Below, piece by piece: positions 1 to 64,000 of a DNA stretch of 64,000 bases. The stretch comes from Parvibaculum sp. (GTDB lineage Bacteria; Pseudomonadota; Alphaproteobacteria; Parvibaculales; Parvibaculaceae): positions 572,414 through 636,413 of the forward strand of contig NZ_JAUSBV010000002.1 in the NCBI RefSeq assembly GCF_030651915.1, in the 5' to 3' direction. The position numbers and the translations under genes are program-made. The stretch's first letter is position 1. Each line of letters opens with the position of its first letter. The notes below the pieces were generated by a model, which was not told where the DNA came from, did no database searches, and saw nothing but the letters and a program-made list of their open reading frames with translations.

Positions 1-421
1 CGACATAGGTGACCTGCCAGTTGCTGGCATGGGGGATGGCGATCTTCAGGCCGATCTGAATGACCGACCAGAGCAGGTAGAAATAGGCGAAATGAATAAT
101 CTTGCCGTCGATGAATTTGCGCAAGTCGCCGTAAAGCGCCTTGTAGGCAAAGAGGCCGGCGACGAGGAAGAAGAGCGGCATGCGGAACGGCTTGGCGAAT
201 TCGGCAAGCGCCCCGAACAGAAGGGGCAGGTGACCGATCGCGACGCCGACGCCGGCGGTCGTGTGTTCCATCACCACCAGAATGATCGTCAGGCCCTTGG
301 CCATATCGATCCAGTCGATGCGCTGTTTCGAGACGTCAAATGCGGTTGCGGCGGCCAATTGCGAAGCTCCTGGGCTCATGCGCGCCGAAATTCGTCCCTT
401 TTCGGGATCGAACCGGCTCAT
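1..421 (-). CDS. Acyltransferase-3 family membrane protein (N-terminal part only)
   Basis: The frame runs off the left edge, so only about 140 N-terminal residues are present. They contain the family signature DWIDMAKGLTIILVVMEH followed by FRMPLFFLVAGLFAYK and a further hydrophobic segment, which is the first part of the multi-span acyltransferase-3 (OafA/NodX-like) fold that acylates sugars or lipids at the inner membrane. I start at the ATG at 421; a second in-frame ATG at 379 is possible and neither has a strong ribosome site. The gene is leftward, 49 bases downstream of gluQ on the same strand. Acceptor substrate cannot be told. Confidence 0.8.
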   Translation of the reverse strand, partial: MSRFDPEKGRISARMSPGASQLAAATAFDVSKQRIDWIDMAKGLTIILVVMEHTTAGVGVAIGHLPLLFGALAEFAKPFRMPLFFLVAGLFAYKALYGDLRKFIDGKIIHFAYFYLLWSVIQIGLKIAIPHASNWQVTYV

Positions 422-470
422 TGAGGTCAGGGAAGCAGATTTCGCGCCAGATCACTCCGATGCCGGATGG

Positions 471-1373
471 TTAAAACCCGACCATGCGCCGGATATCCGC
501 TGGCGTCTTGCCGGCGGCGCGCAGCTCGCGCAGGCCCATGTCGCGGGCGCTCTTCGACAGCCGGCGGCCGGCCGTGTCGCGGATCAGGCGGTGATGGCGG
601 TAACGCGGTTCGGGGAGACCGAGCAGCACCTGCAGGATGCGATGGACATAGGTCGCCGGGAAAAGATCCTGGCCGCGCGTGACCAGCGTCACGCCCTGGA
701 TCGCATCATCGACCGTTACCGCAAGGTGATAGCTCGTCGGCACGTCCTTGCGCGCGATCACGACGTCGCCGAAGAGCGCCGGCTCGACCGTGCAGGTTCC
801 GGTCTCGCCGTTCGGACCTTCGCCTTCCTCGACAAAGGTCAGCGGCGTACCGGCGATTTCCTCGGCTTTCGTCAGTGCCCTTTCTGTGTCGAGACGCCAT
901 GCATAGTTTCTGCCTTCCCACATCATGCGATTCAGTTCGGCTGGCGCCATGTCCTTGTAGATGCCAGGATAAAGCGGCGCGCCGTCAGGGTCCGTCGGCC
1001 AGTTGCGCGGGTCGATACCGCTGCGGGCAATCGCATCGGTGATTTCCTTGCGTGTCGCGAAGCACGGATAGACCAGATTCATCTCGCGCAAGCGTTTCAA
1101 CGCTGCTTCGTAGTCGACGAAATGTTCCGATTGGCGGCGCACCGGCTTTTCCCAGTCGAGGCCGAGCCATGCCAGGTCCTCGTAAATCGCGGCCTCATAG
1201 TCGGGACGGCAGCGGCCGACATCAATATCCTCGATGCGCAGCAGAAAGCGGCCGTGCAGCTCCTTCGCCGTCTCGTACGCAAAAAGCGCCGAACAGGCAT
1301 GACCGAGATGCAGCCAGCCGTTCGGGCTCGGCGCAAAGCGCAGCACTTCGGTCCGTTTGCCGTTTTCCTGCAT
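471..1373 (-). CDS. gluQ: Glutamyl-Q tRNA(Asp) synthetase
   Basis: A 300-residue GluRS-like catalytic domain without an anticodon-binding domain, which in the GluQ-RS family attaches glutamate to queuosine in the wobble position of tRNA-Asp. FAPSPNGWLHLGHACSA carries the HIGH-type motif near the N terminus and GRRLSKSARD the KMSKS-type motif near the C terminus. I start at the ATG at 1373 (MQENGKRTEVLRFAPSP), since the 41 residues upstream are basic and unlike the family. The zinc cysteines of the E. coli enzyme are mostly absent: the corresponding stretch reads YPCFATRK and later LYPGIYK. The divergent esterase starts 76 bases away. Confidence 0.93.
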   Translation of the reverse strand: MQENGKRTEVLRFAPSPNGWLHLGHACSALFAYETAKELHGRFLLRIEDIDVGRCRPDYEAAIYEDLAWLGLDWEKPVRRQSEHFVDYEAALKRLREMNLVYPCFATRKEITDAIARSGIDPRNWPTDPDGAPLYPGIYKDMAPAELNRMMWEGRNYAWRLDTERALTKAEEIAGTPLTFVEEGEGPNGETGTCTVEPALFGDVVIARKDVPTSYHLAVTVDDAIQGVTLVTRGQDLFPATYVHRILQVLLGLPEPRYRHHRLIRDTAGRRLSKSARDMGLRELRAAGKTPADIRRMVGF

Positions 1374-1449
1374 TGAACTTGCCGATCCATCCTTTAGTTT
1401 GGGACGCGCATTGTTATCGTGCGCGCGCATGTTGCGAAAGGGGAGGCGA

Positions 1450-2127
1450 ATGCCGACAAGTCTGACCGGCCCGAGCGTCGCTGCGGCCAGCGGCAAAACG
1501 CGGCAGCTTGTCGTTCTCTGCCATGGCTACGGATCGGACGGCAACGACCTCATCGGCCTTGCCCCCTACTGGCAACGGCTGCTGCCCGATGCCGCCTTCG
1601 TCGCACCGAACGCGCCTGAGCCCTGTCCCGGCAATCCGATGGGCTATCAGTGGTTTCCGATCGGCCGCCTCGATCCGGACGAGATTCGGCGCGGCGTCGA
1701 AACGGCGGGGCCGGTGCTCGACCGCTTCATCGATGCGCAACTGGGGCTGTACGGGCTTGACGACGCCAATCTGGCGCTGGTCGGTTTCAGCCAGGGCACG
1801 ATGATGTCGCTGCATGTCGGCCTGCGACGCGTCCGTCCGCCAGCCTGCATCGTCGGCTATTCGGGGGCGCTCGCCGGGCCGGAACGCCTTGCCGCCGAGA
1901 TCCGGGGCCGCCCGCCGGTGCTGATGGTTCACGGCGACAGCGACGACATGCTGCCGGTCGCCCGGATGCATCAGGCCGTGCAGGCGCTTGGGGAAGCCGG
2001 GCTTGCGGTGCAGTGGCATGTTTCGGCGGGGCTCGGTCACAGCATTGACGAGGTGGGTCTGACGATGGGCGGGCACTTTATTGCCGACGCAATTGCCGGC
2101 CGTCTCGGGACGGCGGCGGCGGGCTGA
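1450..2127 (+). CDS. Carboxylesterase / phospholipase (alpha/beta hydrolase)
   Basis: A 225-residue dienelactone-hydrolase/lysophospholipase-like alpha/beta hydrolase. The nucleophile elbow GFSQG gives Ser114, the acid lies in HGDSDDMLP (Asp163-166) and the histidine in GLGHSID (His197), so the triad is complete. The start at 1450 follows AAAGGGGAGG with good spacing; an upstream in-frame ATG would overlap the gluQ 5' end and adds unrelated sequence. No signal peptide, so cytoplasmic. It is divergent from gluQ and precedes the HNH gene on the same strand. The natural ester substrate is unknown. Confidence 0.88.
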   Translation: MPTSLTGPSVAAASGKTRQLVVLCHGYGSDGNDLIGLAPYWQRLLPDAAFVAPNAPEPCPGNPMGYQWFPIGRLDPDEIRRGVETAGPVLDRFIDAQLGLYGLDDANLALVGFSQGTMMSLHVGLRRVRPPACIVGYSGALAGPERLAAEIRGRPPVLMVHGDSDDMLPVARMHQAVQALGEAGLAVQWHVSAGLGHSIDEVGLTMGGHFIADAIAGRLGTAAAG

Positions 2128-2233
2128 TCCGGACGAAATCTCGTGGCCTTCACAAAGTCGTCGTGCCGGATATAGTAGGCTGACGGCTACGGGGAGCGAC
2201 CATGGCGAGGGCGCGCCTCTTCAGGAGGACGGT

Positions 2234-2794
2234 GTGCACGGATCGTTTGCGAATCCGGATAGTTGTCCGGCGCTGGTGCTGAACGCGGATTACAGGCCGC
2301 TCAGCTATTACCCTCTCTCGCTCTGGTCCTGGCAGGACACGATCAAGGCGGTGTTTCTCGACCGCGTCAATATCGTCTCCTGCTACGATACGGCCGTCCG
2401 GTCGCCGACATTCGAAATGAAGCTGCCGAGCGTCGTTTCGCTGAAATCCTATGTGAAGCCGGCGCGGTTTCCCGCCTTCACGCGGTTCAATCTGTTCTTG
2501 CGCGACCGGTTCACCTGTCAGTATTGCGCAGCGCGGCAGGAACTTACTTTCGATCATGTGGTCCCGCGCTCGCGCGGTGGACAGACGACATGGGAAAACG
2601 TCATCACCGCTTGCGCGCCCTGCAATCTCAAAAAGGGCGGCAAGATGCCGGCGGACGCACAGATGTTCCCGACGCATCCACCGTTCCGGCCGACGGTCGG
2701 CGACCTGCACCGCAACGGCCGCGCTTTCCCGCCCAACTATCTTCATGACAGCTGGCAGGACTATCTCTACTGGGACAGCGAGCTGGAGCCGTAA
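2234..2794 (+). CDS. HNH endonuclease family protein
   Basis: A 186-residue HNH protein. CQYC (95-98) and CAPCN (127-131) form the zinc-binding pairs around the core FDHVVPRSRGG (Asp107-His108). The N-terminal PALVLNADYRPLSYYPLSLW block is the highly conserved part of this alphaproteobacterial single-copy family, whose physiological DNA target is not established. I choose the GTG at 2234 because AGGAGG lies five bases upstream (2223-2228); the in-frame ATG at 2081 sits inside the preceding gene. It converges on coq7 with only five bases between stops. Confidence 0.88.
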   Translation: MHGSFANPDSCPALVLNADYRPLSYYPLSLWSWQDTIKAVFLDRVNIVSCYDTAVRSPTFEMKLPSVVSLKSYVKPARFPAFTRFNLFLRDRFTCQYCAARQELTFDHVVPRSRGGQTTWENVITACAPCNLKKGGKMPADAQMFPTHPPFRPTVGDLHRNGRAFPPNYLHDSWQDYLYWDSELEP

Positions 2795-2799
2795 GCGGC

Positions 2800-3399
2800 T
2801 CAGGCCTTCTCGGAAATCCGTATGGCGAGGCGGCAGGCGGCCTTGATGGCCCCGGAAAGCAGCGGGTAGGCCGGGGCTTCCCTCGCGCCGGCCTCGATTG
2901 CCTCATCGCGGTGGCGCACTTCTTCCAGACGGAATTCCTCGATCGTGTCACGCAACGGTTTTTCGGCGTCGCCCAATCCGTCGAGCCGGCCGACCTGCGA
3001 CCTGTAGTGTTCGTCGATTACTTCTTCCACCGCCGCCGTGCAGGCATGGGCCGCCTTCTCACCCATCAGCGCGGTTGCCGCGCCGAGCGCGAAACCGGCG
3101 ACATGCCAGACCGGCGCGAAAGCGGTGGGGCGGACGCCGCGCTCATTGACGATTTCGTTGAAGCGGGCGAGATGTGCTTCCTCGTCCTTCGCCATGTGTT
3201 CGAGTTTTGCGACAAGGTTGCGCTTGTGCGGCAGGTTGCGCAGAACGGCGAGTTGACCCTGGTAGATGCGCACGGCGCCATATTCGCCGGCATGATCGAC
3301 GCGAATCATTTCTTCAATCGCGTCGTCGCACGTATGGCCGGGCTGCGCCGAAACGCGCGCCGTCTTGCCAGGCTTGCCCTTGTGGTTGCCGGCGGTCAT
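2800..3399 (-). CDS. coq7: Demethoxyubiquinone hydroxylase Coq7
   Basis: A 199-residue carboxylate-bridged di-iron oxygenase that carries out the C6 hydroxylation of demethoxyubiquinone at the membrane. Iron ligands are visible: Glu39 in DHAGEYGA, the E73-x2-H76 pair in KDEEAHLARF, a glutamate in AVEEVIDEHY and the E160-x2-H163 pair in LEEVRHRDE. The ATG at 3399 is overlapped by the dsbB stop (TGATG), so the two are probably translationally coupled; longer frames that run back through dsbB in another phase are not real. O2-dependent, so it fits an aerobe. Confidence 0.95.
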   Translation of the reverse strand: MTAGNHKGKPGKTARVSAQPGHTCDDAIEEMIRVDHAGEYGAVRIYQGQLAVLRNLPHKRNLVAKLEHMAKDEEAHLARFNEIVNERGVRPTAFAPVWHVAGFALGAATALMGEKAAHACTAAVEEVIDEHYRSQVGRLDGLGDAEKPLRDTIEEFRLEEVRHRDEAIEAGAREAPAYPLLSGAIKAACRLAIRISEKA

Positions 3400-3929
3400 C
3401 AGGCTTCTCCGCGGCTGTCGCGGTAAAACCGCCAGAGCGGCAGCGCGGCGAGCGCGCCGAGCGCCATCGAAATCAGCAAGTTGAAGCCTGCCAGCGAAAT
3501 ACCGAAAAGCGACCAGGCCGCCTCGTCGCAACGCGGCGCATGGACGCGGCCCTGTAGCGCCGATTGAAGCTCTTCGAGCGAGCCCGAGACGAGGCCGCCC
3601 GAACCGCAGGCAACCGGACCTTCCCACCATTTTTGTTCGACGCCGATGTGATAGGTCGAAATCCCGACAGCGCCCGCATAGGCCGCGACACAGAGGCCCA
3701 GAAAGAACAGCACACCGATACCGATATTGGCCTCGCGTGACAGAATACCGGCAATCAGCGCCGCGCCGATGGCAAAATAATGTGGTGCACGGCCCTGAAG
3801 GCAGAGCGAGCAGGGGATGTAACCCAGCACATGTTCGAAGAAAAAGGCACCGGCCAGCGTCGCGACGCTGGCGGCAAGCAGAATCCAAGGGATGGCGGTC
3901 GAAGGGATACGCTCCATCATGGCCGACAT
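3399..3929 (-). CDS. dsbB: Disulfide bond formation protein DsbB
   Basis: A 176-residue inner-membrane quinone reductase that reoxidises DsbA. Four hydrophobic segments are present; the first periplasmic loop carries C40-S-L-C43 and the second the C108/C134 pair (VACGSGG and APRCDEA). The coupling with coq7 by TGATG overlap is functionally sensible, since DsbB hands electrons to ubiquinone. The start could be Met1 or the Met4/Met5 that follow. Confidence 0.92.
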   Translation of the reverse strand: MSAMMERIPSTAIPWILLAASVATLAGAFFFEHVLGYIPCSLCLQGRAPHYFAIGAALIAGILSREANIGIGVLFFLGLCVAAYAGAVGISTYHIGVEQKWWEGPVACGSGGLVSGSLEELQSALQGRVHAPRCDEAAWSLFGISLAGFNLLISMALGALAALPLWRFYRDSRGEA

Positions 3930-4013
3930 TGAAGCACGGGGGCCCTGCGCCTGTCGCGTGCCTTGTCGCCGCAGCGAGAGAGGGTGTGCCTGGCCGCCGC
4001 CGCTTCTTTTCGA

Positions 4014-4041
4014 TTGAAGGCCCGGGCCGGCCCAGTATGAT
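4014..4041 (+). promoter_or_regulatory. Probable sigma70-type promoter of tRNA-Leu
   Basis: TTGAAG (4014-4019) and TATGAT (4036-4041) are separated by 16 bases and lie 18 bases before the tRNA. Both boxes differ little from consensus, which is what a strong tRNA promoter would show. Assigned by eye only. Confidence 0.55.
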
Positions 4042-4059
4042 GCGCCCCGCGCTTCGGGA

Positions 4060-4145
4060 GCCCCTGTGGCGGAATGGTAGACGCGGCAGACTCAAAATCT
4101 GTTGTTGGCAACAACGTGCTGGTTCGAGTCCGGCCAGGGGCACCA
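4060..4145 (+). tRNA. tRNA-Leu(CAA)
   Basis: An 86-base class II tRNA with encoded CCA. The acceptor GCCCCTG pairs with CAGGGGC, the T arm carries GGTTCGAGTCC, the anticodon loop CTCAAAA gives anticodon CAA (reads UUG), and the long variable arm TGTTGGCAACAAC marks it as leucine type. It lies between dsbB (divergent) and an acetyltransferase whose stop is five bases beyond its 3' end. No attachment-site duplication of its 3' end was noticed nearby. Confidence 0.96.
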
Positions 4146-4150
4146 CGCTT

Positions 4151-4663
4151 TCAATCGATTCTCCGTTGCATCAGCACCAGGTCGAGCCAGCGGTCGAATT
4201 TGCGGCCGACTTCGGGCATGCGCGCCACCTCGCGAAAGCCGAAACGCTCATGCAGGCGGATCGAGGCAAGATTGCCGGCCTCAATGCCGGCGACCATCGC
4301 ATGCATGCGGAGGCTGGCGGCGGCCTCGATCAGCGGCGGCATCAACATGCCGGCGATGCCCAGCCCGCGCAGATCGCTTCTTACATAGACCGAATTCTCG
4401 ACCGTGAAACGATAGCCCTGAAAGGGACGAAAATCGCCGAAGGTCGCATAGCCGGCTACCGCGCCGCTTTCATTGATCGCTGCCAGCACGGGAAATCCGC
4501 GTGCCTGCCGCTCGCGAAGCCAGCTGCGGCGGTTTTCGAGGTCGACCGGGGTCTCATTCCAGATCGCAGTCGTGTTGGCGATGGCATCATTGTAGATCGC
4601 GAGAATGCCCGGCAGATCAACTTCCGTTGCCGGCCTGACAACGACCCCTGCCGTCTCGTTCAC
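4151..4663 (-). CDS. GNAT N-acetyltransferase, phosphinothricin-acetyltransferase-like
   Basis: A 170-residue GNAT protein. VRPATEVDLPGILAIYNDAI and TTAIWNE at the N terminus and the acetyl-CoA-binding RSDLRGLGIAGMLM followed by GIEAGNLASIRLHERFGF are typical of the Pat/Bar/YncA group, which acetylates small amines such as phosphinothricin or methionine sulfoximine. I choose the GTG at 4663, which overlaps the stop of the TetR gene by GTGA and follows CGGGAA; the ATG at 4678 inside that gene has no ribosome site. Co-transcribed with the regulator, so probably under its control. Confidence 0.85.
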   Translation of the reverse strand: MNETAGVVVRPATEVDLPGILAIYNDAIANTTAIWNETPVDLENRRSWLRERQARGFPVLAAINESGAVAGYATFGDFRPFQGYRFTVENSVYVRSDLRGLGIAGMLMPPLIEAAASLRMHAMVAGIEAGNLASIRLHERFGFREVARMPEVGRKFDRWLDLVLMQRRID

Positions 4664-5319
4664 TTCCCGCCGTCCCAATGTTCGTTCAGCAACTTCGCGA
4701 ACCAGTTGCGGAAGCGCTTGATACCGTCCTGATCGAGACCAACCGCTTCGGCCAATTGACGGCCGACGATTGCCTCGCCGAAGGCGGCATTGGCCGTCAG
4801 CATCGCCATGAACAGCGTGTCTTCCTTGTCGGGTGTGGGTTTGCCGGCCTTCTCGGCATATTCGGCGCGGCGTAGCTGCAGCGCATCCACGATTTCGCCC
4901 ATGATGTTGTGCGTGGTGGAGTTCTCGGTCGCCCGGCCGGTGAGCAGCAGCCAGGAAAGAAGACGCGCCGTGCCGCGGTCGCTCAGCGCCTCGAACACAT
5001 GACCGATGTGATCGGTGGCGTCGGAACTCGCGTGTCCGCCGCCGAGTGCCGTCAGCATGGTATCGCGCAGTTGCGTGTTGGCACGTGCGATCAGCGCGCG
5101 GACCAGCCCCTCCCGGCTCTCAAAATGATGAAGGATGGCGGGGTGTGAAATGCCGATGTCGCGGGCGATATCCTGCAGCCTGAGACCCTCGGGCCCCTGC
5201 TGCGCCAGGCGCTTTTCGGCGGCATCGAGAATGAGCCGCCGTGCCTCCTCGGCGGTGCGGCGGATGCGTTTTCCCGCCGGTTTGGCGGGGTTTGCGGCGG
5301 TTCTGGCGGCGGTCGACAA
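4660..5319 (-). CDS. TetR-family transcriptional regulator
   Basis: A 219-residue TetR repressor. The N-terminal helix-turn-helix is seen in RLQDIARDIGISHPAILHHF, followed by the tyrosine-free linker SREGLVRALI and a helical ligand domain. I choose the TTG at 5319 after GAGGGAG rather than the ATG at 5382, because the latter lies upstream of a TATAAT box and palindromes that look like its own promoter and operator. It overlaps the downstream acetyltransferase by four bases and is divergent from coq4, which it may also influence. Confidence 0.85.
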   Translation of the reverse strand: MSTAARTAANPAKPAGKRIRRTAEEARRLILDAAEKRLAQQGPEGLRLQDIARDIGISHPAILHHFESREGLVRALIARANTQLRDTMLTALGGGHASSDATDHIGHVFEALSDRGTARLLSWLLLTGRATENSTTHNIMGEIVDALQLRRAEYAEKAGKPTPDKEDTLFMAMLTANAAFGEAIVGRQLAEAVGLDQDGIKRFRNWFAKLLNEHWDGGK

Positions 5320-5338
5320 GCCGGACTCCCTCAGACAA

Positions 5339-5370
5339 ATTATATTGACAACAATGTCAGTACCCGGTAC
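5339..5370 (-). promoter_or_regulatory. Candidate promoter and TetR operator
   Basis: On the minus strand a TATAAT (5344-5339) is immediately preceded by the palindrome TGACATTGTTGTCA (5346-5359) and then by a second, GTACCCGGTAC (5360-5370). The side-by-side dyads overlapping a promoter just upstream of a TetR gene are what an autoregulatory operator looks like. The -35 region is poor. Which dyad, if either, binds the protein is not known. Confidence 0.5.
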
Positions 5371-5425
5371 ATAAAGCAGCAAGGGGCGTAGATGTATACC
5401 TCATCCTAGCAACGGGATTAGAGCG

Positions 5426-6220
5426 ATGACGACAGCCAGTCCAGCCGATTTCAACGGATCCGTTCCTGCAAAGCGGAGGCGCAAGCGTATCGAACCCCTG
5501 AAAGCCATCCGGGCGATCCGCGCGTTGATCGCGGACAAGGAAGATACGGGCCAGGTTTTCAAGATCATCGACGCCTTGTCCGGTAATGTCAGCGACCGGC
5601 AATTCAAGCGGTTCATCGCCACCGAGATGGGGCACCGGATCGTCGCCGAGAAACGCGATCTGATCGCCGTGCTCAACGATCGCGAGCGGCTTTCGCGCCT
5701 GCCCGCAGGTACGCTTGGCCGCACCTATTACGAATTCATGGCTGAAGAAAACCTGACCGCCGACGGGCTCGTCGAGGCGAGCCGCGAAGTGCCGCTGCGC
5801 GATGAACGCTCCGAAGCCGAGCGCATTTTCGGCGACCGGCTGCGCGACGCTCACGATCTCTGGCATGTGACGACCGGCTATGGCCGCGACGGGCTTGGCG
5901 AGCTGGCGCTGCTGTCCTTCACCTACGCGCAGACGCGCAATCGCGGCATCGGTTTCATCGTTCTGGTGGGCCTGCGGGTCAGTACCAAGCGCAATCCCGA
6001 TCTGAAGCTCGGACGCGTCGTGCGTGAGGGTTTCCGCCACGGGAAGCAGGCCAAATGGCTGCCTGAAACCGATTGGGAGGCTATGCTCGAAAAGCCGATC
6101 AATGAAGTTCGCGCCTTGCTGGGTATCGCCCCGCCTGCGGCCTATCGTGCCGTTGAGCCGATCACGAGCGAGCGGGAACGCGCTTTCGCCGAACGGCAGG
6201 CGCTCAAGAAAGCGGCCTGA
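5426..6220 (+). CDS. coq4: Coq4-like ubiquinone biosynthesis protein
   Basis: A 264-residue Coq4-family protein. The family metal-site motif HD-x2-H-x11-E is intact: His143, Asp144, His147 and Glu159 in AHDLWHVTTGYGRDGLGEL. Coq4 is needed for ubiquinone synthesis in eukaryotes and in bacteria is found mainly in alphaproteobacteria; its exact step is debated, with evidence for a decarboxylase/hydroxylase role at ring C1. It is not adjacent to coq7, but both lie within 3.5 kb. The N terminus is basic (residues 16-21). It is divergent from the TetR gene across the palindromes. Confidence 0.88.
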   Translation: MTTASPADFNGSVPAKRRRKRIEPLKAIRAIRALIADKEDTGQVFKIIDALSGNVSDRQFKRFIATEMGHRIVAEKRDLIAVLNDRERLSRLPAGTLGRTYYEFMAEENLTADGLVEASREVPLRDERSEAERIFGDRLRDAHDLWHVTTGYGRDGLGELALLSFTYAQTRNRGIGFIVLVGLRVSTKRNPDLKLGRVVREGFRHGKQAKWLPETDWEAMLEKPINEVRALLGIAPPAAYRAVEPITSERERAFAERQALKKAA

Positions 6221-6314
6221 TTCAGCCAATTTTATCCGTTTCCGAAGCAAGACTACTTGGTCTTTGCCACTTCCCGGTTATGCTTGTACCGATCAAGCAT
6301 GCGGGGAGGGGACG

Positions 6315-6683
6315 GTGCTGACCGTTTATGGCCTGAAGAATTGCGACACCTGCCGCAAGGCCTTGAAATGGCTGGCCGATCAGGACATTCCCCATCGCTT
6401 TCATGACGTCCGCGCCGACGGGATCGCGCTTGCCGACATCAAGCGTTTCGCCAAGGCCGTCGGCACGGAAACGCTGCTCAACAAGGCCAGTACGACATGG
6501 CGAAACATGCCCAAAAGCATGGTTGGGCATGATGCAGGCGCCGATGCCCTGAAACTGATGGTCGAACACCCGACCCTGATCAAGAGGCCGGTCTTCGAGA
6601 ATCGGACGGGCGGGGTCGTGGTCGGCTTTCGGGAGCCGCAGAAGGCCCAACTGGCGGCACTTGCCGGCGCGGTGACAAAGTGA
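6315..6683 (+). CDS. ArsC/Spx-family thioredoxin-fold protein
   Basis: A 122-residue protein of the ArsC/Spx/YffB family, usually 110-130 residues. LTVYGLKNCDTCRKALKWL has the N-terminal CxxC (Cys10, Cys13), NKASTTWRNM is the middle family block, and LIKRPVFENRTGGVVVGF is the C-terminal one. Most such proteins outside ars operons are of unknown role (YffB-like, glutathione-linked reductases); there are no arsenic genes nearby. The GTG at 6315 follows GGGGAGGGG. Its stop overlaps the GTG of the next gene. Confidence 0.87.
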   Translation: MLTVYGLKNCDTCRKALKWLADQDIPHRFHDVRADGIALADIKRFAKAVGTETLLNKASTTWRNMPKSMVGHDAGADALKLMVEHPTLIKRPVFENRTGGVVVGFREPQKAQLAALAGAVTK

Positions 6684-7264
6684 GGCTCGGAGGCCGTGCG
6701 GCGCCCATATCGGCGCTGGCGCTGCCGATCGGAACACCGCGCCTCGTTCTGCGCGATTTCACCGTGCGCGACCTCGACGACGTTCATGCCTATGCCTCGC
6801 TTGAGGAGGTGACGCGTCATCTGATCTGGGGGCCGAACACGCTGGCGCAGAGCCGGGAGACAATCCGCGGCTTTCTCGACGACCAGAAGCAGAAGCCGCG
6901 TGTCAGTTTCGACCTGGCCATCGTGTTGAGGGGCGGCAAACGGCCGCGCGTGATCGGCGGCGTCGGCCTCAAATTCGCCGATTGGGAGCGCCGGACGGGC
7001 GATCTCGGCTATGCGCTGCATCCGGATTACTGGGGCCATGGCTATGCCGCCGAAGCGGCGCAGGCATTGATGGAGGCTGGCTTCCGTGAACTCGGGCTGC
7101 AGCGCATCTATGCGACCTGCGATCAGCGCAACAAGGCGTCGGCGCGGGTGATGGAGCGGCTCGGGATGCGCCGCGAGGGCGCGCTGCGCCAGAGCAAATA
7201 TATTCAGGGCTCGTGGCGGGACGAATATCTCTATGCGATCCTCGCCAGCGAATTTTTTGCCTAG
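6680..7264 (+). CDS. GNAT N-acetyltransferase, RimJ/RimL-like
   Basis: A 194-residue acetyltransferase_3-type GNAT protein: TPRLVLRDFTVRDLDDVHAY at the N terminus, GYALHPDYWGHGYAAEA as the acetyl-CoA loop and RNKASARVMERLGMRREG near the C terminus. These modify ribosomal-protein N termini or small molecules; the substrate is not predictable. It starts with GTG at 6680 in a GTGA overlap with the ArsC-like gene, so translation is coupled. Its TAG shares a CTAG with the stop of the convergent TusA-like gene. Confidence 0.86.
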   Translation: MRLGGRAAPISALALPIGTPRLVLRDFTVRDLDDVHAYASLEEVTRHLIWGPNTLAQSRETIRGFLDDQKQKPRVSFDLAIVLRGGKRPRVIGGVGLKFADWERRTGDLGYALHPDYWGHGYAAEAAQALMEAGFRELGLQRIYATCDQRNKASARVMERLGMRREGALRQSKYIQGSWRDEYLYAILASEFFA

Positions 7265-7560
7265 AGACCGCGCACGGGCTTTGCCACCAAGTCCATATCT
7301 TCTTCATGGATATTGTCGCCGCGGCGGATCAGGAATTCGATCCAGGTACCGCGGTCGCGCATTTCGATGAGCTCGTGGCCGGCCTGGGAGCAGAAATGCG
7401 GCATGTCGATCCTCGCCACCGGGTCGCTCGCGAAGACGCGCAGAAGCGCGCCGGGGGCGAGGCGCAACAGCCGCTTGCGGGCGCGCAGTACCGGCAGCGG
7501 GCATTGCTGACCGATCACATCGAGCAGGATTTCGCCTGTATCCTCGCGACTTTCTTCCAT
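7261..7560 (-). CDS. TusA-family sulfurtransferase
   Basis: A 99-residue SirA/TusA/YeeD-fold protein. The signature GQQCPLPVLRARKRLL places the persulfide-carrying cysteine at residue 20. Members relay sulfur for tRNA thiolation, cofactor synthesis or sulfur metabolism; with no partner genes here the pathway is open. The length is slightly above the usual 75-85 residues because of a short acidic N-terminal extension and a charged tail. Confidence 0.88.
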   Translation of the reverse strand: MEESREDTGEILLDVIGQQCPLPVLRARKRLLRLAPGALLRVFASDPVARIDMPHFCSQAGHELIEMRDRGTWIEFLIRRGDNIHEEDMDLVAKPVRGL

Positions 7561-7767
7561 TCCCGATCCGGCTCCGACAGGCGCTGACAGGCGGCCGGAT
7601 GATGGCCGCGCGGGGCTGCGCTGTCACCCCGTTTTAACGCGCCCGCCGACGCTAACGCCGAATTTACCGGTAAAATTCCGGCTTTTCTTGACGGTCGCGC
7701 GGGGTCACGGGCATAAAAGAGAAAACGAGGAGAACGCGGCTTTTTTCGGCATCGGAGGGATACGGGG

Positions 7768-9570
7768 ATGGGTCTGATCAAACGGATCGGCAACGAGATT
7801 ACCTTTCTGCGCGCGGCGCTCCGCACGCTGAAAAAGGCAACCGCAATTCGCGAGGACACGACGCACACTTTCGCCGACACGATCGAAGATTTGGCGCGCA
7901 CCAAGCCGAACAATATCGCGATCTATTTCGAAGACCGGACAATCACCTATCGCGAGTACAACGAGGCGGCCAATCGCTATGCGCGCTGGGCCAAGGGCCA
8001 AGGGCTCGGGCGCGGCGACGTGATCGGGCTGATGATGGAAAACCGGCCGGAATATCTCGTGGCCTGGCTCGGTATCATCAAAACCGGCGCCACGGCCGCG
8101 CTGATCAATACCAATCTCACCAAGGGTCCGCTCGCCCATTGCCTCAACATCTCCAACGCGAGTCATCTCGTCTTGGGGAGTGAGCTGGCCGAGAATTACT
8201 CGACGGCAGCCGACCAGCTCGATCGGCCGATGACGGTCTGGGCGACGGGCGGGAACGTGCAGGGCGCCAACAATCTCGACGCGGCACTTGTGCAGCAATC
8301 AGGCGATGCCCTGCCGGGCGATTTCCGGACCGGTCTGACGACCGAAGACGATGCGCTCTACATCTATACCAGCGGCACCACGGGTAATCCCAAGGCAGCA
8401 CGCATCCCGCATGTCCGGCTTCTGACGATGATGGGCGCCTTCGCCGCCGCCGCAAATGCCAAGGAGAGTGACCGCATGTATGTGGTGCTGCCGCTCTATC
8501 ACTCGGCCGGCGGCGTCTGCGCGGTCGGTGCGACGTTGACGGTCGGCGGCTCGGTCATCATCCGGCAGAAATTTTCGGCGACGCAATTCTGGGACGACAC
8601 CCATAAATACGGTGCGACGCTCTTCCAGTATATCGGCGAGCTTTGCCGCTACCTTCTCAACACCAGCAAGCACCCGAAAGAAACCAAGCACAAGCTGCGT
8701 ATGGTGATCGGAAACGGGTTGCGCCCCGAAATCTGGCCGGCCTTCCAGAAGCGCTTCAAGATTCCGCACATTCTGGAGTTCTACGGCGCGACCGAAGGCA
8801 ATGTGGCGCTGATGAATTTCGACGGCACGCAAGGTGCCATCGGCCGCGTGCCGGGCTGGGCGAAAAAGAAGTTCAATGTCGAGATCGTCAAGTTCGACGT
8901 CGAAAACGAGAAGCCCGTGCGCGGACCCGACGGGTTCTGCATTCCGGCCGAGCCCGGCGAGGCCGGTGAAGCGCTCGGCAAAATCAGCAATGATCCCGAT
9001 CAGCCAACGGGACGCTTCGACGGTTATGCCAAGAAGGAAGAGACCGAGAAGAAAATCCTGCGCGACGTCTTCGAGAGTGGCGACGAGTGGTTCCGCACCG
9101 GCGATCTTCTGCGTCAGGATGCGCGGGGCTACTACTATTTCGTCGACCGCATTGGCGATACGTTCCGCTGGAAAGGCGAAAACGTGGCGACATCGGAGGT
9201 GGCCGAGGCTATTTCGGTGTTTCCGGGTGTCAAGGAAGCCAATGTGTACGGCGTCCATGTGCCCGGCGCCGACGGTCGCGCCGGCATGGCCTCGATCGTC
9301 GCCGCGAACGGCGCGCTCGATCTCGACCGGTTCCGCGACCAGATGCAGAAGGAATTGCCGGATTACGCGGTGCCGGTGTTCGTTCGCCTGCAGCCGGAAA
9401 TCGAGATCACCGGCACGTTCAAGCACCGCAAGGTGGAATTGGTGAAGGAAGGCTTCGATCCTTCGCTGGTGCCCGATCCGGTTTATTTCAACTGCCCGGT
9501 GCAGAAGAAGTATGTGCCGCTGGATCAGGGGCTCTATGGGCGGATCTGCGCCGGTGAAATGAGGCTCTGA
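7768..9570 (+). CDS. Long/very-long-chain acyl-CoA synthetase (FATP-like)
   Basis: A 600-residue AMP-forming ligase activating fatty acids to acyl-CoA. The P-loop YIYTSGTTGNPKAARIPH starts near residue 198, the Y-G-A-T-E motif is LEFYGATEGNVALM, and GDEWFRTGDLL with the later RIGDTFRWKGENVAT is the FATP/SLC27 variant of the hinge region. That variant, plus the missing lysine-rich C terminus of FadD, suggests very-long-chain or bile-acid-type substrates. The ATG at 7768 follows CGGAGGGA. The gene stands alone with a strong terminator behind it. Confidence 0.9.
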   Translation: MGLIKRIGNEITFLRAALRTLKKATAIREDTTHTFADTIEDLARTKPNNIAIYFEDRTITYREYNEAANRYARWAKGQGLGRGDVIGLMMENRPEYLVAWLGIIKTGATAALINTNLTKGPLAHCLNISNASHLVLGSELAENYSTAADQLDRPMTVWATGGNVQGANNLDAALVQQSGDALPGDFRTGLTTEDDALYIYTSGTTGNPKAARIPHVRLLTMMGAFAAAANAKESDRMYVVLPLYHSAGGVCAVGATLTVGGSVIIRQKFSATQFWDDTHKYGATLFQYIGELCRYLLNTSKHPKETKHKLRMVIGNGLRPEIWPAFQKRFKIPHILEFYGATEGNVALMNFDGTQGAIGRVPGWAKKKFNVEIVKFDVENEKPVRGPDGFCIPAEPGEAGEALGKISNDPDQPTGRFDGYAKKEETEKKILRDVFESGDEWFRTGDLLRQDARGYYYFVDRIGDTFRWKGENVATSEVAEAISVFPGVKEANVYGVHVPGADGRAGMASIVAANGALDLDRFRDQMQKELPDYAVPVFVRLQPEIEITGTFKHRKVELVKEGFDPSLVPDPVYFNCPVQKKYVPLDQGLYGRICAGEMRL

Positions 9571-9591
9571 AGCGCGCTTCTCCGAGAAACA

Positions 9592-9623
9592 AAAAAGGGC
9601 GGCTCGCATGAGCCGCCCTTTTT
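9592..9623. terminator. Bidirectional rho-independent terminator
   Basis: A perfect 14-bp stem, AAAAAGGGCGGCTC against GAGCCGCCCTTTTT, with a GCAT loop. The A and T runs on both sides let it serve the rightward acyl-CoA synthetase and the leftward LLM oxidoreductase, which converge here. Confidence 0.9.
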
Positions 9624-9640
9624 CTTCGCCGGCCGTTTGC

Positions 9641-10858
9641 TCACTGCGCGGCGTCTGTCTTCTTGCCGAGGCCCATGGCATCGAGGATTTCGGGACGGAT
9701 GTTCTCGGTACCCTTCTTCTCGATGTGCTGGGCGACACGAGAGCCGACCGCCATCATGGCCTGTCCCATGAAGGTCTCGCGGTTGGTGCGCGCCCATTCG
9801 AGCGAAGCCTCGCGATTGACGTTCGTCTCCTGGAATTTCGGGAAGACGTAGCGCGCCATCATTTCATAGGACTTCTTCGTGTTGTCGAAATCGGCCCAGT
9901 TGTGGGCGAGCTGCATGAAGCAGCCGAAACCGCCCGACTGTTGCTTGAGGCGCTCGATCTGCGCGATTGCGTCGTCAGGTGTGCCGATGACGGCCATGCC
10001 GGAATTGATCAGCGCGTCGACGGGATCGGAACCATCGGTCGGCGCCAGCGGCAGGGCCGCGACTTCACGGAAATAATAGAGCCACTTCTCGAGACCAAAG
10101 CGCACATTGGCGCGCGCCTGTTCGCGTGTCTCGGCGATATGAACCGGGCCGACCAGACGCCAGGCGTTGCGGTCGACCGTCTTGCCGTTGTCCTTTGCCG
10201 CGTCCTCGCAGATTGCCCAGTTGGTGGAAAGGGCGTTGAATCCGCCGGCCGATGTCGCGCCGATGGACAGAAGACCGAGGCCGTGCCTGCCAGCCGCGGT
10301 CGCGCCTGTCGGCGAGACCTGGCTTGCGACCGCGATCTCCACGCCGGGGCGCGAATAGGGCGTCATTTGCAGGCGTGCATTGTTGAGTTCGAACCAGCTT
10401 GTCTTCGCTGTGACCGTTTCACCGCGCAGGAGCGGAACCAGAACGTCCAGCGCCTCATCCATCATGTCGCGTTGTTTTGCAACCTCGATGCCCATCATGA
10501 AGGCGTCCGAGGGCAGCGCGCCCGGCCCGACGCCGAACATCACGCGGCCGCGCGTGATGTGGTCGAGCTGGTTGATGCGATCGGCGAGCATCAGCGGGTG
10601 GTGATAGGGGAGCGAAGAGACGCCCGTGCCGAGACGAATGTGTTTGGTGCGCTCGGCGAGCGTCGCGATGAAGAGTTCAGGGCTCGCGATCAGCTCGTAG
10701 CCGGCCGAATGATGTTCGCCGACCCAGGCTTCGTCGTAACCGAGCTTGTCCATCCACTGGACAAGCTCAATGTCGCGCTCGAGCGCCAGCGTCGGGTTCT
10801 CGTCGAGCGGGTGGAAGGGGGCAATGAAGGCGCCGAAGCGCATTTTTGTGCCGGCCAT
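9641..10858 (-). CDS. LLM-class flavin-dependent monooxygenase (limonene-1,2-monooxygenase-like)
   Basis: A 405-residue bacterial-luciferase-fold oxidoreductase that would use reduced flavin and O2. Family blocks include GAFIAPFHP at the N terminus, DEAWVGEHHS, GTGVSSLPYHHPLMLADRI and GVGPGALPSDAFMMGI. The closest described relatives by pattern are limonene monooxygenases and related terpenoid or alkane enzymes. It lies 41 bases downstream of a TetR gene on the same strand, so it is probably the regulated target. A separate flavin reductase is not encoded nearby. Confidence 0.85.
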   Translation of the reverse strand: MAGTKMRFGAFIAPFHPLDENPTLALERDIELVQWMDKLGYDEAWVGEHHSAGYELIASPELFIATLAERTKHIRLGTGVSSLPYHHPLMLADRINQLDHITRGRVMFGVGPGALPSDAFMMGIEVAKQRDMMDEALDVLVPLLRGETVTAKTSWFELNNARLQMTPYSRPGVEIAVASQVSPTGATAAGRHGLGLLSIGATSAGGFNALSTNWAICEDAAKDNGKTVDRNAWRLVGPVHIAETREQARANVRFGLEKWLYYFREVAALPLAPTDGSDPVDALINSGMAVIGTPDDAIAQIERLKQQSGGFGCFMQLAHNWADFDNTKKSYEMMARYVFPKFQETNVNREASLEWARTNRETFMGQAMMAVGSRVAQHIEKKGTENIRPEILDAMGLGKKTDAAQ

Positions 10859-10899
10859 GTCGGGGTTCCTTTTCCTGAGTGTTTCCCTGTTGTCGAATT

Positions 10900-11535
10900 C
10901 TATGTTCTTGCGGGCGTCTTGGCCTTGAAGCCGTTCAGCGCGATGTCGAGAAATTCGCGATTAAATGCCGACGTGTCGGCTTCGGGGTGGCCGCTCCACC
11001 ACGCGGTCAGGGCGCTCCATGTCGCGACGATGGCCGCGGCGCCGATCTCGGGCGTAAAGGTCGGGCGGAACTCGCCGCGCGCCTGGCCGCGTCGCAGAAC
11101 CGCCGCCACGAGGTCGATGACGCTTTCGTTGAGCCGCGAGGTTACGAGATGGGCCGCCGGCTGGTCGAGATACTCGTTCAGCATCTTGCGCATGACGGCT
11201 GCATTGTTCTGCCAGGCTTCCTCGAAAACGGATGATAGGAAGTTGAGCTGTTCCTCGGCCGTGCCGTCCAGCGTCGCCAGCTTCTCGGCCAGCGATGCGG
11301 TGATTTCGTCGTTGAAGGCATGGATCAGCGCCGCCTTGCTGGCAAAATGAAGGAAGAACGTCGCCTTGGCGATGCCGGCGCCGCCGCAAATGTCCTCAAT
11401 GGTGACGCCGTCATAGCCATGCTCACCAAACAAGCGCATCGCCGTGCGGTAGATTTCCTGCCGGGTGCGCTCCTTCTTGCCCGGGCGGCGGGGCGGCGCG
11501 TCCGTTTCGATCTCGGCGGATTTCAACGGCTTCAT
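10900..11535 (-). CDS. TetR-family transcriptional regulator
   Basis: A 211-residue TetR protein with helix-turn-helix VTIEDICGGAGIAKATFFLHF. GGAGG directly abuts the ATG at 11535, so translation may really begin at the TTG nine bases further in (Leu4); the ends differ by three residues only. It lies upstream of the LLM oxidoreductase in one operon and is divergent from an SDR gene, and is the likely local regulator of both. The 169-base divergent gap is AT-richer than its surroundings. Confidence 0.86.
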   Translation of the reverse strand: MKPLKSAEIETDAPPRRPGKKERTRQEIYRTAMRLFGEHGYDGVTIEDICGGAGIAKATFFLHFASKAALIHAFNDEITASLAEKLATLDGTAEEQLNFLSSVFEEAWQNNAAVMRKMLNEYLDQPAAHLVTSRLNESVIDLVAAVLRRGQARGEFRPTFTPEIGAAAIVATWSALTAWWSGHPEADTSAFNREFLDIALNGFKAKTPART

Positions 11536-11704
11536 CCTCCAGTTTTTTCATAACGTGCGGCTCAACAGAAATTAGACCACAGTACATTTTTCTGCAAGCT
11601 AGAGGGTGGGGTCGGCCGTTGCGACACTAGGGCGGATACCCTAGAACATTGACCCAAATGCCGAAAGAGTATCGGTCAAAACAAGCAAAACCGGGAGACG
11701 AAAC

Positions 11705-12514
11705 ATGGGACGGGTAAGCGGCAAGGTGGCGCTGGTAACGGGTGCTGCGAGCGGTATCGGCCGGGGCGCGGCGCTTGCCCTGGCAGCGGAGGGTGCGAAG
11801 CTCGTCGTCACCGATGTCGACGAGGCAGGGCTCAAGGAGACGGCGGCGCTGATCGGCAAGGCCGGCGGCACGGCCTCGGCCCACAAGCATGACGTCACCA
11901 GCGAAGCGCGCTGGGCGGAAATTGTGGCGGCAACCAAATCCGAATTCGGCGGGCTGCACATTCTCGTCAACAATGCCGGCATCGCCATCGGCGCCTCGAT
12001 CTTCGAAATGTCCTACGAAGAATGGACACGGCAGCAGGCGATCAATGTCGACGGGGTGTTCTTCGGCGTCAAACACGCCATACCGCTGATCGCGGCTTCG
12101 GGAGGCGGCTCGGTCATCAACATTTCCTCGGTTGCCGGATTGCAAGGCGCACCGGGATTGGCCGGCTATTGCGCGACCAAGGGGGCGGTCCGGCTTTTCA
12201 CCAAGGCCGTGGCCCTCGAATGCGCGCAAGCGCAGATGAATGTGCGCGTCAACTCGGTGCATCCGGGCATCATCGACACGGCGATCTGGCAGAAGATGAC
12301 ACCGGGTGGCACCGACGCACTCGCCTCCAGCGTGTTGCCGATCGCCGAAGGCGCCAATGCCATCGACCCCAATGCGATCGCGGTGGCGACGCCGCTCGGC
12401 TATGCCGGTCTGCCGTCGGACATCGCGGCCGGGATCGTGTTCCTCGCCTCCGACGAGTCGCGCTACATGACGGGTTCGGAGCTGGTCATCGACGGGGGCA
12501 TGACGGCGCGCTGA
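11705..12514 (+). CDS. SDR-family oxidoreductase
   Basis: A 269-residue classical short-chain dehydrogenase. The cofactor motif is TGAASGIG (13-20); VTDVDE, with an acidic residue ending strand 2, favours NAD(H). The structural NNAG is present, and the catalytic set is Ser in NISSVAG with Y-x3-K in GYCATKGAV. An insertion before the C-terminal substrate loop is seen. The start follows GGGAGACGAAAC. Divergent from the TetR-LLM operon, so it may oxidise the alcohol or diol produced by that pathway (inference). Confidence 0.87.
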   Translation: MGRVSGKVALVTGAASGIGRGAALALAAEGAKLVVTDVDEAGLKETAALIGKAGGTASAHKHDVTSEARWAEIVAATKSEFGGLHILVNNAGIAIGASIFEMSYEEWTRQQAINVDGVFFGVKHAIPLIAASGGGSVINISSVAGLQGAPGLAGYCATKGAVRLFTKAVALECAQAQMNVRVNSVHPGIIDTAIWQKMTPGGTDALASSVLPIAEGANAIDPNAIAVATPLGYAGLPSDIAAGIVFLASDESRYMTGSELVIDGGMTAR

Positions 12515-12515
12515 A

Positions 12516-13580
12516 TTATTGCGTCTGGACGATTTCGTCGGTGATGCGCCAGTGGCCGTCGAGCCAGAGGGCGATCTCGCGGGCGCAAGGATGATCGATG
12601 GCGGCATAGCGGGAACGCAGTGCCGCCATCTCTTTTTCAGGCAGCGCATCGAGACCGGTATCCTGAAGGGCCGCCAGGTCTTCCTCGATCATTTGCGCGA
12701 GCGCCGGACCGGCAATTTTTTCGGCGGCGGAGCGGAAGGCCGCGTCCGGATCATAGGCCGTGTCCCGGTAAAGCATTTCGAGTGTCAGCATCGGAATGCG
12801 GCTCAGCATCGCCTGTGACGCGGGGTTGACGCCATGTGCCGAAATTTCGGCGCCGATTTCGCGCGTGCGGCCGGTGAAGGCGCGCAAGTGAAGGAAGGGC
12901 GACATGCGCTGGCCGTCGTTGACCGGGTAATTGTCCCAGATGAAAGGCTTGCGGCGCAGCGTTTCGGCGGTGCGCGCGAGGTGATCCACCGGCAGTTCCT
13001 TCGAGCAGACGCGCGGGCCCGTCCACATGATTTCGACGGCGGGATCGAGCCGCGTGCCCAGCGCTTCGAGATAGCCGGGTGGACGCTGACCGAAGACGCG
13101 ATCGAGGACCGGGTCGTCGGTGTAGTAGCTCGGGCAGGTGATGAGGCGGCTGGCGCCGGTGCGCGACGCGATCCAGTCGACAATCTCGATCTGCTTGTCG
13201 GCCAGTCCTTCAATGTCGCCGCGCATGTCGTCGAAGAGGATGGCGAGATCGACGCAGCCGATGTCGTCGAGAAAGGCAAGCTTTGCTGCCAGCGCTTCGC
13301 GGGCCTGTGCATCGAAGTTCAGATAGAGCTCGTAGGGGCTGAGGCCGACGCCGAAGCGCACGCCCGCGTCGCGGCATTGCGCGGCGAGGCGTGCGAGGTC
13401 GTCGGCCATTTCCGTCGGATGCGGCTCGGCCCAGTGGCGGCGCAGGAAGGTGTCGGCTTTCGGGGCATAGAGATAGAAGCCGTAACCATGGCCTGCGAGA
13501 AAGGCGATGTTCGCGGCACGCTCTTCCACCGTCCATGGAAGCCCGTAGAAACCTTCGATCGTGCCGAGCTCGGGTGTCAT
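12516..13580 (-). CDS. GH84-type O-GlcNAcase-like beta-N-acetylglucosaminidase
   Basis: A 354-residue protein matching the catalytic domain of protein O-GlcNAcase/hyaluronidase (glycoside hydrolase 84). TIEGFYGLPW (7-16) matches the first family block, YLYAPKADTFLRR supplies the substrate lysine (Lys41), LFDDM gives the twin catalytic aspartates Asp117-Asp118, and WDNYPVND (215-222) matches the asparagine/aspartate block that holds the sugar. There is no signal peptide and no carbohydrate-binding domain, so a cytoplasmic enzyme is expected, unlike secreted clostridial enzymes. It is the last gene of a leftward run after two GSTs (one base from the next). The natural substrate is unknown. Confidence 0.85.
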   Translation of the reverse strand: MTPELGTIEGFYGLPWTVEERAANIAFLAGHGYGFYLYAPKADTFLRRHWAEPHPTEMADDLARLAAQCRDAGVRFGVGLSPYELYLNFDAQAREALAAKLAFLDDIGCVDLAILFDDMRGDIEGLADKQIEIVDWIASRTGASRLITCPSYYTDDPVLDRVFGQRPPGYLEALGTRLDPAVEIMWTGPRVCSKELPVDHLARTAETLRRKPFIWDNYPVNDGQRMSPFLHLRAFTGRTREIGAEISAHGVNPASQAMLSRIPMLTLEMLYRDTAYDPDAAFRSAAEKIAGPALAQMIEEDLAALQDTGLDALPEKEMAALRSRYAAIDHPCAREIALWLDGHWRITDEIVQTQ

Positions 13581-13581
13581 G

Positions 13582-14514
13582 TCAGCCGCGCATGACCAGG
13601 AAGCCGGCGCGCGGGAAGTGCACCACCACCTCGCCGACGCGCGGATCGCTACGCTTCAGCGCGATGTGTTGGGCCGATGATGAAACGAGTTCGCCGGCAA
13701 TCGGGTCGCGGCCGTAATCGTCGGCCATGACCGTCACCCTGTCGCCGGGCTTCAAACCATTGGGCTCGCCGGGATCGGCCGTCACTGTTTCCGTCGAGGT
13801 TGCGGCCTTTGCGATGTCGAGTGCCGCTTCGCGCGAGATTTCCTGCCGGTTGCCATGGCCGACCGCCTTCACCCGCTTTTCCCAGGCGGCGAGATGCGGC
13901 ATGGCTTCGGCACTCTTCATTGCCGCCGGCACGATCCAGCGGATGAAGGCCAGATTGTAATAAGCATTGGCATCGGCAATGCCCGGCGCCTCGCCCATCA
14001 GGAATTTGCGGCCATCCGCCAGTTGCTCCTCGAGCCAGCCGAAATTGGCGCGCAATTGCTCGGCCATCAGCGGCGCACCCGCCTTCATCGCTTCGGTGTC
14101 GAAGGGGCGGCCCATCAGTTTGGTGCGGTCGGCCTTGAAATCCTCGCCCATCGCGTCCGGCGCATTGCCGAAAATGACGGCGACAGCGGCCATGAAGAAG
14201 CTGCGATCGGTCCAGAGCCCCATGCCCCAGCCGAGGCCCTTGTCGCCGCCGACAAAGACCGACGGTTTCGGGAAGCGGCGTTCGAGCTCGCGGATGATGA
14301 TCTGCGTGTCGCAATAGATGTCGGCGCCGATCTGCATGACCGGAATTTTCCGGTAGCCGCCGGTCAGCGCCACCAGTTCGGGTTTCGGCATGATGACGGG
14401 CTCGTCGCAGGCAAACCAGTCGAGGCCCTTGATGCCGAAGACCACGCGCACTTTCTCCGAAAAGGGCGAGATGTCGTATTGATGCAGAATGATGGATGTC
14501 GCGTCGGCGGACAT
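13582..14514 (-). CDS. Glutathione S-transferase with C-terminal extension
   Basis: A 310-residue GST-like protein. LHQYDISPFSEKVRVVFGIK is the N-terminal thioredoxin-fold entry with Ser17 in the SPFSEK active-site position, RKIPVMQIGADIYCDTQIII is the glutathione-binding cis-proline block, and a helical domain follows. About 75 extra residues at the C terminus (GLKPGDRVTVMADDYGRDP onward) look like a small beta domain not found in ordinary 220-residue GSTs. It is squeezed between the GH84 gene and a second GST with gaps of one and nine bases. Confidence 0.83.
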   Translation of the reverse strand: MSADATSIILHQYDISPFSEKVRVVFGIKGLDWFACDEPVIMPKPELVALTGGYRKIPVMQIGADIYCDTQIIIRELERRFPKPSVFVGGDKGLGWGMGLWTDRSFFMAAVAVIFGNAPDAMGEDFKADRTKLMGRPFDTEAMKAGAPLMAEQLRANFGWLEEQLADGRKFLMGEAPGIADANAYYNLAFIRWIVPAAMKSAEAMPHLAAWEKRVKAVGHGNRQEISREAALDIAKAATSTETVTADPGEPNGLKPGDRVTVMADDYGRDPIAGELVSSSAQHIALKRSDPRVGEVVVHFPRAGFLVMRG

Positions 14515-14523
14515 GGAGCGTTC

Positions 14524-15309
14524 CTATTCGAAGTCGTGGCTGAAACGGATGTTGTCTTTCTTCAGGCCGTCGAGGACGATCTCGACGCCGCCGGTCTTCA
14601 TCATCCATTCAAGACGATGGTCGCGATATTCGCGCTTGAAGAGGCCCTGTTCCAGTACATTCGCGATCTGGGTCATGCCGGCAATGCTGTCGCGGGCTTC
14701 CTTCGCCGTCTGCGCGATGCTGGGGCGCGCATTGGCGCGGGCGAGCCAGCGGCCAAGGGGCGAGGTTTCGCCGGGCGCGTTGCCGAAGCCGGCCGAGCCG
14801 TTGACGTAAGGTACGACCGAAAGGTCGCCCCAGCCGAAGCTTTCGCCGTTGAACCAGTCGGCTGTCCCAAGCTGCCGCGTCAGCCATGCATGAATGCGCC
14901 CTGTCTGTTCGGCGGCGCGGGCCTGAATTTCAGCGGCCTTTGCGCCGCTGGCGCGGCGAAAGTAAGCGATTTCGCCGAGGCCCCAGGTGATGGCCTCGTA
15001 ATGCGTGTCGCAGACTTCTTCGATCATGCGGACGCGGGCCCGGTCGGCCGGCGATGCCGGCAGCATGGGCGGGCTCGGGAACTTGTCCTCGAGATATTCG
15101 AGGATAATGGTCGAGTCGAAGATCCGCACGTCGCCGTCGATCAGCGCCGGCACTTCGGCGCGCGGATTGGCGACGGCGAATTCGCCGCGCGCTCCGCCCG
15201 CGCCGATGCCCTCCGGCGTTTTCAGCGTCAGATCGATGCCTTTTTCGCGCGCGGCGATTTTCACCTTCTGCGCATAGGGCGAGAGCGGGTGTTCGTAAAG
15301 CGTCGGCAT
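14524..15309 (-). CDS. Glutathione S-transferase family protein
   Basis: A 261-residue GST. MPTLYEHPLSPYAQKVKIAA contains the SPYAQK active-site entry, AEVPALIDGDVRIFDSTIIL the cis-Pro and glutathione-contact block, and the C-terminal helical domain ends in an unusual 45-residue tail rich in charged residues. It forms a tandem with the preceding GST; the two differ greatly in sequence, so it is not a recent duplication. A role in dehalogenation, ring-opening or conjugation of a xenobiotic is possible but not shown. Confidence 0.83.
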   Translation of the reverse strand: MPTLYEHPLSPYAQKVKIAAREKGIDLTLKTPEGIGAGGARGEFAVANPRAEVPALIDGDVRIFDSTIILEYLEDKFPSPPMLPASPADRARVRMIEEVCDTHYEAITWGLGEIAYFRRASGAKAAEIQARAAEQTGRIHAWLTRQLGTADWFNGESFGWGDLSVVPYVNGSAGFGNAPGETSPLGRWLARANARPSIAQTAKEARDSIAGMTQIANVLEQGLFKREYRDHRLEWMMKTGGVEIVLDGLKKDNIRFSHDFE

Positions 15310-15390
15310 GGCGGTTCCCCCGTTTCGTTTGCGCGATCATCGGCGCGCCGCCGGGCGCTGTCCATGCGCGAGAGATCACGCCTGCGTGAC

Positions 15391-15413
15391 GTGACGCAGC
15401 GTCAATGCGTCAC
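15391..15413. promoter_or_regulatory. TGACGC palindrome cluster
   Basis: TGACGC-A-GCGTCA is a perfect 13-base palindrome (15392-15404) and GTGACGC/GCGTCAC (15391-15397 and 15407-15413) is an overlapping wider dyad. It lies in the 110-base gap after the metallo-beta-lactamase-fold gene and before the GST pair. It may be a regulator site for the GST-GH84 part of the run, or only a transcript hairpin; there is no T run. Confidence 0.35.
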
Positions 15414-15419
15414 GTCCGC

Positions 15420-16400
15420 TCAGACCTTCAGGATGCCTTTTTTCTTCGCCACTTCGGTCATCTGTCCGAACAGCGTCACGGCGTCGTTTGGTGTGCTGTC
15501 GCCGTTGAATTCCTTGTAGAGCGTCGCGACATTGACGACGATGCGCTCGCCATCGCCCCAGCTGTCGTAATCCGACATGTCGATGTCGAGCGCCGCGTCG
15601 AGGGCGGACAGACCTGCATCGTGGCGCTTCTTCGCTTCGTCGCGCACATAGACCAGATAGTCGCGCACCGCCTTGACGCCGTTCTTGCCGGTGATTGGCC
15701 CGTGGCCGGGGACGACGGTTTCGACATCCATCGCCATGATCTTGTCGCAGGCATCGATCCAGTTGCCGACCGGGCCTTCCCACATGATCGGGTGGCCCTC
15801 GATGAAGAGAATGTCGCCGGTGAAGACCGTCCTGTCGGCCGGCACATAGACCAGTGCGTCGCCCGGCGTGTGCGCCGGGCCGACATGCATGATGCGGATT
15901 TCCTTCGATCCGACATGGCGCGTCAATTCGGTTTCGAAGGTCGTTGTCGGCAAGGTCTGCGTGACGCCCTTGAAGTCGAAGGCGCCGAAACATTGCGTCA
16001 CATACTTGCCGAGATCGCCGAGACCCGGCGCCATGTCGAGAAAGCCGGCCAGCAGCGCCGGCGGTTCGTGGCGCATTCCCTCGACGGCGAGTTTGTGGGC
16101 GATGATTTCGGCGCCGGCGCAGCATTCATTGCCGTTGCAGTGGTCGCCATTGTGGTGGGTGTTGACGACGGTGTTTATTTTCGCCGCCGCTTTCGGTTCG
16201 GCCTTGCGCATGGCGGCGAGCATGTCGCGGGTCAGCGGCACGTCGAACAGCGTGTCGACAAGGAATGACTCGCCGCTGTCGACGATCAGGCCCGCATTCG
16301 ACCAGCCCCAGCCGCCATCCGGCTGCAGCCAGGCATAGCCGCCATTGCCGAGATCGTGCAGACCCTTGGTGTATTGAAACTTGCCGAGGCCGAGACCCAT
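15420..16400 (-). CDS. Metallo-beta-lactamase-fold hydrolase
   Basis: A 326-residue MBL-fold enzyme. The metal site motif reads NTHHNGDHCNGN (from Asn80): His82, Asp86 and His87 are in place, but the middle histidine of H-x-H-x-D-H is an asparagine (Asn84) with a neighbouring His83. The later ligands are HVGPAHTPGD, an aspartate in VFTGDILFIEGHP and VVPGHGPIT. Three cysteines cluster just after the motif. Such enzymes hydrolyse thioesters, lactones or sulfate esters. It is downstream of an SDR and two CMD-like genes in one leftward operon, so a CoA-thioester or lactone intermediate is a reasonable guess. Confidence 0.82.
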   Translation of the reverse strand: MGLGLGKFQYTKGLHDLGNGGYAWLQPDGGWGWSNAGLIVDSGESFLVDTLFDVPLTRDMLAAMRKAEPKAAAKINTVVNTHHNGDHCNGNECCAGAEIIAHKLAVEGMRHEPPALLAGFLDMAPGLGDLGKYVTQCFGAFDFKGVTQTLPTTTFETELTRHVGSKEIRIMHVGPAHTPGDALVYVPADRTVFTGDILFIEGHPIMWEGPVGNWIDACDKIMAMDVETVVPGHGPITGKNGVKAVRDYLVYVRDEAKKRHDAGLSALDAALDIDMSDYDSWGDGERIVVNVATLYKEFNGDSTPNDAVTLFGQMTEVAKKKGILKV

Positions 16401-16411
16401 GATGTTTCTCC

Positions 16412-17248
16412 CTACGAAATGCCGGTGAGACCGCTGTCGACGGCCAGCGTTTGCGCGGTGACGTAAATGCTTTCGTCGGACACCAGAAAGAGCGCCGCAT
16501 TGGCGATTTCCCAGCCGGTGGCCTGGCGGCCGAAGGGGACGGGCGTGCGGCCGCGCGACGGGCGGCCTTGCGTCGCGAGGCGGCCGAGCGGCGTGTCGAC
16601 CAGACCGGGCGCGACGATGTTGGCGCGGATGCCACGCTTTGCGCCTTCGAGCGCCACATGGCGCATCAACCCGCCCAGTGCCGCCTTCGAGGCGTCATAG
16701 GCGGGCAGGCGCGAGCCGGCGATCTGCCCGGCGATCGAGGAAATGAAAACGACGGGCGAGCCGTCGGCAAGTTTCGGCAGCGCCGCCTTGCAGCAGAGCA
16801 TCGGCCCGCGCAGATTGACGCCCAGCACCTTGTCCCAGTCTTCGGGCGTCGCGCCTGCAAGGCCAAGGCCGCCGACGCCGATGCCGACATTCAGCACCAG
16901 CCCGTCGAGGCCGCCCAGCGCCTTTTCGGCTTCACCGATCATGCGTTCGATGTCGGCGGGCTTCGAGATGTCGGCTTCGATGGCGGTTGCCTTGCCGCCT
17001 TCGGAGGCGATTTTTGCCACCGTCTCGTCGGCGGAGGCCTTGTTCATGTCGGCCACGGCGACCGACGCGCCCTCGCGGGCAAAGAGGATCGACATGGCGC
17101 GGCCGTTGCCGACAGGGTCGGTTGCCGCGTCGAGCACGCGCTGACCGCCGCCGACGACCAGAATGTGCCGGCCTTGCAGCCGCCCGCGCCCCGGCGCCTC
17201 GCCTTTCGATTCAGGCGGCAGCGCCTGCACAAAGCCGTCTTCAGCCAT
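16412..17248 (-). CDS. SDR-family oxidoreductase with altered cofactor loop
   Basis: A 278-residue short-chain dehydrogenase. The glycine-rich motif is stretched and irregular: VVGGGQRVLDAATDPVGNG replaces TGxxxGxG. NVG replaces NNAG, but Ser in FISSIAG and Y-x3-K in AYDASKAAL are intact, followed by VAPGLVDTP. The irregular loop suggests unusual cofactor geometry. Its first eight bases overlap the 3' end of the upstream CMD-like gene, so the genes are coupled. Confidence 0.83.
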   Translation of the reverse strand: MAEDGFVQALPPESKGEAPGRGRLQGRHILVVGGGQRVLDAATDPVGNGRAMSILFAREGASVAVADMNKASADETVAKIASEGGKATAIEADISKPADIERMIGEAEKALGGLDGLVLNVGIGVGGLGLAGATPEDWDKVLGVNLRGPMLCCKAALPKLADGSPVVFISSIAGQIAGSRLPAYDASKAALGGLMRHVALEGAKRGIRANIVAPGLVDTPLGRLATQGRPSRGRTPVPFGRQATGWEIANAALFLVSDESIYVTAQTLAVDSGLTGIS

Positions 17249-17807
17249 TGTTCTTCATGCTCCGTCTGATTTCATCGAGACCGCTCGTTTCGATGTCCTT
17301 CTCTTCAAGTTCGATCTCGAAGGTTTCGAGATAGCGGCAGACGAGGAGATAGATGCCGATGATGATGACCAGTTCCTGCATGGCGGCGTCGCCAAGCGCC
17401 GCATGCGCGGCGGCAAACAGCCTGGCATCGGCCTTGACGTTCGCCACCTGGTCGTCGGTGAAGGCCAGCACCGCATTTTCCGTCTCGCTCAGATGCGGCG
17501 AGGGCAGGGCGTTCGATGCCGCTTCGATGCGCGCCTCCGTCATGCCGATCATGCGCGAGACGCGGCGATGCTGGTGCTGCTCATAGGCCGAGCCGCAGAG
17601 ATGGCCGACGCGCAGGATCACCAGTTCGCGCAATTCGGTGTCGAGCAGACCGTCATTGAGATAGGCGTTGACCAGCGCCATGAAGGGTAGAAACGAGGGG
17701 CCGCTGCCGGAGATCATCTTGAAAATGTTGAGCTGCGGCAGCGTTTCGCGCAGGGCGCGGGCCTCGGGCGCGAGCGTCGCCGGATCGGGATAGGGGATGC
17801 GGGCCAT
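17241..17807 (-). CDS. Carboxymuconolactone-decarboxylase-like protein (first of a pair)
   Basis: A 188-residue AhpD/CMD-fold protein. The core block LRELVILRVGHLCGSAYEQHQHRR is clear, but the AhpD-type CxxC is reduced to C-G-S-A, so a peroxidase-type dithiol mechanism is unlikely; the conserved histidine is present. Family members decarboxylate or isomerise small ring acids or act as redox proteins. It lies three bases after its paralogue and overlaps the SDR. Confidence 0.82.
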   Translation of the reverse strand: MARIPYPDPATLAPEARALRETLPQLNIFKMISGSGPSFLPFMALVNAYLNDGLLDTELRELVILRVGHLCGSAYEQHQHRRVSRMIGMTEARIEAASNALPSPHLSETENAVLAFTDDQVANVKADARLFAAAHAALGDAAMQELVIIIGIYLLVCRYLETFEIELEEKDIETSGLDEIRRSMKNNG

Positions 17808-17810
17808 GGT

Positions 17811-18362
17811 TCAGTCCTGCATGCCCGGCAGCTTGACGCCCGACTTGTGGCCTGCATCCTCGATATCGACATCGAAGGTTTCGAGGAAATAGCAGGCGGT
17901 GGTGTAGAAGCCGATGGTGATGACCAGTTCCTGCAACTGCTTGTAGCCGAGCTTTTCGGCCAGCGGGTTGAAGGTTGCGTCGGAGGCGCGGGTGTTTTTC
18001 ACCACATCGTCGGTAAAGCGCATCACCTGGCGTTGCGTTTCGTCGAAGACCCTGGCGTCCGGGCCTTCATGGATCGCCTTGATCAGTTCCTCGGACATGC
18101 CGAGCTTCCGCGAGATCGCCTCGTGCTGATAGACCTCGTAGGAGGCGCCTTTCAGCACACCGACGCGCACAATGGCGATTTCGCGCAAGACCGGGTCGAG
18201 TTCGCTGTGGATCAGGATTGCATTGCCGAGCTTGATGAAGCCGTCGAGCATGTCGCCGGAATGGCCGAGCATGCGGAAAATGTTGAGATTGGGCAGCTTC
18301 TCGTAGACCGCCTTGGCGCGGCCTTCGGCCTTGGCCGGATCGAAATAGGGGATGCGGGCCAT
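17811..18362 (-). CDS. Carboxymuconolactone-decarboxylase-like protein (second of a pair)
   Basis: A 183-residue AhpD/CMD-fold protein, paralogous to its neighbour over the whole length: both begin MARIPY-P, both have PNLNIFRM-type and LREI-IVRVG blocks. Here the CxxC position reads KGASYEVYQHE, with no cysteine at all. Two cysteine-poor paralogues side by side suggest a hetero-oligomer with acid-base chemistry. This is the first gene of the leftward operon and is divergent from the acyl-CoA ligase operon across 211 bases. Confidence 0.82.
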   Translation of the reverse strand: MARIPYFDPAKAEGRAKAVYEKLPNLNIFRMLGHSGDMLDGFIKLGNAILIHSELDPVLREIAIVRVGVLKGASYEVYQHEAISRKLGMSEELIKAIHEGPDARVFDETQRQVMRFTDDVVKNTRASDATFNPLAEKLGYKQLQELVITIGFYTTACYFLETFDVDIEDAGHKSGVKLPGMQD

Positions 18363-18573
18363 GCTGTGTCGTTCCTCCCTGCGTGCATTTTTGTTGTTGC
18401 GGCCAGTCTAACCGGCGCTGCCCCTGCGTCCAGCGGCAAGAGGACTTCTGACCCCCTGAAAAGGCGCACCGGCTTTGCTTGCCCCGTTCGGCCGGGTGGG
18501 TAAACTCGCGCCCAACAAGAGCCGGCGGGAGAAGAGCGGACGCTGGCCAGGGATCAATGGGAGGATTTTCAGC

Positions 18574-20145
18574 ATGGTGGACATGGCACAGGTGCGTTCG
18601 GTCGCGGACATTACCCGCGTCTGGGCCAAGGCCGCGCCCGACAGCATCGCGCAGGTATTCGAAGGCCGGGAGACCAGCTATGGCGAACTCGACCGCCGCG
18701 CCAGCCAGGTCGCACAGGCGCTGATCGCCGATGGCTGCAAGCCGGATGCGCGTATCGGTTTCATGGGCAAGGGTTCGGACCGCTATTTCGAGATGCTCTA
18801 TGGCGCCTTCAAGGCCAAGGCCGTGGTGGTTGGCGTCAACTGGCGGCTGGCCGCTCCCGAAGTCGTCTATGTGCTCAATGACAGCCGCACCGAGATATTG
18901 TTCGTCGGCGCCGAATTCTACGAGATGGTCGAGAAGGTGCTGCCGGATTGCCCGACGGTGCGCAAGGTGGTGGCGCTTGACGGCGGGCGCAACGACTGGG
19001 CCTCGTTCGACGACTGGCGTTCGGCGGCGAGCGATGCCGATCCGAAGCTGGCACCCGCGCCGGATGACGATGTCATCCAGCTTTATACCAGCGGCACGAC
19101 CGGCCATCCGAAGGGCGTGCAGCTGACCAATGCCAATTACCTCTCGATCTTCGAGCAGGGCGAGAAGGCCGGCTGGGCCAATTGGGGCCAGGGCGAAGTG
19201 GCGCTGGTCTGCATGCCGCTGTTCCATGTGGCCGGCGTCAATATCGGCCTGATCGGCAATATTCATGGCTGCAAGAACATCATTCTCAAGGATGTCGATC
19301 CGCAGGCGATCCTGAAGCTGATCGAAAGCGAGAAAATCAACATCGCCTTCATGGTGCCGGCGGTGATCCTGTTCCTGCTGCAACAGCCCAACATCAAGAC
19401 GACCAATGTCTCATCGCTGCGCCAGATCATTTATGGCGCCTCGCCGATTGCCGAGGACGTGCTGCGGCAGGCGCAGGATACGTTCAAGGGCGCCGATTTC
19501 GTGCAGGTCTATGGCCTCACCGAAACGGCGGGCGGCGCGACCAATCTGCCGCCCGAGGCGCATGATCCGGCGCGCGGCAAGCTGCGCTCCTGCGGTGTGC
19601 CCAATCCGGGCATGGATGTGCGCGTCGTCGACGACAAGGGGGAAAGCGTGCCCGTCGGCGAGGTCGGCGAGATCGTCATTCGTGGCGGTTCGATCATGAA
19701 GGGCTACTGGAACCGGCCCGACGCGACGAAGGATGCGATCCGCGACGGCTGGTTCTATACCGGCGATGCCGGCTTTTTCGACAAGGAAGGCTATCTCTTC
19801 ATCCATGACCGGGTGAAGGACATGATCGTCTCGGGCGGCGAGAACATCTATCCGGCCGAAGTCGAGAATGCGCTGTTCGGCCATGAAGCGATCGCGGATG
19901 CCGCCGTTATCGGCGTGCCGGACGAGAAATGGGGCGAGGCCGTCAAGGCGATCGTCGTGTTGAAGCCGGGACAGAAGGCAACGCCGGAAGAGATCATCGC
20001 CTTCGCTAAGACGCGTATCGCCAGCTACAAGGTGCCGAAGTCGGTCGACTTCATCGAGGCGTTGCCGCGCAACCCGTCGGGCAAGATCCTGCGACGCGAG
20101 TTGCGGCTGCCTTACTGGGAAGGCCGGGCGCGCATGGTCAACTGA
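18574..20145 (+). CDS. Fatty-acid/aryl-CoA ligase
   Basis: A 523-residue AMP-forming CoA ligase. The P-loop is QLYTSGTTGHPKGVQLTN (TSGTTG at 172-177), YGLTETAGG is the adenine-contact block, GWFYTGDAGFFDKEGY and RVKDMIVSGGENIYPAEVE form the hinge, and NPSGKILRREL holds the catalytic lysine. The start at 18574 follows GGGAGG; upstream in-frame codons belong to the divergent promoter. First gene of a rightward operon with the feruloyl-CoA-synthetase-like gene. Confidence 0.9.
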   Translation: MVDMAQVRSVADITRVWAKAAPDSIAQVFEGRETSYGELDRRASQVAQALIADGCKPDARIGFMGKGSDRYFEMLYGAFKAKAVVVGVNWRLAAPEVVYVLNDSRTEILFVGAEFYEMVEKVLPDCPTVRKVVALDGGRNDWASFDDWRSAASDADPKLAPAPDDDVIQLYTSGTTGHPKGVQLTNANYLSIFEQGEKAGWANWGQGEVALVCMPLFHVAGVNIGLIGNIHGCKNIILKDVDPQAILKLIESEKINIAFMVPAVILFLLQQPNIKTTNVSSLRQIIYGASPIAEDVLRQAQDTFKGADFVQVYGLTETAGGATNLPPEAHDPARGKLRSCGVPNPGMDVRVVDDKGESVPVGEVGEIVIRGGSIMKGYWNRPDATKDAIRDGWFYTGDAGFFDKEGYLFIHDRVKDMIVSGGENIYPAEVENALFGHEAIADAAVIGVPDEKWGEAVKAIVVLKPGQKATPEEIIAFAKTRIASYKVPKSVDFIEALPRNPSGKILRRELRLPYWEGRARMVN

Positions 20146-20191
20146 CCGGCGCGGCACCGACACGATATTCATATCCGACGGGAGATCGCGC

Positions 20192-22045
20192 ATGAGCCTT
20201 GCCGAACAGGACGCGCCGGCACCTTTCAAGCCGCTGAAGCAGAAGCCGCCGAAGATCACGGTTCGCCGCGAAGCCGACGGTACCGTCTATGTTTCGTCCG
20301 ATTATCCGCTTGGCGAAATGAAGCGCAGCGTCGTCCACATTCTCGAAGAGCGGGCGGCGATGCATCCGCAGCGCCGTTTCATCGGCGAGCGCGGGCCGGA
20401 TGGCGCCTGGCGTTTCATCGGCTATGGCGAGGCCAATGTGAAGGCCAATGCGGTGGCCAGTGCGTTGCTGGCGCGCGGCATGAATGCCGAGACGCCGCTG
20501 ATGGTGCTCTCCAGCAATTCGATCGCCCATGCGGTGATGGCGCTCGGGGCGATGAAGGCCGGCGTGCCGGTTGCGCCGGTCAGCGTGCCCTATTCGCTGA
20601 TGAGCTCCGATTTCTCGAAGCTGCGCCATGTCGTCGGGCTGACCAGGCCGCGGATGATCTTTGCCGATCACGGCGATCTTTATGCGAAGGCCATTGCGGC
20701 GGTCGGCGAAGGCGCCGAAATCGTCACCTGCAGCGGCAGCATCGAAGGCGCGACATCCTTCGACGATCTCGTCGCGACGCCGGTCAGCAATGCGGTCGCT
20801 GCCTCGATGGAACAGATCGGCCACGACACGGTGGCCAAATATCTCTTCACCTCCGGTTCGACCGGCATGCCGAAAGGCGTCATCCAGACGCATCGCATGA
20901 TGATGGCGCAGATTGCCGCTGGCGAGGCGCTCCGCAGCGAGGCGCCGGACCCGGATGAAGTTCCCCAAAGCCTCGAATGGATGCCGTGGAATCACATCTC
21001 GGCCGGCAATATCGGTTTCAACGGCAACCTGAATGCGGGCGGCACCGTCCATCTCGATGCCGGCAAGCCGATCCCCGGCATGTTCGAGCAGACGATCGCC
21101 AATCTGCGCGACGTGTCGCCCCGCGTTTTCGGTTCGGCGCCGGTTGCCTTCGCCATGCTGGCCGATGCGATGGAGCGCGACCCGGTCTTGCGCGCCAATT
21201 TCTTCCGCAATCTCGAATATATGGGCTATGGCGGGGCGACGCTGTCGAGCGACATCTATGACCGGATGCAGGCGCTGGCCGTCGCCGAAACGGGGTTCCG
21301 CATTCCGCTGACGACGATGTATGGCGCGACCGAGACGCAAGGCATCACCGTCGTTCACTGGGTGACCGAGCGCGTCGGGCTTGTCGGGTTGCCGGTGCCC
21401 GGCATCACGCTGAAGCTGGTGCCGAACGGCGCCAAGCTCGAGGTGCGTGTCAAGGGGCCGACGGTGACGCCCGGCTATCTCAACGATCCGAAAAAAACCG
21501 CGGAAGTTTTCGACGACGAAGGTTTCTACAGCCTCGGCGACGCGGCGAAGTTCCTTGACGAGAAGCGGCCCGAGCTTGGCCTCGTTTTCGACGGCCGTGT
21601 GACCGAGGACTTCAAGCTGTCGTCGGGCACCTGGGTGTCGACCGGGACGCTGCGCGCCGATGTCGTCGCCGCCTGCACGCCGCTGGTGCAGGACGCGGTC
21701 GTCTGCGGTCTCGACAAGTCCTACATTGCACTGCTGGCCTGGCCGAACATCGCGGCGGCGAAAAAGATCGCCGGGCTTGCCGACGATGCGTCGCCGCAGG
21801 CGGCCATCGCGCATCCGAAGGTTGCGGCTTATCTGCGCGAGGCGCTGGCACGCCACAACAAGGCGGGCGGCGGATCGTCGACGCGGATCGCGCGCATTCA
21901 CCTGATGCTCGAACCACCTTCGATCGACGGTCACGAAATCACCGACAAGGGTTATGTCAATCAGGCCGCGACGGCATCGCGGCGCGCCAATCTGGTCGAA
22001 CGGCTTTATCAGGAGCCGCCGGCCGACGATGTGATCGTGGTCTGA
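20192..22045 (+). CDS. Feruloyl-CoA-synthetase-like AMP-forming ligase
   Basis: A 617-residue adenylating enzyme of the feruloyl-CoA synthetase group, longer than ordinary ligases. The opening block (KITVRREADGTVYVSSDYPL) and the phrase MPWNHISAGNIGFNGNLNAG are characteristic. The P-loop is YLFTSGSTGMPKGVIQTH and TTMYGATETQG the adenine block; the C-terminal KGYVNQAA matches the lysine-bearing block of this subfamily. Aromatic acids are the known substrates of the family; here it may act on other ring acids. It lies 46 bases after another CoA ligase and four before DUF924. Confidence 0.87.
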   Translation: MSLAEQDAPAPFKPLKQKPPKITVRREADGTVYVSSDYPLGEMKRSVVHILEERAAMHPQRRFIGERGPDGAWRFIGYGEANVKANAVASALLARGMNAETPLMVLSSNSIAHAVMALGAMKAGVPVAPVSVPYSLMSSDFSKLRHVVGLTRPRMIFADHGDLYAKAIAAVGEGAEIVTCSGSIEGATSFDDLVATPVSNAVAASMEQIGHDTVAKYLFTSGSTGMPKGVIQTHRMMMAQIAAGEALRSEAPDPDEVPQSLEWMPWNHISAGNIGFNGNLNAGGTVHLDAGKPIPGMFEQTIANLRDVSPRVFGSAPVAFAMLADAMERDPVLRANFFRNLEYMGYGGATLSSDIYDRMQALAVAETGFRIPLTTMYGATETQGITVVHWVTERVGLVGLPVPGITLKLVPNGAKLEVRVKGPTVTPGYLNDPKKTAEVFDDEGFYSLGDAAKFLDEKRPELGLVFDGRVTEDFKLSSGTWVSTGTLRADVVAACTPLVQDAVVCGLDKSYIALLAWPNIAAAKKIAGLADDASPQAAIAHPKVAAYLREALARHNKAGGGSSTRIARIHLMLEPPSIDGHEITDKGYVNQAATASRRANLVERLYQEPPADDVIVV

Positions 22046-22048
22046 GCG

Positions 22049-22597
22049 ATGAGTGATGTCCACCCGCGCGATGTGCTCGATTTCTGGTTCGCCGCCGGGC
22101 CGGAAAAATGGTTCACGAAGAGCGATGCCTTCGACGCCGATATCCGCCGCCTGTTCGGCGCGCTGCATGGCGAGGCGGCTTCCGGCAAGCATGATGACTG
22201 GGCAAATGAGCCGCGCGGTGCGCTGGCGCTTATCCTGGTGCTCGATCAGTTCTCGCGCAATCTCTGGCGCAACGACCATCGCGCCTTCGCGCAGGATGCA
22301 AAAGCGCTGGCGCTTGCCGATGAGAGCGTGCGCCGCCACTTCGATGTCGAGACGCCGGAAACGGCGCGCAAGTGGTTCTACATGCCCTATATGCATGCCG
22401 AAGAGCTGGCGGCGCAGGAACGCGGCCTGATCTATTTCGCCCAGCGCCTCAACGATCCCGAGACGATGAAATTTGCCGTCGAGCATCGCGACATTGTCCG
22501 CCGCTTCGGCCGCTTTCCTCATCGCAACGCGGTGCTCGGCCGCCGCACCACGCCGGAGGAACAGTCTTTCCTCGATGAAGGCGGCTTTGCCGGCTGA
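22049..22597 (+). CDS. DUF924-family protein
   Basis: A 182-residue helical protein of the DUF924 family, recognised by DVLDFWFAAGPEKWFTK near the start, LALILVLDQFSRNLWRND in the middle and WFYMPYMHAEE later. It is widespread in proteobacteria with a TPR-like helical fold and no settled function. Its start overlaps the tail of the ligase operon by spacing (three bases after the stop), so it is probably co-expressed. Confidence 0.87.
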   Translation: MSDVHPRDVLDFWFAAGPEKWFTKSDAFDADIRRLFGALHGEAASGKHDDWANEPRGALALILVLDQFSRNLWRNDHRAFAQDAKALALADESVRRHFDVETPETARKWFYMPYMHAEELAAQERGLIYFAQRLNDPETMKFAVEHRDIVRRFGRFPHRNAVLGRRTTPEEQSFLDEGGFAG

Positions 22598-22683
22598 ATG
22601 AATGCCGGCTATTGGTTCTTTTTCAGAACCCACTATATCCCGAACTGCGAGGCGTTGAGCCACATCGAGCGGGAGGGATTATC

Positions 22684-23415
22684 ATGTCCATCAAAACAGC
22701 AATCGTCGCGGGCGTCGGCCCGCTCAATGGACTTGGCGCGGTGTTGTCGCGACGCGCAGCCGGCGAGGGGCTTCATGTCTTCGTCGCCGGGCGTACGCGC
22801 GAAAAACTCGAAGCCGTGGCAGATGCGATCCGCGATGGCGGTGGCCAGGCGACACCCGTCGTCTGCGACGTGACGCAGGAGATCGATGTCGTCGCGCTGT
22901 TCCGGCAGGCGGAGGAGACGGGTCCGGTCGATCTCGCCATCTACAATGCCGGCAACAACATGATCGGCAAGATCTCGGGCATGGAGGCCGATTATTTCGA
23001 GCGCTGCTGGCGCGTCTGTCTGTTCGGCGCCTTTCTTTTCGCCCGCGAGGCGGCCGATCACATGAGCCCGCGCGGGCAGGGCACGCTCCTCTTCACCGGC
23101 GCGTCGGCCAGCATGCGGGGCCGCGAAGGTTTTGCCGCCTTCACCGCCGCCAAGGGCGGGCTTCGCAATTTCGCGCAAAGTGCCGCCAAGGAGTTGGGGC
23201 CGCAGGGCATCCATGTCGGCCATGTGGTGGTCGATGGCGGCATCGACGGCGAGAAACTTCACAATCTGGTGCCGCAATATGCCGCCCAGCGCGCGCAGGA
23301 GGGCCGCCTCATCGACCTCGAAGGCATCGCCGATGCCTATATCTATCTCCACGGCCAGAAGCCGGCTGCATGGAGCTTCGAAATCGACCTGCGCACCCAT
23401 GCCGAGCCGTGGTAG
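22684..23415 (+). CDS. SDR-family oxidoreductase, atypical
   Basis: A 243-residue short-chain dehydrogenase of the divergent type. VAGVGPLNGLGAVL stands where TGxxxGxG is expected, YNAGNN where NNAG is, and the catalytic Tyr is replaced: FTAAKGGL keeps only the lysine of Y-x3-K with Phe at the Tyr site, while FTGASASM gives serine. The family is widespread as a glucose/ribitol-dehydrogenase-like protein of unknown substrate. The start at 22684 follows GGGAGGGA. It follows DUF924 by 86 bases. Confidence 0.82.
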   Translation: MSIKTAIVAGVGPLNGLGAVLSRRAAGEGLHVFVAGRTREKLEAVADAIRDGGGQATPVVCDVTQEIDVVALFRQAEETGPVDLAIYNAGNNMIGKISGMEADYFERCWRVCLFGAFLFAREAADHMSPRGQGTLLFTGASASMRGREGFAAFTAAKGGLRNFAQSAAKELGPQGIHVGHVVVDGGIDGEKLHNLVPQYAAQRAQEGRLIDLEGIADAYIYLHGQKPAAWSFEIDLRTHAEPW

Positions 23416-23582
23416 GCGGCAGATTCCTCCCGATTCCTTAACCGGCGCGGCAAGGGCTGCCGGGGCGCGCGCGGCGCCCCTTTCTCTAACACCTTGAAAT
23501 GAAAGGAAATCCGGGCCGGCTTCAGCTGGCCCACGGGTTGCAATTCGTTTGGCAATCGCTTCAAGCCAACCGGAGAGCCCCG

Positions 23583-23789
23583 ATGATCACCGACCACGAA
23601 ATCAACCTGCTGGCCGCCTATATGGTCGATACGCATGGCCGCAAGGCGCTTGCCTATGCCGATACCGCGGTCGAGGAACTTGAGGAAATCGGCGAGAAGA
23701 TGCGCGCCGATGCATGGCGGACGCTGCGTCGCGTCGTCGAACATATGGTCGAGGGCCGGATGAGCCGCGAGGGACATATCCTGCACTGA
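23583..23789 (+). CDS. Small conserved-looking hypothetical protein
   Basis: A 68-residue helical protein, MITDHEINLLAAYMVD at the start, rich in charged residues and without membrane segments or cysteines. I chose the ATG at 23583 because CGGAGAG precedes it; the longer frame from 23499 lies in the SDR downstream region. No domain recognised. The codon use matches the neighbours. The size and charge pattern resemble small regulatory or chaperone-like proteins but no function is claimed. Confidence 0.6.
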   Translation: MITDHEINLLAAYMVDTHGRKALAYADTAVEELEEIGEKMRADAWRTLRRVVEHMVEGRMSREGHILH

Positions 23790-23864
23790 CAAACTTGCCG
23801 CTTGGCGCGCGGACGCCGCGCCGGTTAAAACGGGCCTCTTGAATTCAACAGGGGGCCCGTTCTC

Positions 23865-24806
23865 ATGTCACTCGACCCACAGGCGAAAGCGATCCTCGAT
23901 GCGCTGGCCGCCGATCCCGACGCGCCGCGCCTGATCGACCTGCCGCCCGCGCAGGGGCGCGAAATGTACCGCGCCATGGCGCAGGCGATGGACCTGCAAG
24001 GCGTCGCCATCGGCAAAATCGAGGACCGGACGATCCCCGGACCCGAAGGCGACATTCCCGTCCGCTTCTACACGCCGGTTGCTTCCGGCAGCACGGTGCC
24101 GGCACTGGTCTATTTCCATGGCGGCGGCTGGGTGATCGGCGATCTCGACACGCATGACGCGCTCTGCCGCACGCTCGCCAACGAGGCGGGCTGCAAGGTG
24201 ATCGCGGTCGATTATCGCCTCGCGCCCGAACATCCCTTTCCGGCGGCTTTCGACGATTGCCTGGCGGCCGTGAAGTGGGTGGAGAAAAACGCCACCGATA
24301 TCGGCATCGATCCAAACCGCATCGCGGTGGCGGGCGACAGCGCCGGCGGCAATCTCGCCGCCGCCGTCGCCTTGCAGGCCAAGGCCGACAAGGGTCCGCA
24401 CATCGCCTTCCAGCTGCTGATCTATCCGGTGACGGACGCGCCGCGCCGCACGAAGTCCTACAAGGATTTCGCGGAGGGCTATTTCCTCGAAGCCGAGGGC
24501 ATGGACTGGTTCTGGAATCACTATGTTCTCAGCGCCGGCGCGGATGCCGACGATGCGCGTCATTCGCCGTTGCGTGCGGCCTCGCTGGCCGGCCTGCCGC
24601 CTGCCTATGTCGTCACTGCCGGCTTCGACGTGCTGCGCGATGAGGGCCGCGCCTATGCCGAGGCGCTGAAGGCCGCCGGTGTTGCCGTCGAATATGTCAA
24701 TTACGAAGGCATGATCCACGGCTTCTTCAACCTGCAGGGAGCGCTCGACGTCGCGCGCGACGCCGTCAAGGCGGCGGCCAAGGCGCTGAAGGAAGCGCTG
24801 GCCTGA
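23865..24806 (+). CDS. Alpha/beta hydrolase, hormone-sensitive-lipase family esterase
   Basis: A 313-residue HSL-family (bacterial family IV) carboxylesterase. The oxyanion block YFHGGGWV (HGGG at 85-88), nucleophile GDSAGGN (Ser159), acid Asp255 in GFDVLRDEG and His285 in GMIHGFF complete the triad. Length and motifs are typical; no signal peptide, so intracellular. It precedes another CoA ligase, consistent with releasing an acid that is then activated (inference). Confidence 0.91.
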   Translation: MSLDPQAKAILDALAADPDAPRLIDLPPAQGREMYRAMAQAMDLQGVAIGKIEDRTIPGPEGDIPVRFYTPVASGSTVPALVYFHGGGWVIGDLDTHDALCRTLANEAGCKVIAVDYRLAPEHPFPAAFDDCLAAVKWVEKNATDIGIDPNRIAVAGDSAGGNLAAAVALQAKADKGPHIAFQLLIYPVTDAPRRTKSYKDFAEGYFLEAEGMDWFWNHYVLSAGADADDARHSPLRAASLAGLPPAYVVTAGFDVLRDEGRAYAEALKAAGVAVEYVNYEGMIHGFFNLQGALDVARDAVKAAAKALKEALA

Positions 24807-24935
24807 GGCTTGCGCGCCGCTTTCGCCGGCGCCGTCCTCCCGCCGCAACTGTTCGCCCGGTCAGAATTCCGGCGCGGGCATGGTCGCGGCGGCGCGCATG
24901 CGCTATATGGCGGAAAACAGCAGGGGGAGACGATC

Positions 24936-26525
24936 ATGCCGGCATTGCGCGCACCACTGGTTCATCCGTTCTCGAATTTCGACGTGCCGCATCTGCTGGC
25001 CGTGCATGTCGCGGCGCGGGGTGCGCATCCTTTCCTGATCTGGGAGCCCTTCGAGGGCGAGGCCCGGACCTGGAGCTATGCCGCCTTCGCGCATGAAGTC
25101 GCATGTGTCGCGGCGGGTTTGAAGAAGCGTGGCGTCAAGACCGGCGAGCGGGTGCTGATCCATCTCGACAATTGTCCTGAAAGCCTGATTGCCTGGTATG
25201 CCTGCGCCCATCTCGGCGCGGTTGCCGTCACCACCAATGCACGCTCGGTTGCCGACGATCTCATCTACTTCAGCGAACACGCAGCTGTCGTTGGCGCGAT
25301 CACGCAACCGGCCTTCGCCGGTCTTGTTGCGTCGTCATGCAAGAACATCAAATGGCTTGCCGTCACCGAAACCGATAATGGCGTAACGCCGAAAGACGCG
25401 AACCGCCCGCCGAAAGCGGAAAGTTTCGCCGCGCTTTACGGCGATCCGGCCGATGTACCGTTGCGCGCGCCCGATCCGATGCTGCCGGTCGGCGTGCAAT
25501 ACACCTCGGGCACCACGTCGCGCCCCAAGGGTGTCGTCTGGACGCATGCCAATGCGCTGTGGGGCGCCAAGCTCTGCGCCATGCATGAAGACCTGCGGCC
25601 TTCGGACGTGCATCTCACCTATCTGCCGCTCTTCCACACCAATGCGCAGTCCTATTCGGTACTGGCCGCGCTCTGGGTCGGCGCGACCGTGGTGTTGCAG
25701 CCGCGCTTTTCGGCGTCGCGTTTCTGGCCTGTCTCGCAGAAGCATGGCTGCACCTGGACCTCGATGGTGCCGTTCTGCGTGCGCGCGCTGATGGGCCAGG
25801 AAAAGCCGAAGTCGCACAGCTACCGGTTCTGGGGCAACGGCATTTCGGCGCCGCCGACCGACGCGCATTTCGGCATCAAGACGATCGGCTGGTGGGGTAT
25901 GACCGAAACGATCACGCATGGCATTGTCGGCGACGTGCATCTGCCGAACCGCCCCATGTCGATCGGCAAACCCGCCACCTCCTATGAAATCGCGATCCTT
26001 CGCGAAGATGGAACGCCGGTCGATCCGGGCGAGACGGGTGAGCTTCTGGTGCGCGGTGTGCCGGGGCTGTCGCTGTTTTCCGAATATCTGAACAATCCCG
26101 ATGCAACCGCGAAGAGTTTCGACGAGCAGGGCTATTTCATCACCGGCGACCGCGTGATGCTGGGCGAGGACGGTTTCATTTCCTTCGCCGATCGCGACAA
26201 GGACATGCTGAAGGTCGGCGGCGAGAATGTCGCGGCCTCCGAGATCGAGCGCGTCATCATGACGGTGCCGGGCATTCAGGAATGCGCGGTTGTCGGCAAA
26301 CGCGATCCGATGCTCGACGAAGTGCCGGTCGCCTTCCTGCTGGTGCCGGGCGGCGAGACGGCGGCCCCTCGCGACCTTCAGGCGCAGGTTATGGCGGCCT
26401 GCGAGAAGGGACTTGCGGATTTCAAGCGCCCGCGCGAGATTCGGATCGTCGACTCACTCCCGCGCTCCACGCTCGAGAAAATCGCCAAGGCCGAACTCCG
26501 CCGTCTGGTCGACGGCGCCGCCTGA
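24936..26525 (+). CDS. Acyl-CoA synthetase (CaiC-like AMP-forming ligase)
   Basis: A 529-residue AMP-forming ligase. The P-loop is VQYTSGTTSRPKGVVWTH, with Ser replacing the last Gly of TSGTTG; WWGMTETITHG is the adenine block, GYFITGDRVMLGEDGF and RDKDMLKVGGENVAASEIE the hinge, and LPRSTLEKIAKAEL the lysine block. This layout resembles crotonobetaine/carnitine-CoA ligase and cyclohexanecarboxylate-type ligases. The start at 24936 follows AGGGGGAGA. It is the third CoA ligase within 8 kb. Confidence 0.88.
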   Translation: MPALRAPLVHPFSNFDVPHLLAVHVAARGAHPFLIWEPFEGEARTWSYAAFAHEVACVAAGLKKRGVKTGERVLIHLDNCPESLIAWYACAHLGAVAVTTNARSVADDLIYFSEHAAVVGAITQPAFAGLVASSCKNIKWLAVTETDNGVTPKDANRPPKAESFAALYGDPADVPLRAPDPMLPVGVQYTSGTTSRPKGVVWTHANALWGAKLCAMHEDLRPSDVHLTYLPLFHTNAQSYSVLAALWVGATVVLQPRFSASRFWPVSQKHGCTWTSMVPFCVRALMGQEKPKSHSYRFWGNGISAPPTDAHFGIKTIGWWGMTETITHGIVGDVHLPNRPMSIGKPATSYEIAILREDGTPVDPGETGELLVRGVPGLSLFSEYLNNPDATAKSFDEQGYFITGDRVMLGEDGFISFADRDKDMLKVGGENVAASEIERVIMTVPGIQECAVVGKRDPMLDEVPVAFLLVPGGETAAPRDLQAQVMAACEKGLADFKRPREIRIVDSLPRSTLEKIAKAELRRLVDGAA

Positions 26526-26581
26526 GGCCGACGCGCATCGGGGCCCTTCCGCCGCCAGGCCGAAGACCCGGAGATATTGCG

Positions 26582-28285
26582 ATGTCGCAACCGGACGGCA
26601 CGCCTGTGCCGCAATCCTCGCTGATGATCCCGAAGCTCGTCACCGTGCTTCGGGAGGGCTATGGCTTTGCCGCATTTCGTGCCGATTTCATTGCCGGGCT
26701 GACGGTTGCCATCGTCGCCCTGCCGCTTGCCATGGCGCTGGCGATCGCCAGCGGCGCGACGCCCGACAAGGGCCTTATCACCGCCGTTGTCGCCGGCTTT
26801 CTGATTTCGGCGCTGGGCGGCAGCCGCTACCAGATCGGCGGGCCGACCGGTGCCTTCGTCGTCGTCGTCTTCAACGTCATTGCCATTCATGGCTATGACG
26901 GCCTGGTGATTGCCACGGCCATGGCCGGCATCATGCTGATCGGCGCCGGGCTCTTGCGCGTCGGCGCCTTCATCAAATATGTGCCGCAGCCGGTTGTCAC
27001 CGGTTTCACCGCCGGCATTGCCGTCATCATCGCGACGAGCCAGGTGAAGGATTTCTTCGGCCTGACGATGGAACACGAGCCGGCCGAGTTTTTCGAAAAA
27101 GCGATGGCGCTCGGCGCGGCGCTGCCCGGCTTCGCGCCGCAGACCGTTGCCGTGGCCGTCGGCGCGCTGGCGCTCATTCTTCTGGTGCGGCGCTATCGCC
27201 CCGAATGGCCGGCGTTTCTGATCGCGGTCGTCGTCGCCGGCGCTGTCGTCGCGCTGTTCGGCATCGACACCGACACGATCGGTACGCGCTTTGCCGGGCT
27301 CGAACCCTCTTTTGCACTGCCCGATTTTCCGCATGTGACGATGGAGCGGATCGTCGTGCTTTTCCCGAGCGCCTTCACCATCGCCTTTCTGGCCGGCGTC
27401 GAATCGCTCTTGTCGGCGATGGTCGCCGACAGCATGACCGGGCGCCGCCACCGCTCCAATTGCGAGCTGGTTGCGCAGGGTGTCGCCAATTGTGCGTCGG
27501 CCGCCGTTGGCGGCTTGCCGGCCACGGGCGCCATCGCGCGCACCGCCACCAATATCCGCGCCGGCGCGCGCGGGCCCGTCGCCGGCATGCTGCATGCGGT
27601 CTTCATTCTTGCCTTCATGCTCTTCCTCTGGCCGCTCACCGGTTTCGTGCCGCTGGCGGCACTGGCAGCCGTGTTGGTGGTGGTCGCCTGGAACATGAGC
27701 GAGATCGACAAGTTCCGCCATCTGATGAAGGCACCGGCGGGCGACCGGGCGGTGCTGCTGATCACTTTCGCGCTCACGGTTGCGGTCGATCTGACGGTTG
27801 CCATCCAGGTCGGTGTCGTGCTTGCCGCCGTTCTCTTCATGCACCGCATGTCGGAGGCGGTCGAGGTGCAGGCCGACATGAAGGTCATCGACGAGGATGT
27901 CGCCGACGACGCACCGCATCTCTCACGTCCGGTCGAGGAGCACGAGCTGCCGCCGGGTGTCGTCTCCAGCGTCATCCGCGGCCCGTTCTTCTTCGGTGTT
28001 GCGATGCGGCTGGGCGAAACGCTCGACCGCATCGGTGCGCCGCCCAGGGTGCTGATCTTGCGCATGCGCGCCGTGCCGATGATCGATGCCTCGGGGGCCT
28101 CCGCCATCGACGCGTTGATCGCGCGTTGCCGCCGTCACGGCACACGGGTGCTGATCACCGGCTTGCAGACGCAGCCGCGCCTGATCCTGCGCAAGATGGG
28201 CGTCACCGCCGATCCGCTGGTCAAGCTCGTTTCCGGCATCGACGAAGCGCTGGTGCTGGCGCGGGAGATCGTGGCGGAGGACTAG
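26582..28285 (+). CDS. SulP-family anion transporter with STAS domain
   Basis: A 567-residue SLC26/SulP permease. The N-terminal half has the family start FIAGLTVAIVALPLAMALAI and the QIGGPTGAFVVVV block, with ten or more membrane segments to about residue 430; the C-terminal cytoplasmic part ends in a STAS domain with MRAVPMIDASGASAID. It could carry sulfate, bicarbonate or a dicarboxylate. It starts 56 bases after the ligase gene. Its TAG shares CTAG with the stop of the convergent flavoprotein gene. Confidence 0.9.
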   Translation: MSQPDGTPVPQSSLMIPKLVTVLREGYGFAAFRADFIAGLTVAIVALPLAMALAIASGATPDKGLITAVVAGFLISALGGSRYQIGGPTGAFVVVVFNVIAIHGYDGLVIATAMAGIMLIGAGLLRVGAFIKYVPQPVVTGFTAGIAVIIATSQVKDFFGLTMEHEPAEFFEKAMALGAALPGFAPQTVAVAVGALALILLVRRYRPEWPAFLIAVVVAGAVVALFGIDTDTIGTRFAGLEPSFALPDFPHVTMERIVVLFPSAFTIAFLAGVESLLSAMVADSMTGRRHRSNCELVAQGVANCASAAVGGLPATGAIARTATNIRAGARGPVAGMLHAVFILAFMLFLWPLTGFVPLAALAAVLVVVAWNMSEIDKFRHLMKAPAGDRAVLLITFALTVAVDLTVAIQVGVVLAAVLFMHRMSEAVEVQADMKVIDEDVADDAPHLSRPVEEHELPPGVVSSVIRGPFFFGVAMRLGETLDRIGAPPRVLILRMRAVPMIDASGASAIDALIARCRRHGTRVLITGLQTQPRLILRKMGVTADPLVKLVSGIDEALVLAREIVAED

Positions 28286-29952
28286 GCGAACAGCTTCCCC
28301 GGGTTCATCACGCCCTTCGGGTCCATCTCGCGCTTCGTCGCTTTCAGCAGCGACATGCCGATCTCGCCTTTTTCCTCCGCCAGCCAGGGCGCGTGGTCGG
28401 TGCCGACGCCGTGATGATGGCTGATGGTGCCGCCATTCATCAGGATCGCGTCGGAGGCGGCGCGCTTGATCGCCTGCCATTGGGCGATTTCCCGGTCGAG
28501 CTGGCGCGGGAATATGAAGGTGAAATAGAGGCTCGATCCGTCTGGATAGGAGTGGCTGACATGCGCCATGACGATGCCATGCGCGTTCTGCTCGGGCATG
28601 TTGGCGTCCATCGCATCGCGGATCGCGGCCGTTACCTTTTCATGCAGATTGGCGATGTTCGACCAGCGCGTCGAGGTTTCGAGCGTGTCGACGCCGACGC
28701 CGCGATCCATCATCGGGTCGCGAATGGCGGGGCCGTTGAAGCGGCCGTGAAACCAGCGCTTGCCGGGGCCGGTCCCCAGCGCCAGGGCGCCGAGGCGCTT
28801 GCAGATGCCTTCGGTCTGTTCCTGGGCCCAGATCACCGTGTCCTTCTCGCCCTCATGGCCGATCAGCATCAGGCAGGGCGTGTCGTCGAAGCCCTTCATT
28901 TTCAGATAGGCGCGTTGCAGCCGCGCCTTCAATCCGCCCGAACCGGTCGATGAAAAGGTCTGGAAGAAATAGGTCTCGGCGGCGTCCGACAGACGGACCA
29001 TCGCCACCGGAATTTCGGCATGATTGATCCGCCGCGCCGCTTCGACGCCGGCGGCGAAATTCTTGAACAGATAGCCGCGATAATCCTTGCGCGCCGGCAG
29101 GTCGTGGATCTTCACCGTCGCCTCGCAGATGACACCGAGCGTGCCTTCGGAGCCGGCGACCAGCTGGTTGAGATTGGGGCCGGCGGCCGAAGCGGGCGTT
29201 GCCTCGGTGGTCCAGAAACCTTTCGGCGTTGCGAGCTTTGCCGAGACCAGCCATTTCTCGGCCTTGCCATAGCGGTTCGACTGTTGCCCGGCGCCGCGCG
29301 CGGCGATCCAGCCGCCCAGCGTCGAATATTGGAAGCTTTGCGGATAATGACCCAGCGTCACGCCATGCATCTGCAGCTGTTCCTCGAGCGCCGGCCCGTA
29401 GATGCCGGCCTCGATGCGCGCCGTCATCGACACCTTGTCGATCTGGACGATGCGCGTCATCAGCGTCGTGTCGAGGGTCAACACGGCGCCGCCCAGGGTT
29501 TTCGAGACGGCATTGATGCCGCCCACCACCGAGGAGCCGCCGCCATAGGGAATGAGTGCGATCCCTTCCTCGTTGCAGAGCTTGACGATCGCCAGCACCT
29601 CCTCGGCGCCGCGCGGATAGACGACCGCGTCGGGCGCCATGTCGAGCTTGCCGGCGCGGACATAGAGCAGGTCGTGATAGGACTTGCCGCGCGCGTGGAA
29701 GGCGCGTTCATAGTCGTCGGTGCGGAACTGGTTGTCGCCGACAATGGCGCGCAGTCTTTCCTGCGTCGCATTGGAAAGCCGGCTATGCGGCAGGCGAATA
29801 TCGGCCAGCGGCACCGCCGGCGTCAGCGGCAGCCGGCTCATGCCGAGCGTTGCCTCGATCCAGCTCCATTGGGCTGCGTCGGCCGGCAGCGGGTTCGGTT
29901 GTTTCACCGGGCCCCAGCCGTTCCAGCGCAGCGTCTGTCGGTCGATGGTCAT
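28282..29952 (-). CDS. FAD-binding oxidase, alkyl-DHAP-synthase-like
   Basis: A 556-residue FAD-linked protein of the VAO/PCMH fold. IALIPYGGGSSVVGGINA is the FAD pyrophosphate loop, GVTLGHYPQSFQYSTLGGWIA the second FAD block, and the C-terminal GGTISHHHGVGTDHAPWL the catalytic histidine-rich block typical of alkylglycerone-phosphate synthases. The neighbours glpD and a lipid kinase fit ether-lipid or glycerophosphate metabolism, but bacterial homologues are also lactate- or glycolate-type dehydrogenases. It is 25 bases downstream of the lipid kinase. Confidence 0.87.
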   Translation of the reverse strand: MTIDRQTLRWNGWGPVKQPNPLPADAAQWSWIEATLGMSRLPLTPAVPLADIRLPHSRLSNATQERLRAIVGDNQFRTDDYERAFHARGKSYHDLLYVRAGKLDMAPDAVVYPRGAEEVLAIVKLCNEEGIALIPYGGGSSVVGGINAVSKTLGGAVLTLDTTLMTRIVQIDKVSMTARIEAGIYGPALEEQLQMHGVTLGHYPQSFQYSTLGGWIAARGAGQQSNRYGKAEKWLVSAKLATPKGFWTTEATPASAAGPNLNQLVAGSEGTLGVICEATVKIHDLPARKDYRGYLFKNFAAGVEAARRINHAEIPVAMVRLSDAAETYFFQTFSSTGSGGLKARLQRAYLKMKGFDDTPCLMLIGHEGEKDTVIWAQEQTEGICKRLGALALGTGPGKRWFHGRFNGPAIRDPMMDRGVGVDTLETSTRWSNIANLHEKVTAAIRDAMDANMPEQNAHGIVMAHVSHSYPDGSSLYFTFIFPRQLDREIAQWQAIKRAASDAILMNGGTISHHHGVGTDHAPWLAEEKGEIGMSLLKATKREMDPKGVMNPGKLFA

Positions 29953-29977
29953 CAGCGTTCCTCGTTTTTTCTTGTGG

Positions 29978-30928
29978 TCAGCAGCGCAGGGTCAGCGCTT
30001 GCGGCACGATGTCGAAACGCGCCGGCAGGCGGCCCGGCCCTTCGCCGTCGACATCGAGCAGCACCGGCTCGGCGCCCATCGGTGTCGCCATCACCCATTT
30101 CGCGCGGGTGTGCGAAACTTTCTCGCCGCCGATATGCGTGCCCTCCTTCATCGATCCAGTGCCGGTCAGGAGATCCATGAAGGTAAGATCGCGCATCATG
30201 ACGAGATCGAACAAGCCGTCATCGGGTTCGGCGTCGGGCGCCATTTTCAGCCCGCTGCCGAAATAGCGGCCATTGGCGACGGCGCCGAGGCCGATATTCA
30301 GCGTTTCGTCGAAGCCCGTGTCGGTGGTGATGCGCACAGCCCTTGTCTTGTGGCGCAGCGCCGTTGCCAGCGTCGCCCAGAAGAAGGTGAAATTGCCACC
30401 CAGCGCCTTTTGCCAGGTGGCGCGATTGACCGCGCGCACCGTTTCGCCCGACAGGCCGAAGCTGGCGATATTGTCGAACCAGCGCGTCGCTTCGCCGCCA
30501 TCCTCGGAAACGAATGTCAGCTTGCCAAGATCGATCTTGCGCGTCGTGCCGGCGGCGATGCGGGCGACGCAGCCTTCGGGATCCTGCGGCAGGTCGAAGG
30601 TGCGGCGGAAATCGCCGCCGGTGCCGGCATTCAGTATCGCGAAATGCGCTTCGGTGTTGATCGGCAGCCCGTTCTCGAAAAAACCGTTGACCACTTCGTT
30701 GATGGTGCCGTCGCCGCCGACCGCGATCACCAGTTGCGCACCGTCCTTCAAGGCGCGGCGCGTCAGTTCGGCGGCGGGCAGGAAATGCGGTGTCGAGGGG
30801 CCGCTGGTGAAATGCGCGCGCACCGGCCCGAGTTCCTTTTCCAGCGCGGCGGCGATGACGCGCCAGGCGCGGCCGGTGCGGCCGCCGCCCGAGCGCGGAT
30901 TGACGATGGCGGCGATATGCGGGGTCAT
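29978..30928 (-). CDS. Diacylglycerol/lipid kinase family protein
   Basis: A 316-residue DAGK/YegS/sphingosine-kinase-type protein. NPRSGGGRTGRAWRVI opens the fold, and GGDGTINEVVNGFF is the nucleotide-binding signature; NAGTGGDFRR follows where most relatives have GTxNDFAR. Likely phosphorylates diacylglycerol or a related lipid. The ATG at 30928 overlaps the glpD stop by four bases, so the two are coupled. Confidence 0.9.
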   Translation of the reverse strand: MTPHIAAIVNPRSGGGRTGRAWRVIAAALEKELGPVRAHFTSGPSTPHFLPAAELTRRALKDGAQLVIAVGGDGTINEVVNGFFENGLPINTEAHFAILNAGTGGDFRRTFDLPQDPEGCVARIAAGTTRKIDLGKLTFVSEDGGEATRWFDNIASFGLSGETVRAVNRATWQKALGGNFTFFWATLATALRHKTRAVRITTDTGFDETLNIGLGAVANGRYFGSGLKMAPDAEPDDGLFDLVMMRDLTFMDLLTGTGSMKEGTHIGGEKVSHTRAKWVMATPMGAEPVLLDVDGEGPGRLPARFDIVPQALTLRC

Positions 30929-32625
30929 GCGGCGGCTCCCTTTGCGGCTTGCGGCTCGAAGGCCCGCGTCGTTTCGGCGATCTCGCGCGCCATCACGGTT
31001 TCGTCCCAGCCAAGTTCGCGGCGCATCAGTTCGGCGGCGCGGGAAATCACATCCGGGCCCGGATGGCCGAGTGTGCCGAGGCCGGTGCGGCGGAAGACGA
31101 CGTCGGCCAGATGCAGCGCCATTTCGTGGCGCACCGCATGCACCACCTGCGCGCCGATCTCGGCGACATTGGGGCCGAGGCGGCGCAGCAGTTCGTCGCG
31201 CTCGCCCTGGCGCTCATCGGCCGTCGCCAGCACTTCGTCGATGCGGCTGCCATAGAAGCCGACCAGGTTCTCGACCACATCGCCCGGCAGATGGGCGTGG
31301 CGCTTCTTCGCCCGGGCAATGAAGCTTTTCAGCCGGCCGATCTCGCCGCCATAGACCGGCGTGCAATGCGTTTCGCATTTGGCGGTCTTGCCGAGCTTCT
31401 TCAGCGCGAGGTCGACCACCTGTTCGGCGAGATGGCGCGAGGTCGTCCATTTGCCGCCGATCGCCGAGACCAGCCCCTCGATCGCTTCCTCGGGCGCATG
31501 GTCGTAAACCTCCGCGGCGCGGCTGGCGTTGTATGAGTCCTTCTTGCCGTCCGCGCCCTCGGCGACTTGCGGCGTCGTGTCGACCAGCGGACGTAAGCCC
31601 ACATAGAAATGCAGCACGTCGGCGCGGGTCAGATTGAGCCCCGGCAAGCCGTCATTCACGACGGCGAGAAAATCGGCGATGTCCTTTTCGGTGACGCCGA
31701 CGCTGTCCGGCTCGTCCTCGAACACGGTGTCGGTGGTGCCGATAATGGTGTGGCCGCGCCAGGGGATGACGAAGAAATGCCCGCCGATCTTCGATTTGAT
31801 CGCCAGCGCATTTTCGCCGGTCAGCGCACGGGTGATGATGTGGATGCCCTTCGAGCGGATCAACCGGCGCGCCGGCGTTTCGTCGGCAAAGCCCATCAGC
31901 CGGTCGGCCCAGGGCCCGGACGCGTTGACGACCAGCTTGCCTTTTATCGTGTGCGTGGCGCCCGTCAGCCGGTCGGTCACCTCGACGCCGGTGATGCGCA
32001 CGCCCTTGCCCATCGCCGCTTCGCTGACAAAGCCGGTCACCTCGGCATAATTGGCGGTGTCGGCGCCATATTCGGCCGCGCCCTCGATGCATTCGAGGCA
32101 GAGGCGTTCGGGCGCGAACATCTGGCAATCGTAATAGACCATGGCGCCGGTCAGGCCCTCGCGCGGCAGCGACGGCACCAGGTCGAGCGCCTTGCCTTTC
32201 GACAGCCGCTTGAAACCCGGCAGCTTCTTGTCGTCGTCGTTCAGCCAGTTGCGGTCGAAGGAGAGCAGGTCGTAAAGCGCCAGCCCGATCGACATCACGA
32301 TCGGCCCCGACATGCCCCAGCCATAAGTCGGCAGCACGAAGGGCAGCGGATGGACCATATGCGGCGCGTTGTTCTCCCACAGGCGGCGCTCGCGAAGCGA
32401 CTCGCGCACCAGCTTCAATTCGCCATTGACGAGGTAGCGAAGCCCGCCATGCACCAGCTTCGAGGAGCCGGCCGTCGTCGCATGGGCGAAATCGTCCTTC
32501 TCCAGCAGCGCCACCTTGAGGCCCCTGAGCGCCGCGTCCCAGGCGACACTGGCGCCGGTAATGCCGCCACCCACCACCACGAGGTCGTAATCGGTCGCAC
32601 TCATGGCGTGAAGGTCGCGCTGCAT
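30925..32625 (-). CDS. glpD: Glycerol-3-phosphate dehydrogenase (FAD, aerobic)
   Basis: A 566-residue membrane-associated flavoenzyme that oxidises glycerol-3-phosphate to DHAP and feeds electrons to quinone. DYDLVVVGGGITGASVAWDA is the Rossmann FAD site, followed by LLEKDDFAHATTAGSSKLVH and GGLRYL; the C-terminal DUF-type helical domain is present. I start at the ATG at 32625 (MQRDLHAMSATDYD); the ATG at 32604 is equally possible. Together with the lipid kinase and AGPS-like gene it makes a glycerophospholipid-related operon. Confidence 0.92.
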   Translation of the reverse strand: MQRDLHAMSATDYDLVVVGGGITGASVAWDAALRGLKVALLEKDDFAHATTAGSSKLVHGGLRYLVNGELKLVRESLRERRLWENNAPHMVHPLPFVLPTYGWGMSGPIVMSIGLALYDLLSFDRNWLNDDDKKLPGFKRLSKGKALDLVPSLPREGLTGAMVYYDCQMFAPERLCLECIEGAAEYGADTANYAEVTGFVSEAAMGKGVRITGVEVTDRLTGATHTIKGKLVVNASGPWADRLMGFADETPARRLIRSKGIHIITRALTGENALAIKSKIGGHFFVIPWRGHTIIGTTDTVFEDEPDSVGVTEKDIADFLAVVNDGLPGLNLTRADVLHFYVGLRPLVDTTPQVAEGADGKKDSYNASRAAEVYDHAPEEAIEGLVSAIGGKWTTSRHLAEQVVDLALKKLGKTAKCETHCTPVYGGEIGRLKSFIARAKKRHAHLPGDVVENLVGFYGSRIDEVLATADERQGERDELLRRLGPNVAEIGAQVVHAVRHEMALHLADVVFRRTGLGTLGHPGPDVISRAAELMRRELGWDETVMAREIAETTRAFEPQAAKGAAA

Positions 32626-32751
32626 CTTGTCGTTATCCGTTGATTGGCCCCGGGGTTGGGAGGCTAGCTCTCCCTTGACCGAGGGTCCAGCGTCACGGCG
32701 GGTATGCCGTGCGGCGCTTGACGGTATCCGCGGCAGGATCAAAATCGGTTC

Positions 32752-33168
32752 ATGGGCAGGGTCTCAACCATCACATATCTCCGGTTCGTCGTTGGCCGGA
32801 TACATGAGAACACCGGGGTGCGGAACGGTCTGTTCAATGACGCCTACGTGCTTCTGCGGGGACATTTTCTATCGGCTGTCGATCGCGACGTCATGGACGG
32901 GCATCTCGCCTGGTTTGACGATCATCTGCCGGTCCCGGAGCGTTTCAACCGGAGCACCTCCAAAGGCAGTTACCGGCGTTCGGGCCGGGGTATTTCCTGG
33001 CTCAAGCCCAGCGCAACGGAGCACATTTCGCGGATGCGCGAGATTTCGCGAATCCTTCAGGAATACGGCCATTTCGTCACCATGATCAAAAGCGCGCGTC
33101 CCGGCTATATCGTTTACGAAGACGAGCATCAGATCGTCGCCGAGCCTTTCGCCGACACGGGCGCCTAA
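32752..33168 (+). CDS. Conserved hypothetical protein
   Basis: A 138-residue soluble protein of a small family I recognise only by pattern: FNRSTSKGSYRRSGRGISWL in the middle, and VYEDEHQIVAEPFADTG at the end. The family ends are conserved in unrelated proteobacteria, and the YEDE-x-QIVAEPF block looks like a fixed surface. No function is known to me. The gene is divergent from glpD and its TAA overlaps the convergent stop of the next gene. Confidence 0.68.
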   Translation: MGRVSTITYLRFVVGRIHENTGVRNGLFNDAYVLLRGHFLSAVDRDVMDGHLAWFDDHLPVPERFNRSTSKGSYRRSGRGISWLKPSATEHISRMREISRILQEYGHFVTMIKSARPGYIVYEDEHQIVAEPFADTGA

Positions 33169-33815
33169 CTCCGCTTCTTCAGCCCGCGCTGCGCCATCCG
33201 CCATTTCAGGTGGTCGAAGCGGTCCTGGCCGAAAAAGGGTTCGCCGTCGAAGACCATCAGCGGCACGCCCCAGTGACCGGCCGCCTTCTGCGCCGCTTCG
33301 TTTTCGGCGATAACGGCTTCGAGGCGGTCGGCTTCCGCTTCCGCCGCCGCGTCCAGCTCGTCCATGTCGAGGCCGGCGCGGGCCGCCGCGCCGCGCAGAT
33401 GGTTGCCCTCATGCCAGTTCTTGGTCCCGCCGAAAATCACGCCCGAAACCTCGGCGAGAAAGGCGAGGCCGCGGCCCCGTTCGGCCGCCAGTGCGCCGGT
33501 TCGTGTCAGCCGGTGGATATGGGGCTGCTCTTTGGGCACCGTGCCCGATTTCATGTCCATCACCACCGGGTCGGGCGAGGGCCAGGCGTAAGGAAGGCCC
33601 TCCATCTCGGCGACGCGGCGCGTGTCCTTCAGCAGGTAAGGCGGCCACATCGGATTGACCTGCTTGAAGAAGCCGTCGATGCGCACCGCGATCGGATAGA
33701 CGGGGCGCACATGGGCCGTCACATCGAAGTCGCGCTCGAAGGCGGCAAGCCGCGGCGTCACCAGATAGGAATAGGGCGAGCGGAACGACCAGAAGAGATC
33801 GTAGGTCAGCGTCAT
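33165..33815 (-). CDS. 2-hydroxychromene-2-carboxylate isomerase-like (DsbA-fold) protein
   Basis: A 216-residue kappa-class-GST/DsbA-fold protein. FWSFRSPYSYLVTPRL has the serine-containing SPYSY motif that replaces CxxC, and WGVPLMVFDGEPFFGQDRF is the C-terminal cis-Pro block of HCCA isomerases. In naphthalene-type pathways this enzyme uses glutathione to isomerise a ring-fission product; here the substrate is unknown. It stands alone and converges on the hypothetical gene. Confidence 0.84.
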   Translation of the reverse strand: MTLTYDLFWSFRSPYSYLVTPRLAAFERDFDVTAHVRPVYPIAVRIDGFFKQVNPMWPPYLLKDTRRVAEMEGLPYAWPSPDPVVMDMKSGTVPKEQPHIHRLTRTGALAAERGRGLAFLAEVSGVIFGGTKNWHEGNHLRGAAARAGLDMDELDAAAEAEADRLEAVIAENEAAQKAAGHWGVPLMVFDGEPFFGQDRFDHLKWRMAQRGLKKRS

Positions 33816-33961
33816 CGCGGGGGGTTCCTCACTTGCCGGCCGCTGCGGGCCGGTCTTTAATGTCTCTCATTAGTATCGCCGGGGATGCACCGGGCGCAAG
33901 CAGGCTGTTAGACTTTTGCCAAAGAGCCATCAGGCCACGCACCAACAGGGGAGGACCATCC

Positions 33962-34870
33962 ATGCCGCAGGTCAAGGCGAACGGCATCACTATCGAATAT
34001 GAAAGCTTCGGTCCGGAAGACCGCGACACCGTGCTGCTGATCATGGGGCTCGGCGCGCAGTTGACCATGTGGCCGACCGAGCTCTGCGACGAGCTGGTCG
34101 CGCGCGGCTACCGGGTTGTCCGTTTCGACAATCGCGATGTCGGCCTGTCGCACAAGTTCGACGATCTCGGCATGCCCGACATGACGGCGATTTTCGGTGC
34201 GCTGATGGCCGGCAAGACCGCCACCGCGCCTTATGCGCTGGACGAGATGGCGAAAGACGCCGTCGGGCTGCTCGATGCGCTCGGCATCGACCGCGCCCAT
34301 ATCGTCGGCGCCTCGATGGGCGGCATGATCGCGCAGCTCGTCGCGATCAATAATCCCGAATACGCGCTCTCGCTCACCTCCATCATGTCGACCACGGGCA
34401 ATCCGGCGCTGCCGCAGGGCAAGCCCGAAGCCATGGCCGTGCTGATGACGCCGGCGCCGGAAGGCGACATTCCCGCCGCCATCGAGCGCGGCATGCTCGC
34501 CTGGAACACGATCGGCAGCCCCGGCTACAAAACGGATGATGCGACGCTTCGCGCGTGGGTCACGCGCGACGTCAACCGCTCGCTCTATCCTGTGGGCGTT
34601 GCCCGCCAGATGGCGGCCATCGTCGCCAATGGCGACCGCCGCGCAAAGCTGAAGATGCTCAACCTGCCCGCCGTGGTGCTGCATGGTGCCGACGATCCGC
34701 TGGTGCCGGTCGCGGGCGGCAAGGACACGGCCGAGAATATTCCGGGGGCGGAGCTTCGCGTCATTCCCGGCATGGGCCACGATTTCCCGCTCGGTCTGGT
34801 CGCCACCTTTGCCGATGCCATCGAGGCGGCGGCCAAGCGCGCTTCCAGCGTCTCGCGCGCGGCGGATTGA
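33962..34870 (+). CDS. Alpha/beta hydrolase (tandem copy 1)
   Basis: A 302-residue alpha/beta hydrolase. LLIMGLGAQLTMW provides the oxyanion region, GASMGGM the nucleophile serine, HGADDPLVP the acid and GMGHD the histidine. The start at 33962 follows AGGGGAGG. A close paralogue lies four bases downstream, so the two probably arose by tandem duplication and are translated together. Similar pairs are annotated as aclacinomycin methylesterase or haloalkane-type hydrolases, but the substrate is undetermined. Confidence 0.88.
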   Translation: MPQVKANGITIEYESFGPEDRDTVLLIMGLGAQLTMWPTELCDELVARGYRVVRFDNRDVGLSHKFDDLGMPDMTAIFGALMAGKTATAPYALDEMAKDAVGLLDALGIDRAHIVGASMGGMIAQLVAINNPEYALSLTSIMSTTGNPALPQGKPEAMAVLMTPAPEGDIPAAIERGMLAWNTIGSPGYKTDDATLRAWVTRDVNRSLYPVGVARQMAAIVANGDRRAKLKMLNLPAVVLHGADDPLVPVAGGKDTAENIPGAELRVIPGMGHDFPLGLVATFADAIEAAAKRASSVSRAAD

Positions 34871-34874
34871 GCCG

Positions 34875-35780
34875 ATGGTGCAGAAAATCGTCACGGCCAA
34901 CGGTATCGCGATCAATTGCGAGGATCGCGGTCCGGCGGATGCCACGCCGATCCTTTTCGTCAACGGCTACACCTCGACCCTGATGAGCTGGCCCGAGGAG
35001 CTGATGGAGGGACTTCGCGCCGAAGGCTTCCGCGTCATCCGCTACGACAATCGCGATGTCGGCAAGTCGCAGAAATTTTCCGGCCTGCCGAAGATCGCTG
35101 ATGTCATTGCGGCGGTGCGGGCGGGCAAAAAGCCCGACATGCCCTATAGGCTTGCCGATATGGCGGCCGACGGCATCGGCGTGCTCGATGCGCTCGGCAT
35201 CGGGCGGGCCCACATCATGGGCATCTCGATGGGCGGCATGATCGTGCAGCGCATGGCGATCCATCATCCCGAGCGGCTGACCTCCGTCACCTCGATCATG
35301 TCCTCGACCGGCAATCCCGATCTGCCGGGGGCCAGCGACGACGCCCTGAAAGCCTTGCAGGCGCAGCCGCCGTCCGAGGAGCGCGAAGACGTGATCCGTC
35401 ACCGCATGAAGGGACGGCGCGTCTATCAGAGCCCGGCATATCCGAAAACCGATGACGACCTCTACGCCCTGGTCGCGCGCGAATACGACCACATGTATTA
35501 CCCCGAAGGCGGCATCCGCCAATATGCGGCGATCATGGGCGACGGCTCACGCGTCGAGGCGCTGAGGAAGGTGCGCGTGCCGTTCCTGGTCATTCACGGC
35601 AAGGCCGATCCGCTGGTGCCGCATGCCGGCGGCGAAGACACGGCCAAATCGGTGCCGGGCGCGAAACTCGTCTCGATCGACGGCATGGGCCACGACCTCC
35701 CCGTCGAACTCTGCGCGCAATATGTCGACCTCATCGCCACCCATGCCCGCGCGGCCGAACGCCAGCAGGCGGCGGAGTAG
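34875..35780 (+). CDS. Alpha/beta hydrolase (tandem copy 2)
   Basis: A 301-residue paralogue of the upstream gene, similar along the whole length: both share V-AGI-Y/N-NRDVG, HI-G-SMGGMI and SIMS-TGNP-LP blocks. GISMGGM is the nucleophile, HGKADPLVP the acid and GMGHD the histidine. Starts four bases after the first copy stops. The divergence is considerable (roughly half of the residues by eye), so the duplication is old. Confidence 0.88.
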   Translation: MVQKIVTANGIAINCEDRGPADATPILFVNGYTSTLMSWPEELMEGLRAEGFRVIRYDNRDVGKSQKFSGLPKIADVIAAVRAGKKPDMPYRLADMAADGIGVLDALGIGRAHIMGISMGGMIVQRMAIHHPERLTSVTSIMSSTGNPDLPGASDDALKALQAQPPSEEREDVIRHRMKGRRVYQSPAYPKTDDDLYALVAREYDHMYYPEGGIRQYAAIMGDGSRVEALRKVRVPFLVIHGKADPLVPHAGGEDTAKSVPGAKLVSIDGMGHDLPVELCAQYVDLIATHARAAERQQAAE

Positions 35781-35786
35781 GGAAGG

Positions 35787-35893
35787 CCCCTCACCCTTCC
35801 CAACGATGCGGCTTCGCCGCATCGCCGGGCCCCTTCCCTCTCCCCAGCGGGGAGAGGGAGGGAGCGGGCGTCAGCCCGCGGAAGGGTGAGGGG
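35787..35893. repeat. Nested palindromic repeat element
   Basis: A 107-base intergenic element with a perfect 14-bp outer arm CCCCTCACCCTTCC (35787-35800) paired with GGAAGGGTGAGGGG (35880-35893). Inside lie two perfect hairpins, GATGCGGC/GCCGCATC (35805-35823) and CCCTCTCCCC/GGGGAGAGGG (35836-35858). This layout is that of the dispersed repeats common in alphaproteobacterial intergenic DNA. It ends five bases before the left direct repeat of the DUF5131-TcmP cassette. Confidence 0.8.
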
Positions 35894-35897
35894 GCTT

Positions 35898-35950
35898 CCC
35901 CTCAAACCTCCGCCGAGCCGCCATCGACAGGAATGGTCGCACCCGTCGTG
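35898..35950. repeat. Left 53-bp direct repeat (displaced SDR 3' end)
   Basis: Identical at 51 of 53 positions to 37703-37755 in the same orientation. Read on the minus strand it encodes TTGATIPVDGGSAEV and a TGA stop, that is, the C terminus of the SDR gene to the right, here without the rest of the gene. The two differences (CCG to CCT and GGC to GGT) are both synonymous, so the copy was once part of a working gene of a related lineage. Confidence 0.9.
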
Positions 35951-35993
35951 GTCCAGCTAGTCCCGCCCTCCGATGGCTTTGACGGCGGCAGTC

Positions 35994-36006
35994 GAATGAT
36001 TCATTC
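35994..36006. promoter_or_regulatory. GAATGATTCATTC palindrome upstream of DUF5131
   Basis: A perfect 13-base palindrome 39 bases before the DUF5131 start, in the only non-coding stretch of the cassette. It is a plausible operator or activator site for the two-gene unit; no cognate regulator lies inside the cassette. There is no clear -35/-10 pair around it. Confidence 0.4.
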
Positions 36007-36045
36007 TGAAACCGATTCGCGGCTTTCCGGCCGTGGGAGGCATAC

Positions 36046-36813
36046 ATGGCGGAGTCATCGATCGAGTGGACCGACGCGACCTGGAATCCCGTTGCTGGCT
36101 GTACGATTCTGTCGCCCGGATGCACGAATTGCTATGCGATGAGAATGGCGGCGCGGCTTGAGGCCATGGGAACGCCGAAATATACCGGACTCACGAGGCG
36201 ATCAGGCGGACGTGCGGTTTGGACCGGCAAAGTCAGGCTCGACAAGACCGGGCTTGAACTTCCGTTGAAGTGGAAAAAGCCGCGCATGGTCTTCGTCAAT
36301 TCCATGTCGGACCTTTTTCAGGAGAAAGTGCCGTTTACTTTCATCGAAGCGGTTTGGGATGTGATGGCCCGCTCTCACTGGCACACGTTTCAGATTCTCA
36401 CCAAACGACCTGATCGCATGGCAGAGCTGACACAGAAGCTTGGCGTCCTCCCGAATGTGTGGCTTGGAACAAGCGTCGAGAATGTGGAGTACGCACATCG
36501 ACTCGATAGCCTGCGCGCGTCGAAAGCAGCGATACGGTTTGTCTCGTTTGAGCCCTTGCTCGGGTCCGTCGAGGGCGCCGATTTGTCCGATATCGACTGG
36601 GCCATCGTCGGCGGTGAATCCGGTCCGAAGGCGCGCCCGATGGATAAGGCGTGGGTCGAAGAGATACGGTCTGAATGCCGGCGAAAAGGCACGGCCTTTT
36701 TCTTCAAGCAATGGGGCGGAAAGAACAAGGCGAAGACCGGGCGGGAACTCGACGGTCGCACTTGGGACGAGTTTCCTGATAGACGGGAAGTGCCTACCTT
36801 CGTCGCTATTTAG
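36046..36813 (+). CDS. DUF5131 (phage Gp37/Gp68-type) three-Cys-motif protein
   Basis: A 255-residue protein of the DUF5131 family. EWTDATWNPVAGC begins the signature, with cysteines 19, 26 and 29 in CTILSPGCTNCYAMRMAARL, a Cx6Cx2C arrangement suggestive of an iron-sulfur site as in radical-SAM-like enzymes. Later family blocks are WTGKVRLD, VFVNSMSDLFQ, FQILTKRPDR, WLGTSVENVEY, RFVSFEPLLG, VGGESGPKARPM and FFFKQWGG. The family is common in phages and mobile elements and is described as a partner of TcmP. It starts with ATG after GGGAGG and is followed after ten bases by TcmP. Biochemical function is unknown. Confidence 0.88.
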   Translation: MAESSIEWTDATWNPVAGCTILSPGCTNCYAMRMAARLEAMGTPKYTGLTRRSGGRAVWTGKVRLDKTGLELPLKWKKPRMVFVNSMSDLFQEKVPFTFIEAVWDVMARSHWHTFQILTKRPDRMAELTQKLGVLPNVWLGTSVENVEYAHRLDSLRASKAAIRFVSFEPLLGSVEGADLSDIDWAIVGGESGPKARPMDKAWVEEIRSECRRKGTAFFFKQWGGKNKAKTGRELDGRTWDEFPDRREVPTFVAI

Positions 36814-36823
36814 AGGATGTCCG

Positions 36824-37675
36824 ATGGTGGACGAATCTGATTCCGAAGGAAAATATGAAATAGATGAAGATGGCCTGCCCCGCGAAATCGTGGGTCCATG
36901 GGTCAAAGATAAGCATGCTCGGTTGGAGAAGTATGTCGGGATTAGTCGGTCGGTCCGAGCGATGTTCTCGCGACCTGGTGGCGCAGGAGCCTCCTTTATA
37001 GACCTATTCTCCGGGCCGGGACGCGTTCGGATTCGCGACGAACAAGAGAGCCGCGACGGTGGTGCGCTGGTAGCTTGGCATGAAGCGGTCAACGGCGGCG
37101 CACGTTTCACCCAGGTTCATGTCGCCGATGTGAATCCGGCATTTGCGGACGCCGTGGAACTTCGACTCATAAGAGATGGAGCGCCCGCACTCAAGCAAGT
37201 GGGGGAAGCAGCGGACGTCGTTGATGCCGTTGTCAAAAAGCTCAATCGCTACGCTCTTCACTTTGCATTTCTCGATCCGTATGCGTTGAAAGCGCTCCCA
37301 TTTGACATCATTCGCAAGTTGGCCTCGCTTCAGCGAATGGACATATTGGTACATGTCAGCATCCAGGATTTGCAGCGAAACCTAAGGCGCTACATTGGGC
37401 AAGAGGGCTCTCCGCTAGATTCTTTTGCGCCGGGATGGCGACAGCATGTAGATGTTTCTCGGTCTGACGATTTGGTTCGCGCGAAGTTTCTTGAGCACTG
37501 GAGAAATCTTTTAAAAGCCGAGGGCATGTCTACAACTGAAACTGCGGAGCTTGTCGTAGGGACGAAGAATCAGCGTTTGTACCTGCTGGCATTCGCTGCC
37601 AGACATGATCGAGCATTGGAGTTTTGGGAGAAAATCAGACACCTCGACGGGAATCAGCAAGGAACGTTGCTTTGA
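36824..37675 (+). CDS. tcmP: Three-Cys-motif partner protein TcmP
   Basis: A 283-residue TcmP protein. PWVKDKHARLEKYV is the N-terminal family block; FIDLFSGPGRVRI (58-70), VADVNP (100-105) and FLDPYALK (149-156) have the order and spacing of a Rossmann-type methyltransferase: glycine loop, acidic residue after strand 2, and a DPPY-like motif. I infer a SAM-dependent methyltransferase-like fold; catalysis is not demonstrated. ATG at 36824 after GAGG, ten bases behind the DUF5131 stop. Codon use is AT-richer than the host's. Confidence 0.85.
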   Translation: MVDESDSEGKYEIDEDGLPREIVGPWVKDKHARLEKYVGISRSVRAMFSRPGGAGASFIDLFSGPGRVRIRDEQESRDGGALVAWHEAVNGGARFTQVHVADVNPAFADAVELRLIRDGAPALKQVGEAADVVDAVVKKLNRYALHFAFLDPYALKALPFDIIRKLASLQRMDILVHVSIQDLQRNLRRYIGQEGSPLDSFAPGWRQHVDVSRSDDLVRAKFLEHWRNLLKAEGMSTTETAELVVGTKNQRLYLLAFAARHDRALEFWEKIRHLDGNQQGTLL

Positions 37676-37702
37676 TTTTTCTGTTAGTTGAAATGTTATC
37701 TA

Positions 37703-37755
37703 CCCCTCAAACCTCCGCCGAGCCGCCATCGACCGGAATGGTCGCGCCCGTCGTG
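37703..37755. repeat. Right 53-bp direct repeat (SDR 3' end)
   Basis: The second copy of the direct repeat, 1805 bases from the first. Here it is continuous with the intact SDR coding region and provides its last 15 codons, stop codon and four further bases. Homology between the copies ends abruptly after 37755. Confidence 0.9.
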
Positions 37756-38474
37756 TAAGCGGAAGCGCGCGAGGCGAGGAAGATCGCCACACCCGCCGCG
37801 TCTTCCGGGGTGCCGATGCGGCCGAGCGGATTGCCGGCCTTGATCGCGTCGCCGAAGCTTTCCAGCGTCGCCTTCATCATCTGGCTCGGGAAGGGCCCGG
37901 GCGCGATCGCGTTGACCAGGATGTGTTCGCGCGCCAGGCGCTTGGCCAGATGCCGGGTCAGCATGATGCAGCCCGCCTTCGAGGCCGAATAGGCATAGGT
38001 CTCGAGTTCGGGCGGCGTGATGCCGTTGACCGAGGCCGTGTTGATGATGCGGGCCGGGTTTTCCGCGCTGGCGGACGCGCGCAGCAGCGGCAGCATCGCC
38101 TGGGTCAGGAAGAACACGCCCTTCAGGTTGATGTTCATCACCTTGTCCCAGCCGCTTTCGGAATACTCGTCGATCGGCTCGCCCCAGGCCGCGCCCGCAT
38201 TGTTGATCAGCACGTCGAGCTTCTTTTCGCGCTTCGAAAGTTCGGCCGCGATGCCCTTGATGCCGTCCGTGGTGCCGAGATCGAAAGGCAGCGAAATGCA
38301 GGTGCCTTTCTTCGACAGTTCTTCCGCCAGTTCGTTGCAGGCCTGCGCCTTGCGCGCGGTGATATAGACTTTCGCGCCGTTCTCGACAAAGCCGGTCGCG
38401 ATCATTTCGCCGATGCCGCGCGAGCCGCCGGTCACGAGCACCGTCTTGCCTTCGACGCTGAAGAGATTTTTCAT
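37707..38474 (-). CDS. SDR-family oxidoreductase (RhlG/glucose-dehydrogenase-like)
   Basis: A 255-residue classical SDR. VLVTGGSRGIGEMIA is the cofactor motif, with TARK ending strand 2 (basic residues after it suggest NADPH); LINNAGAAWG, NTASVNG and AYSASKAGC supply the structural asparagine block, catalytic serine and Y-x3-K. The C terminus TGATIPVDGGSAEV is the part duplicated on the other side of the cassette. I start at the ATG at 38474; the upstream frame runs into low-complexity repeat DNA. The transcript ends at the cassette. Confidence 0.9.
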   Translation of the reverse strand: MKNLFSVEGKTVLVTGGSRGIGEMIATGFVENGAKVYITARKAQACNELAEELSKKGTCISLPFDLGTTDGIKGIAAELSKREKKLDVLINNAGAAWGEPIDEYSESGWDKVMNINLKGVFFLTQAMLPLLRASASAENPARIINTASVNGITPPELETYAYSASKAGCIMLTRHLAKRLAREHILVNAIAPGPFPSQMMKATLESFGDAIKAGNPLGRIGTPEDAAGVAIFLASRASAYTTGATIPVDGGSAEV

Positions 38475-38559
38475 CCGAGTTTCCCCCGTTGAGATTTCAA
38501 TGGCCGGGAAGCTAGCGGACGCAGGGGAAATGGGCAATCCCGGCGCAGAGGCAAGAAAG

Positions 38560-38995
38560 GGAAGGGGTTCACGCGGAGGCGCGGCCTGTCCTCCGAAGCT
38601 GCAAAGCAGCGTAGGAGGAAGGCGCGGAGAAGAGAAGGTTTTGCACGCGAAGACGCGAAGAAGGAAGAAAGAAAGGTTTTGCACGCAGAGGCGCAGAGAC
38701 GCAGAGGCGCCGCATCTGCGGCAAGGCACTGCGCCACCTCAACCGGATGCAGAGGCGGAGCCGCAGCGAAGAAAGAGAAGGTTTTCTGGCGCTTCGCGCC
38801 GGAAGACTCTTCGCGCCGAAGGCGCAATCATCGAAACGATGGGGGCATAACCGGGGCCACACATTCGGCCCCTCTGCGTCTCTGCGCCTCTGCGTGAACC
38901 CCTTCTTCTTCGCGTCTTCGCGTCTTCGCGTGAATCCTTCTTTCTTCCTCCTCCGCGCCTCCGCGCCTCCGCGTGCAAAATCTTCCTTCCCTTCC
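38560..38995. repeat. Degenerate purine-rich repeat block with inverted arms
   Basis: About 430 gene-free bases built from variations on CGCAGAGGCGCAGAGACGCAGAG and CGCGAAGACGCGAAG. They appear in direct orientation on the left (38560-38720) and in inverted orientation on the right (38870-38995: CCTCTGCGTCTCTGCGCC, then CTTCGCGTCTTCGCGTC and CCGCGCCTCCGCGCCTC). The arms share further elements such as GGTTTTGCACGCAGAG against CTCCGCGTGCAAAATC. Similar repeats are known from intergenic DNA of many bacteria and are often mis-annotated as proteins. Not a CRISPR: no spacers or fixed unit. Confidence 0.8.
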
Positions 38996-39013
38996 TTCCT
39001 TCCTTCCAAACAA

Positions 39014-39039
39014 AAAGGGCGCCCCGCGGGACGCCCTTT
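39014..39039 (-). terminator. Rho-independent terminator of the acyl-CoA dehydrogenase gene
   Basis: On the minus strand AAAGGGCG pairs with CGCCCTTT around a GC-rich core CCCGCGGG and is followed by TTGTTTGG. It lies 22 bases beyond the stop of the acyl-CoA dehydrogenase and separates it from the repeat block. Confidence 0.75.
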
Positions 39040-39060
39040 CCGTATTCAACAAACGAAGCC

Positions 39061-40911
39061 TCAGAAGGCGGCTGCGTCGAGGGCCATGTAGCCGTCGGCG
39101 CCCTGCTTGGCGCGTTCGAGCCAGCTCGCCGTCATCGGGATTTCGCGTTCCATCCAGTAACGCGCCAGCACCAGCTTGCGCTCGTAGAACTCCTTGTTGC
39201 CTTCGCCGGCTTTCAGTTTCGCCAAAGCGATCTTCGCCATCTGCGCCCACATCCAGCCGAGCGCCACGGTGCCGAAGATGTTCAGCATGTCGTAGGAGGC
39301 GGCACCCGCATTGTCGTAATTCTTCGGCGCGTTCTCCATCAGCCAGCCGGCCGCTTCGCCGAGGCGCTTGTAGCCCGCGCGGAGCGGTTCCACATAAGGT
39401 TTCATCTCGGCGTCGCCTTCGTTTTCCTTGATGAAGGCTTCGAGCTTGGCAAAGAAAGTCATCGTCGCGCGTCCGCCCTTGGCCGTCATCTTGCGGCCGA
39501 CAAGATCGAGCGCCTGGATGCCGTTGGCGCCTTCATAGACCTGGTTGATGCGCGCATCGCGTACGAACTGTTCCATGCCGTGGTCGCGCACATAGCCATG
39601 GCCGCCGAAGACCTGCATCGAATCGTTGGCCGCCTGGAAGCCCTTGTCGGTGAAGAAGGCCTTGATCACCGGCGTCATCAGCTGCGCCAGATCGGCCGCT
39701 TCCTCGCGTTCCTTCTCGTCCTTGCCGAAGACCTGCAGCGTGAACAGCATCGACACATACATGGCGAGCGCGCGCGCGCCCTCGACGAAGCTCCGCGACG
39801 AAATCAGCAGGCGGCGCACATCCGGGAACACCATGATCGGGTCGGCCGCCTGATCGGGGTTCTTGGCGCCGGTCAGCGCGCGGCCGGCGATGCGCTCATT
39901 CGCATAGGCGACGCCGTTCTGATAGGCCACCTCGCCGATCGCGATGCCCTGGATGCCGACGCCCATGCGGGCGCCGTTCATCATCCCGAACATGCCGGCC
40001 ATGCCGGCCGATTTCGATTTCACGACCTCGCCGGTCTCGGTCTTCTTTTCGGCCGGGCGTCCGCCGAGGCGATAGGCGACGGCCTCGTCGAAATTCAGCA
40101 CAGCGGTTGCATTGCCCTTGATGCCCATTTTCTTTTCGATCGAGCCGCAGGAAACGCCGTTGCGACCCTTGATCTCGCCGGTCTCCTTGTCGACCAGCAT
40201 CTTCGGCACCATGAAGAAATTGACCGTCGAGAGATCGTTGGCGAGCTTGCCGTCCGCGTCCGGCACCTTGGCGATCACCATATGGATGATGTTGTCGGTC
40301 ATGTCGTGGTCGCCACCGGAAATGAAGATCTTGGTGCCGGTGATGCGGTAGGTGCCGTCTTCCTGCTCGACCGCTTTCGTCTTCATCAGCTTCAGGTCGG
40401 TGCCGCAATGCGGCTCCGTCAGGCACATGGTGCCGGTCCATTCGCCGGAGATCATCTTCTTGGCGACATGCTCCTTCATCCACGGTTCGCCGGTCGCCCA
40501 GAGCGCCGAATAGGCTGCGGTCGTCAGGCCCGGATACATGGTGAAAGCCTGGTTGGCCGACATGCCCATTTCGGTGAAGGCGAAAGTGATGACCGAGGGC
40601 AGGCCGGCGCCGCCGGCTTCCTCCGGCGCGCCCAGGCGGTTCCAGCCATCGGCGCAGAATTTCTCGAAAGCTTCCTTGAAGCCGGGCGGCGTGCGCACGA
40701 CGCCGTTTTCGAGCACGCAGCCATGCTCGTCGCCGACCTGGTTCAAGGGCTGCAGAACCTCCTCGCAGAATTTCGCCCCGCCTTCGAGGATCGCCGCCGT
40801 CATGTCGGGCGTCAGATCGCCGAAGCCCGGCACGTCGCCGCGCTTGTCGATTTCAAGAAGCTCGTGAAACAGAAACAGGAAATCTTCCACGGGGGCCTTG
40901 TAGCTCGGCAT
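39061..40911 (-). CDS. Acyl-CoA dehydrogenase with C-terminal extension (DmdC/FadE-like)
   Basis: A 616-residue flavoenzyme introducing the alpha-beta double bond into an acyl-CoA. MPSYKAPVEDFLFLFHE at the start and the roughly 130-residue helical C-terminal extension mark the long ACAD subfamily (as in DmdC). Blocks: MCLTEPHCGTDL for substrate and FAD binding, GTKIFISGGDHDM, DARINQVYEGANGIQALDL near the C-terminal domain, which holds the catalytic glutamate of this subgroup. It stands alone with its own terminator. Confidence 0.9.
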   Translation of the reverse strand: MPSYKAPVEDFLFLFHELLEIDKRGDVPGFGDLTPDMTAAILEGGAKFCEEVLQPLNQVGDEHGCVLENGVVRTPPGFKEAFEKFCADGWNRLGAPEEAGGAGLPSVITFAFTEMGMSANQAFTMYPGLTTAAYSALWATGEPWMKEHVAKKMISGEWTGTMCLTEPHCGTDLKLMKTKAVEQEDGTYRITGTKIFISGGDHDMTDNIIHMVIAKVPDADGKLANDLSTVNFFMVPKMLVDKETGEIKGRNGVSCGSIEKKMGIKGNATAVLNFDEAVAYRLGGRPAEKKTETGEVVKSKSAGMAGMFGMMNGARMGVGIQGIAIGEVAYQNGVAYANERIAGRALTGAKNPDQAADPIMVFPDVRRLLISSRSFVEGARALAMYVSMLFTLQVFGKDEKEREEAADLAQLMTPVIKAFFTDKGFQAANDSMQVFGGHGYVRDHGMEQFVRDARINQVYEGANGIQALDLVGRKMTAKGGRATMTFFAKLEAFIKENEGDAEMKPYVEPLRAGYKRLGEAAGWLMENAPKNYDNAGAASYDMLNIFGTVALGWMWAQMAKIALAKLKAGEGNKEFYERKLVLARYWMEREIPMTASWLERAKQGADGYMALDAAAF

Positions 40912-41135
40912 CGGGGGCTCCTTCGATTTACATAATTGTCAGCAGGCGCGGCGGAATATGGCCGAGCCTCGCCCATTTGTCGAGCATGACGCAAGGGCAG
41001 GCGGCATCCTGCCGCGCCGCGCTCAACCGGCTTTGTATACGCGGCAAAAACCGGCGCGGATTTGCGGGCGCCATGCGCGGAGTGCGACTCCGCAAGCTGC
41101 GGTTTCACGCGGCGCAAAACACACCCAAAGGTGTC

Positions 41136-41155
41136 ATTCCGGCGAAAGCCGGAAT
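41136..41155. repeat. REP-like hairpin ATTCCGGC-gaaa-GCCGGAAT
   Basis: A perfect 8-bp inverted repeat with a GAAA tetraloop, in a 440-base stretch without genes (40912-41351). The context GTCATTCCGGCGAAAGCCGGAATCC is of the type of dispersed palindromes in alphaproteobacterial genomes. Confidence 0.65.
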
Positions 41156-41201
41156 CCATGGGCCTTACGGCGCATTCGGGCGCTGCCATCCCCACCTCGT
41201 C

Positions 41202-41224
41202 ATTGCCGGACTTGATCCGGCAAT
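41202..41224. repeat. REP-like hairpin ATTGCCGGA-cttga-TCCGGCAAT
   Basis: A perfect 9-bp inverted repeat with a five-base loop, 46 bases after the previous one and in the same gene-free stretch. Both belong to the widely dispersed cattgccggactt-gatccgg type. I see no gene in the rest of 40912-41351. Confidence 0.65.
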
Positions 41225-41351
41225 CCAGAAGCCGCGCAGCGGCGTCTCTCTTCGCAAGGACTCAAGTGAAAATGCAATATGCGCAGGAGAAACCTCCCTC
41301 CGCATTCACTTGCCAGAGAATCTCATGCGAAGTCCGCGCGTCGCCTATGCC

Positions 41352-42149
41352 CTACCTGATGCCGAGACTCGCAGGTGAAAAATCTATGCCCCCGCTTGCG
41401 TGGCAGGTCGCCCAGGGCATCTGTCCCAATGCGTGATGCAATCCCATAAACGGCAGTGTCGCGATCGGCGGTGCCTTGCGGATCATCACATTCTCGGCGA
41501 TCACGCTTCCGCTCCCGACGTCGAACAGAACCACCTTGTCGTAGCGCATGTTCGGAAATTTCCGCTCCCGCTCGTGCCTCACGCCATAGGCCGATGCCAG
41601 CGCGGATGCCGGTTCCCTTTTGGCGCATGCATGCGGTCGGGGCTTGTCGTGATCCTTCAGGACCAGCTCGGGGCCGTCACAACCGTAGGGGCCGGGCGGA
41701 ACGACGGAGAAGCGCCAGACATAAACATGGCGCCAGTTGTCGTTCCGACCGGGTGCGTATTGTTCGACGAAGTCGAAAGCGCCTGTTGCCAGCGCGGTTG
41801 TGCAATTGCGGAGGCATACGTCATATCTACCCGGTGAATGCGGCAGGTCGGCATCGTGCGGCACCACCAATATGCTGTCGAGGTCGCCCGGGTGCTGGCC
41901 ATAGATCTGCAATCCCGCGTCGCGGTTGCACTGTCTGAAAAAATACAATTCTTCAATCTCGGCCAAAGCGGCCATCACGACCGGCACGGCAAGGAAACCC
42001 GCCAGCGTCCAGAGAACGACCTTGCGCGGTGGACGTCGCCTGACCGCGATGATGAGAAGTGGAAGGCCGACAAGGAGCAGATAGACCGGGAACCACAGGA
42101 GCGGCAGCAAGCGCAGATTCGAACCCTGGATAACGATGTCCTGTTCCAA
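41352..42149 (-). CDS. Hypothetical membrane protein
   Basis: A 265-residue protein not recognised. The first 60 residues hold two membrane segments (around LLPLLWFPVYLLLVGLPLL and VVLWTLAGFLAVPVVM), the rest is a soluble domain with eight cysteines and several tryptophans. I choose the TTG at 42149 after GGGGGG because the ATG at 42419 would add about 90 arginine-rich residues; this start is uncertain. It is divergent from a PAS-domain gene. A surface or periplasmic role is likely from the layout; the substrate or partner is unknown. Confidence 0.45.
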   Translation of the reverse strand: MEQDIVIQGSNLRLLPLLWFPVYLLLVGLPLLIIAVRRRPPRKVVLWTLAGFLAVPVVMAALAEIEELYFFRQCNRDAGLQIYGQHPGDLDSILVVPHDADLPHSPGRYDVCLRNCTTALATGAFDFVEQYAPGRNDNWRHVYVWRFSVVPPGPYGCDGPELVLKDHDKPRPHACAKREPASALASAYGVRHERERKFPNMRYDKVVLFDVGSGSVIAENVMIRKAPPIATLPFMGLHHALGQMPWATCHASGGIDFSPASLGIR

Positions 42150-42417
42150 GATTATCGTCCCCCCATCCCGATATCGCCCGCACCGATTATGTCCGCAGGC
42201 GGAGCGCCAAGGCAAACCGCGCCGCCGCCTCTTTGCGGAGCCGCTCTCCGCGTTTGCCGCGGCCCCGGCCGTTCCCACACGCCATTCCCGAACCTCCCGC
42301 CACCCCACCTGTAAACGCACCTTTAATGCCCGCTGCAGCAAACTATCTACCTCTTTGCGGGCAGCGCGGGCGCGTGCCCCGGCGCGGCTCCGGGGACCCG
42401 GGAAACGGGAGAGCGGC

Positions 42418-42972
42418 ATGAGCAGTTTCGACCCTTCGCCCCTTGACGACGACAGGCCGGTGCCACCGTCTTCGGCCGTTCATGCCGAATATTGGGGCGC
42501 TGCGGCCACGCTGCGGCCGCATCTCACGGCGGCGGGGCCGCGCGCCGTTCTCGACTATTGGGAGACGCTCAGGGGCCCGCGCCGCTTTCCCGCCCGCGCC
42601 GGTTTCGATCCGATGGCGGTGCGTAAATATCTCCCCAACATCTTCATGCTCGAGGCGACGGATGATGGCGGCTGGCGCTACCGCGTCGTCGGCTCGATCG
42701 TTTCCGATTTTTTCGGCGTCGGCAATCCGGCGGGCAAGACGCCCGAAGATATTTTTGGCGCCAATGCCGAAGGCGCGCTCGGCCCCTTGCGCATCTGCAG
42801 TGGCCAACGCGCGCCCTATATGCACACGGCGTCGGCGAGCTGGATCTATCAGGATCGCAACTATGTCTATTACGAAGTCGTCGTGCTCCCCCTCGGCGAA
42901 AGCGACGACAAGGTCGACAAGGTCCTCTGCTGCGCCGAATTCGTCAGCGCGGAAGAGGCCGCCCGCGCCTGA
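42418..42972 (+). CDS. PAS-domain protein (PAS_5 family), copy 1
   Basis: A 184-residue alphaproteobacterial PAS_5-type protein. VLDYWETLRGPRRFPARAGFDP and the following YLPNIFMLEATDDGGWRYRVVG are the family blocks; FGANAEGALGPL, YMHTASASWIYQDRNYVYYE end the fold. There is no kinase, cyclase or DNA-binding part, so it is a bare sensor or ligand domain. The start follows CGGGAGAGCGGC. Faces the second, divergent copy. Confidence 0.82.
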   Translation: MSSFDPSPLDDDRPVPPSSAVHAEYWGAAATLRPHLTAAGPRAVLDYWETLRGPRRFPARAGFDPMAVRKYLPNIFMLEATDDGGWRYRVVGSIVSDFFGVGNPAGKTPEDIFGANAEGALGPLRICSGQRAPYMHTASASWIYQDRNYVYYEVVVLPLGESDDKVDKVLCCAEFVSAEEAARA

Positions 42973-42978
42973 TGCGGG

Positions 42979-43458
42979 TCAGGCTTTCGGCTGGCCGAAC
43001 TCCAGCCCCATCACGGCCATATCCACGCGCTCGCCGTCGCTCGCCAGCGGCAGGATCAGCGTCTCGAACGCCACATGGTCCTTGTCGAGCCAGAAGAGCC
43101 GGCCCGAAAAGGCCAGCGGTTCGCGCGTCGCCAGAAGCTCGGTCATCAGCGTCACCGTCGCCTCGATCGCCGGCGGCGTGAACAGTTCGCGCATGCGCTT
43201 GCCGGTGCGTTCGGCGCCCATGACCTCGACAATGCGCGTGCCGACCAGCCGGTAGCGCCAGTCGAGCGGGTCGCGCAGAATGTCGAGCAGCGCGATATGC
43301 GGCAGCAGGCGCGGAATCTCGACCGGGTCGATGTCCCTGCGCGCCGGCAGCGTGCCGTGCCGCCGCTTGTCCTGCCAGTAGCGATGGAGCGCCGCCAGAT
43401 TGCCGTGCAGCCGCGACAGGTCGGCGACCGGCCGGAACTCCGTCAGATTGTCGAACAA
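42979..43458 (-). CDS. PAS-domain protein (PAS_5 family), copy 2
   Basis: A 159-residue PAS_5 protein, less like the two flanking copies than they are like each other: ALHRYWQDKRRHGTLPARRDIDP, LLPHIALLDILRDPLDWRYRLVG, then FWLDKDHVAFETLILPLASDG. It is convergent with copy 1 (six bases between the stops), and again no output domain is present. Confidence 0.82.
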   Translation of the reverse strand: MFDNLTEFRPVADLSRLHGNLAALHRYWQDKRRHGTLPARRDIDPVEIPRLLPHIALLDILRDPLDWRYRLVGTRIVEVMGAERTGKRMRELFTPPAIEATVTLMTELLATREPLAFSGRLFWLDKDHVAFETLILPLASDGERVDMAVMGLEFGQPKA

Positions 43459-43702
43459 GGCATCACTCCCGCTGCATCGCCCCCGGTCCGCCGGATCGCA
43501 TCAGCGGCGGAGGGGTTCCCGTGTCGACGCTAATCGCCCTTGCTTGGCTCCGTCCAGCGGTTTTTGCGGAGCGGTGCTCCGCACTCGACCGGGACAACAT
43601 CTTTCCGTCAGCTGAAGACCGGCATGCGCCTTCAACCTTCTCTTAACGCCCCCCGGTCACGATGAATGTCAGGCCGGTATCGGGCCCGGGAGGAAACGCA
43701 TC

Positions 43703-44236
43703 ATGCACGGCATGCTGTCCGCATCGCAGACGCTGTCGGCCGTCATCGCCGAACATGCCGGCGCGCCGGACGAGATCCGTCCACATCTCACCGGCGCGGC
43801 GCTGCCGGCGGCGCTCCATTATTGGGAAAGCCTGCGCGGTGCGCGCCGCTTTCCGGCGCGTTCCGATTTCGATCCGATGGCGCTACGCCAGCACCTGCCC
43901 GTCATCTATCTGATGGAGGCGACGCCTGAAGGCGAATTCCGCTATCGCGTCGTCGGCGAGATGATTTCCGAGTTCTTCGGCACCGGCAGTCCGGTCGGCC
44001 GCACGCCGCAAGATGTCTTCGGCGCCACGGCCGAGGTGGCGCTGGCGCCCTATCGCCTGGTCTGCCAACGCGGCTGCCTCTACACGCACACGGCCTCGGC
44101 CGCCTGGCTCTACAAGAACCGCAACTATGTTCACTACCGGGTGCTGCTGCTGCCGATGGGCAAGAGCGAGGCCCGTGTCGACCGCATTCTCGGTGTCGTC
44201 GAATTCGTTGCCGAAGAGGCGGCCCGGGGCGACTGA
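43703..44236 (+). CDS. PAS-domain protein (PAS_5 family), copy 3
   Basis: A 177-residue paralogue of copy 1: ALHYWESLRGARRFPARSDFDP, HLPVIYLMEATPEGEFRYRVVG, FGATAEVALAPYRLV, YTHTASAAWLYKNRNYVHYR. The strong similarity with copy 1 across the whole length implies duplication within this locus. ATG after GGGAGGAAACGC. It converges on a secreted hypothetical protein (eight bases). Confidence 0.82.
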   Translation: MHGMLSASQTLSAVIAEHAGAPDEIRPHLTGAALPAALHYWESLRGARRFPARSDFDPMALRQHLPVIYLMEATPEGEFRYRVVGEMISEFFGTGSPVGRTPQDVFGATAEVALAPYRLVCQRGCLYTHTASAAWLYKNRNYVHYRVLLLPMGKSEARVDRILGVVEFVAEEAARGD

Positions 44237-44244
44237 AGGCGCCG

Positions 44245-44706
44245 TCAGCGGCAGCCCGGCTGCTTCCCGAGGCCGTCCGCGCCCTCCGCGGCGAAGGGAA
44301 AATCCTCCGTCCCCGGAAGGCCACGCGCCTTCATCGACCACACCGTCCACAAATCCTGCAAGGGTTCGTCGATCAGGCCGGCTGCCATCACGACGCAGCG
44401 GGCGCGCTGGCGCGCCGGCGTCAGCCGCGCAAAGGGGATCGCCGTGCGGTCGCCGCGGACGGCCGCCCGCATCATCGCCCGGCTGGCGTCGAGCCGCGCG
44501 GCAAGGTCGCCGGCGCGGATCGCGGCTGCCGCCCGGTCGGCCTCCACGCCGAGCGCTGCGCGGGCCTCTGCCATCGCGGCGCGGGTCCCGGCCAGTTCGG
44601 CCATCGCGGCGGCATGGTCGGCGCGGCTCATGCCGGCAGCCTCGGCGCCGCCCGGCCAGATCGTCAGTAGAAGGATCAATATCGCCGCGCTGCCCGCAAC
44701 TCTCAT
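44245..44706 (-). CDS. Hypothetical secreted protein
   Basis: A 153-residue protein with an N-terminal signal peptide (hydrophobic AAILILLLTIW ending near AEAAG), followed by an alanine-rich helical region (MAELAGTRAAMAEARAALG) and a domain with Cys at TPARQRARCVVMAAG and at the C terminus GKQPGCR. No domain recognised. Start at 44706, the first Met of the signal peptide. Probably periplasmic; the two cysteines could form a disulfide. Confidence 0.62.
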   Translation of the reverse strand: MRVAGSAAILILLLTIWPGGAEAAGMSRADHAAAMAELAGTRAAMAEARAALGVEADRAAAAIRAGDLAARLDASRAMMRAAVRGDRTAIPFARLTPARQRARCVVMAAGLIDEPLQDLWTVWSMKARGLPGTEDFPFAAEGADGLGKQPGCR

Positions 44707-45119
44707 CGTCCGGTCCCTTGTCTGCCCGCGTCCCCTCGCGGTGCCAGTGTACGCCCCAATGTACGCCCGGATGCACCTCCCGGCGCCCTGGCGCGGGCGT
44801 GTGGCGGCCGGGTTACAGCGCAGCGCTGCGCTGTCGCCTTCGGGCAACAGCCGGGCCGGGTGTCCCGCGCCTGCAGCTTCGCCGCGAAACGGGGATAAAG
44901 CGGGTTATCCCCGGGGGATATCCCGGCGCCGAGGCGGTTTATGACAGATTTATGACAGTTCCGTGACAGAGGGGGGTCTGCGCTGTCACAAACCGCTGTC
45001 GCGGTTCACCGGCGAACAGGGGCTGGCCCATCGGCGAACCGCAATCGGCACTGGCCGGAGGCCCGGGCGTGCTTATGATGCGGCCATCGCCATTGACCCG
45101 TTTGCGGAGTTTTTGCCCC
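44707..45119. other. Gene-free stretch with TGACAG repeats
   Basis: I see no gene on either strand in these 413 bases. It contains three spaced direct TGACAG motifs in TTATGACAGATTTATGACAG and CCGTGACAGAGG (44939-44970), and the palindrome CGCAGCGCTGCG near 44819. It separates a leftward secreted-protein gene from a rightward thioesterase and so probably carries both promoters. Confidence 0.5.
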
Positions 45120-45545
45120 ATGACCGAGCTTGCCAGCGACATTGCCGCGCCCGATTTCAAGGATGAACTCGGCGCTTCCCTCGGCATCGTCCGTACCCTG
45201 TATATGAACGCCGAGCAAGGCCGCGCCGCCATCGAATGCGAGGCGCAGATGCGCATGTGCCATTCGGGCGGCGTCGTGCAAGGCGGTTTCGTTACCGGCT
45301 GGATCGATGCGGCGATGGCGCGTGCGGCCATGGCTGTGAGCGAATTCAAGTTCACGCCGATGTCGCTTGAAATCAAGATCAGCTTCTTCCGTCCCGCCGC
45401 GCCGGGGCTTCTCGTTGCCACCGGCTGGGTCGAACGGCGCGGCCGCTCCACGATCTTCCTCGAAGGCGATCTGCGCGACGCCGCCGGCGAAATTCTCGCC
45501 AAGGGTTCCTCCACCGTGCGTCTGCTGCCGCGCATCGACGCCTGA
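45120..45545 (+). CDS. PaaI-type hotdog thioesterase
   Basis: A 141-residue hotdog-fold protein. CHSGGVVQGGFVTGWIDAAM is the PaaI block with the active-site residues, and FTPMSLEIKISFFRPA the central-strand block. Acts on aryl- or acyl-CoA thioesters in phenylacetate-like pathways, releasing CoA. Start at 45120. It is not in an operon with other CoA genes. Confidence 0.86.
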   Translation: MTELASDIAAPDFKDELGASLGIVRTLYMNAEQGRAAIECEAQMRMCHSGGVVQGGFVTGWIDAAMARAAMAVSEFKFTPMSLEIKISFFRPAAPGLLVATGWVERRGRSTIFLEGDLRDAAGEILAKGSSTVRLLPRIDA

Positions 45546-45847
45546 GGGAATATCCGTAAACGGATTATCCTGCGCGCGACGCGATTCGTCCGCGCGCGTA
45601 AGGGGGAAAGTATTCTTGCACCTGCTGTTGCATTCCAGTCACGCCGCGGTGGAAAGCGGGCATCGCCGGGTGCGCCTCTCTTCGCGTGCCGTCCCGAAAA
45701 TGCTTGTGTTGCTGCGCTATTTTTCGAATTGTGGCGGCAATCGGGCAGGTTGCGCAGCAGCGGAAACTGTTGCTTAAAATGTCACAGGCGGTCATCTTCC
45801 GCTTGGCTCCGGGGGGCGCTCGTCGAAATAAAAGCGAGGCTCATGCC
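45546..45847. other. Gene-free stretch before the outer-membrane protein
   Basis: Just behind the thioesterase stop lies ATCCGTAAACGGAT (45552-45565, 6-bp arms) and then a GCGCGCG/CGCGCGC dyad (45572-45597), possibly a terminator without T run. The remainder should contain the promoter of the outer-membrane protein; TTGCTTAAAATGTCACA near 45769 is a possible core but not convincing. No gene seen. Confidence 0.4.
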
Positions 45848-46381
45848 ATGACGAAACTGACTTACACTCTTTGCGCCGCTGCCCTCTCGCTCGGCCTTGC
45901 CGGCTTTGCTACGGCGGCTTCGGCGCAGCAATCGCACAGTCCCGACAACGTCTACAACAAGACCGAATTCAAGACCGGCCTCTATGTCGGTGGCGGTCTC
46001 GGTTGGGGCTGGTCTGACCAAAGCGACGACTGGAGCTGGAAGGGTCTCGCCGGCTGGCGTCTCAACCAGTATGTCGCCGTGCAGGGCTTCTATGCCGATC
46101 TCGGCGATCACGGCGCGCCCGGCATCATCGGCGAGACCGGTGTCGATACCTACGGCGTCGAGCTTGTCGGTTCCTTTCCGTTGAGCAATGTGCTCGCGCT
46201 TTACGGCAAGGGCGGCGTGCATCAGTACAAGATCGATACCCGCAACACGAGCTGGCTCGGCGGCGCCGGTGCGGAATATTCGCTGGGCAACGGCCTGTCG
46301 TTGCGCGGCGAGTGGACGCATTACGATCTCGATCCGATCAGCAGCGACGATTTCACCGTGCAGATCGTCTACGGCTTCTGA
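45848..46381 (+). CDS. Outer-membrane beta-barrel protein
   Basis: A 177-residue protein with a signal peptide ending ATAASAQQ, and after it eight or so alternating amphipathic strands (FKTGLYVGGGLGWGWSD, WKGLAGWRLNQYVAVQGFYA, YGKGGVHQYKI, LRGEWTHYDL) ending with a C-terminal Phe (QIVYGF) recognised by the BAM complex. It belongs to the small OmpA/OmpX-type eight-stranded barrels; whether a lipid-A deacylase active site is present is not clear. ATG at 45848 after GAGG. Confidence 0.84.
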   Translation: MTKLTYTLCAAALSLGLAGFATAASAQQSHSPDNVYNKTEFKTGLYVGGGLGWGWSDQSDDWSWKGLAGWRLNQYVAVQGFYADLGDHGAPGIIGETGVDTYGVELVGSFPLSNVLALYGKGGVHQYKIDTRNTSWLGGAGAEYSLGNGLSLRGEWTHYDLDPISSDDFTVQIVYGF

Positions 46382-46400
46382 TCCGTTTCCGTTCGGCTTG

Positions 46401-46438
46401 TCGCCCTCTCCCTTTGCGGGGGGAGGGCGATTTGCTTT
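46401..46438 (+). terminator. Terminator-like hairpin after the outer-membrane protein gene
   Basis: TCGCCCTC (46401-46408) pairs with GAGGGCGA (46423-46430), with further CCC/GGG pairing inside, followed by TTTGCTTTCT. It lies 20 bases after the stop of the barrel gene and abuts the convergent crotonase gene. Confidence 0.65.
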
Positions 46439-47248
46439 CTAGCTGTTGGTGTAGTCCGGTCTGCGCTTGCCGAGAAAGGCCGCGATGCCTTCGCGGAAGT
46501 CGTTGGTCTGTGCGCAGAGGATCTGGTTGCGGTCTTCCATTGCGACAGCGGCTTCGAGGCTGCCGGCATCGACCGACATGTTGAGACATTCCTTGGTCAG
46601 TCGCAGGCCGAGCGGCGATGTCGTCAGCATCTCCTCGATATAGGGCGCGGCGGCCTCGGCAAGCCTTTCGTCCGCCACCACCTCCGAGACAAGCCCCACG
46701 CGTTCGGCGCGCGCCGCGTCGATGAAGCGGCCGGTCATCATCAGTTCGGACGCCACCGACACGCCGACCAGACGCGGCAGGAAATAGCTGACGCCGATAT
46801 CGCAAGCCGACAGGCCGATGCGAATGAAAGCCGCGTTCATGCGCGCGCTCGTGCCGGCGATGCGGATGTCGGATGCCAGCGCCAGCGCGAAGCCGCCGCC
46901 GCAGGCCGGTCCGTGGATGAGGCTGATAATCGGCTGCGGGCAGCGCCGCATGCGCATCACGATTTCGCTGATCCGCCGTTGCGACACAAGGCCCGCTTGC
47001 GGACTGCCGGTCGCGCCGGTGTCCGGCCGGTTCGAGCGTTCCTTGAGGTCGAGCCCGGCGCAGAAGGCGCGGCCGGCGCCCTTGAGCACGACGACGCGCA
47101 CGGCGTGGTCGGTATAGAGCTTGCCGAAATAGTCCTGTAACTCGTCGACAAGTGCGGGGTTCATCGCGTTCAGCGCGTCCGGGCGGTTCATCGTCACCCA
47201 GTCGACGCTTCCCTGCTTTTCGACGATCAATGTCTTGTAGGCGGTCAT
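46439..47248 (-). CDS. Crotonase-family enoyl-CoA hydratase/isomerase
   Basis: A 269-residue crotonase-fold enzyme. AFCAGLDLKE and GPACGGGFALALASD are the oxyanion blocks. The two hydratase glutamates are missing: Ala121 stands where rat Glu144 is and Phe142 where Glu164 is, while Asp150 in LSACDIGVSY occupies the acid position used by dienoyl-CoA isomerases and PaaG. Thus isomerase- or hydrolase-type chemistry is more likely than hydration. Start at 47248 after GGAGAGG. Confidence 0.86.
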   Translation of the reverse strand: MTAYKTLIVEKQGSVDWVTMNRPDALNAMNPALVDELQDYFGKLYTDHAVRVVVLKGAGRAFCAGLDLKERSNRPDTGATGSPQAGLVSQRRISEIVMRMRRCPQPIISLIHGPACGGGFALALASDIRIAGTSARMNAAFIRIGLSACDIGVSYFLPRLVGVSVASELMMTGRFIDAARAERVGLVSEVVADERLAEAAAPYIEEMLTTSPLGLRLTKECLNMSVDAGSLEAAVAMEDRNQILCAQTNDFREGIAAFLGKRRPDYTNS

Positions 47249-47348
47249 GACGGCCTCTCCTCCTCGCACGGTTCTGTTCGGGGGAAGCCTATACAGGCCG
47301 TGTGCGCGCGCAACTGACGCAAGGGCGCACAAAAGAAACGGGACCGGC

Positions 47349-47690
47349 TCAGCCGATGATCGCTTCCATTTCCTGCTGGATCGCCAGCGGCAGATCGAGC
47401 CAGCGCAGCGCCAGCACGCCGTTGCCTTCGCGGCGCATCACTTCGGCGGTGAAGGCCAGGCGGCGCTTGTCGCCGGCCCAGTGCAAATGGCCGCTCAATA
47501 TGCCGCCAACTTCCACCTCGCCCGCAAAGCCTTCGATGCAGGCGCCGCCGGCCGACCAGTCGCGCGTCCGGTGTCCGTAGCCGCCGAGCTCGATGATCAG
47601 CAGCGGCGCGTCCATGCGCGCTGAAAGGCGCATCTCGGGCCCGTCCGTGCCGCCGCGCAGATGATCGAGCAATCGCGAGAAAAAGGACAT
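47349..47690 (-). CDS. PilZ-like domain protein
   Basis: A 113-residue protein with a PilZ-type signature HRTRDWSAGGACIEG (RxxxR is weak, D-x-S-x2-G is clear) and strand-rich remainder, suggesting c-di-GMP binding. Start at 47690. It is the last host gene before the prophage; its promoter region lies between it and the prophage left end at about 47890, so the insertion may have changed its upstream control. Confidence 0.6.
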   Translation of the reverse strand: MSFFSRLLDHLRGGTDGPEMRLSARMDAPLLIIELGGYGHRTRDWSAGGACIEGFAGEVEVGGILSGHLHWAGDKRRLAFTAEVMRREGNGVLALRWLDLPLAIQQEMEAIIG

Positions 47691-47889
47691 CGGGTTCGCC
47701 GGGTCGCCGTGACTTCGGGCATTGTGGGCGCGCGCGGTTGCGTTGGCAACTGGCAGTTCCGCGACGAGCGGATGACAGCGGCCAGCGCTTCGGGAAAAAG
47801 CTTGCGGTCGGTTGTTCCGCCGCCGCATGGCGCCTGCGTCACGCGCCGGCGGCGGATTGCATCGGTCTCCGGTCTTCGTCTTTCGGTTG

Positions 47890-48060
47890 TGTGCTGCGCC
47901 ACATAGATTGGTGTGCTGACGAATACCGGGATTATCCAATTTTGTGTAATATCTGGCGGGTCTTAGGCGTTGCCGGGGGAATTTGGGCGCGCCAGATGGT
48001 TTCTCGTGAAACGGCCCGGCGCGCCACATAGATTGGGCATCGCGCGCCAGATGGAAATCG
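47890..48060. repeat. Candidate attL: repeated transposase-binding sites
   Basis: GCGCCACATAGATTGG occurs at 47896-47911 and again at 48021-48036; the related CGCGCCAGATGG occurs at 47988-47999 and 48043-48054. All share GCGCCA-n-AT-r-G. Their first member near the end and the following cluster resemble L1 and L2-L3 of Mu. The same sites should be found inverted at the right end. Confidence 0.6.
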
Positions 48061-48131
48061 GGTCGATCCCCAAGTGCATCAATGACTTAACTACAAAAAG
48101 CGCCGCCGAGGAAATCGGTCGGAAAGGCGCG

Positions 48132-48208
48132 AACTCCGAAACGGCGTTCGGAGTTTGAAACGGCGGAAAACAGCTATTCCCGAGCGGCCGAGGCGTCGGA
48201 ACTCCGAA
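48132..48208. repeat. AACTCCGAA repeats forming a hairpin
   Basis: AACTCCGAA (48132-48140) and TTCGGAGTT (48147-48155) form a perfect 9-bp hairpin with an ACGGCG loop, and a third direct copy lies at 48200-48208. It lies just downstream of the secreted-protein gene and inside the prophage left end. A terminator is possible, but no T run follows; a protein-binding array is the alternative. Confidence 0.5.
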
Positions 48209-48231
48209 GCGGAAACAGGCGAAGTTGTGGG

Positions 48232-48549
48232 CTACCTGACGTCGTCCAAGACCTTGCTGGAGACGTATAGCGGCACCGAGCCGCCGCCGGCATAGACCCT
48301 GATCTTGGACGTGAAGAGGCCCCGCTCGATTACCGAGAACTCCTGGCCCGGCTTGAGCACGACACAACTCAGATTGTCGAGCAGCGCCTGGCCCTGCCGC
48401 GTATCCCGCTTGCGCCCCGCCTCATGAATTTCGTCCAGCGCCGGCTTTGTCAGGCAGGCGAAGTGGGTGCCATTCAGTGTCCCTGCGGCGACACCCGCCG
48501 GGGTCAACAGCGTCGCCAAAACCGCCAGCGCGCCGATATGCATTTTCAT
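48232..48549 (-). CDS. Small secreted protein of the prophage left end
   Basis: A 105-residue protein with signal peptide (IGALAVLATLLTPAGVAAG) and a mature domain with two cysteines (FACLTK and LSCVVLK), so probably exported with one disulfide. Not recognised. It is ten bases downstream of the repressor gene on the same strand, so it would be expressed from the lysogen, which is typical of phage-carried 'moron' genes. Confidence 0.62.
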   Translation of the reverse strand: MKMHIGALAVLATLLTPAGVAAGTLNGTHFACLTKPALDEIHEAGRKRDTRQGQALLDNLSCVVLKPGQEFSVIERGLFTSKIRVYAGGGSVPLYVSSKVLDDVR

Positions 48550-48559
48550 GCCTTCCTCC

Positions 48560-49210
48560 TCAGGTGCGGCCGGCCTTCCAGACTACCCGGCCGATGATGA
48601 AAAGCGAGTCCAGGTCGGCACGGCGCAGCGACTGCAGCACGGTTCCCGCCGCGTCGAGCACCTCGACATCGCCATTGACGCGCATCCGCAATTGTTTCAC
48701 GAGAAGCAAATTGCCGGCCGAGAAAATGTAGACGCCGTCGCCGCGGAATTTCGGCTCGCCGGTGTCGACCAGAAGGATATCGCCGTCCTCGATCACCGGC
48801 GCCATGCTGTCGCCGCGCGCCTCGATCAGAAAGAGGTTTGCCGGGCCGGTGCGAAGCTCGCGATGGAGCCATGCCCGGCTGAAGGCCACCGGCAAAGCCG
48901 TCGGGTGATCGGTCGGAAAATAGCCGGCGCCGGCCGCCACGATTGCGTCGTAGCGCGGAATGTAAACCAAGTCGTCCGGCCCGGCGGTTGACGGGGGTGC
49001 GTCGGATAGCATCTCCCCGCCGCCGGTCAGCAACCAATTGATGTTGATCCCCTCGAGCGCGAGCTTGGAGAGAACCCCTGAATTCGGCGCCTCGCCCCTC
49101 GTTTCGTAGCCATTCCAGGTGTTCGGTGAGACGCCAACTCGATGCGCCATCGCACGCTGAGAAAGGCCGAAGTGCTTGCGCATGGCAGCTAAGCGCTCGG
49201 TGATGCTCAC
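48560..49210 (-). CDS. Prophage repressor: XRE helix-turn-helix plus S24 peptidase domain
   Basis: A 216-residue LexA/CI-type repressor. LSQRAMAHRVGVSPNTWNGYE is the N-terminal helix-turn-helix, and the C-terminal peptidase S24 has Ser135 in RGDSMAP and Lys172 in LLLVKQL; self-cleavage would be at an Ala-Gly in VAAGAGYF (93-96). It maintains lysogeny and would be inactivated by RecA-dependent autocleavage. Divergent from the Ner-like gene across operators. Confidence 0.9.
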   Translation of the reverse strand: MSITERLAAMRKHFGLSQRAMAHRVGVSPNTWNGYETRGEAPNSGVLSKLALEGININWLLTGGGEMLSDAPPSTAGPDDLVYIPRYDAIVAAGAGYFPTDHPTALPVAFSRAWLHRELRTGPANLFLIEARGDSMAPVIEDGDILLVDTGEPKFRGDGVYIFSAGNLLLVKQLRMRVNGDVEVLDAAGTVLQSLRRADLDSLFIIGRVVWKAGRT

Positions 49211-49334
49211 GGGCGGGGGTTCTTCCCACGATATAGGTCCTTACTGACGCAACCAATCGCACAACAGAACCCAATTCGCTAGCCGATTTGACTAGCCTTA
49301 TCAATAACTTGTGTGAAATGTGGTTAATGTACAG

Positions 49335-49387
49335 ATTTTTCGATTGTCAGTAGTCGAAAAATTTGGATATGTTCAAACTTATGAACA
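49335..49387. promoter_or_regulatory. Operator region between repressor and early genes
   Basis: ATTTTTCGA (49335-49343) and TCGAAAAAT (49354-49362) form a perfect 9-bp inverted repeat separated by ten bases, and TGTTCA-aactta-TGAACA (49370-49387) a second dyad that overlaps the Ner-like start. Both lie in an AT-rich divergent gap, as repressor and Ner sites do in Mu. Confidence 0.6.
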
Positions 49388-49659
49388 CAACCGTTCGAGA
49401 AATCGATATACCCACCGACCCGCGCGAGCGCGCGATCTGGGTTTTAGGACAATTGAAGCTGAGGGGCGAGTCGTTCTCCGCCCTTTCAAAGTCGCACGGG
49501 AAAAGCCGGAACTGGGCCCGGCAGGCCATGTTCCAAGCCAGCGCCGAGGCCGAGCGGGCGATAGCCACCGCGATCGACCTGACCCCTCGAGATCTCTTTC
49601 CCGAACGTTATGACGCGTCGGGGCGGCGCCTGCACCAGGTGCGATGGGCCGCCGCATGA
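49381..49659 (+). CDS. ner: Ner-like DNA-binding protein
   Basis: A 92-residue helix-turn-helix protein matching Ner/Nlp: LGQLKLRGESFSALSKSHGKS, ARQAMFQASAEAERAIATAIDLTPRDLFPERYD; in Mu and relatives it shuts off the early and repressor promoters. I start at the ATG at 49381; in-frame TTG 49363 and ATG 49369 are alternatives. No ribosome site is clear; it may be translated from a short leader. First gene of the early operon. Confidence 0.78.
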   Translation: MNTTVREIDIPTDPRERAIWVLGQLKLRGESFSALSKSHGKSRNWARQAMFQASAEAERAIATAIDLTPRDLFPERYDASGRRLHQVRWAAA

Positions 49660-49931
49660 GCGCGCCGCAAGCCGTCATGTTCGGGACCGATGCGCAGCTT
49701 CGCAAGCGTGCGCTCGGGTTGACATGGCCGTCGCACGGGCCGCGTCGCCGCGCGCCCAACTTCTGGGGCGATCTCGAAGTGCGCGGGTTTCTCGCCGCGA
49801 CGCATCGACAGATGACACTCGATGAGGCGCGCGCCGCGATCGCGGAGCGTTTCGGCGCCGCTCGCGTGCCGTCGCGCTCGGCAGTCAACCGCTTCTGGCT
49901 GGTTCTCGACCAGCAAGGGGCCGCCGCATGA
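49656..49931 (+). CDS. Hypothetical early phage protein
   Basis: A 91-residue basic protein, starting with ATG in an ATGA overlap with the ner-like gene. Not recognised. TLDEARAAIAERFG-ARVPSRSAVNRFW looks like a helix-turn-helix (recognition helix SRSAVNRFW), so it may bind DNA. It lies in the coupled early run. Confidence 0.6.
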   Translation: MSAPQAVMFGTDAQLRKRALGLTWPSHGPRRRAPNFWGDLEVRGFLAATHRQMTLDEARAAIAERFGAARVPSRSAVNRFWLVLDQQGAAA

Positions 49932-50095
49932 ACAGGGGGGCAGCACCCGACAATCTGAACGAGGCGCAGCACACCTACTACCGCGAGCTCGTCAAAGAGG
50001 CGCTCGGCCGCCGCGCAGCGACCGAAGCGCGGCAGCGAGCGATCTCGTTGTTTCCGCGTAGCGGACCTTCTCGAACTGAGGGGGAAGATCGGTGA
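49928..50095 (+). CDS. Small hypothetical early protein
   Basis: A 55-residue frame starting in an ATGA overlap with the preceding gene, opening MNRGAAPDNLNEAQHTYYRE. Charged and helical, no domain seen. It overlaps a leftward frame over 49992-50095, so at most one of the two may be a real gene in that stretch. Confidence 0.45.
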   Translation: MNRGAAPDNLNEAQHTYYRELVKEALGRRAATEARQRAISLFPRSGPSRTEGEDR

Positions 50096-50237
50096 GCCGC
50101 AACTCGATCATATGTGCCATGCGCTCCGCGAGGCCGGGGCTTGCCGCATCCATCACCGCCATGCAGGCGACGAGCGCGTCGCGCAACGCTGTGATTTCGC
50201 CTTGCATTGCATACAGGTCTATCCGTCCTTCATGCAT
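49992..50237 (-). CDS. Possible antisense small protein in the early region
   Basis: An 81-residue frame opposite the early operon, starting at the ATG at 50237 after GGAGAAGAGAG. MHEGRIDLYAMQGEITALRDALVACMAVMDAASPG reads like a regular helical protein rather than a chance frame. Nearby TATACT on the same strand (near 50278-50263) could be its -10 box. If real, it would be a leftward gene between ner-side and transposase genes, and would clash with the 3' half of the rightward 55-residue frame. Confidence 0.4.
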   Translation of the reverse strand: MHEGRIDLYAMQGEITALRDALVACMAVMDAASPGLAERMAHMIELRLTDLPPQFEKVRYAETTRSLAAALRSLRGGRAPL

Positions 50238-50342
50238 CTCTCTTCTCCGACTCAGGTGTTGCAGGCTGAGTATAGGAGAAGGCGCGGCCGGGCGTTTCAC
50301 AGCCCGCGCCCGGCCGCGTGTCTTCGTGCGAGAGGTGCGCGC

Positions 50343-52562
50343 ATGAAGTGCTTGTGGTTCAGCGCGCAGGAGCTGGCCGGATTGGGCTTGCCGGCAATCG
50401 CCGGCACCGAACGCGGGGTTCAACTGCAGGCCACGCGCGAAGGCTGGCAGTCGCGGCCGCGCGAGGGGCGCGGCGGCGGGCGGGAATACCACCTCACCTC
50501 ATTGCCGGAAGCGGCGCGGATCGAGCTCGCGCTGCGCGCCATCACCAGAACGCCACCGGCCGACCGTTCCTCCCCGGCCGAAGGGCACACAGTTTCAGCG
50601 GGCCAGCCGCCCACGCCGGCCGGGCCCGACGCTCTCCCGTCCCAAGGCGATGTACCCCACCGCCGCGCTCGCGCCACGGGTGCGGACGGGAGAGACGGTT
50701 CGCGAAGCCTCGCGCCACGCGGCCGAGCTTCGACGCGCGCCGCCGCCCGGCTCGTCATCGTCAATCAACTCGCGACCTTCCGCGAAGAGGGCGGGCTCTC
50801 GGCGGTCTGTGCGCGCTCGGCTTTCAGCGGCCTCTTCAACGCCGGTGCAATACCCATTGAAGGGTGGGTGAAAGCGGAGGTCGGAAAGCTTTCTGTCACG
50901 TCGCTCGCGCGGTGGCAGGCGCAGCTCGCGCGCGAAGGCGCGGCGCGGCTCGCCGGGAAGTACGGCACGCGGAAAGGCAAAGGGCAGATCGAAGGCGATG
51001 TGCAGCTTCGGGATTTCTGCATCGCCATGATGGCGATGCGGCCGCATCTCAACGCCGGCCAGCTCGTCCAGTCGATCGGCGCACGCTTCGGCCGCGCGAT
51101 ACCGAAGCGCACCGTGCAGCGCTTCATGGCGACCGCGCGCGAGACCTATGCCGAAGCCTTCCTGATGGCGCGCAATCCGGATGCCTGGAAGAACAAGCAT
51201 CTCGTCGCCTTCGGCTCGCTCTCCGAAGCGCTGAGCGCGCCGAACGAAGTTTGGGAACTCGACGCGTCGCCTGCCGACATCATGTGTCTCGATCCCGAGG
51301 CCGAGAAGGGCAAGCGGCGCTACCACCTGATCGCCGCCCTCGACGTCTGGCCGCGACGCGCCAAGGTGCTGGTCAGCGAAGTGCCGAAATCGACGGCAAC
51401 GCTCGCTCTATGCCGCCGTTCCATTCTCGACTGGGGCGTGCCGAGGAAGATCAAAACCGACAACGGCAAGGATTTCATATCAGCGCATGTGGGTTATGCG
51501 CTCGGCTCGCTGATGATCGAGCACAAGCCATGCGCGCCCTTCACACCGGAGGGCAAGCCGCATGTCGAACGCTTCTTCCACACGCTGCAGCACGACTTCA
51601 TCTCGCTCTTGCCGGGCTTCGTCGGCCACAATGTCGCCGACCGCAAGGGGATCGAGGCGCGCCGCGCCTTTTCCGATCGCCTCGGTGAGAGCGACAACAT
51701 TATCGCGGTCGAACTGACGGCCGCCGACCTTCAGGCGAAGATCGACGAGTGGATCGAGCACGTCTATCACCGCCGGCCGCATTCCGAACTCAAGACATCG
51801 CCGATGCTGAAGGCCGCATCGTGGAGCGGCGAAGTCGCGCGCATCGAGGACGAGCGCGCGCTCGACGTGCTGCTCGCCGAGGCGCCGGACGCAGATGGCG
51901 GCCGGACGGTCGGCAAGAAGGGCATTCGGGCCGAGAACACGATTTTCATCGCGCCGGAGCTTGGCGCGCATGTCGGTGCGCGCGTCATCGTGCGGCTCGA
52001 TCCCACGGACATGGGCCGCATCATCGTCTACGACCTCGACAACAATTTCATTTGCGTCGCCGAAGCGCCTGAGCGCACCGGCATCAGCCGCGAAGAAGTC
52101 GCGCGCGCCGCCAAGCTTGTGCAGCGCGAGGACCGGAAAGCCACGCGCGCCTATCTCAAGGACCTCGAACGCGAACACAAACCACACCGGATCGCCGACG
52201 AGATCGTCGCCGCCGCGCGCGCCGACAAGGTCGTCATGCTGCCGCATCGCGGGACCACCTACACGACGCCCGCGCTCGATGCCGCCGGCGACGCCGCGCG
52301 CGCTCTCGACAATCCGATGCCACATATGCCGGCACGCGCCGGCGGTGCCGAGCCGGGGGCCGAAACGCACGAGGCTCTGGTGCTGCGGATGCCCGAGCGC
52401 GAGGCGCATGCCGCGCGGCTTTCCGACGACTGGCTCTGGTTCCAGTGGGCGCGCGAGAACTTCAACGAGCTCAACGACATCCAGCGCGAGAACTATCACG
52501 CGCTCGAAAACGACGAGGTCATCCAGATACGCCTGCAGGCGGAGAGGAACGCGACCGCGTAG
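50343..52562 (+). CDS. Mu-type DDE transposase (A protein)
   Basis: A 739-residue transposase/integrase-core protein. The catalytic triad is Asp307 (WELDASPAD), Asp373 (IKTDNGKDF) and Glu409 (GKPHVERFFHT), 35 residues between the second and third, as in MuA. The N terminus (residues 1-260) holds the end- and enhancer-binding domains, the C terminus (from about 600) the region contacting the B protein. The start at 50343 follows GAGAGG. It mediates integration and replicative transposition. Confidence 0.93.
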   Translation: MKCLWFSAQELAGLGLPAIAGTERGVQLQATREGWQSRPREGRGGGREYHLTSLPEAARIELALRAITRTPPADRSSPAEGHTVSAGQPPTPAGPDALPSQGDVPHRRARATGADGRDGSRSLAPRGRASTRAAARLVIVNQLATFREEGGLSAVCARSAFSGLFNAGAIPIEGWVKAEVGKLSVTSLARWQAQLAREGAARLAGKYGTRKGKGQIEGDVQLRDFCIAMMAMRPHLNAGQLVQSIGARFGRAIPKRTVQRFMATARETYAEAFLMARNPDAWKNKHLVAFGSLSEALSAPNEVWELDASPADIMCLDPEAEKGKRRYHLIAALDVWPRRAKVLVSEVPKSTATLALCRRSILDWGVPRKIKTDNGKDFISAHVGYALGSLMIEHKPCAPFTPEGKPHVERFFHTLQHDFISLLPGFVGHNVADRKGIEARRAFSDRLGESDNIIAVELTAADLQAKIDEWIEHVYHRRPHSELKTSPMLKAASWSGEVARIEDERALDVLLAEAPDADGGRTVGKKGIRAENTIFIAPELGAHVGARVIVRLDPTDMGRIIVYDLDNNFICVAEAPERTGISREEVARAAKLVQREDRKATRAYLKDLEREHKPHRIADEIVAAARADKVVMLPHRGTTYTTPALDAAGDAARALDNPMPHMPARAGGAEPGAETHEALVLRMPEREAHAARLSDDWLWFQWARENFNELNDIQRENYHALENDEVIQIRLQAERNATA

Positions 52563-52591
52563 AGGCCAACCGCGACTGAGGGAGACAGTAC

Positions 52592-53338
52592 ATGCGGCAT
52601 GAATTTCTGATCGACACCAAGAACGTCTCGCGCTTTCTCACGGGCGTAAAACGCGTCCAGGAGAGCGGCGCGCCGGAAGCCTGCTGGCAGCTTTGCCAGG
52701 GCGAGCCCGGCTACGGCAAGACCGCAACGCTCGAATGGCATGCGACGCAGGGGCGGCATGTCTATCTGCGGGCGAAGAGCTCGTGGACGCTCCGCTCGAT
52801 GTATCAGGAGTTGACGCTCGCGGTCGGCCACCAGCCGCATGGCAAGAACAGCGATATGTTTCATACCATCCTCGGTGCGCTGGCCGGCACCGGACAGAAA
52901 GTCCTTGTCGATGAAGTGCAGCACGCGATGCACGACATTCGCCTGATCGAGACGCTGCGCGACATTTCAGACATGACGCTGACGCCGATCATCATCGGCG
53001 GCCATTCCGGGCTCAGCGCGCGGCTGCGCCGCTACCCGCAGATCTTTTCACGCCTTTCCGACGTCACCGAGTTCGGCCCGGCCACCGAAGCCGACGTTCG
53101 GAAGATGTGCGACGCGCTGGCGGAAAGCGCAAAGAACGAGCCGCTGGCCTTCGAGAACGACCTCGTCGCCGAGATCACACGCCGCACGCAAGGCTGCCTG
53201 CGCGACGTCAAGAAGGCGATCGCCAATGCCGAGCGGGTCGCGCGCAAGGCCGGCCGCGCGTCAATCGCGCTTGCGGATGTGCCGGTCGAGCTGCTGACCA
53301 GCGACGGCCAGCCAAGCGGGACGGGGCGGCGCAAATGA
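52592..53338 (+). CDS. Mu B-like AAA ATPase, target-immunity/transposition protein
   Basis: A 248-residue ATPase: GEPGYGKT (37-44) is the Walker A and VLVDEVQH with Asp107-Glu108 the Walker B. IIGGHSGLSARLRRYPQIFSRL supplies the sensor and arginine-finger region. It would select target DNA and activate transposase. The start follows GGGAGACAGTAC. Its stop overlaps the next ATG (ATGA). Confidence 0.91.
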   Translation: MRHEFLIDTKNVSRFLTGVKRVQESGAPEACWQLCQGEPGYGKTATLEWHATQGRHVYLRAKSSWTLRSMYQELTLAVGHQPHGKNSDMFHTILGALAGTGQKVLVDEVQHAMHDIRLIETLRDISDMTLTPIIIGGHSGLSARLRRYPQIFSRLSDVTEFGPATEADVRKMCDALAESAKNEPLAFENDLVAEITRRTQGCLRDVKKAIANAERVARKAGRASIALADVPVELLTSDGQPSGTGRRK

Positions 53339-53937
53339 GAAAGCTCAAGCCGCGCAAACAAGCGCCCGGCGCGCAATCGAAAGTTCTGGCGGCGCTGGCG
53401 GCGGGCCGCGTCTGCCTGACGCTCGACGATCTCGACGCCGCACTCGATGTCGAGCGCAAGGACATCACGACGGCGGTCAGCCGCCTCATCACGGCGAAGT
53501 ATGTGCGCCGCGCCGACCGGGGCTGCTACGAGGCAACGCCCGAGGGGCGACGCGCGCACGCAGAAGGCTATCGGATGGGGCCGCAAGGCCCGCTAACCGG
53601 CCAGCGCGCGCCGCTGAAGGACACGCTGCGGCACCGCGTCTGGCTGTCGATGCGGATGAAGCGGCGCTTCACCCTCGCGGAGCTGCTGGAGAACGCCTGC
53701 AACGGCAGCGAAAAGAACCCCTATGCGAATGTCCAGGCCTATGTGTGGGCGCTCGCCCGCGCCGGCTATCTGCGCGAGCTCGGGGAACGCGCCCAGGGCA
53801 CGGCGCCCGAGTCCAATGGCTACAAGCAATGGCTGCTCCTGAATGACAGCGGATTGCTGCCGCCGATCGTGCGGCCGCGCTCGGTCTATGACGCCAACAC
53901 GCGCGAAGAGATTTCATTCGGCGAGGTGCGGTCATGA
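53335..53937 (+). CDS. Hypothetical early phage protein with winged-helix features
   Basis: A 200-residue protein, not assigned. The N-terminal half (VLAALAAGRVCLTLDDLDAA, then DITTAVSRLITAKYVRRAD, GCYEATPEG) has a winged-helix pattern; the second half repeats it (RRFTLAELLENACNGSEKN, YVWALARAGYLREL). Two wing domains in tandem fit a DNA-binding regulator. It is coupled with the ATPase gene. Confidence 0.62.
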   Translation: MRKLKPRKQAPGAQSKVLAALAAGRVCLTLDDLDAALDVERKDITTAVSRLITAKYVRRADRGCYEATPEGRRAHAEGYRMGPQGPLTGQRAPLKDTLRHRVWLSMRMKRRFTLAELLENACNGSEKNPYANVQAYVWALARAGYLRELGERAQGTAPESNGYKQWLLLNDSGLLPPIVRPRSVYDANTREEISFGEVRS

Positions 53938-54302
53938 ACCCGCATCGCATCAAGGCCGAGAAGGCATGGGGCGCACCTCTGACTGACTGGCTCGACGTTC
54001 TGGTCGAGGAATGCGCGAAGTCGAGCCAGAACAGGGTCGGCAAGAAGCTGCAGGTGTCGTCGACCGTGGTCAGCCGCGTCATCGGCAACACCTATGAAGG
54101 CGACGTCGAAAAATTCGCCGACCGCGTGCGCGGCACCTATCTCGCCGCCACCGTGATCTGCCCCGTGCTCGGCGAGATCGGGCGCCAGCGCTGTGTCGCC
54201 GAGCAGGGCAAGAAGCTCACCTTCGAAAACCCGCAGCGCCCCCGCCTCTATCAGGCCTGCCGTGGCGGGTGCCCCAACTCACGCCTGGGAGATGGCAAAT
54301 GA
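53934..54302 (+). CDS. Hypothetical phage protein with four spaced cysteines
   Basis: A 122-residue protein in the coupled run. LQVSSTVVSRVIGNTYEGDVEKF resembles a helix-turn-helix, and the C-terminal half has Cys76, Cys87, Cys109 and Cys113, possibly a zinc site (Cx10Cx21Cx3C). Similar small proteins occur in Mu-like phages as putative transcription factors. Overlaps the neighbours by ATGA on both sides. Confidence 0.65.
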   Translation: MNPHRIKAEKAWGAPLTDWLDVLVEECAKSSQNRVGKKLQVSSTVVSRVIGNTYEGDVEKFADRVRGTYLAATVICPVLGEIGRQRCVAEQGKKLTFENPQRPRLYQACRGGCPNSRLGDGK

Positions 54303-54562
54303 TCGCGAACGATCTTCGCAGCGTCATGGCGTCGATGCGCGCCTATTCGGACGGGAAGCCGGTGCCGGCAAAGACGATGCAGCTCTTCGTCGAGCGGCTG
54401 GAGGAAATCGCCGAGCGCGTCGACCGGTTCGAGCGCATGCCGGTGCCGGCCGCTTTCCGGCTCACTGATCAAAGCGAGGACGAGAGGCTGGTGTTCATCC
54501 GCGCGCACGAGCGCATGAAGCCGCGCCTGGCCCGATCGGACAATGGAGGAGATGCAGCATGA
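54299..54562 (+). CDS. Hypothetical phage protein
   Basis: An 87-residue acidic helical protein (LRSVMASMRAYSDGK, FVERLEEIAERVDRFERM) in an ATGA overlap with the previous gene. Coiled-coil-like; no domain is recognised. It is in the early operon. Confidence 0.6.
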   Translation: MIANDLRSVMASMRAYSDGKPVPAKTMQLFVERLEEIAERVDRFERMPVPAAFRLTDQSEDERLVFIRAHERMKPRLARSDNGGDAA

Positions 54563-54897
54563 GCCCGAAGCCGCAGCCCATCCCGCTTGCCGATGACGGT
54601 TTGCCGAAGGTCGACATCATCGAGCTCGCGACTGCGGTGCTTCATCCCGGCGCCGGCCCGCGCAAGCAGACGATGGTCTCGACCCGCGAAGTCCGCGCGA
54701 TGGCGGAAGCGATCATCGGCTTCAACGGCGCGCTCACCGAGGCCGCGCGGCTGGTTCACCTGGTCGACGCGCTCGGCGCAGCGAAGCCGCTGGCGCGGCA
54801 GATCGTCAAAAGCGAAACCGAAACCAGCCTCGCCCTGCTCGCCGTGCGGCTGCAGGACCTTGGCTACATGGAGGAGGTGGCGGATGCAAAGGATTGA
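54559..54897 (+). CDS. Hypothetical phage protein
   Basis: A 112-residue protein, not recognised, mostly helical (TREVRAMAEAIIGFNGALTE, LLAVRLQDLGYMEEVADA). Its start overlaps by ATGA and its 3' end overlaps the next gene by 14 bases. Confidence 0.6.
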   Translation: MSPKPQPIPLADDGLPKVDIIELATAVLHPGAGPRKQTMVSTREVRAMAEAIIGFNGALTEAARLVHLVDALGAAKPLARQIVKSETETSLALLAVRLQDLGYMEEVADAKD

Positions 54898-55117
54898 AAA
54901 GGTATTCGCGGACCTGTGCCGCGGCGCGGACATCCGGGCGCGTTTCGGCGCCGGCGTCATGCGGTTTCGCGAGAGCTGGTGGGCGTGGCGCGGGCGGCGC
55001 ATCGAGGCGCGCGAAGAGCGCCGCGCCGCCGCCGAAGAGCGCCGCGCGCTTGAGCGGAAATTCACCCTATCGAACGGCATCGCGATGCCGGCCAACAGAA
55101 GGAACCTCGGACGATGA
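54884..55117 (+). CDS. Small basic phage protein
   Basis: A 77-residue very basic protein with an arginine/glutamate-rich helix (WRGRRIEAREERRAAAEER), starting at 54884 after GAGGAGG, well inside the previous gene. Nucleic-acid binding is plausible from the charge only. Confidence 0.58.
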   Translation: MQRIEKVFADLCRGADIRARFGAGVMRFRESWWAWRGRRIEAREERRAAAEERRALERKFTLSNGIAMPANRRNLGR

Positions 55118-55815
55118 GCAACGACTTCGAAGACGAAAACGCCGTCGCCGGCGACCATTCCGCGATGCATGGCGTCAAGCTGGTGAACGGCGAGCCGCAT
55201 ATGACGGATGCGAAGGGAAGGCTGACGCCGCTCTCGCTCGTCAAGGCGCAAGACCAGCTCCGCGACCACATGGTGCGAAAGCTCGTGTTCCATGCCGACG
55301 CGCTCAATGCGCAGATTGCGCGCTTCCGTGCGCATTGCTTCGACGACATCAACAGCTTCATCGACCTGCTGAAGCAGGAATACGGCGTCGTCGAAGGCGG
55401 CAGCGCCAAGGGCAACATGACCTTCACCAGCTATGACGGCTGTCTGCAGGTCAAGGTCGCGATCGCCGACCAGATCGTGTTCGGCGCGGAGCTCCAGGTC
55501 GCCAAGCAACTGATCGACGCGTGCATCGTCGAGTGGTCGGCCGGATCGAACGATCATATCCGCGCGCTGGTCGATCATGCTTTCGAGCCGCAGAAGGAAG
55601 GCCAGGTCAATCGCGAGGCGCTGTTCCGGCTGCGCCAGCTCGACATCGACGATCCGCGCTGGCGCCGCGCCGTCGACGCCATCAACGACGCGATCCGCGT
55701 CGTCGGCTCGAAGCAATATATCCGCTTCTATCGGCGCGCCTCGCCTGAGGATCAGTTCGAGCATCTGTCGATCGACCTCGCCAAGGCGAAGCTGCCGGCG
55801 AAGGCGGAGGCGTGA
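55114..55815 (+). CDS. DUF3164 phage protein
   Basis: A 233-residue protein of the DUF3164 family, common in Mu-like phages downstream of the transposition genes. The TFTSYDGCLQVKVAIADQIVFG and DPRWRRAVDAINDAIRVVGSKQYIRFYRR blocks are typical. It is thought to be an early protein of unknown role (sometimes annotated as a DNA-binding or sulfate-transport protein by error). Confidence 0.8.
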   Translation: MSNDFEDENAVAGDHSAMHGVKLVNGEPHMTDAKGRLTPLSLVKAQDQLRDHMVRKLVFHADALNAQIARFRAHCFDDINSFIDLLKQEYGVVEGGSAKGNMTFTSYDGCLQVKVAIADQIVFGAELQVAKQLIDACIVEWSAGSNDHIRALVDHAFEPQKEGQVNREALFRLRQLDIDDPRWRRAVDAINDAIRVVGSKQYIRFYRRASPEDQFEHLSIDLAKAKLPAKAEA

Positions 55816-55819
55816 GGCG

Positions 55820-56101
55820 ATGGCAACGACGTTCTATTTCGTCCGGCGGTCGGGGCTGATCGAGCGCGGCCGCAAGGTTCCGGCCGGGGCGATCCCGCTC
55901 TTCCCTTCGTGTCGCGAACACACGCAGCGGGTCCAAGCGCGGGCCCGGCTCAGCCGCTCCGACAATCAAAGTCTCTTCGTGCCCGGCGTACCGGAAGCCG
56001 AGACGGCGGAAGAGGCGCTCGAAGCGGTCGAGGACTTCGTCAACTGGATCGTCAACGACCAGCCGCCGGGCCGGAAGAACGCGACCGTGGTGCTGGCATG
56101 A
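55820..56101 (+). CDS. Hypothetical phage protein
   Basis: A 93-residue protein, MATTFYFVRRSGLIERGRK at the start, acidic in the middle (EAETAEEALEAVEDFVNW). Starts five bases after the DUF3164 stop and overlaps the next gene by ATGA. No domain recognised. Confidence 0.58.
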   Translation: MATTFYFVRRSGLIERGRKVPAGAIPLFPSCREHTQRVQARARLSRSDNQSLFVPGVPEAETAEEALEAVEDFVNWIVNDQPPGRKNATVVLA

Positions 56102-56262
56102 AGCTCGCCGTGAAACGTCAATCCGCACACGCCCGCCGCCGCGATGCAAGGCGGTGGGAGGAAATGGCGCGGCGGCTCGAACAGCAGGGCAAGCACGAGG
56201 CGGCCGAGGCGGCGCGCCAGCAGGCGCTACGGATCGAGGTCCAGAGGAGCACGGGGTTATGA
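56098..56262 (+). CDS. Small basic hypothetical phage protein
   Basis: A 54-residue basic helical protein (HARRRDARRWEEMARRLEQQ), starting in ATGA overlap with the previous gene. Its stop overlaps the ATG of an eight-codon frame leading into the GapR-like gene. Confidence 0.55.
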   Translation: MKLAVKRQSAHARRRDARRWEEMARRLEQQGKHEAAEAARQQALRIEVQRSTGL

Positions 56263-56285
56263 GCAACAAGAAGGGAGCCGCCTGA
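56259..56285 (+). CDS. Eight-codon relay frame MSNKKGAA
   Basis: ATG at 56259 overlaps the stop of the 54-residue gene (ATGA) and its TGA at 56283-56285 overlaps the ATG of the GapR-like gene (TGATG). It is too short to be a protein but carries the GGGAG that serves the next start, so a ribosome could be passed on across it. Whether it is translated is unknown. Confidence 0.35.
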   Translation: MSNKKGAA

Positions 56286-56614
56286 TGGCGCACAAGCAGG
56301 ACAACATGGCGCATGCGCAGCTTCGCGGCTTCTTCGAGCGCATCGAACGGCTCAACGAGGAAATCGACGCGCTCAACAACGACAAGTCGCAAGTCTACGC
56401 CGAAGCGAAAGGCCAGGGCTTCGACGTCAAGATCATGCGGATCGTGCTGAGCCGCCGGCAGATGGAGCCCGCCGAAGTGCAGGAGCGCGACGCGCTGGTC
56501 GAGCTCTACGAAGACGCGCTTCGCGGCGGCGCGCGGGCGACCAACAAGAAGGCTGGCACGAAAAATGCTACGCGTGCGGGCGCAGGCGAGGCCGGAAAAG
56601 GCGGCGCGTCATGA
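56285..56614 (+). CDS. DUF2312 / GapR-like nucleoid-associated protein
   Basis: A 109-residue protein with the DUF2312 fold of GapR: an N-terminal coiled coil (ERIERLNEEIDALNNDKSQ), then VYAEAKGQGFDVKIMRIVLS, the most conserved block, and RDALVELYEDAL. Chromosomal GapR in Caulobacter binds overtwisted DNA ahead of forks and polymerases. Here a phage-coded copy with a lysine/glycine-rich extra tail (residues 85-109) may act on replication-linked supercoils or compete with host GapR (inference). Confidence 0.82.
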   Translation: MAHKQDNMAHAQLRGFFERIERLNEEIDALNNDKSQVYAEAKGQGFDVKIMRIVLSRRQMEPAEVQERDALVELYEDALRGGARATNKKAGTKNATRAGAGEAGKGGAS

Positions 56615-57024
56615 GCGAGCCCGTCAATTCGCCCGCCACCAAATCCGAGCTCGCCGGCGCGCTCGACGATCTCCTCTGGCTGACACTCCCCATGCGCGAG
56701 ACGCTGAAGGGCGATGCCCGCGCCAACTTCATGGCCGCATGGAAGCGGGCAGCCGACATGCTGCTGAAGGGCCATTGCAGCGCCCATGAAGACGCCCCGC
56801 AATCCGACCGGGCTGCCGCCGCGCAGATGTTCGCGCACGCCCTTGCCGCCTGCGCCGCGCTCGGCGTGCCGCCGCGCGATCTCGTGCCGCTGTTCAACCA
56901 GAAATCCGAGGAGGGCGCACGCCAGCAGCCGGGCATCGCGCTCGACGCCCTGACGCTGCTGGCGCGCTCGGCGCTGCGCACGGCGCGGCTGACCCTTTCG
57001 GCAAAGAAGGAGGACGCGGCGTGA
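56611..57024 (+). CDS. Hypothetical phage protein
   Basis: A 137-residue helical protein in the coupled run (ATGA overlaps on both sides). ELAGALDDLLWLTLPMRETLK and RAAAAQMFAHALAACAALGVP are amphipathic helices. No domain recognised. Confidence 0.58.
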   Translation: MSEPVNSPATKSELAGALDDLLWLTLPMRETLKGDARANFMAAWKRAADMLLKGHCSAHEDAPQSDRAAAAQMFAHALAACAALGVPPRDLVPLFNQKSEEGARQQPGIALDALTLLARSALRTARLTLSAKKEDAA

Positions 57025-57332
57025 GCGACCGGGAAGACACCGCTGCGGTGGCGGCACTTCGGAAAATCCTCGCAGCCTATGAGGACCCCGATATGAGCCA
57101 CCTCGCCTTTCGCGTGCACGCCGCGCAGATCGCCGACGAGGCGCTCGGCGGCGCCTACAAGGCGGCGACGACGGACTTTCTTGCGTCGCTGACCGGCGCG
57201 GCATTGGCCGCGCGGCGCTGTCGCGTCTGCGGCTGCACGCAGAACAACGCCTGCATGACGGATGAGGGGCCCTGCTACTGGATCGAGAAAGATCTCTGCT
57301 CGGGCTGCCTCGACAGGGAGGATGTTCAATGA
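57021..57332 (+). CDS. Cysteine-rich (zinc-finger-like) phage protein
   Basis: A 103-residue protein whose C terminus has seven cysteines: Cys67, 70, 72, 78, 85, 93 and 96 in CRVCGCTQNNACMT, GPCYWIEKDLC and SGC. This CxxCGC-type motif recurs in many phage proteins and probably binds zinc. The N-terminal half is helical. Function unknown. Confidence 0.65.
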   Translation: MSDREDTAAVAALRKILAAYEDPDMSHLAFRVHAAQIADEALGGAYKAATTDFLASLTGAALAARRCRVCGCTQNNACMTDEGPCYWIEKDLCSGCLDREDVQ

Positions 57333-57736
57333 CGAAGTTTCGGCAGTTCTACATCATCGAAGCGCCGAGCGGCTTACGCCTGCTCCATACGCTGCGGACA
57401 ACCGAGAGCGAAGCGATCCTCTCGGCCGCGACCGACAATCGCATGTGGGCCAACCTGACGAGCTTCGGCTTCAGGGTTGTCGAAGTCACGGTCACAATCG
57501 ACGACGGCGCCGACGATGCTCCTTCCGAGTGGAAGCTGATCGAGAAGCTGCGCGAAGAGGAAGGCGCAACCATCACCATCTGCTGCGACAACCCGGAAGG
57601 TCCGCCCTACGCCAAGGTCATCTGCTGCGCGGGTTGGACCGATTGGAAGGACGTCGAATGCACCGGCGACACCGTGCTCGTCGCACTTCGCGCGGCGCTC
57701 GTCGTCATGGAGGCGTGGAATGCAACCGCAGACTGA
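57329..57736 (+). CDS. Hypothetical phage protein
   Basis: A 135-residue protein not recognised (MTKFRQFYIIEAPSGLRLLH at the start, CCDNPEGPPYAKVICCAGWTD later). It starts in an ATGA overlap and overlaps the gemA gene by 17 bases in another frame. Confidence 0.58.
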   Translation: MTKFRQFYIIEAPSGLRLLHTLRTTESEAILSAATDNRMWANLTSFGFRVVEVTVTIDDGADDAPSEWKLIEKLREEEGATITICCDNPEGPPYAKVICCAGWTDWKDVECTGDTVLVALRAALVVMEAWNATAD

Positions 57737-58391
57737 CCATCGCAACCGGCTGATCCGGCTGGTCCATGTCGCCAAGCGCGATCGCGGGTTGAACGAAGAC
57801 GCGTATCGCGACCTGCTGGAACGCGAGACGGGCAAGCGCTCTTGCGGCGCGATGACCACAGGTGAGCTCGACAAGGCGCTGGCGGCCCTGAAGCGGCAGG
57901 GCTTCAAGGTGAAGCGGTCGACGAAAGTTGTGTCGATCGAGAGGGGCACGTCGCCCCGCGCGCGCGTCGGCCAGAAAGCCTTTGCCACCGCGCTGTGGCT
58001 CGACCTCTGGCATCTCGGCGTGCTGCGCGACGCCAGCGACAAGGCACTCGACGCTTTCGTCGAGCGACAGACAGGCATCGCGCATCTCGCATGGCTCGGG
58101 CCGCAGCAGGCCTTCAGGGTAATCGAGGCGCTCAAGAGCTGGTGCGCGCGCGAGGGCTTCGACGTGCCGGAAATTGCCGATGACGACGCGGAGCCCGGCC
58201 TAGAAGCGAAGCGCGAACTCTGCCGCGCGATCTGGCGCAAGCTCGGCCGCTTCGACGCCCATCGCGAGGACTTCGCCATGGAGCTCGGCGATCCGCCCGC
58301 CAACCGCCTGGGCGCGACGGAGGCGGACAGCCTGGCGGCCGTCATGGGCTGCCGTCTGCGCGCCGCGATGGCCGAGGAGGGCGCGCTGTGA
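57720..58391 (+). CDS. gemA: GemA regulatory protein (Mu gp16, DUF1018)
   Basis: A 223-residue gp16/GemA-family protein. LIRLVHVAKRDRGLNEDAYR DLL is the N-terminal block (split here for brevity) and CGAMTTGELDKALAALKRQG follows; the C-terminal part has the WLGPQQAFRVIEALKSWC block. In Mu it modulates host gene expression and DNA topology. The length exceeds Mu gp16 because of the C-terminal extension. Ends in GTGA overlap with the next gene. Confidence 0.85.
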   Translation: MQPQTDHRNRLIRLVHVAKRDRGLNEDAYRDLLERETGKRSCGAMTTGELDKALAALKRQGFKVKRSTKVVSIERGTSPRARVGQKAFATALWLDLWHLGVLRDASDKALDAFVERQTGIAHLAWLGPQQAFRVIEALKSWCAREGFDVPEIADDDAEPGLEAKRELCRAIWRKLGRFDAHREDFAMELGDPPANRLGATEADSLAAVMGCRLRAAMAEEGAL

Positions 58392-58618
58392 CCGCGCGGC
58401 GCGGCACGTTCAAATCGGTCGATGCGGCGCCGTTGATCGCCGCGACCGACTTCCTGCGCGAGCACGACGCGCGTCTGGTCTCCGAGGGCTGGACGCGGAA
58501 GGACCGCGCGCGAGCACACATATGCCGCGACGGTTCGCTGTCGCTGCAGTTCTGCTGGACGCAGCGCGTCGAGGGCCGGACCAACAGCTTCACCGTTCAC
58601 ATGCGGAGGCACAGATGA
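58388..58618 (+). CDS. Small hypothetical phage protein
   Basis: A 76-residue basic protein starting with GTG (GTGA overlap) and ending in ATGA overlap. RGTFKSVDAAPLIAATDFLR at the start; no domain recognised. Confidence 0.55.
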   Translation: MTARRGTFKSVDAAPLIAATDFLREHDARLVSEGWTRKDRARAHICRDGSLSLQFCWTQRVEGRTNSFTVHMRRHR

Positions 58619-59055
58619 CCGATGTTGAGGAGTTTGCGACCACCGCCCTGCGCGGCGCGCGGCGGACCTTGTTGCGGCAGGGGCTGCGCGGGCTCGACCA
58701 GATATTTCGTCCGCAGCAAGCGCCCACCTTCAAGCCGCCGACGCCGCGCAACCGCGCGGTGCTTCTCGAGATCGACCATGCGATCGAGCGGGACTGCGGA
58801 CTTTCCTTCGCGATGCTTCTCCCGCAATGCCGCGCCCGCCGTTTCTCCCGGCCGCGGATGCTGGCGATGTGGCTGGCGCGCCAGCACACCGATCTGTCGC
58901 TGCCGCAGATCGGGCGGCGGTGGGAGCGCGACCATACGACCGTGATCCACGCCTGCCAGAGCGTTGGCGCATGGCGCCACGAGGAGGCGCATTGGCGCGA
59001 CCGGCTATGTCGCGAGGTCGCCGGACGCATCGAACTCTTCAGAGGCGCGGCATGA
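58615..59055 (+). CDS. DnaA domain IV-like DNA-binding protein
   Basis: A 146-residue protein with the DnaA C-terminal DNA-binding signature in residues 76-117: RFSRPRMLAMWLARQHTDLS, then LPQIGRRWERDHTTVIHACQ. DHTTVIHA (106-113) is the hallmark of DnaA domain IV, and the preceding arginine-rich helices match its helix-turn-helix. There is no AAA domain. The N-terminal 75 residues are not recognised. It could bind DnaA boxes of the host or the phage and so affect replication or transcription (inference). It is coupled with its neighbours by ATGA. Confidence 0.82.
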   Translation: MTDVEEFATTALRGARRTLLRQGLRGLDQIFRPQQAPTFKPPTPRNRAVLLEIDHAIERDCGLSFAMLLPQCRARRFSRPRMLAMWLARQHTDLSLPQIGRRWERDHTTVIHACQSVGAWRHEEAHWRDRLCREVAGRIELFRGAA

Positions 59056-59237
59056 CGCAGGGCTTTTCAATCGCGCAACAGATCGAGGAAGTCGAACGCG
59101 AGATCGAATTGCGGAAGCGCGTCTATGAGCGGATCGCCGCCTCGAAGCCGCGCGAGAAGTCTACGCTCGAATATCACATGGCGCGGATGCAGGCGGTGCT
59201 TGCGACGCTCCGCAAGCTGCAGGCGGGAGGCGCGTAG
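59052..59237 (+). CDS. Small helical phage protein
   Basis: A 61-residue coiled-coil-like protein (QQIEEVEREIELRKRVYERI) starting in ATGA overlap. Its stop shares a base with the GTG of the next gene. Confidence 0.55.
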   Translation: MTQGFSIAQQIEEVEREIELRKRVYERIAASKPREKSTLEYHMARMQAVLATLRKLQAGGA

Positions 59238-59524
59238 TGGAAGCGCAGCACTACCTGCCGCTGGTGCGGCTGCTGATGTCGCGCGGCGGGCTCGGCCCGA
59301 TCCTGGCGGGCGAGCTCAATCATGTTCTGCGGAGCGATTTCGGATGCGGCCCCGCCGACATGATGATCGCCATTTTCGAGACGGTGAAATGGTACGCCGC
59401 GCTCGACAAGCCGCTGCCGGCCAATCCGTTCGGCCCGAGCGACACCTATCACGCGATCTGGAACGATGCCGCTGCGATGCCGGCCGGAGAAATGCCCCGC
59501 ACATGGGAGGTGCCGCGCCCATGA
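59237..59524 (+). CDS. Hypothetical phage protein
   Basis: A 95-residue protein starting with GTG at 59237. LPLVRLLMSRGGLGPILAGE and PANPFGPSDTYHAIWNDAAA are seen; not recognised. Its stop overlaps the Mor-like start (ATGA). Confidence 0.55.
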   Translation: MEAQHYLPLVRLLMSRGGLGPILAGELNHVLRSDFGCGPADMMIAIFETVKWYAALDKPLPANPFGPSDTYHAIWNDAAAMPAGEMPRTWEVPRP

Positions 59525-59901
59525 CAGACGCGCCCGCCCTTCCCGGCATCCTCGCCACCATCGCCGCCGTTGCCGGCGATGGCGCGGCGCGGCTGGTCGC
59601 CAAGGAATGGGGCGGGCGGCGGTTCTATCTGCCGAAGGAATTCCGGCCGACGCATCGCCTGGTCGAGCTGATGGGCGAGACGAAGGCGCGGAAAGTGTTC
59701 GAGGCGCTTGGCGGCGGCGCGCCGGTGCTGGTGCCGATGGGCGATGTCGCCGGCCCCGCGGCGCGCCGGCGCATCGTCGGCGAGCTGCTCGACAAGGGCG
59801 AGAGCCAGGCGAAGGCCGCGCAGGCCGCGGGCGTCCACACGCGCACGGTTGAGCGCGTGTCGCGGCGCAAGCGCAACGCGCGTCAGGGCGAGCTCTTCTA
59901 G
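59521..59901 (+). CDS. Mor-like transcription activator
   Basis: A 126-residue protein fitting Mor/C-type middle-gene activators: FYLPKEFRPTHRLVELMGET, GGGAPVLVPMGDVAGPAARR (the dimer strand), and a C-terminal helix-turn-helix QAKAAQAAGVHTRTVERV. Mor binds inverted repeats upstream of the middle promoter. It is the last gene of the coupled run and is followed by a 117-base gap with a palindrome. Confidence 0.78.
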   Translation: MTDAPALPGILATIAAVAGDGAARLVAKEWGGRRFYLPKEFRPTHRLVELMGETKARKVFEALGGGAPVLVPMGDVAGPAARRRIVGELLDKGESQAKAAQAAGVHTRTVERVSRRKRNARQGELF

Positions 59902-59912
59902 CCGCCGTCCAC

Positions 59913-59928
59913 CCCGACACTTGTCGGG
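59913..59928. promoter_or_regulatory. Palindrome CCCGACA-ct-TGTCGGG after the Mor-like gene
   Basis: A perfect 7-bp inverted repeat in the only sizeable gap (59902-60018) of the rightward part, between the Mor-like gene and the lysis genes. It is the natural place for a middle or late promoter, and the dyad may be the activator site. It could also be a weak hairpin terminator; there is no T run. Confidence 0.5.
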
Positions 59929-60018
59929 ATGTATGAATTTCGGGATTGACGCCAAGGTCGGGCCAGACAGTGCGGCAACACCGCTGCGCCGACAAGAGCA
60001 CCCGGAAGAGCGCATCTC

Positions 60019-60240
60019 ATGACCGATTTCGCGATCATCAGCTTCCTCTGGAGCCTCGCCTATTTCGTGGCGACGCTCCTCGTCGCGACGACATTGCTGC
60101 GCTGGTTCGACTGGACGCTCGGCATCAGGTTCAAGCGCGACGTTTGGGAGAAACTCAATGAGAACCCTCTGGCTCTGGCTGTCTATCACGGCCTTCGCCT
60201 TCTTGCCGTTTTCCTCCTCGGCGCAGCCTTCGTTTCCTGA
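60019..60240 (+). CDS. Small two-segment membrane protein (holin candidate)
   Basis: A 73-residue protein with two hydrophobic segments (FAIISFLWSLAYFVATLLVA and LALAVYHGLRLLAVFLLGAA) and a charged loop. Place and size fit a holin or a small membrane partner of the lysis cassette. Its 3' end overlaps the lytic enzyme gene by 83 bases. Confidence 0.55.
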   Translation: MTDFAIISFLWSLAYFVATLLVATTLLRWFDWTLGIRFKRDVWEKLNENPLALAVYHGLRLLAVFLLGAAFVS

Positions 60241-60739
60241 TCGCTACGACGCGGCGATCGAGCGCGCGGTCAAGAAGTGGTGGGGCGATTTTCCCGATCC
60301 GCTCTTCTGGAAGGCGCAGCTGTGGCAGGAGTCGCGGCTCGACCCGGCCGCGGTGTCGCCGGTCGGCGCCGCCGGCGTCGCGCAGTTCATGCCCGGCACA
60401 TGGTCGGACGTGACGCGCCGCCTCGGTATCCCGCGCGGCGTCTCGCCGCATGAAGCCAAATTCGCGATCGATGCCGGCGCCTACTACATGGCGACACTCA
60501 GGCGGCAGTGGCATGCGGAACGCCCCGAGATCGACCGGCACCGGCTCGCCCAGGCAAGCTACAACGCCGGCCTCGGCAACATCGTGAAAGCGCAGCGCGC
60601 CTGCGGCGGCGCGCGGCATTGGCCCGACATCGCGCCCTGCCTTGTGCAGGTCACCGGCCGCCACTCGAAGGAGACGCTCGACTATGTACGCCTCATCGAG
60701 CATTGGCGCGGGCGCATGGCCGAAAGGGGGGAGCGGTGA
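60158..60739 (+). CDS. Lytic transglycosylase (SLT domain) endolysin
   Basis: A 193-residue protein with an N-terminal signal peptide (LWLSITAFAFLPFSSSAQ) and an SLT domain: FWKAQLWQESRLDPAAVSPV with the catalytic glutamate in QESRLDP, GAAGVAQFMPGTW, and ASYNAGLGNI. It would cleave peptidoglycan in the periplasm after Sec export, so export may replace holin function. Next gene starts in GTGA overlap. Confidence 0.86.
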   Translation: MRTLWLWLSITAFAFLPFSSSAQPSFPDRYDAAIERAVKKWWGDFPDPLFWKAQLWQESRLDPAAVSPVGAAGVAQFMPGTWSDVTRRLGIPRGVSPHEAKFAIDAGAYYMATLRRQWHAERPEIDRHRLAQASYNAGLGNIVKAQRACGGARHWPDIAPCLVQVTGRHSKETLDYVRLIEHWRGRMAERGER

Positions 60740-60882
60740 GGCATTGGGATTTTGGCGACTACGTGTTCGCTTCCCTCGGCGTTTTGATTACCGTCTTCGC
60801 GGCGTGCTCGACGGCGGTGCTGGTGGCGGCAACATACGCCTATCTGGTTCACGGCGAACTGCCGGGGTGTGTCGCGTCATGA
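60736..60882 (+). CDS. Small membrane protein of the lysis cassette
   Basis: A 48-residue protein starting with GTG (60736), with one long hydrophobic segment VFASLGVLITVFAACSTAVL. A holin-like or regulatory role in lysis is possible. Coupled to the Rz-like gene by ATGA. Confidence 0.55.
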   Translation: MRHWDFGDYVFASLGVLITVFAACSTAVLVAATYAYLVHGELPGCVAS

Positions 60883-61259
60883 AAGCGACCGCCATCATCT
60901 TCGCCGCGATTTTCCTGCTCGCAGCCGGCGCGACCGGCGGCGCCATCGCCGCGTTCAAGATCAATGCGGAACGCATCGAACGCCTGACGGGCGAGAAGAC
61001 GGCGGCCGAAGGCGCGCGCGATGCGGCGGTCAAGGTCAGCGTCGAAACGGCGACCGCCGCACTTGCCGCGATCGCGCGGCAAAGCGAGATCGCGCGGCTG
61101 ATGGGCGAGATCGAGCGCGAGCTGCAGCTGCGCGCCGCCCAGGAGCGCGAGATCGCGGCGGCGATCCGGCGTGCGCCGCCGGAAGATAACGGGCCGGTGC
61201 CGAGGGTCGTGGCCGACACGGTCAGGGCGCTCTACGCGACGCGGGGGGCGGCCCCGTGA
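60879..61259 (+). CDS. Rz-like inner-membrane spanin
   Basis: A 126-residue protein with an N-terminal signal-anchor (IIFAAIFLLAAGATGGAIAA) followed by a long alanine-rich coiled coil (TGEKTAAEGARDAAV and GEIERELQLRAAQEREI). This is the layout of an i-spanin. The following lipoprotein gene begins in a GTGA overlap, as Rz/Rz1 pairs do. Confidence 0.75.
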   Translation: MKATAIIFAAIFLLAAGATGGAIAAFKINAERIERLTGEKTAAEGARDAAVKVSVETATAALAAIARQSEIARLMGEIERELQLRAAQEREIAAAIRRAPPEDNGPVPRVVADTVRALYATRGAAP

Positions 61260-61537
61260 CGCGGCTTTGCACATGGCTGTTCATCGGCGCTGCAGCGGTA
61301 CTTCAGGCGGGCTGCGTTTCGCCGGCGCGCGAGGTCATGGGGCCGGTGCGCCTGGTCGAGACCGGCATCGATATTCCGGCATCGGCTTTCGTGTGTCGCG
61401 ATGCGCCGCCGGCGCCGGCCGACTATTTCGACGGGCTCGAACATGCCGACTGGCTGGCGGGGCTTTGGTTCTCGCGCGAGGACTGCGCGGCAAAGCTGAA
61501 GAAAGCAGGCGAGATGGTTTTGGGGACGGGGGAGTGA
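61256..61537 (+). CDS. Rz1-like outer-membrane spanin lipoprotein
   Basis: A 93-residue protein starting with GTG, with signal peptide and lipobox LQAGC (Cys19). Its proline-rich stretch (RDAPPAPADYF) and site behind the i-spanin fit an o-spanin. The mature chain is longer than in lambda. Its stop overlaps the next start (TGATG). Confidence 0.7.
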   Translation: MTRLCTWLFIGAAAVLQAGCVSPAREVMGPVRLVETGIDIPASAFVCRDAPPAPADYFDGLEHADWLAGLWFSREDCAAKLKKAGEMVLGTGE

Positions 61538-61896
61538 TGGAACCGGGCTGGGTCATTGCGGCGGTGGCGACGATCAATCTTGTGCTGGCAATCAGCTCGA
61601 TCGTCTTCACCTGGTACTCGAACCAGAACCGCGCGCAACGTGCCGAGATACAGGCGCTCGAAAAGCTTTTCGCCGATCGCGACGAGCGCCGGCGGAAGGA
61701 TATCGGCGAGCAGCGTGACCGCATCACCAAAGTCGAAGCGGATGTCGAGCACCTGCCGAACAAGGAACATCTCGGCGATGTTTACGAAAGCATCAACGGC
61801 GTCGGCCAGAAAGTGGCCGCGATGGAGGCGACACTCAACGCGGTCGGCGCACAGGTGTCGCGGATCGACGACTATTTGAGAAGGGAAAAACAATGA
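61537..61896 (+). CDS. DUF2730 protein (Mu gp25-like)
   Basis: A 119-residue protein with an N-terminal membrane segment (VIAAVATINLVLAISSIVFT) and a coiled-coil tail (EIQALEKLFADRDERRRKD, VGQKVAAMEATLNAVGAQ). In Mu-like phages this gene sits directly before gp26/27. Role unknown. Confidence 0.78.
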   Translation: MEPGWVIAAVATINLVLAISSIVFTWYSNQNRAQRAEIQALEKLFADRDERRRKDIGEQRDRITKVEADVEHLPNKEHLGDVYESINGVGQKVAAMEATLNAVGAQVSRIDDYLRREKQ

Positions 61897-62192
61897 GCTT
61901 CAATGCCTTTCTCGAACAGGACCGGCGTCTGGTGATCCTGAAGTCGCTGGCGGGCCAGCTCAACGGCACATTGAACGAAGTGCTCATCCAGCGCGCGCTC
62001 GATACGTTCGGTCACAATGTCAGCCGCGACGCGGTCAAGTCGCAACTGCGCTGGCTCGAAGCGGTTGACGCCGTGACGTTGCGGGAAGCCAGTGGCTATC
62101 TCATCGCCACGCTGGCGCCGCGGGGCGTGGATCATCTTGAGCGCCGCACACCGATCGACGGAATTGCAAAGCCCAGTCTCGGAGGCGCCTGA
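61893..62192 (+). CDS. Mu gp26-like protein (VpaChn25 family)
   Basis: A 99-residue helix-turn-helix-like protein: LEQDRRLVILKSLAGQLNGT is the family start, and VSRDAVKSQLRWLEAVDAV the presumed recognition helix region. Located as gp26 in Mu. Starts in ATGA overlap with DUF2730; stop overlaps the gp27 start. Confidence 0.78.
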   Translation: MSFNAFLEQDRRLVILKSLAGQLNGTLNEVLIQRALDTFGHNVSRDAVKSQLRWLEAVDAVTLREASGYLIATLAPRGVDHLERRTPIDGIAKPSLGGA

Positions 62193-62782
62193 TGTCCAGC
62201 CTCAAGCGGGGCCGCGGCCGGCTCTCCTTCATCGACCAGCTTCCCGACGAGACGCGGGAGGATGTCGACTGGGCGATCGAGGAGCTGAAGGCGCGCAAGC
62301 GCCCGCAGCAGGATATACGCGAGGAGTTCAACCGGCGGCTGTTGTCGAAAGGCGCGGCGCCCGTCTCCGCTTCGGCCTTCAACCGCTATTCGTTGCGGCT
62401 GGCGCGCCACTGGGGCGCGATGATGCAGGTCCGCGACGCCGCGGCGTTGTTCGCCGAACGCCTCGACGAGGAACCGGAAGGCGACATCGGGCTGTTGCTC
62501 GGCGAGACGATCAAGACGCTGGTCTATGCCGCCGTCTCCGACGTCGAAATGGACGGGGCGTCGGAGAGCTTCAAGATGCTCGGCGACGCGGCGCTGGCTC
62601 TGCAGAGGCTCGAACGCGCGCGCGGGACCAACATCGCAACGGCCGCGCTGAAGCGAGACAAGTTCATCTCGCAGGCGGCCGACGCGGTCGAGAAAGCGGC
62701 GGCCGAGCACGGGCTGTCGAAAGAGACGGCGGCCGACCTGCGCCGCAAGGTGCTCGGCGTGCGCGCCCAGGTGCAGGAATGA
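62192..62782 (+). CDS. Mu gp27-like (DUF3486) small terminase subunit
   Basis: A 196-residue DUF3486 protein: KRGRGRLSFIDQLPDETRED at the start, with an HTH-like REEFNRRLLSKGAAPVSASA region and a long helical C terminus. In Mu-like phages it is the small terminase, recognising the packaging site. Coupled to the large terminase by ATGA. Confidence 0.82.
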   Translation: MSSLKRGRGRLSFIDQLPDETREDVDWAIEELKARKRPQQDIREEFNRRLLSKGAAPVSASAFNRYSLRLARHWGAMMQVRDAAALFAERLDEEPEGDIGLLLGETIKTLVYAAVSDVEMDGASESFKMLGDAALALQRLERARGTNIATAALKRDKFISQAADAVEKAAAEHGLSKETAADLRRKVLGVRAQVQE

Positions 62783-64000
62783 GCGAACTCGCCGAACTGC
62801 TGCTGTCGGAGGAACTGCCGCGCGGATCGGAGATACCCGACGATCTCGACCCGCTGGCCGATGGCATCCTGATGAAACACCAGCGCGAGTGGCTGGAAGA
62901 TACATCGGATCTGAAGCTCGGCGAGAAAGGCCGGCGCACCGGCATCACCTTCGCGGAGGCGCTCGACGACACGCTGATCGCCGCGACCAAGCGCAGCGAA
63001 GGCGGCGACAACGTTTTCTACATCGGCGACACGAAGGACAAGGGCCGCGAGTTCATCGGCTACTGCGCGCATTTCGCGCGGATCGTCGCCAAGGAGATCG
63101 TCGCGATCGAGGAGTTCATGTTCCTCGACCAGCTCGAGGACGGCAAGACGCGCGAGATCGCCGCCTATCGCATACGCTTCGCCTCGGGTTTCCGTATCGA
63201 GGCGCTGTCGTCGCGGCCGGAAAACATTCGCGGCCTTCAGGGTATCGTCGTCATTGACGAAGCGGCGTTTCACAAGGACGTGCGCAACGTGCTCGATGCC
63301 GTCAATGCGCTGCTGATCTGGGGCGGCAAAATCCGCATCATCTCGACGCATAACGGCAACAAGAATGCCTTCAACCAGCTCATCAAGGCGACGAAGGCCG
63401 GCGAGTACGACTACTCGCTGCATTTCATCCCCTTCAGCAAAGCCGTCGAGAACGGGCTTTACGAGCGCGTCTGCCTCGTCAAAGGTACGACGCCGACGGC
63501 TGAGGGGAAAGCGGAGTGGCACAACAAGATCATCCGCTCCTACGGCAAGCGTCACGCGGCGCGCAAGCAGGAGCTCGATTGCGTACCGGCCGAGGGCGAG
63601 GGCTCGTTCCTGTCGCGCGTGCTGATCGAAAGCCGCATGGAGGACGGCATCCCCATCATTCGCTGGCACGTGCCGACGGAGATCGCCGAGCTCGAACCGG
63701 AGCGCCGCCGGGTCGAGGTGGCGCGGTGGTGCGAGGAAAACCTGAAGCCGCTGCTCGATGCGCTGCCGCGCAACCTGCGCCACGCTTTCGGCACCGATAT
63801 TGGCCGCACGATCGACGGCACGGCGATCTGGCCATTCACGATCGACAGCGGCCTCACGCGGCGCACGCCGTTCATGATCGAACTGCGCGACGCGCCCTTC
63901 GGTGTACAGCAGCAGGTGCTCTGGTATGTCATTGGCCGCCTGCCGCTGTTGCTTTGCGGCGCGATCGACGCCGGCGGCCTCGGTGCCCAGATCGCCGAAG
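62779..64000 (+). CDS. Mu gp28-like large terminase (3' end beyond window)
   Basis: The frame runs off the right edge; about 407 residues are present, so more than half of the family length. KHQREWLEDTSDLKLGEKGR with RRTGITFAEA is the degenerate Walker A region, IRGLQGIVVIDEAAF the Walker B with the catalytic glutamate, and RIISTHNGNKNAF the coupling motif. The start of the RNase-H-like nuclease domain is seen in HAFGTDIGRTIDGTAIW with Asp as metal ligand. It drives headful-type packaging of phage DNA. Confidence 0.86.
   Translation, partial: MSELAELLLSEELPRGSEIPDDLDPLADGILMKHQREWLEDTSDLKLGEKGRRTGITFAEALDDTLIAATKRSEGGDNVFYIGDTKDKGREFIGYCAHFARIVAKEIVAIEEFMFLDQLEDGKTREIAAYRIRFASGFRIEALSSRPENIRGLQGIVVIDEAAFHKDVRNVLDAVNALLIWGGKIRIISTHNGNKNAFNQLIKATKAGEYDYSLHFIPFSKAVENGLYERVCLVKGTTPTAEGKAEWHNKIIRSYGKRHAARKQELDCVPAEGEGSFLSRVLIESRMEDGIPIIRWHVPTEIAELEPERRRVEVARWCEENLKPLLDALPRNLRHAFGTDIGRTIDGTAIWPFTIDSGLTRRTPFMIELRDAPFGVQQQVLWYVIGRLPLLLCGAIDAGGLGAQIAE

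What the first reader, a model, noticed from the sequence alone, without database searches (positions are those of the whole stretch)
35898..37755. Two-gene DUF5131-TcmP cassette inserted at the 3' end of an SDR gene between 53-bp direct repeats
The repeats (35898-35950 and 37703-37755) are identical at 51 of 53 bases and are copies of the last 15 codons plus stop of the SDR. Both differences are synonymous (CCG/CCT and GGC/GGT), so the two copies come from homologous working genes of different lineages, as when an element carries the gene end of its former host and restores the target gene. The 1.75 kb between them is of much lower GC than the flanks and holds a three-Cys (iron-sulfur-like) protein and a methyltransferase-like TcmP. 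A non-self-mobile two-gene island that targets gene ends is unusual, and the pair looks like a nucleic-acid-modifying or defence unit of unknown action.
Basis: partly seen in the sequence, partly recalled or inferred. Interest (0 to 1): 0.85.

Follow-up and report, generated by a model that had tools for sequence, protein, structure and literature searches.

The report
Gene-end-restoring two-gene mobile cassette
A small pair of genes, probably a virus-defence unit made of two nucleic-acid-modifying enzymes, has inserted into the tail of an ordinary metabolic gene while supplying a replacement tail, and relatives of the pair did the same in four other genes of other bacteria although no recognisable insertion enzyme lies inside these five insertions.

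Summary
Repeats identical at 51 of 53 bases bracket a 1,752-nt cassette, the lowest-GC stretch of its size in the window, holding DUF5131 and TcmP and no other recognisable gene. Five same-genus genomes have the SDR and hydrolase genes next to each other without it, so it is an insertion.

The pattern recurs. Of 139 distinct DUF5131-TcmP pairs in genomes, 8 lie between direct repeats; in 5 the repeat is a protein gene's 3' end, each a different gene. In all five, similarity ends at the stop codon (last 45 nt: 33-45 identical; next 30 nt: 5-11, near chance). One copy therefore acts as a replacement gene end, as in integrase islands, yet no recombinase was seen inside.

Models make DUF5131 a radical-SAM protein nearest spore photoproduct lyase and TcmP a methyltransferase nearest RlmJ; PADLOC lists the pair as defence candidates PDC-M41/M30.

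Nearest precedents: restriction-modification genes inserting with ~100-bp target duplications, and islands carrying replacement gene ends. How the pair moves and what it modifies are unproven.

The parts
35898..35950 (-). orphan copy of the SDR gene end (49 coding nt including the stop, plus 4 nt)
35951..37702 (.). inserted low-GC cassette (GC 55.0%)
   Evidence: empty sites
36046..36813 (+). DUF5131 (Gp37/Gp68 type), 255 aa; three invariant Cys (C19, C26, C29); radical-SAM fold nearest spore photoproduct lyase
36824..37675 (+). TcmP, 283 aa; class I methyltransferase nearest RlmJ
37703..37755 (-). attached copy of the gene end, joined to the SDR body
37707..38474 (-). SDR oxidoreductase gene, 255 aa, target of the insertion, intact
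34875..35780 (+). alpha/beta hydrolase gene, the other neighbour of the empty site

Best explanation
A horizontally acquired two-gene cassette, DUF5131 plus TcmP, integrated inside the 3' end of the SDR gene about 49 nt before its stop and supplied a replacement gene end that runs exactly to the stop codon, so the SDR still makes a full protein and the old end is left as an orphan beside the hydrolase gene. Shown: insertion, gene-end duplication, similarity ending at the stop codon, recurrence at four other genes with far-diverged pairs, absence of a recognisable recombinase in these five. Inferred: integration is by crossing-over between a gene end carried by the element and the host gene, either by a recombinase acting in trans or by the host's own recombination of a circularised or one-end-homologous fragment; the extra copy then makes re-excision and re-integration possible. 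Inferred: the proteins are a radical-SAM enzyme (spore photoproduct lyase-like fold) and an RlmJ-like methyltransferase that together modify a nucleic acid, most likely as an anti-phage unit.
For: Empty sites in five same-genus genomes, where the SDR end and the hydrolase lie 11 to about 590 nt apart (L006, L013, L014, L022, L005). Cassette is the GC minimum of the window. The pair is sporadic: over the cut-off in 7 of 40 genomes of the order, and at another place (next to a peroxiredoxin gene) in three same-genus genomes. Eight of 139 distinct genome pairs are bracketed by direct repeats: 6 of 118 (control 11 of 7032 windows, from 2 loci) and 2 of 21 (control 0 of 1214); no two of the 139 share a 300-nt stretch at 90% identity. 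Five of the eight are protein-gene 3' ends (SDR, methylmalonyl-CoA mutase-like, ABC ATPase, type III Mod-like, prohead protease). In these five, 43, 40, 45, 44 and 33 of the last 45 nt agree, and 10, 5, 10, 11 and 8 of the next 30. At protein level the five stand apart: scores 75-154 against a null maximum of 53 (552 gene ends, 1645 null comparisons). Periods are alike, 1805-1981 nt, though the pairs are far apart (DUF5131 45-62% identical; TcmP about 20-39% where aligned). For the mutase, three relatives (G035, G028, G038) show the empty site, and the orphan with its downstream DNA is the native side. Fold: DUF5131 against spore photoproduct lyase Z 13.1, rmsd 2.9, 193 aligned; TcmP against RlmJ Z 16.1, rmsd 3.1, 209 aligned and E 1.1e-5 by sequence profile. 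Defence: PADLOC PDC-M41B 363 bits; related pairs beside Hna (PDC-S28 model) on pSymA and beside a ZorD/DpdE-like helicase on pKLC102.
Against: 131 of 139 genome pairs show no bracketing repeat, and 0 of 43 further pairs do (41 from viral contigs, 2 from plasmids; control 0 of 1477), so gene-end insertion is a minority pattern or is quickly lost. One of the eight (L384, 40 nt, 85%) is not a gene end, one (L086) is a gene 5' end and one (L089) a tRNA end whose similarity runs about 22 nt past the tRNA. No circular form, movement, modification or phage resistance was observed. Whether the attached end was carried in or copied in place cannot be decided: codon positions of the differences are mixed (0/0/2, 4/1/5, 1/3/4, 5/2/6, 0/2/1 in the five cases examined) and in L046 neither copy looks foreign. 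No other cargo family was run as a control, so the habit may not be peculiar to this pair. Foldseek gave DUF5131 no match with E under 0.001 (best 1.4e-3). The window's TcmP matches the PADLOC models only weakly (E 1.3e-7 to 1.3e-3).
Confidence: 0.6

Rival explanations
1. Insertion with long target duplication, as reported for restriction-modification genes: the cassette inserts at one place and 50-170 bp of target are copied at the event; only events that leave the gene working survive. The differences between copies arose later by drift.
For: Same size of duplication as reported (order of 100 bp, PMC3874152 passage); both copies look like host-lineage sequence in L046 and the attached copy equals the nearest relative's allele in the window; L163 and L396 copies are almost identical.
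Against: Similarity ends at the stop codon in five of five protein 3'-end cases, also where the copies are 45 of 45 and 44 of 45 identical; a random duplication should often run on into the intergenic DNA.
Confidence: 0.2
2. Remnants or satellites of ordinary integrase islands: each cassette is what is left of, or rides with, an island whose integrase targets that gene end and acts in trans.
For: The anatomy is that of integrases that target an internal site and carry a replacement gene end, with identity blocks up to about 250 bp at icd and tRNA genes (PMC10111431 passage); one case is at a tRNA-Gln 3' end; one abuts an Xer-like gene (PF00589), which might even be the recombinase.
Against: Five different target genes would need five different integrases; no integrase was recognised inside the five elements; sizes are uniform (1.8-2.0 kb), unlike decayed islands; the distal ends printed show no shared sequence by eye.
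Confidence: 0.25
3. Plain lateral transfer by homologous recombination from a donor in which the pair lies just behind the same gene, with an illegitimate junction at the far end (homology-facilitated illegitimate recombination, or circularisation and single crossing-over). Nothing specific to this pair.
For: Both routes are documented (PMC3240628, abstract); it explains similarity ending at the stop codon if the pair follows the stop in the donor; distal ends share no motif by eye.
Against: Needs a prior insertion behind the same gene in a near-identical donor, five times; junctions would be expected at any distance inside the gene, but the duplicated parts are all under about 110 nt.
Confidence: 0.3

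Closest known systems
PADLOC phage-defence candidates PDC-M41 and PDC-M30
   Same: Same two protein families as adjacent genes; the window's DUF5131 hits PDC-M41B at 363 bits and PDC-M30B at 331 bits.
   Different: The window's TcmP is a divergent member (best E 1.3e-7); defence is predicted, not shown.
NCBI radical SAM mobile pair (TIGR04471) and TcmP (TIGR04474)
   Same: TcmP is a full TIGR04474 member; DUF5131 is a distant relative of the mobile-pair A protein.
   Different: 67.4 bits against a cut-off of 355 for TIGR04471; the partner here is a methyltransferase. That the NCBI pair has another radical-SAM partner is recalled.
Restriction-modification genes inserted with long target duplication (Nobusato 2000, Furuta 2010; known to me only through passages in PMC1643837, PMC3031569, PMC3154945, PMC3874152)
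   Same: Small gene unit with a methyltransferase, not linked to a known mobile element, flanked by direct repeats of the order of 100 bp.
   Different: No restriction enzyme; repeats end at stop codons.
Integrase islands with replacement gene ends (icd, fis, tRNA genes; PMC10111431 passages)
   Same: Identity block at a gene 3' end, target gene kept working.
   Different: No integrase found in the cassette; five unrelated target genes.

Membership tests
TcmP (TIGR04474) | score over the curated cut-off | tested here: met
   145.6 bits against 53
DUF5131 (PF07505) | score over the gathering cut-off, full length | tested here: met
   328.4 bits, profile 1-243 of 243
Radical SAM mobile pair protein A (TIGR04471) | score over the curated cut-off | tested here: not met
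   67.4 bits against 355
Radical SAM superfamily | partial TIM-barrel fold of radical SAM enzymes | tested here: met
   the top 35 rows are radical SAM enzymes (spore photoproduct lyase Z 13.1, viperin 11.3, RlmN 11.1); other TIM barrels follow from Z 8.9 down; classing the rows as radical SAM is from their titles and general knowledge
Radical SAM superfamily | canonical CX3CX2C cluster motif (motif recalled) | tested here: not met
   CX6CX2C (C19, C26, C29), all three invariant in 42 sequences
Radical SAM superfamily | binds a 4Fe-4S cluster and cleaves SAM | not testable with these tools
   needs purified protein
RlmJ-like N6-adenine methyltransferase | class I methyltransferase fold nearest RlmJ | tested here: met
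   Z 16.1, rmsd 3.1, 209 aligned; E 1.1e-5 by profile; generic methyltransferases reach Z 13-14
RlmJ-like N6-adenine methyltransferase | DPPY-type catalytic motif (recalled) | tested here: not met
   DPY at 151-153 and consensus FLDPYG in 38 sequences: the second proline is missing
Restriction-modification system | restriction endonuclease in the unit | tested here: not met
   two genes only; no nuclease domain among their Pfam hits
Insertion with long target duplication | direct repeats of about 100 bp made from the target | tested here: met
   53-bp repeats here, 39-172 nt in the other seven cases
Insertion with long target duplication | duplication limits independent of gene ends (my reading of the model) | tested here: not met
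   five of five protein 3'-end cases end at the stop codon
Integrase-encoding genomic island | integrase gene in the element | tested here: not met
   no recombinase among the ORFs listed inside the window cassette or the four other elements; small ORFs were judged by eye, not each scanned
Integrase-encoding genomic island | identity block at a gene end with replacement sequence | tested here: met
   definition from PMC10111431
PDC-M41 defence candidate | both proteins match the models | tested here: inconclusive
   DUF5131 363 bits; TcmP 28.6 bits, E 3.2e-7
PDC-M41 defence candidate | protects against phage | not testable with these tools
   no assay; PDC-M30 was in 32 of 100 P. aeruginosa strains, 68.8% of them phage resistant (PMC10855318 passage), a correlation only

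The most novel reading that the evidence does not exclude
DUF5131-TcmP pairs are a class of minimal mobile elements of about 1.8-2 kb that carry replacement gene ends and move without a recombinase of their own, with a spore-photoproduct-lyase-like radical-SAM enzyme and an RlmJ-like methyltransferase as both the cargo and the means of persistence, a counterpart of mobile restriction-modification units built on radical-SAM chemistry.
Probability: 0.25. Interest if true: 0.85.

Novelty: new variant of a known kind. Interest (0 to 1): 0.65.

Why it matters
It ties a little-studied candidate defence pair to a definite mode of spread and gives exact test sites. Similarity ending at the stop codon is a sharp signature that can be searched for around any small defence unit, and it bears on the old question of how small gene units such as restriction-modification systems move without a transposase. 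If the enzymes act together, a radical-SAM protein of spore-photoproduct-lyase fold paired with a base methyltransferase would point to an unknown nucleic-acid modification in anti-phage defence, next to the viperin-type radical-SAM antivirals.

Tried and rejected
Decayed SDR paralogue: rejected, similarity ends after 49 coding nt. Assembly artefact: unlikely, since the copies differ and lie in a 650-kb contig. Copies from different lineages: tested by relatives; not supported for the window or L046 (discriminating sites 5 attached-like to 4 orphan-like in G035, 4 to 5 in G028, 5 to 4 in G038). In L086 and L098 the orphan also reads as a plausible protein end, which would fit two lineages, but I found no relatives to polarise them (the genus of G384 holds one genome).

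Looser repeat rule: 6 of 118 against 131 of 13218 control windows, the latter from 5 loci; the stricter rules are (4 to 6 of 118, controls 6 to 16 of about 7000). Rows dropped: L236 as a duplicate of L145; loci without an adjacent pair; 10 of the 139 pairs have under 300 nt on one side. Eroded gene ends at protein level: none beyond the five; further entries over the null maximum are other-frame ORFs over the same repeats (L396, L163) and L084 at 54.

E. coli population test of young insertions: one distant search with one pair (L235) gave no match, so it was not possible. Empty site of the ABC gene in the order of G1140: 3 of 18 genomes matched including itself, too distant to align the end (not pursued). 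Defence neighbourhood was looked at in three loci only. DUF5131 has no PDB match by sequence profile at E up to 1. In L163 the target ORF matches only the C-terminal half of the type III Mod model, so that gene may itself be incomplete. Papers: DUF5131, PF07505, 'radical SAM mobile pair', 'GMT-wHTH' and 'Gp37 Gp68 family' gave no paper in the held library; of 394 papers with TcmP or three-Cys-motif (20 listed) two held both terms. Nobusato 2000 and Furuta 2010 were not read.

Full report
What is there. Between the alpha/beta hydrolase gene (34875-35780) and the SDR gene (37707-38474, minus strand) lies a 1,752-nt cassette, 35951-37702, with two genes on the plus strand: DUF5131 (36046-36813) and TcmP (36824-37675). 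It is bracketed by two copies of the SDR gene end, 35898-35950 (orphan) and 37703-37755 (attached to the SDR body), identical at 51 of 53 bases with two silent differences. Its GC, 55.0%, is the minimum of all windows of that size in the 64 kb, whose mean is 64.1%. The core of the repeat occurs twice in the 3.5-Mb genome, both here.

It is an insertion. The SDR is found in 37 of 98 relatives at E up to 1e-80. In five same-genus genomes the hydrolase gene follows the SDR end directly, at about 11, 72, 126, 65-120 and 590 nt (L006, L013, L014, L022, L005), too close to hold the pair. TcmP passes its cut-off in 7 of 40 genomes of the order, and in three same-genus genomes (G005, G021, G003) DUF5131 lies next to a peroxiredoxin gene instead.

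The same anatomy recurs. A second case came from the same family: in G032 (L046) the pair, in the other gene order, stands at the end of a methylmalonyl-CoA mutase-like gene, between copies of its last 80-90 nt; three relatives (G035, G028, G038) have the gene end followed by the DNA that in G032 follows the orphan. I then collected pairs from 385 genomes of the class, 398 of the phylum, 369 of another class of the phylum and 18 of one order, and 80 named DUF5131 loci: 139 distinct adjacent pairs, no two sharing a 300-nt stretch at 90% identity. Eight are bracketed by direct repeats of at least 35 nt and 80%: 6 of 118 (controls 11 of 7032 windows, from 2 loci) and 2 of 21 (controls 0 of 1214). 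None of 43 further pairs, 41 from viral contigs and 2 from plasmids, is (control 0 of 1477).

What is duplicated. Five of the eight are protein-gene 3' ends: SDR (window), mutase (L046), ABC ATPase (L396), type III Mod-like methyltransferase with the restriction gene behind it (L163, Nitrospira MAG), prohead protease (L098). One is the 5' end of an Xer-like recombinase gene (L086), one the 3' end of a tRNA-Gln (L089), one an AT-rich intergenic stretch (L384). A protein-level scan of 552 gene ends beside the 139 pairs singles out the same five 3' ends (75-154; null maximum 53 in 1645 comparisons).

Similarity ends at the stop codon. Aligned at the stop, the two copies agree at 43, 40, 45, 44 and 33 of the last 45 nt and at 10, 5, 10, 11 and 8 of the next 30 (window, L046, L163, L396, L098). 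This holds even where the copies are nearly identical, so it is not erosion. One copy therefore behaves as a replacement gene end that stops where the protein stops. That is the signature of elements that integrate inside a gene and restore it; [quoted passage not shown] Yet the five elements, 1805-1981 nt from copy to copy, show only the pair. The pairs are far diverged (DUF5131 45-62% identical, TcmP about 20-39% where aligned), so the habit is not that of one recent lineage.

How it may move. Three models remain. A recombinase in trans explains the anatomy but would need a different enzyme for each gene. A fragment with the gene end, integrated by circularisation and single crossing-over or with one illegitimate junction (both documented in E. 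coli, PMC3240628, abstract), needs no enzyme but needs a donor with the pair behind the same gene. Insertion with long target duplication, known for restriction-modification genes (order of 100 bp; PMC3874152, PMC3031569, PMC1643837, PMC3154945, passages), fits the size but not the stop-codon limit. Evidence on the origin of the copies is mixed: in the window the attached copy equals the nearest relative's allele over 49 nt and the orphan matches none of 14 relatives at both variable sites; in L046 neither copy is clearly foreign; in L086 and L098 the differences look allelic but cannot be polarised.

What the proteins are. The DUF5131 model (pLDDT 90) is a radical-SAM-type barrel: the first six rows in both comparisons are spore photoproduct lyase (Foldseek E 1.4e-3 at best, so weak by that measure; Z 13.1, rmsd 2.9, 193 aligned), then SuiB, viperin and RlmN (Z 11). 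Its three cysteines, spaced CX6CX2C, are invariant in 42 sequences. The TcmP model (pLDDT 91) is a class I methyltransferase nearest RlmJ (Z 16.1; profile E 1.1e-5), with DPY in place of DPPY. Weak hits of the TcmP model in other genomes are RlmJ itself in the one I tested. PADLOC lists the pair as PDC-M41/M30; the P. aeruginosa plasmid pKLC102 has a pair behind a ZorD/DpdE-like helicase gene, and pSymA of Sinorhizobium meliloti has a pair, a second TcmP and the PDC-S28/Hna gene in a row (Hna named from PMC12445080, passage). PDC-M30 occurred in 32 of 100 P. aeruginosa strains, 68.8% of them phage resistant (PMC10855318, passage). A joint modification of nucleic acid in defence is my inference; neither chemistry nor resistance has been shown.

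Verdict. The insertion and the restored gene end are secure; the way of moving and the biochemical role are open. No paper describing DUF5131 or this mobility was found in the held library, which lacks most subscription journals.

Noticed in passing
L163:4069-10534: The pair sits between a type III mod-like ORF (matching only the C-terminal half of the Mod model) and its res gene, at the mod stop codon.
   Followed up: partly
L256:5962-11623 (pSymA): DUF5131, a long TcmP, a second convergent short TcmP (PDC-M41A) and the 845-aa Hna/PDC-S28 gene lie in a row; the same double-TcmP layout is in L145.
   Followed up: partly
L257:1020-7069 (pKLC102): A 629-aa protein without Pfam or PADLOC match and a SNF2/ZorD-like helicase precede DUF5131 and TcmP in one direction, perhaps one four-gene unit.
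   Followed up: partly
L086:4689-5207: A UmuD/LexA-type S24 peptidase gene lies inside the repeat-bracketed element with the pair, suggesting damage-linked control.
   Followed up: no
L162:6504-9720: Part of the DUF5131 gene's own 3' region is repeated about 3 kb downstream in two collinear pieces (80-85%), either a decayed second copy or an insertion at the DUF5131 end.
   Followed up: no
L043, L044, L048: In three same-genus genomes DUF5131 lies beside a peroxiredoxin gene, convergent with TcmP where TcmP is on the contig; no bracketing repeats there.
   Followed up: partly
window 33833-35780: Two tandem paralogous alpha/beta hydrolase genes (72% identical over 192 nt), related to macrolide-esterase models but far below their cut-offs.
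   Followed up: no
window 38544-38996: Low-complexity intergenic block of CGCAGAGGCGCAGAG-type repeats with large inverted repeats upstream of the SDR gene; similar stretches flank the SDR in G026.
   Followed up: no
long TcmP proteins, e.g. L045:2718-4010: Long TcmP forms carry a C-terminal GMT-like wHTH domain (PF22560); the short form in the window lacks it.
   Followed up: partly
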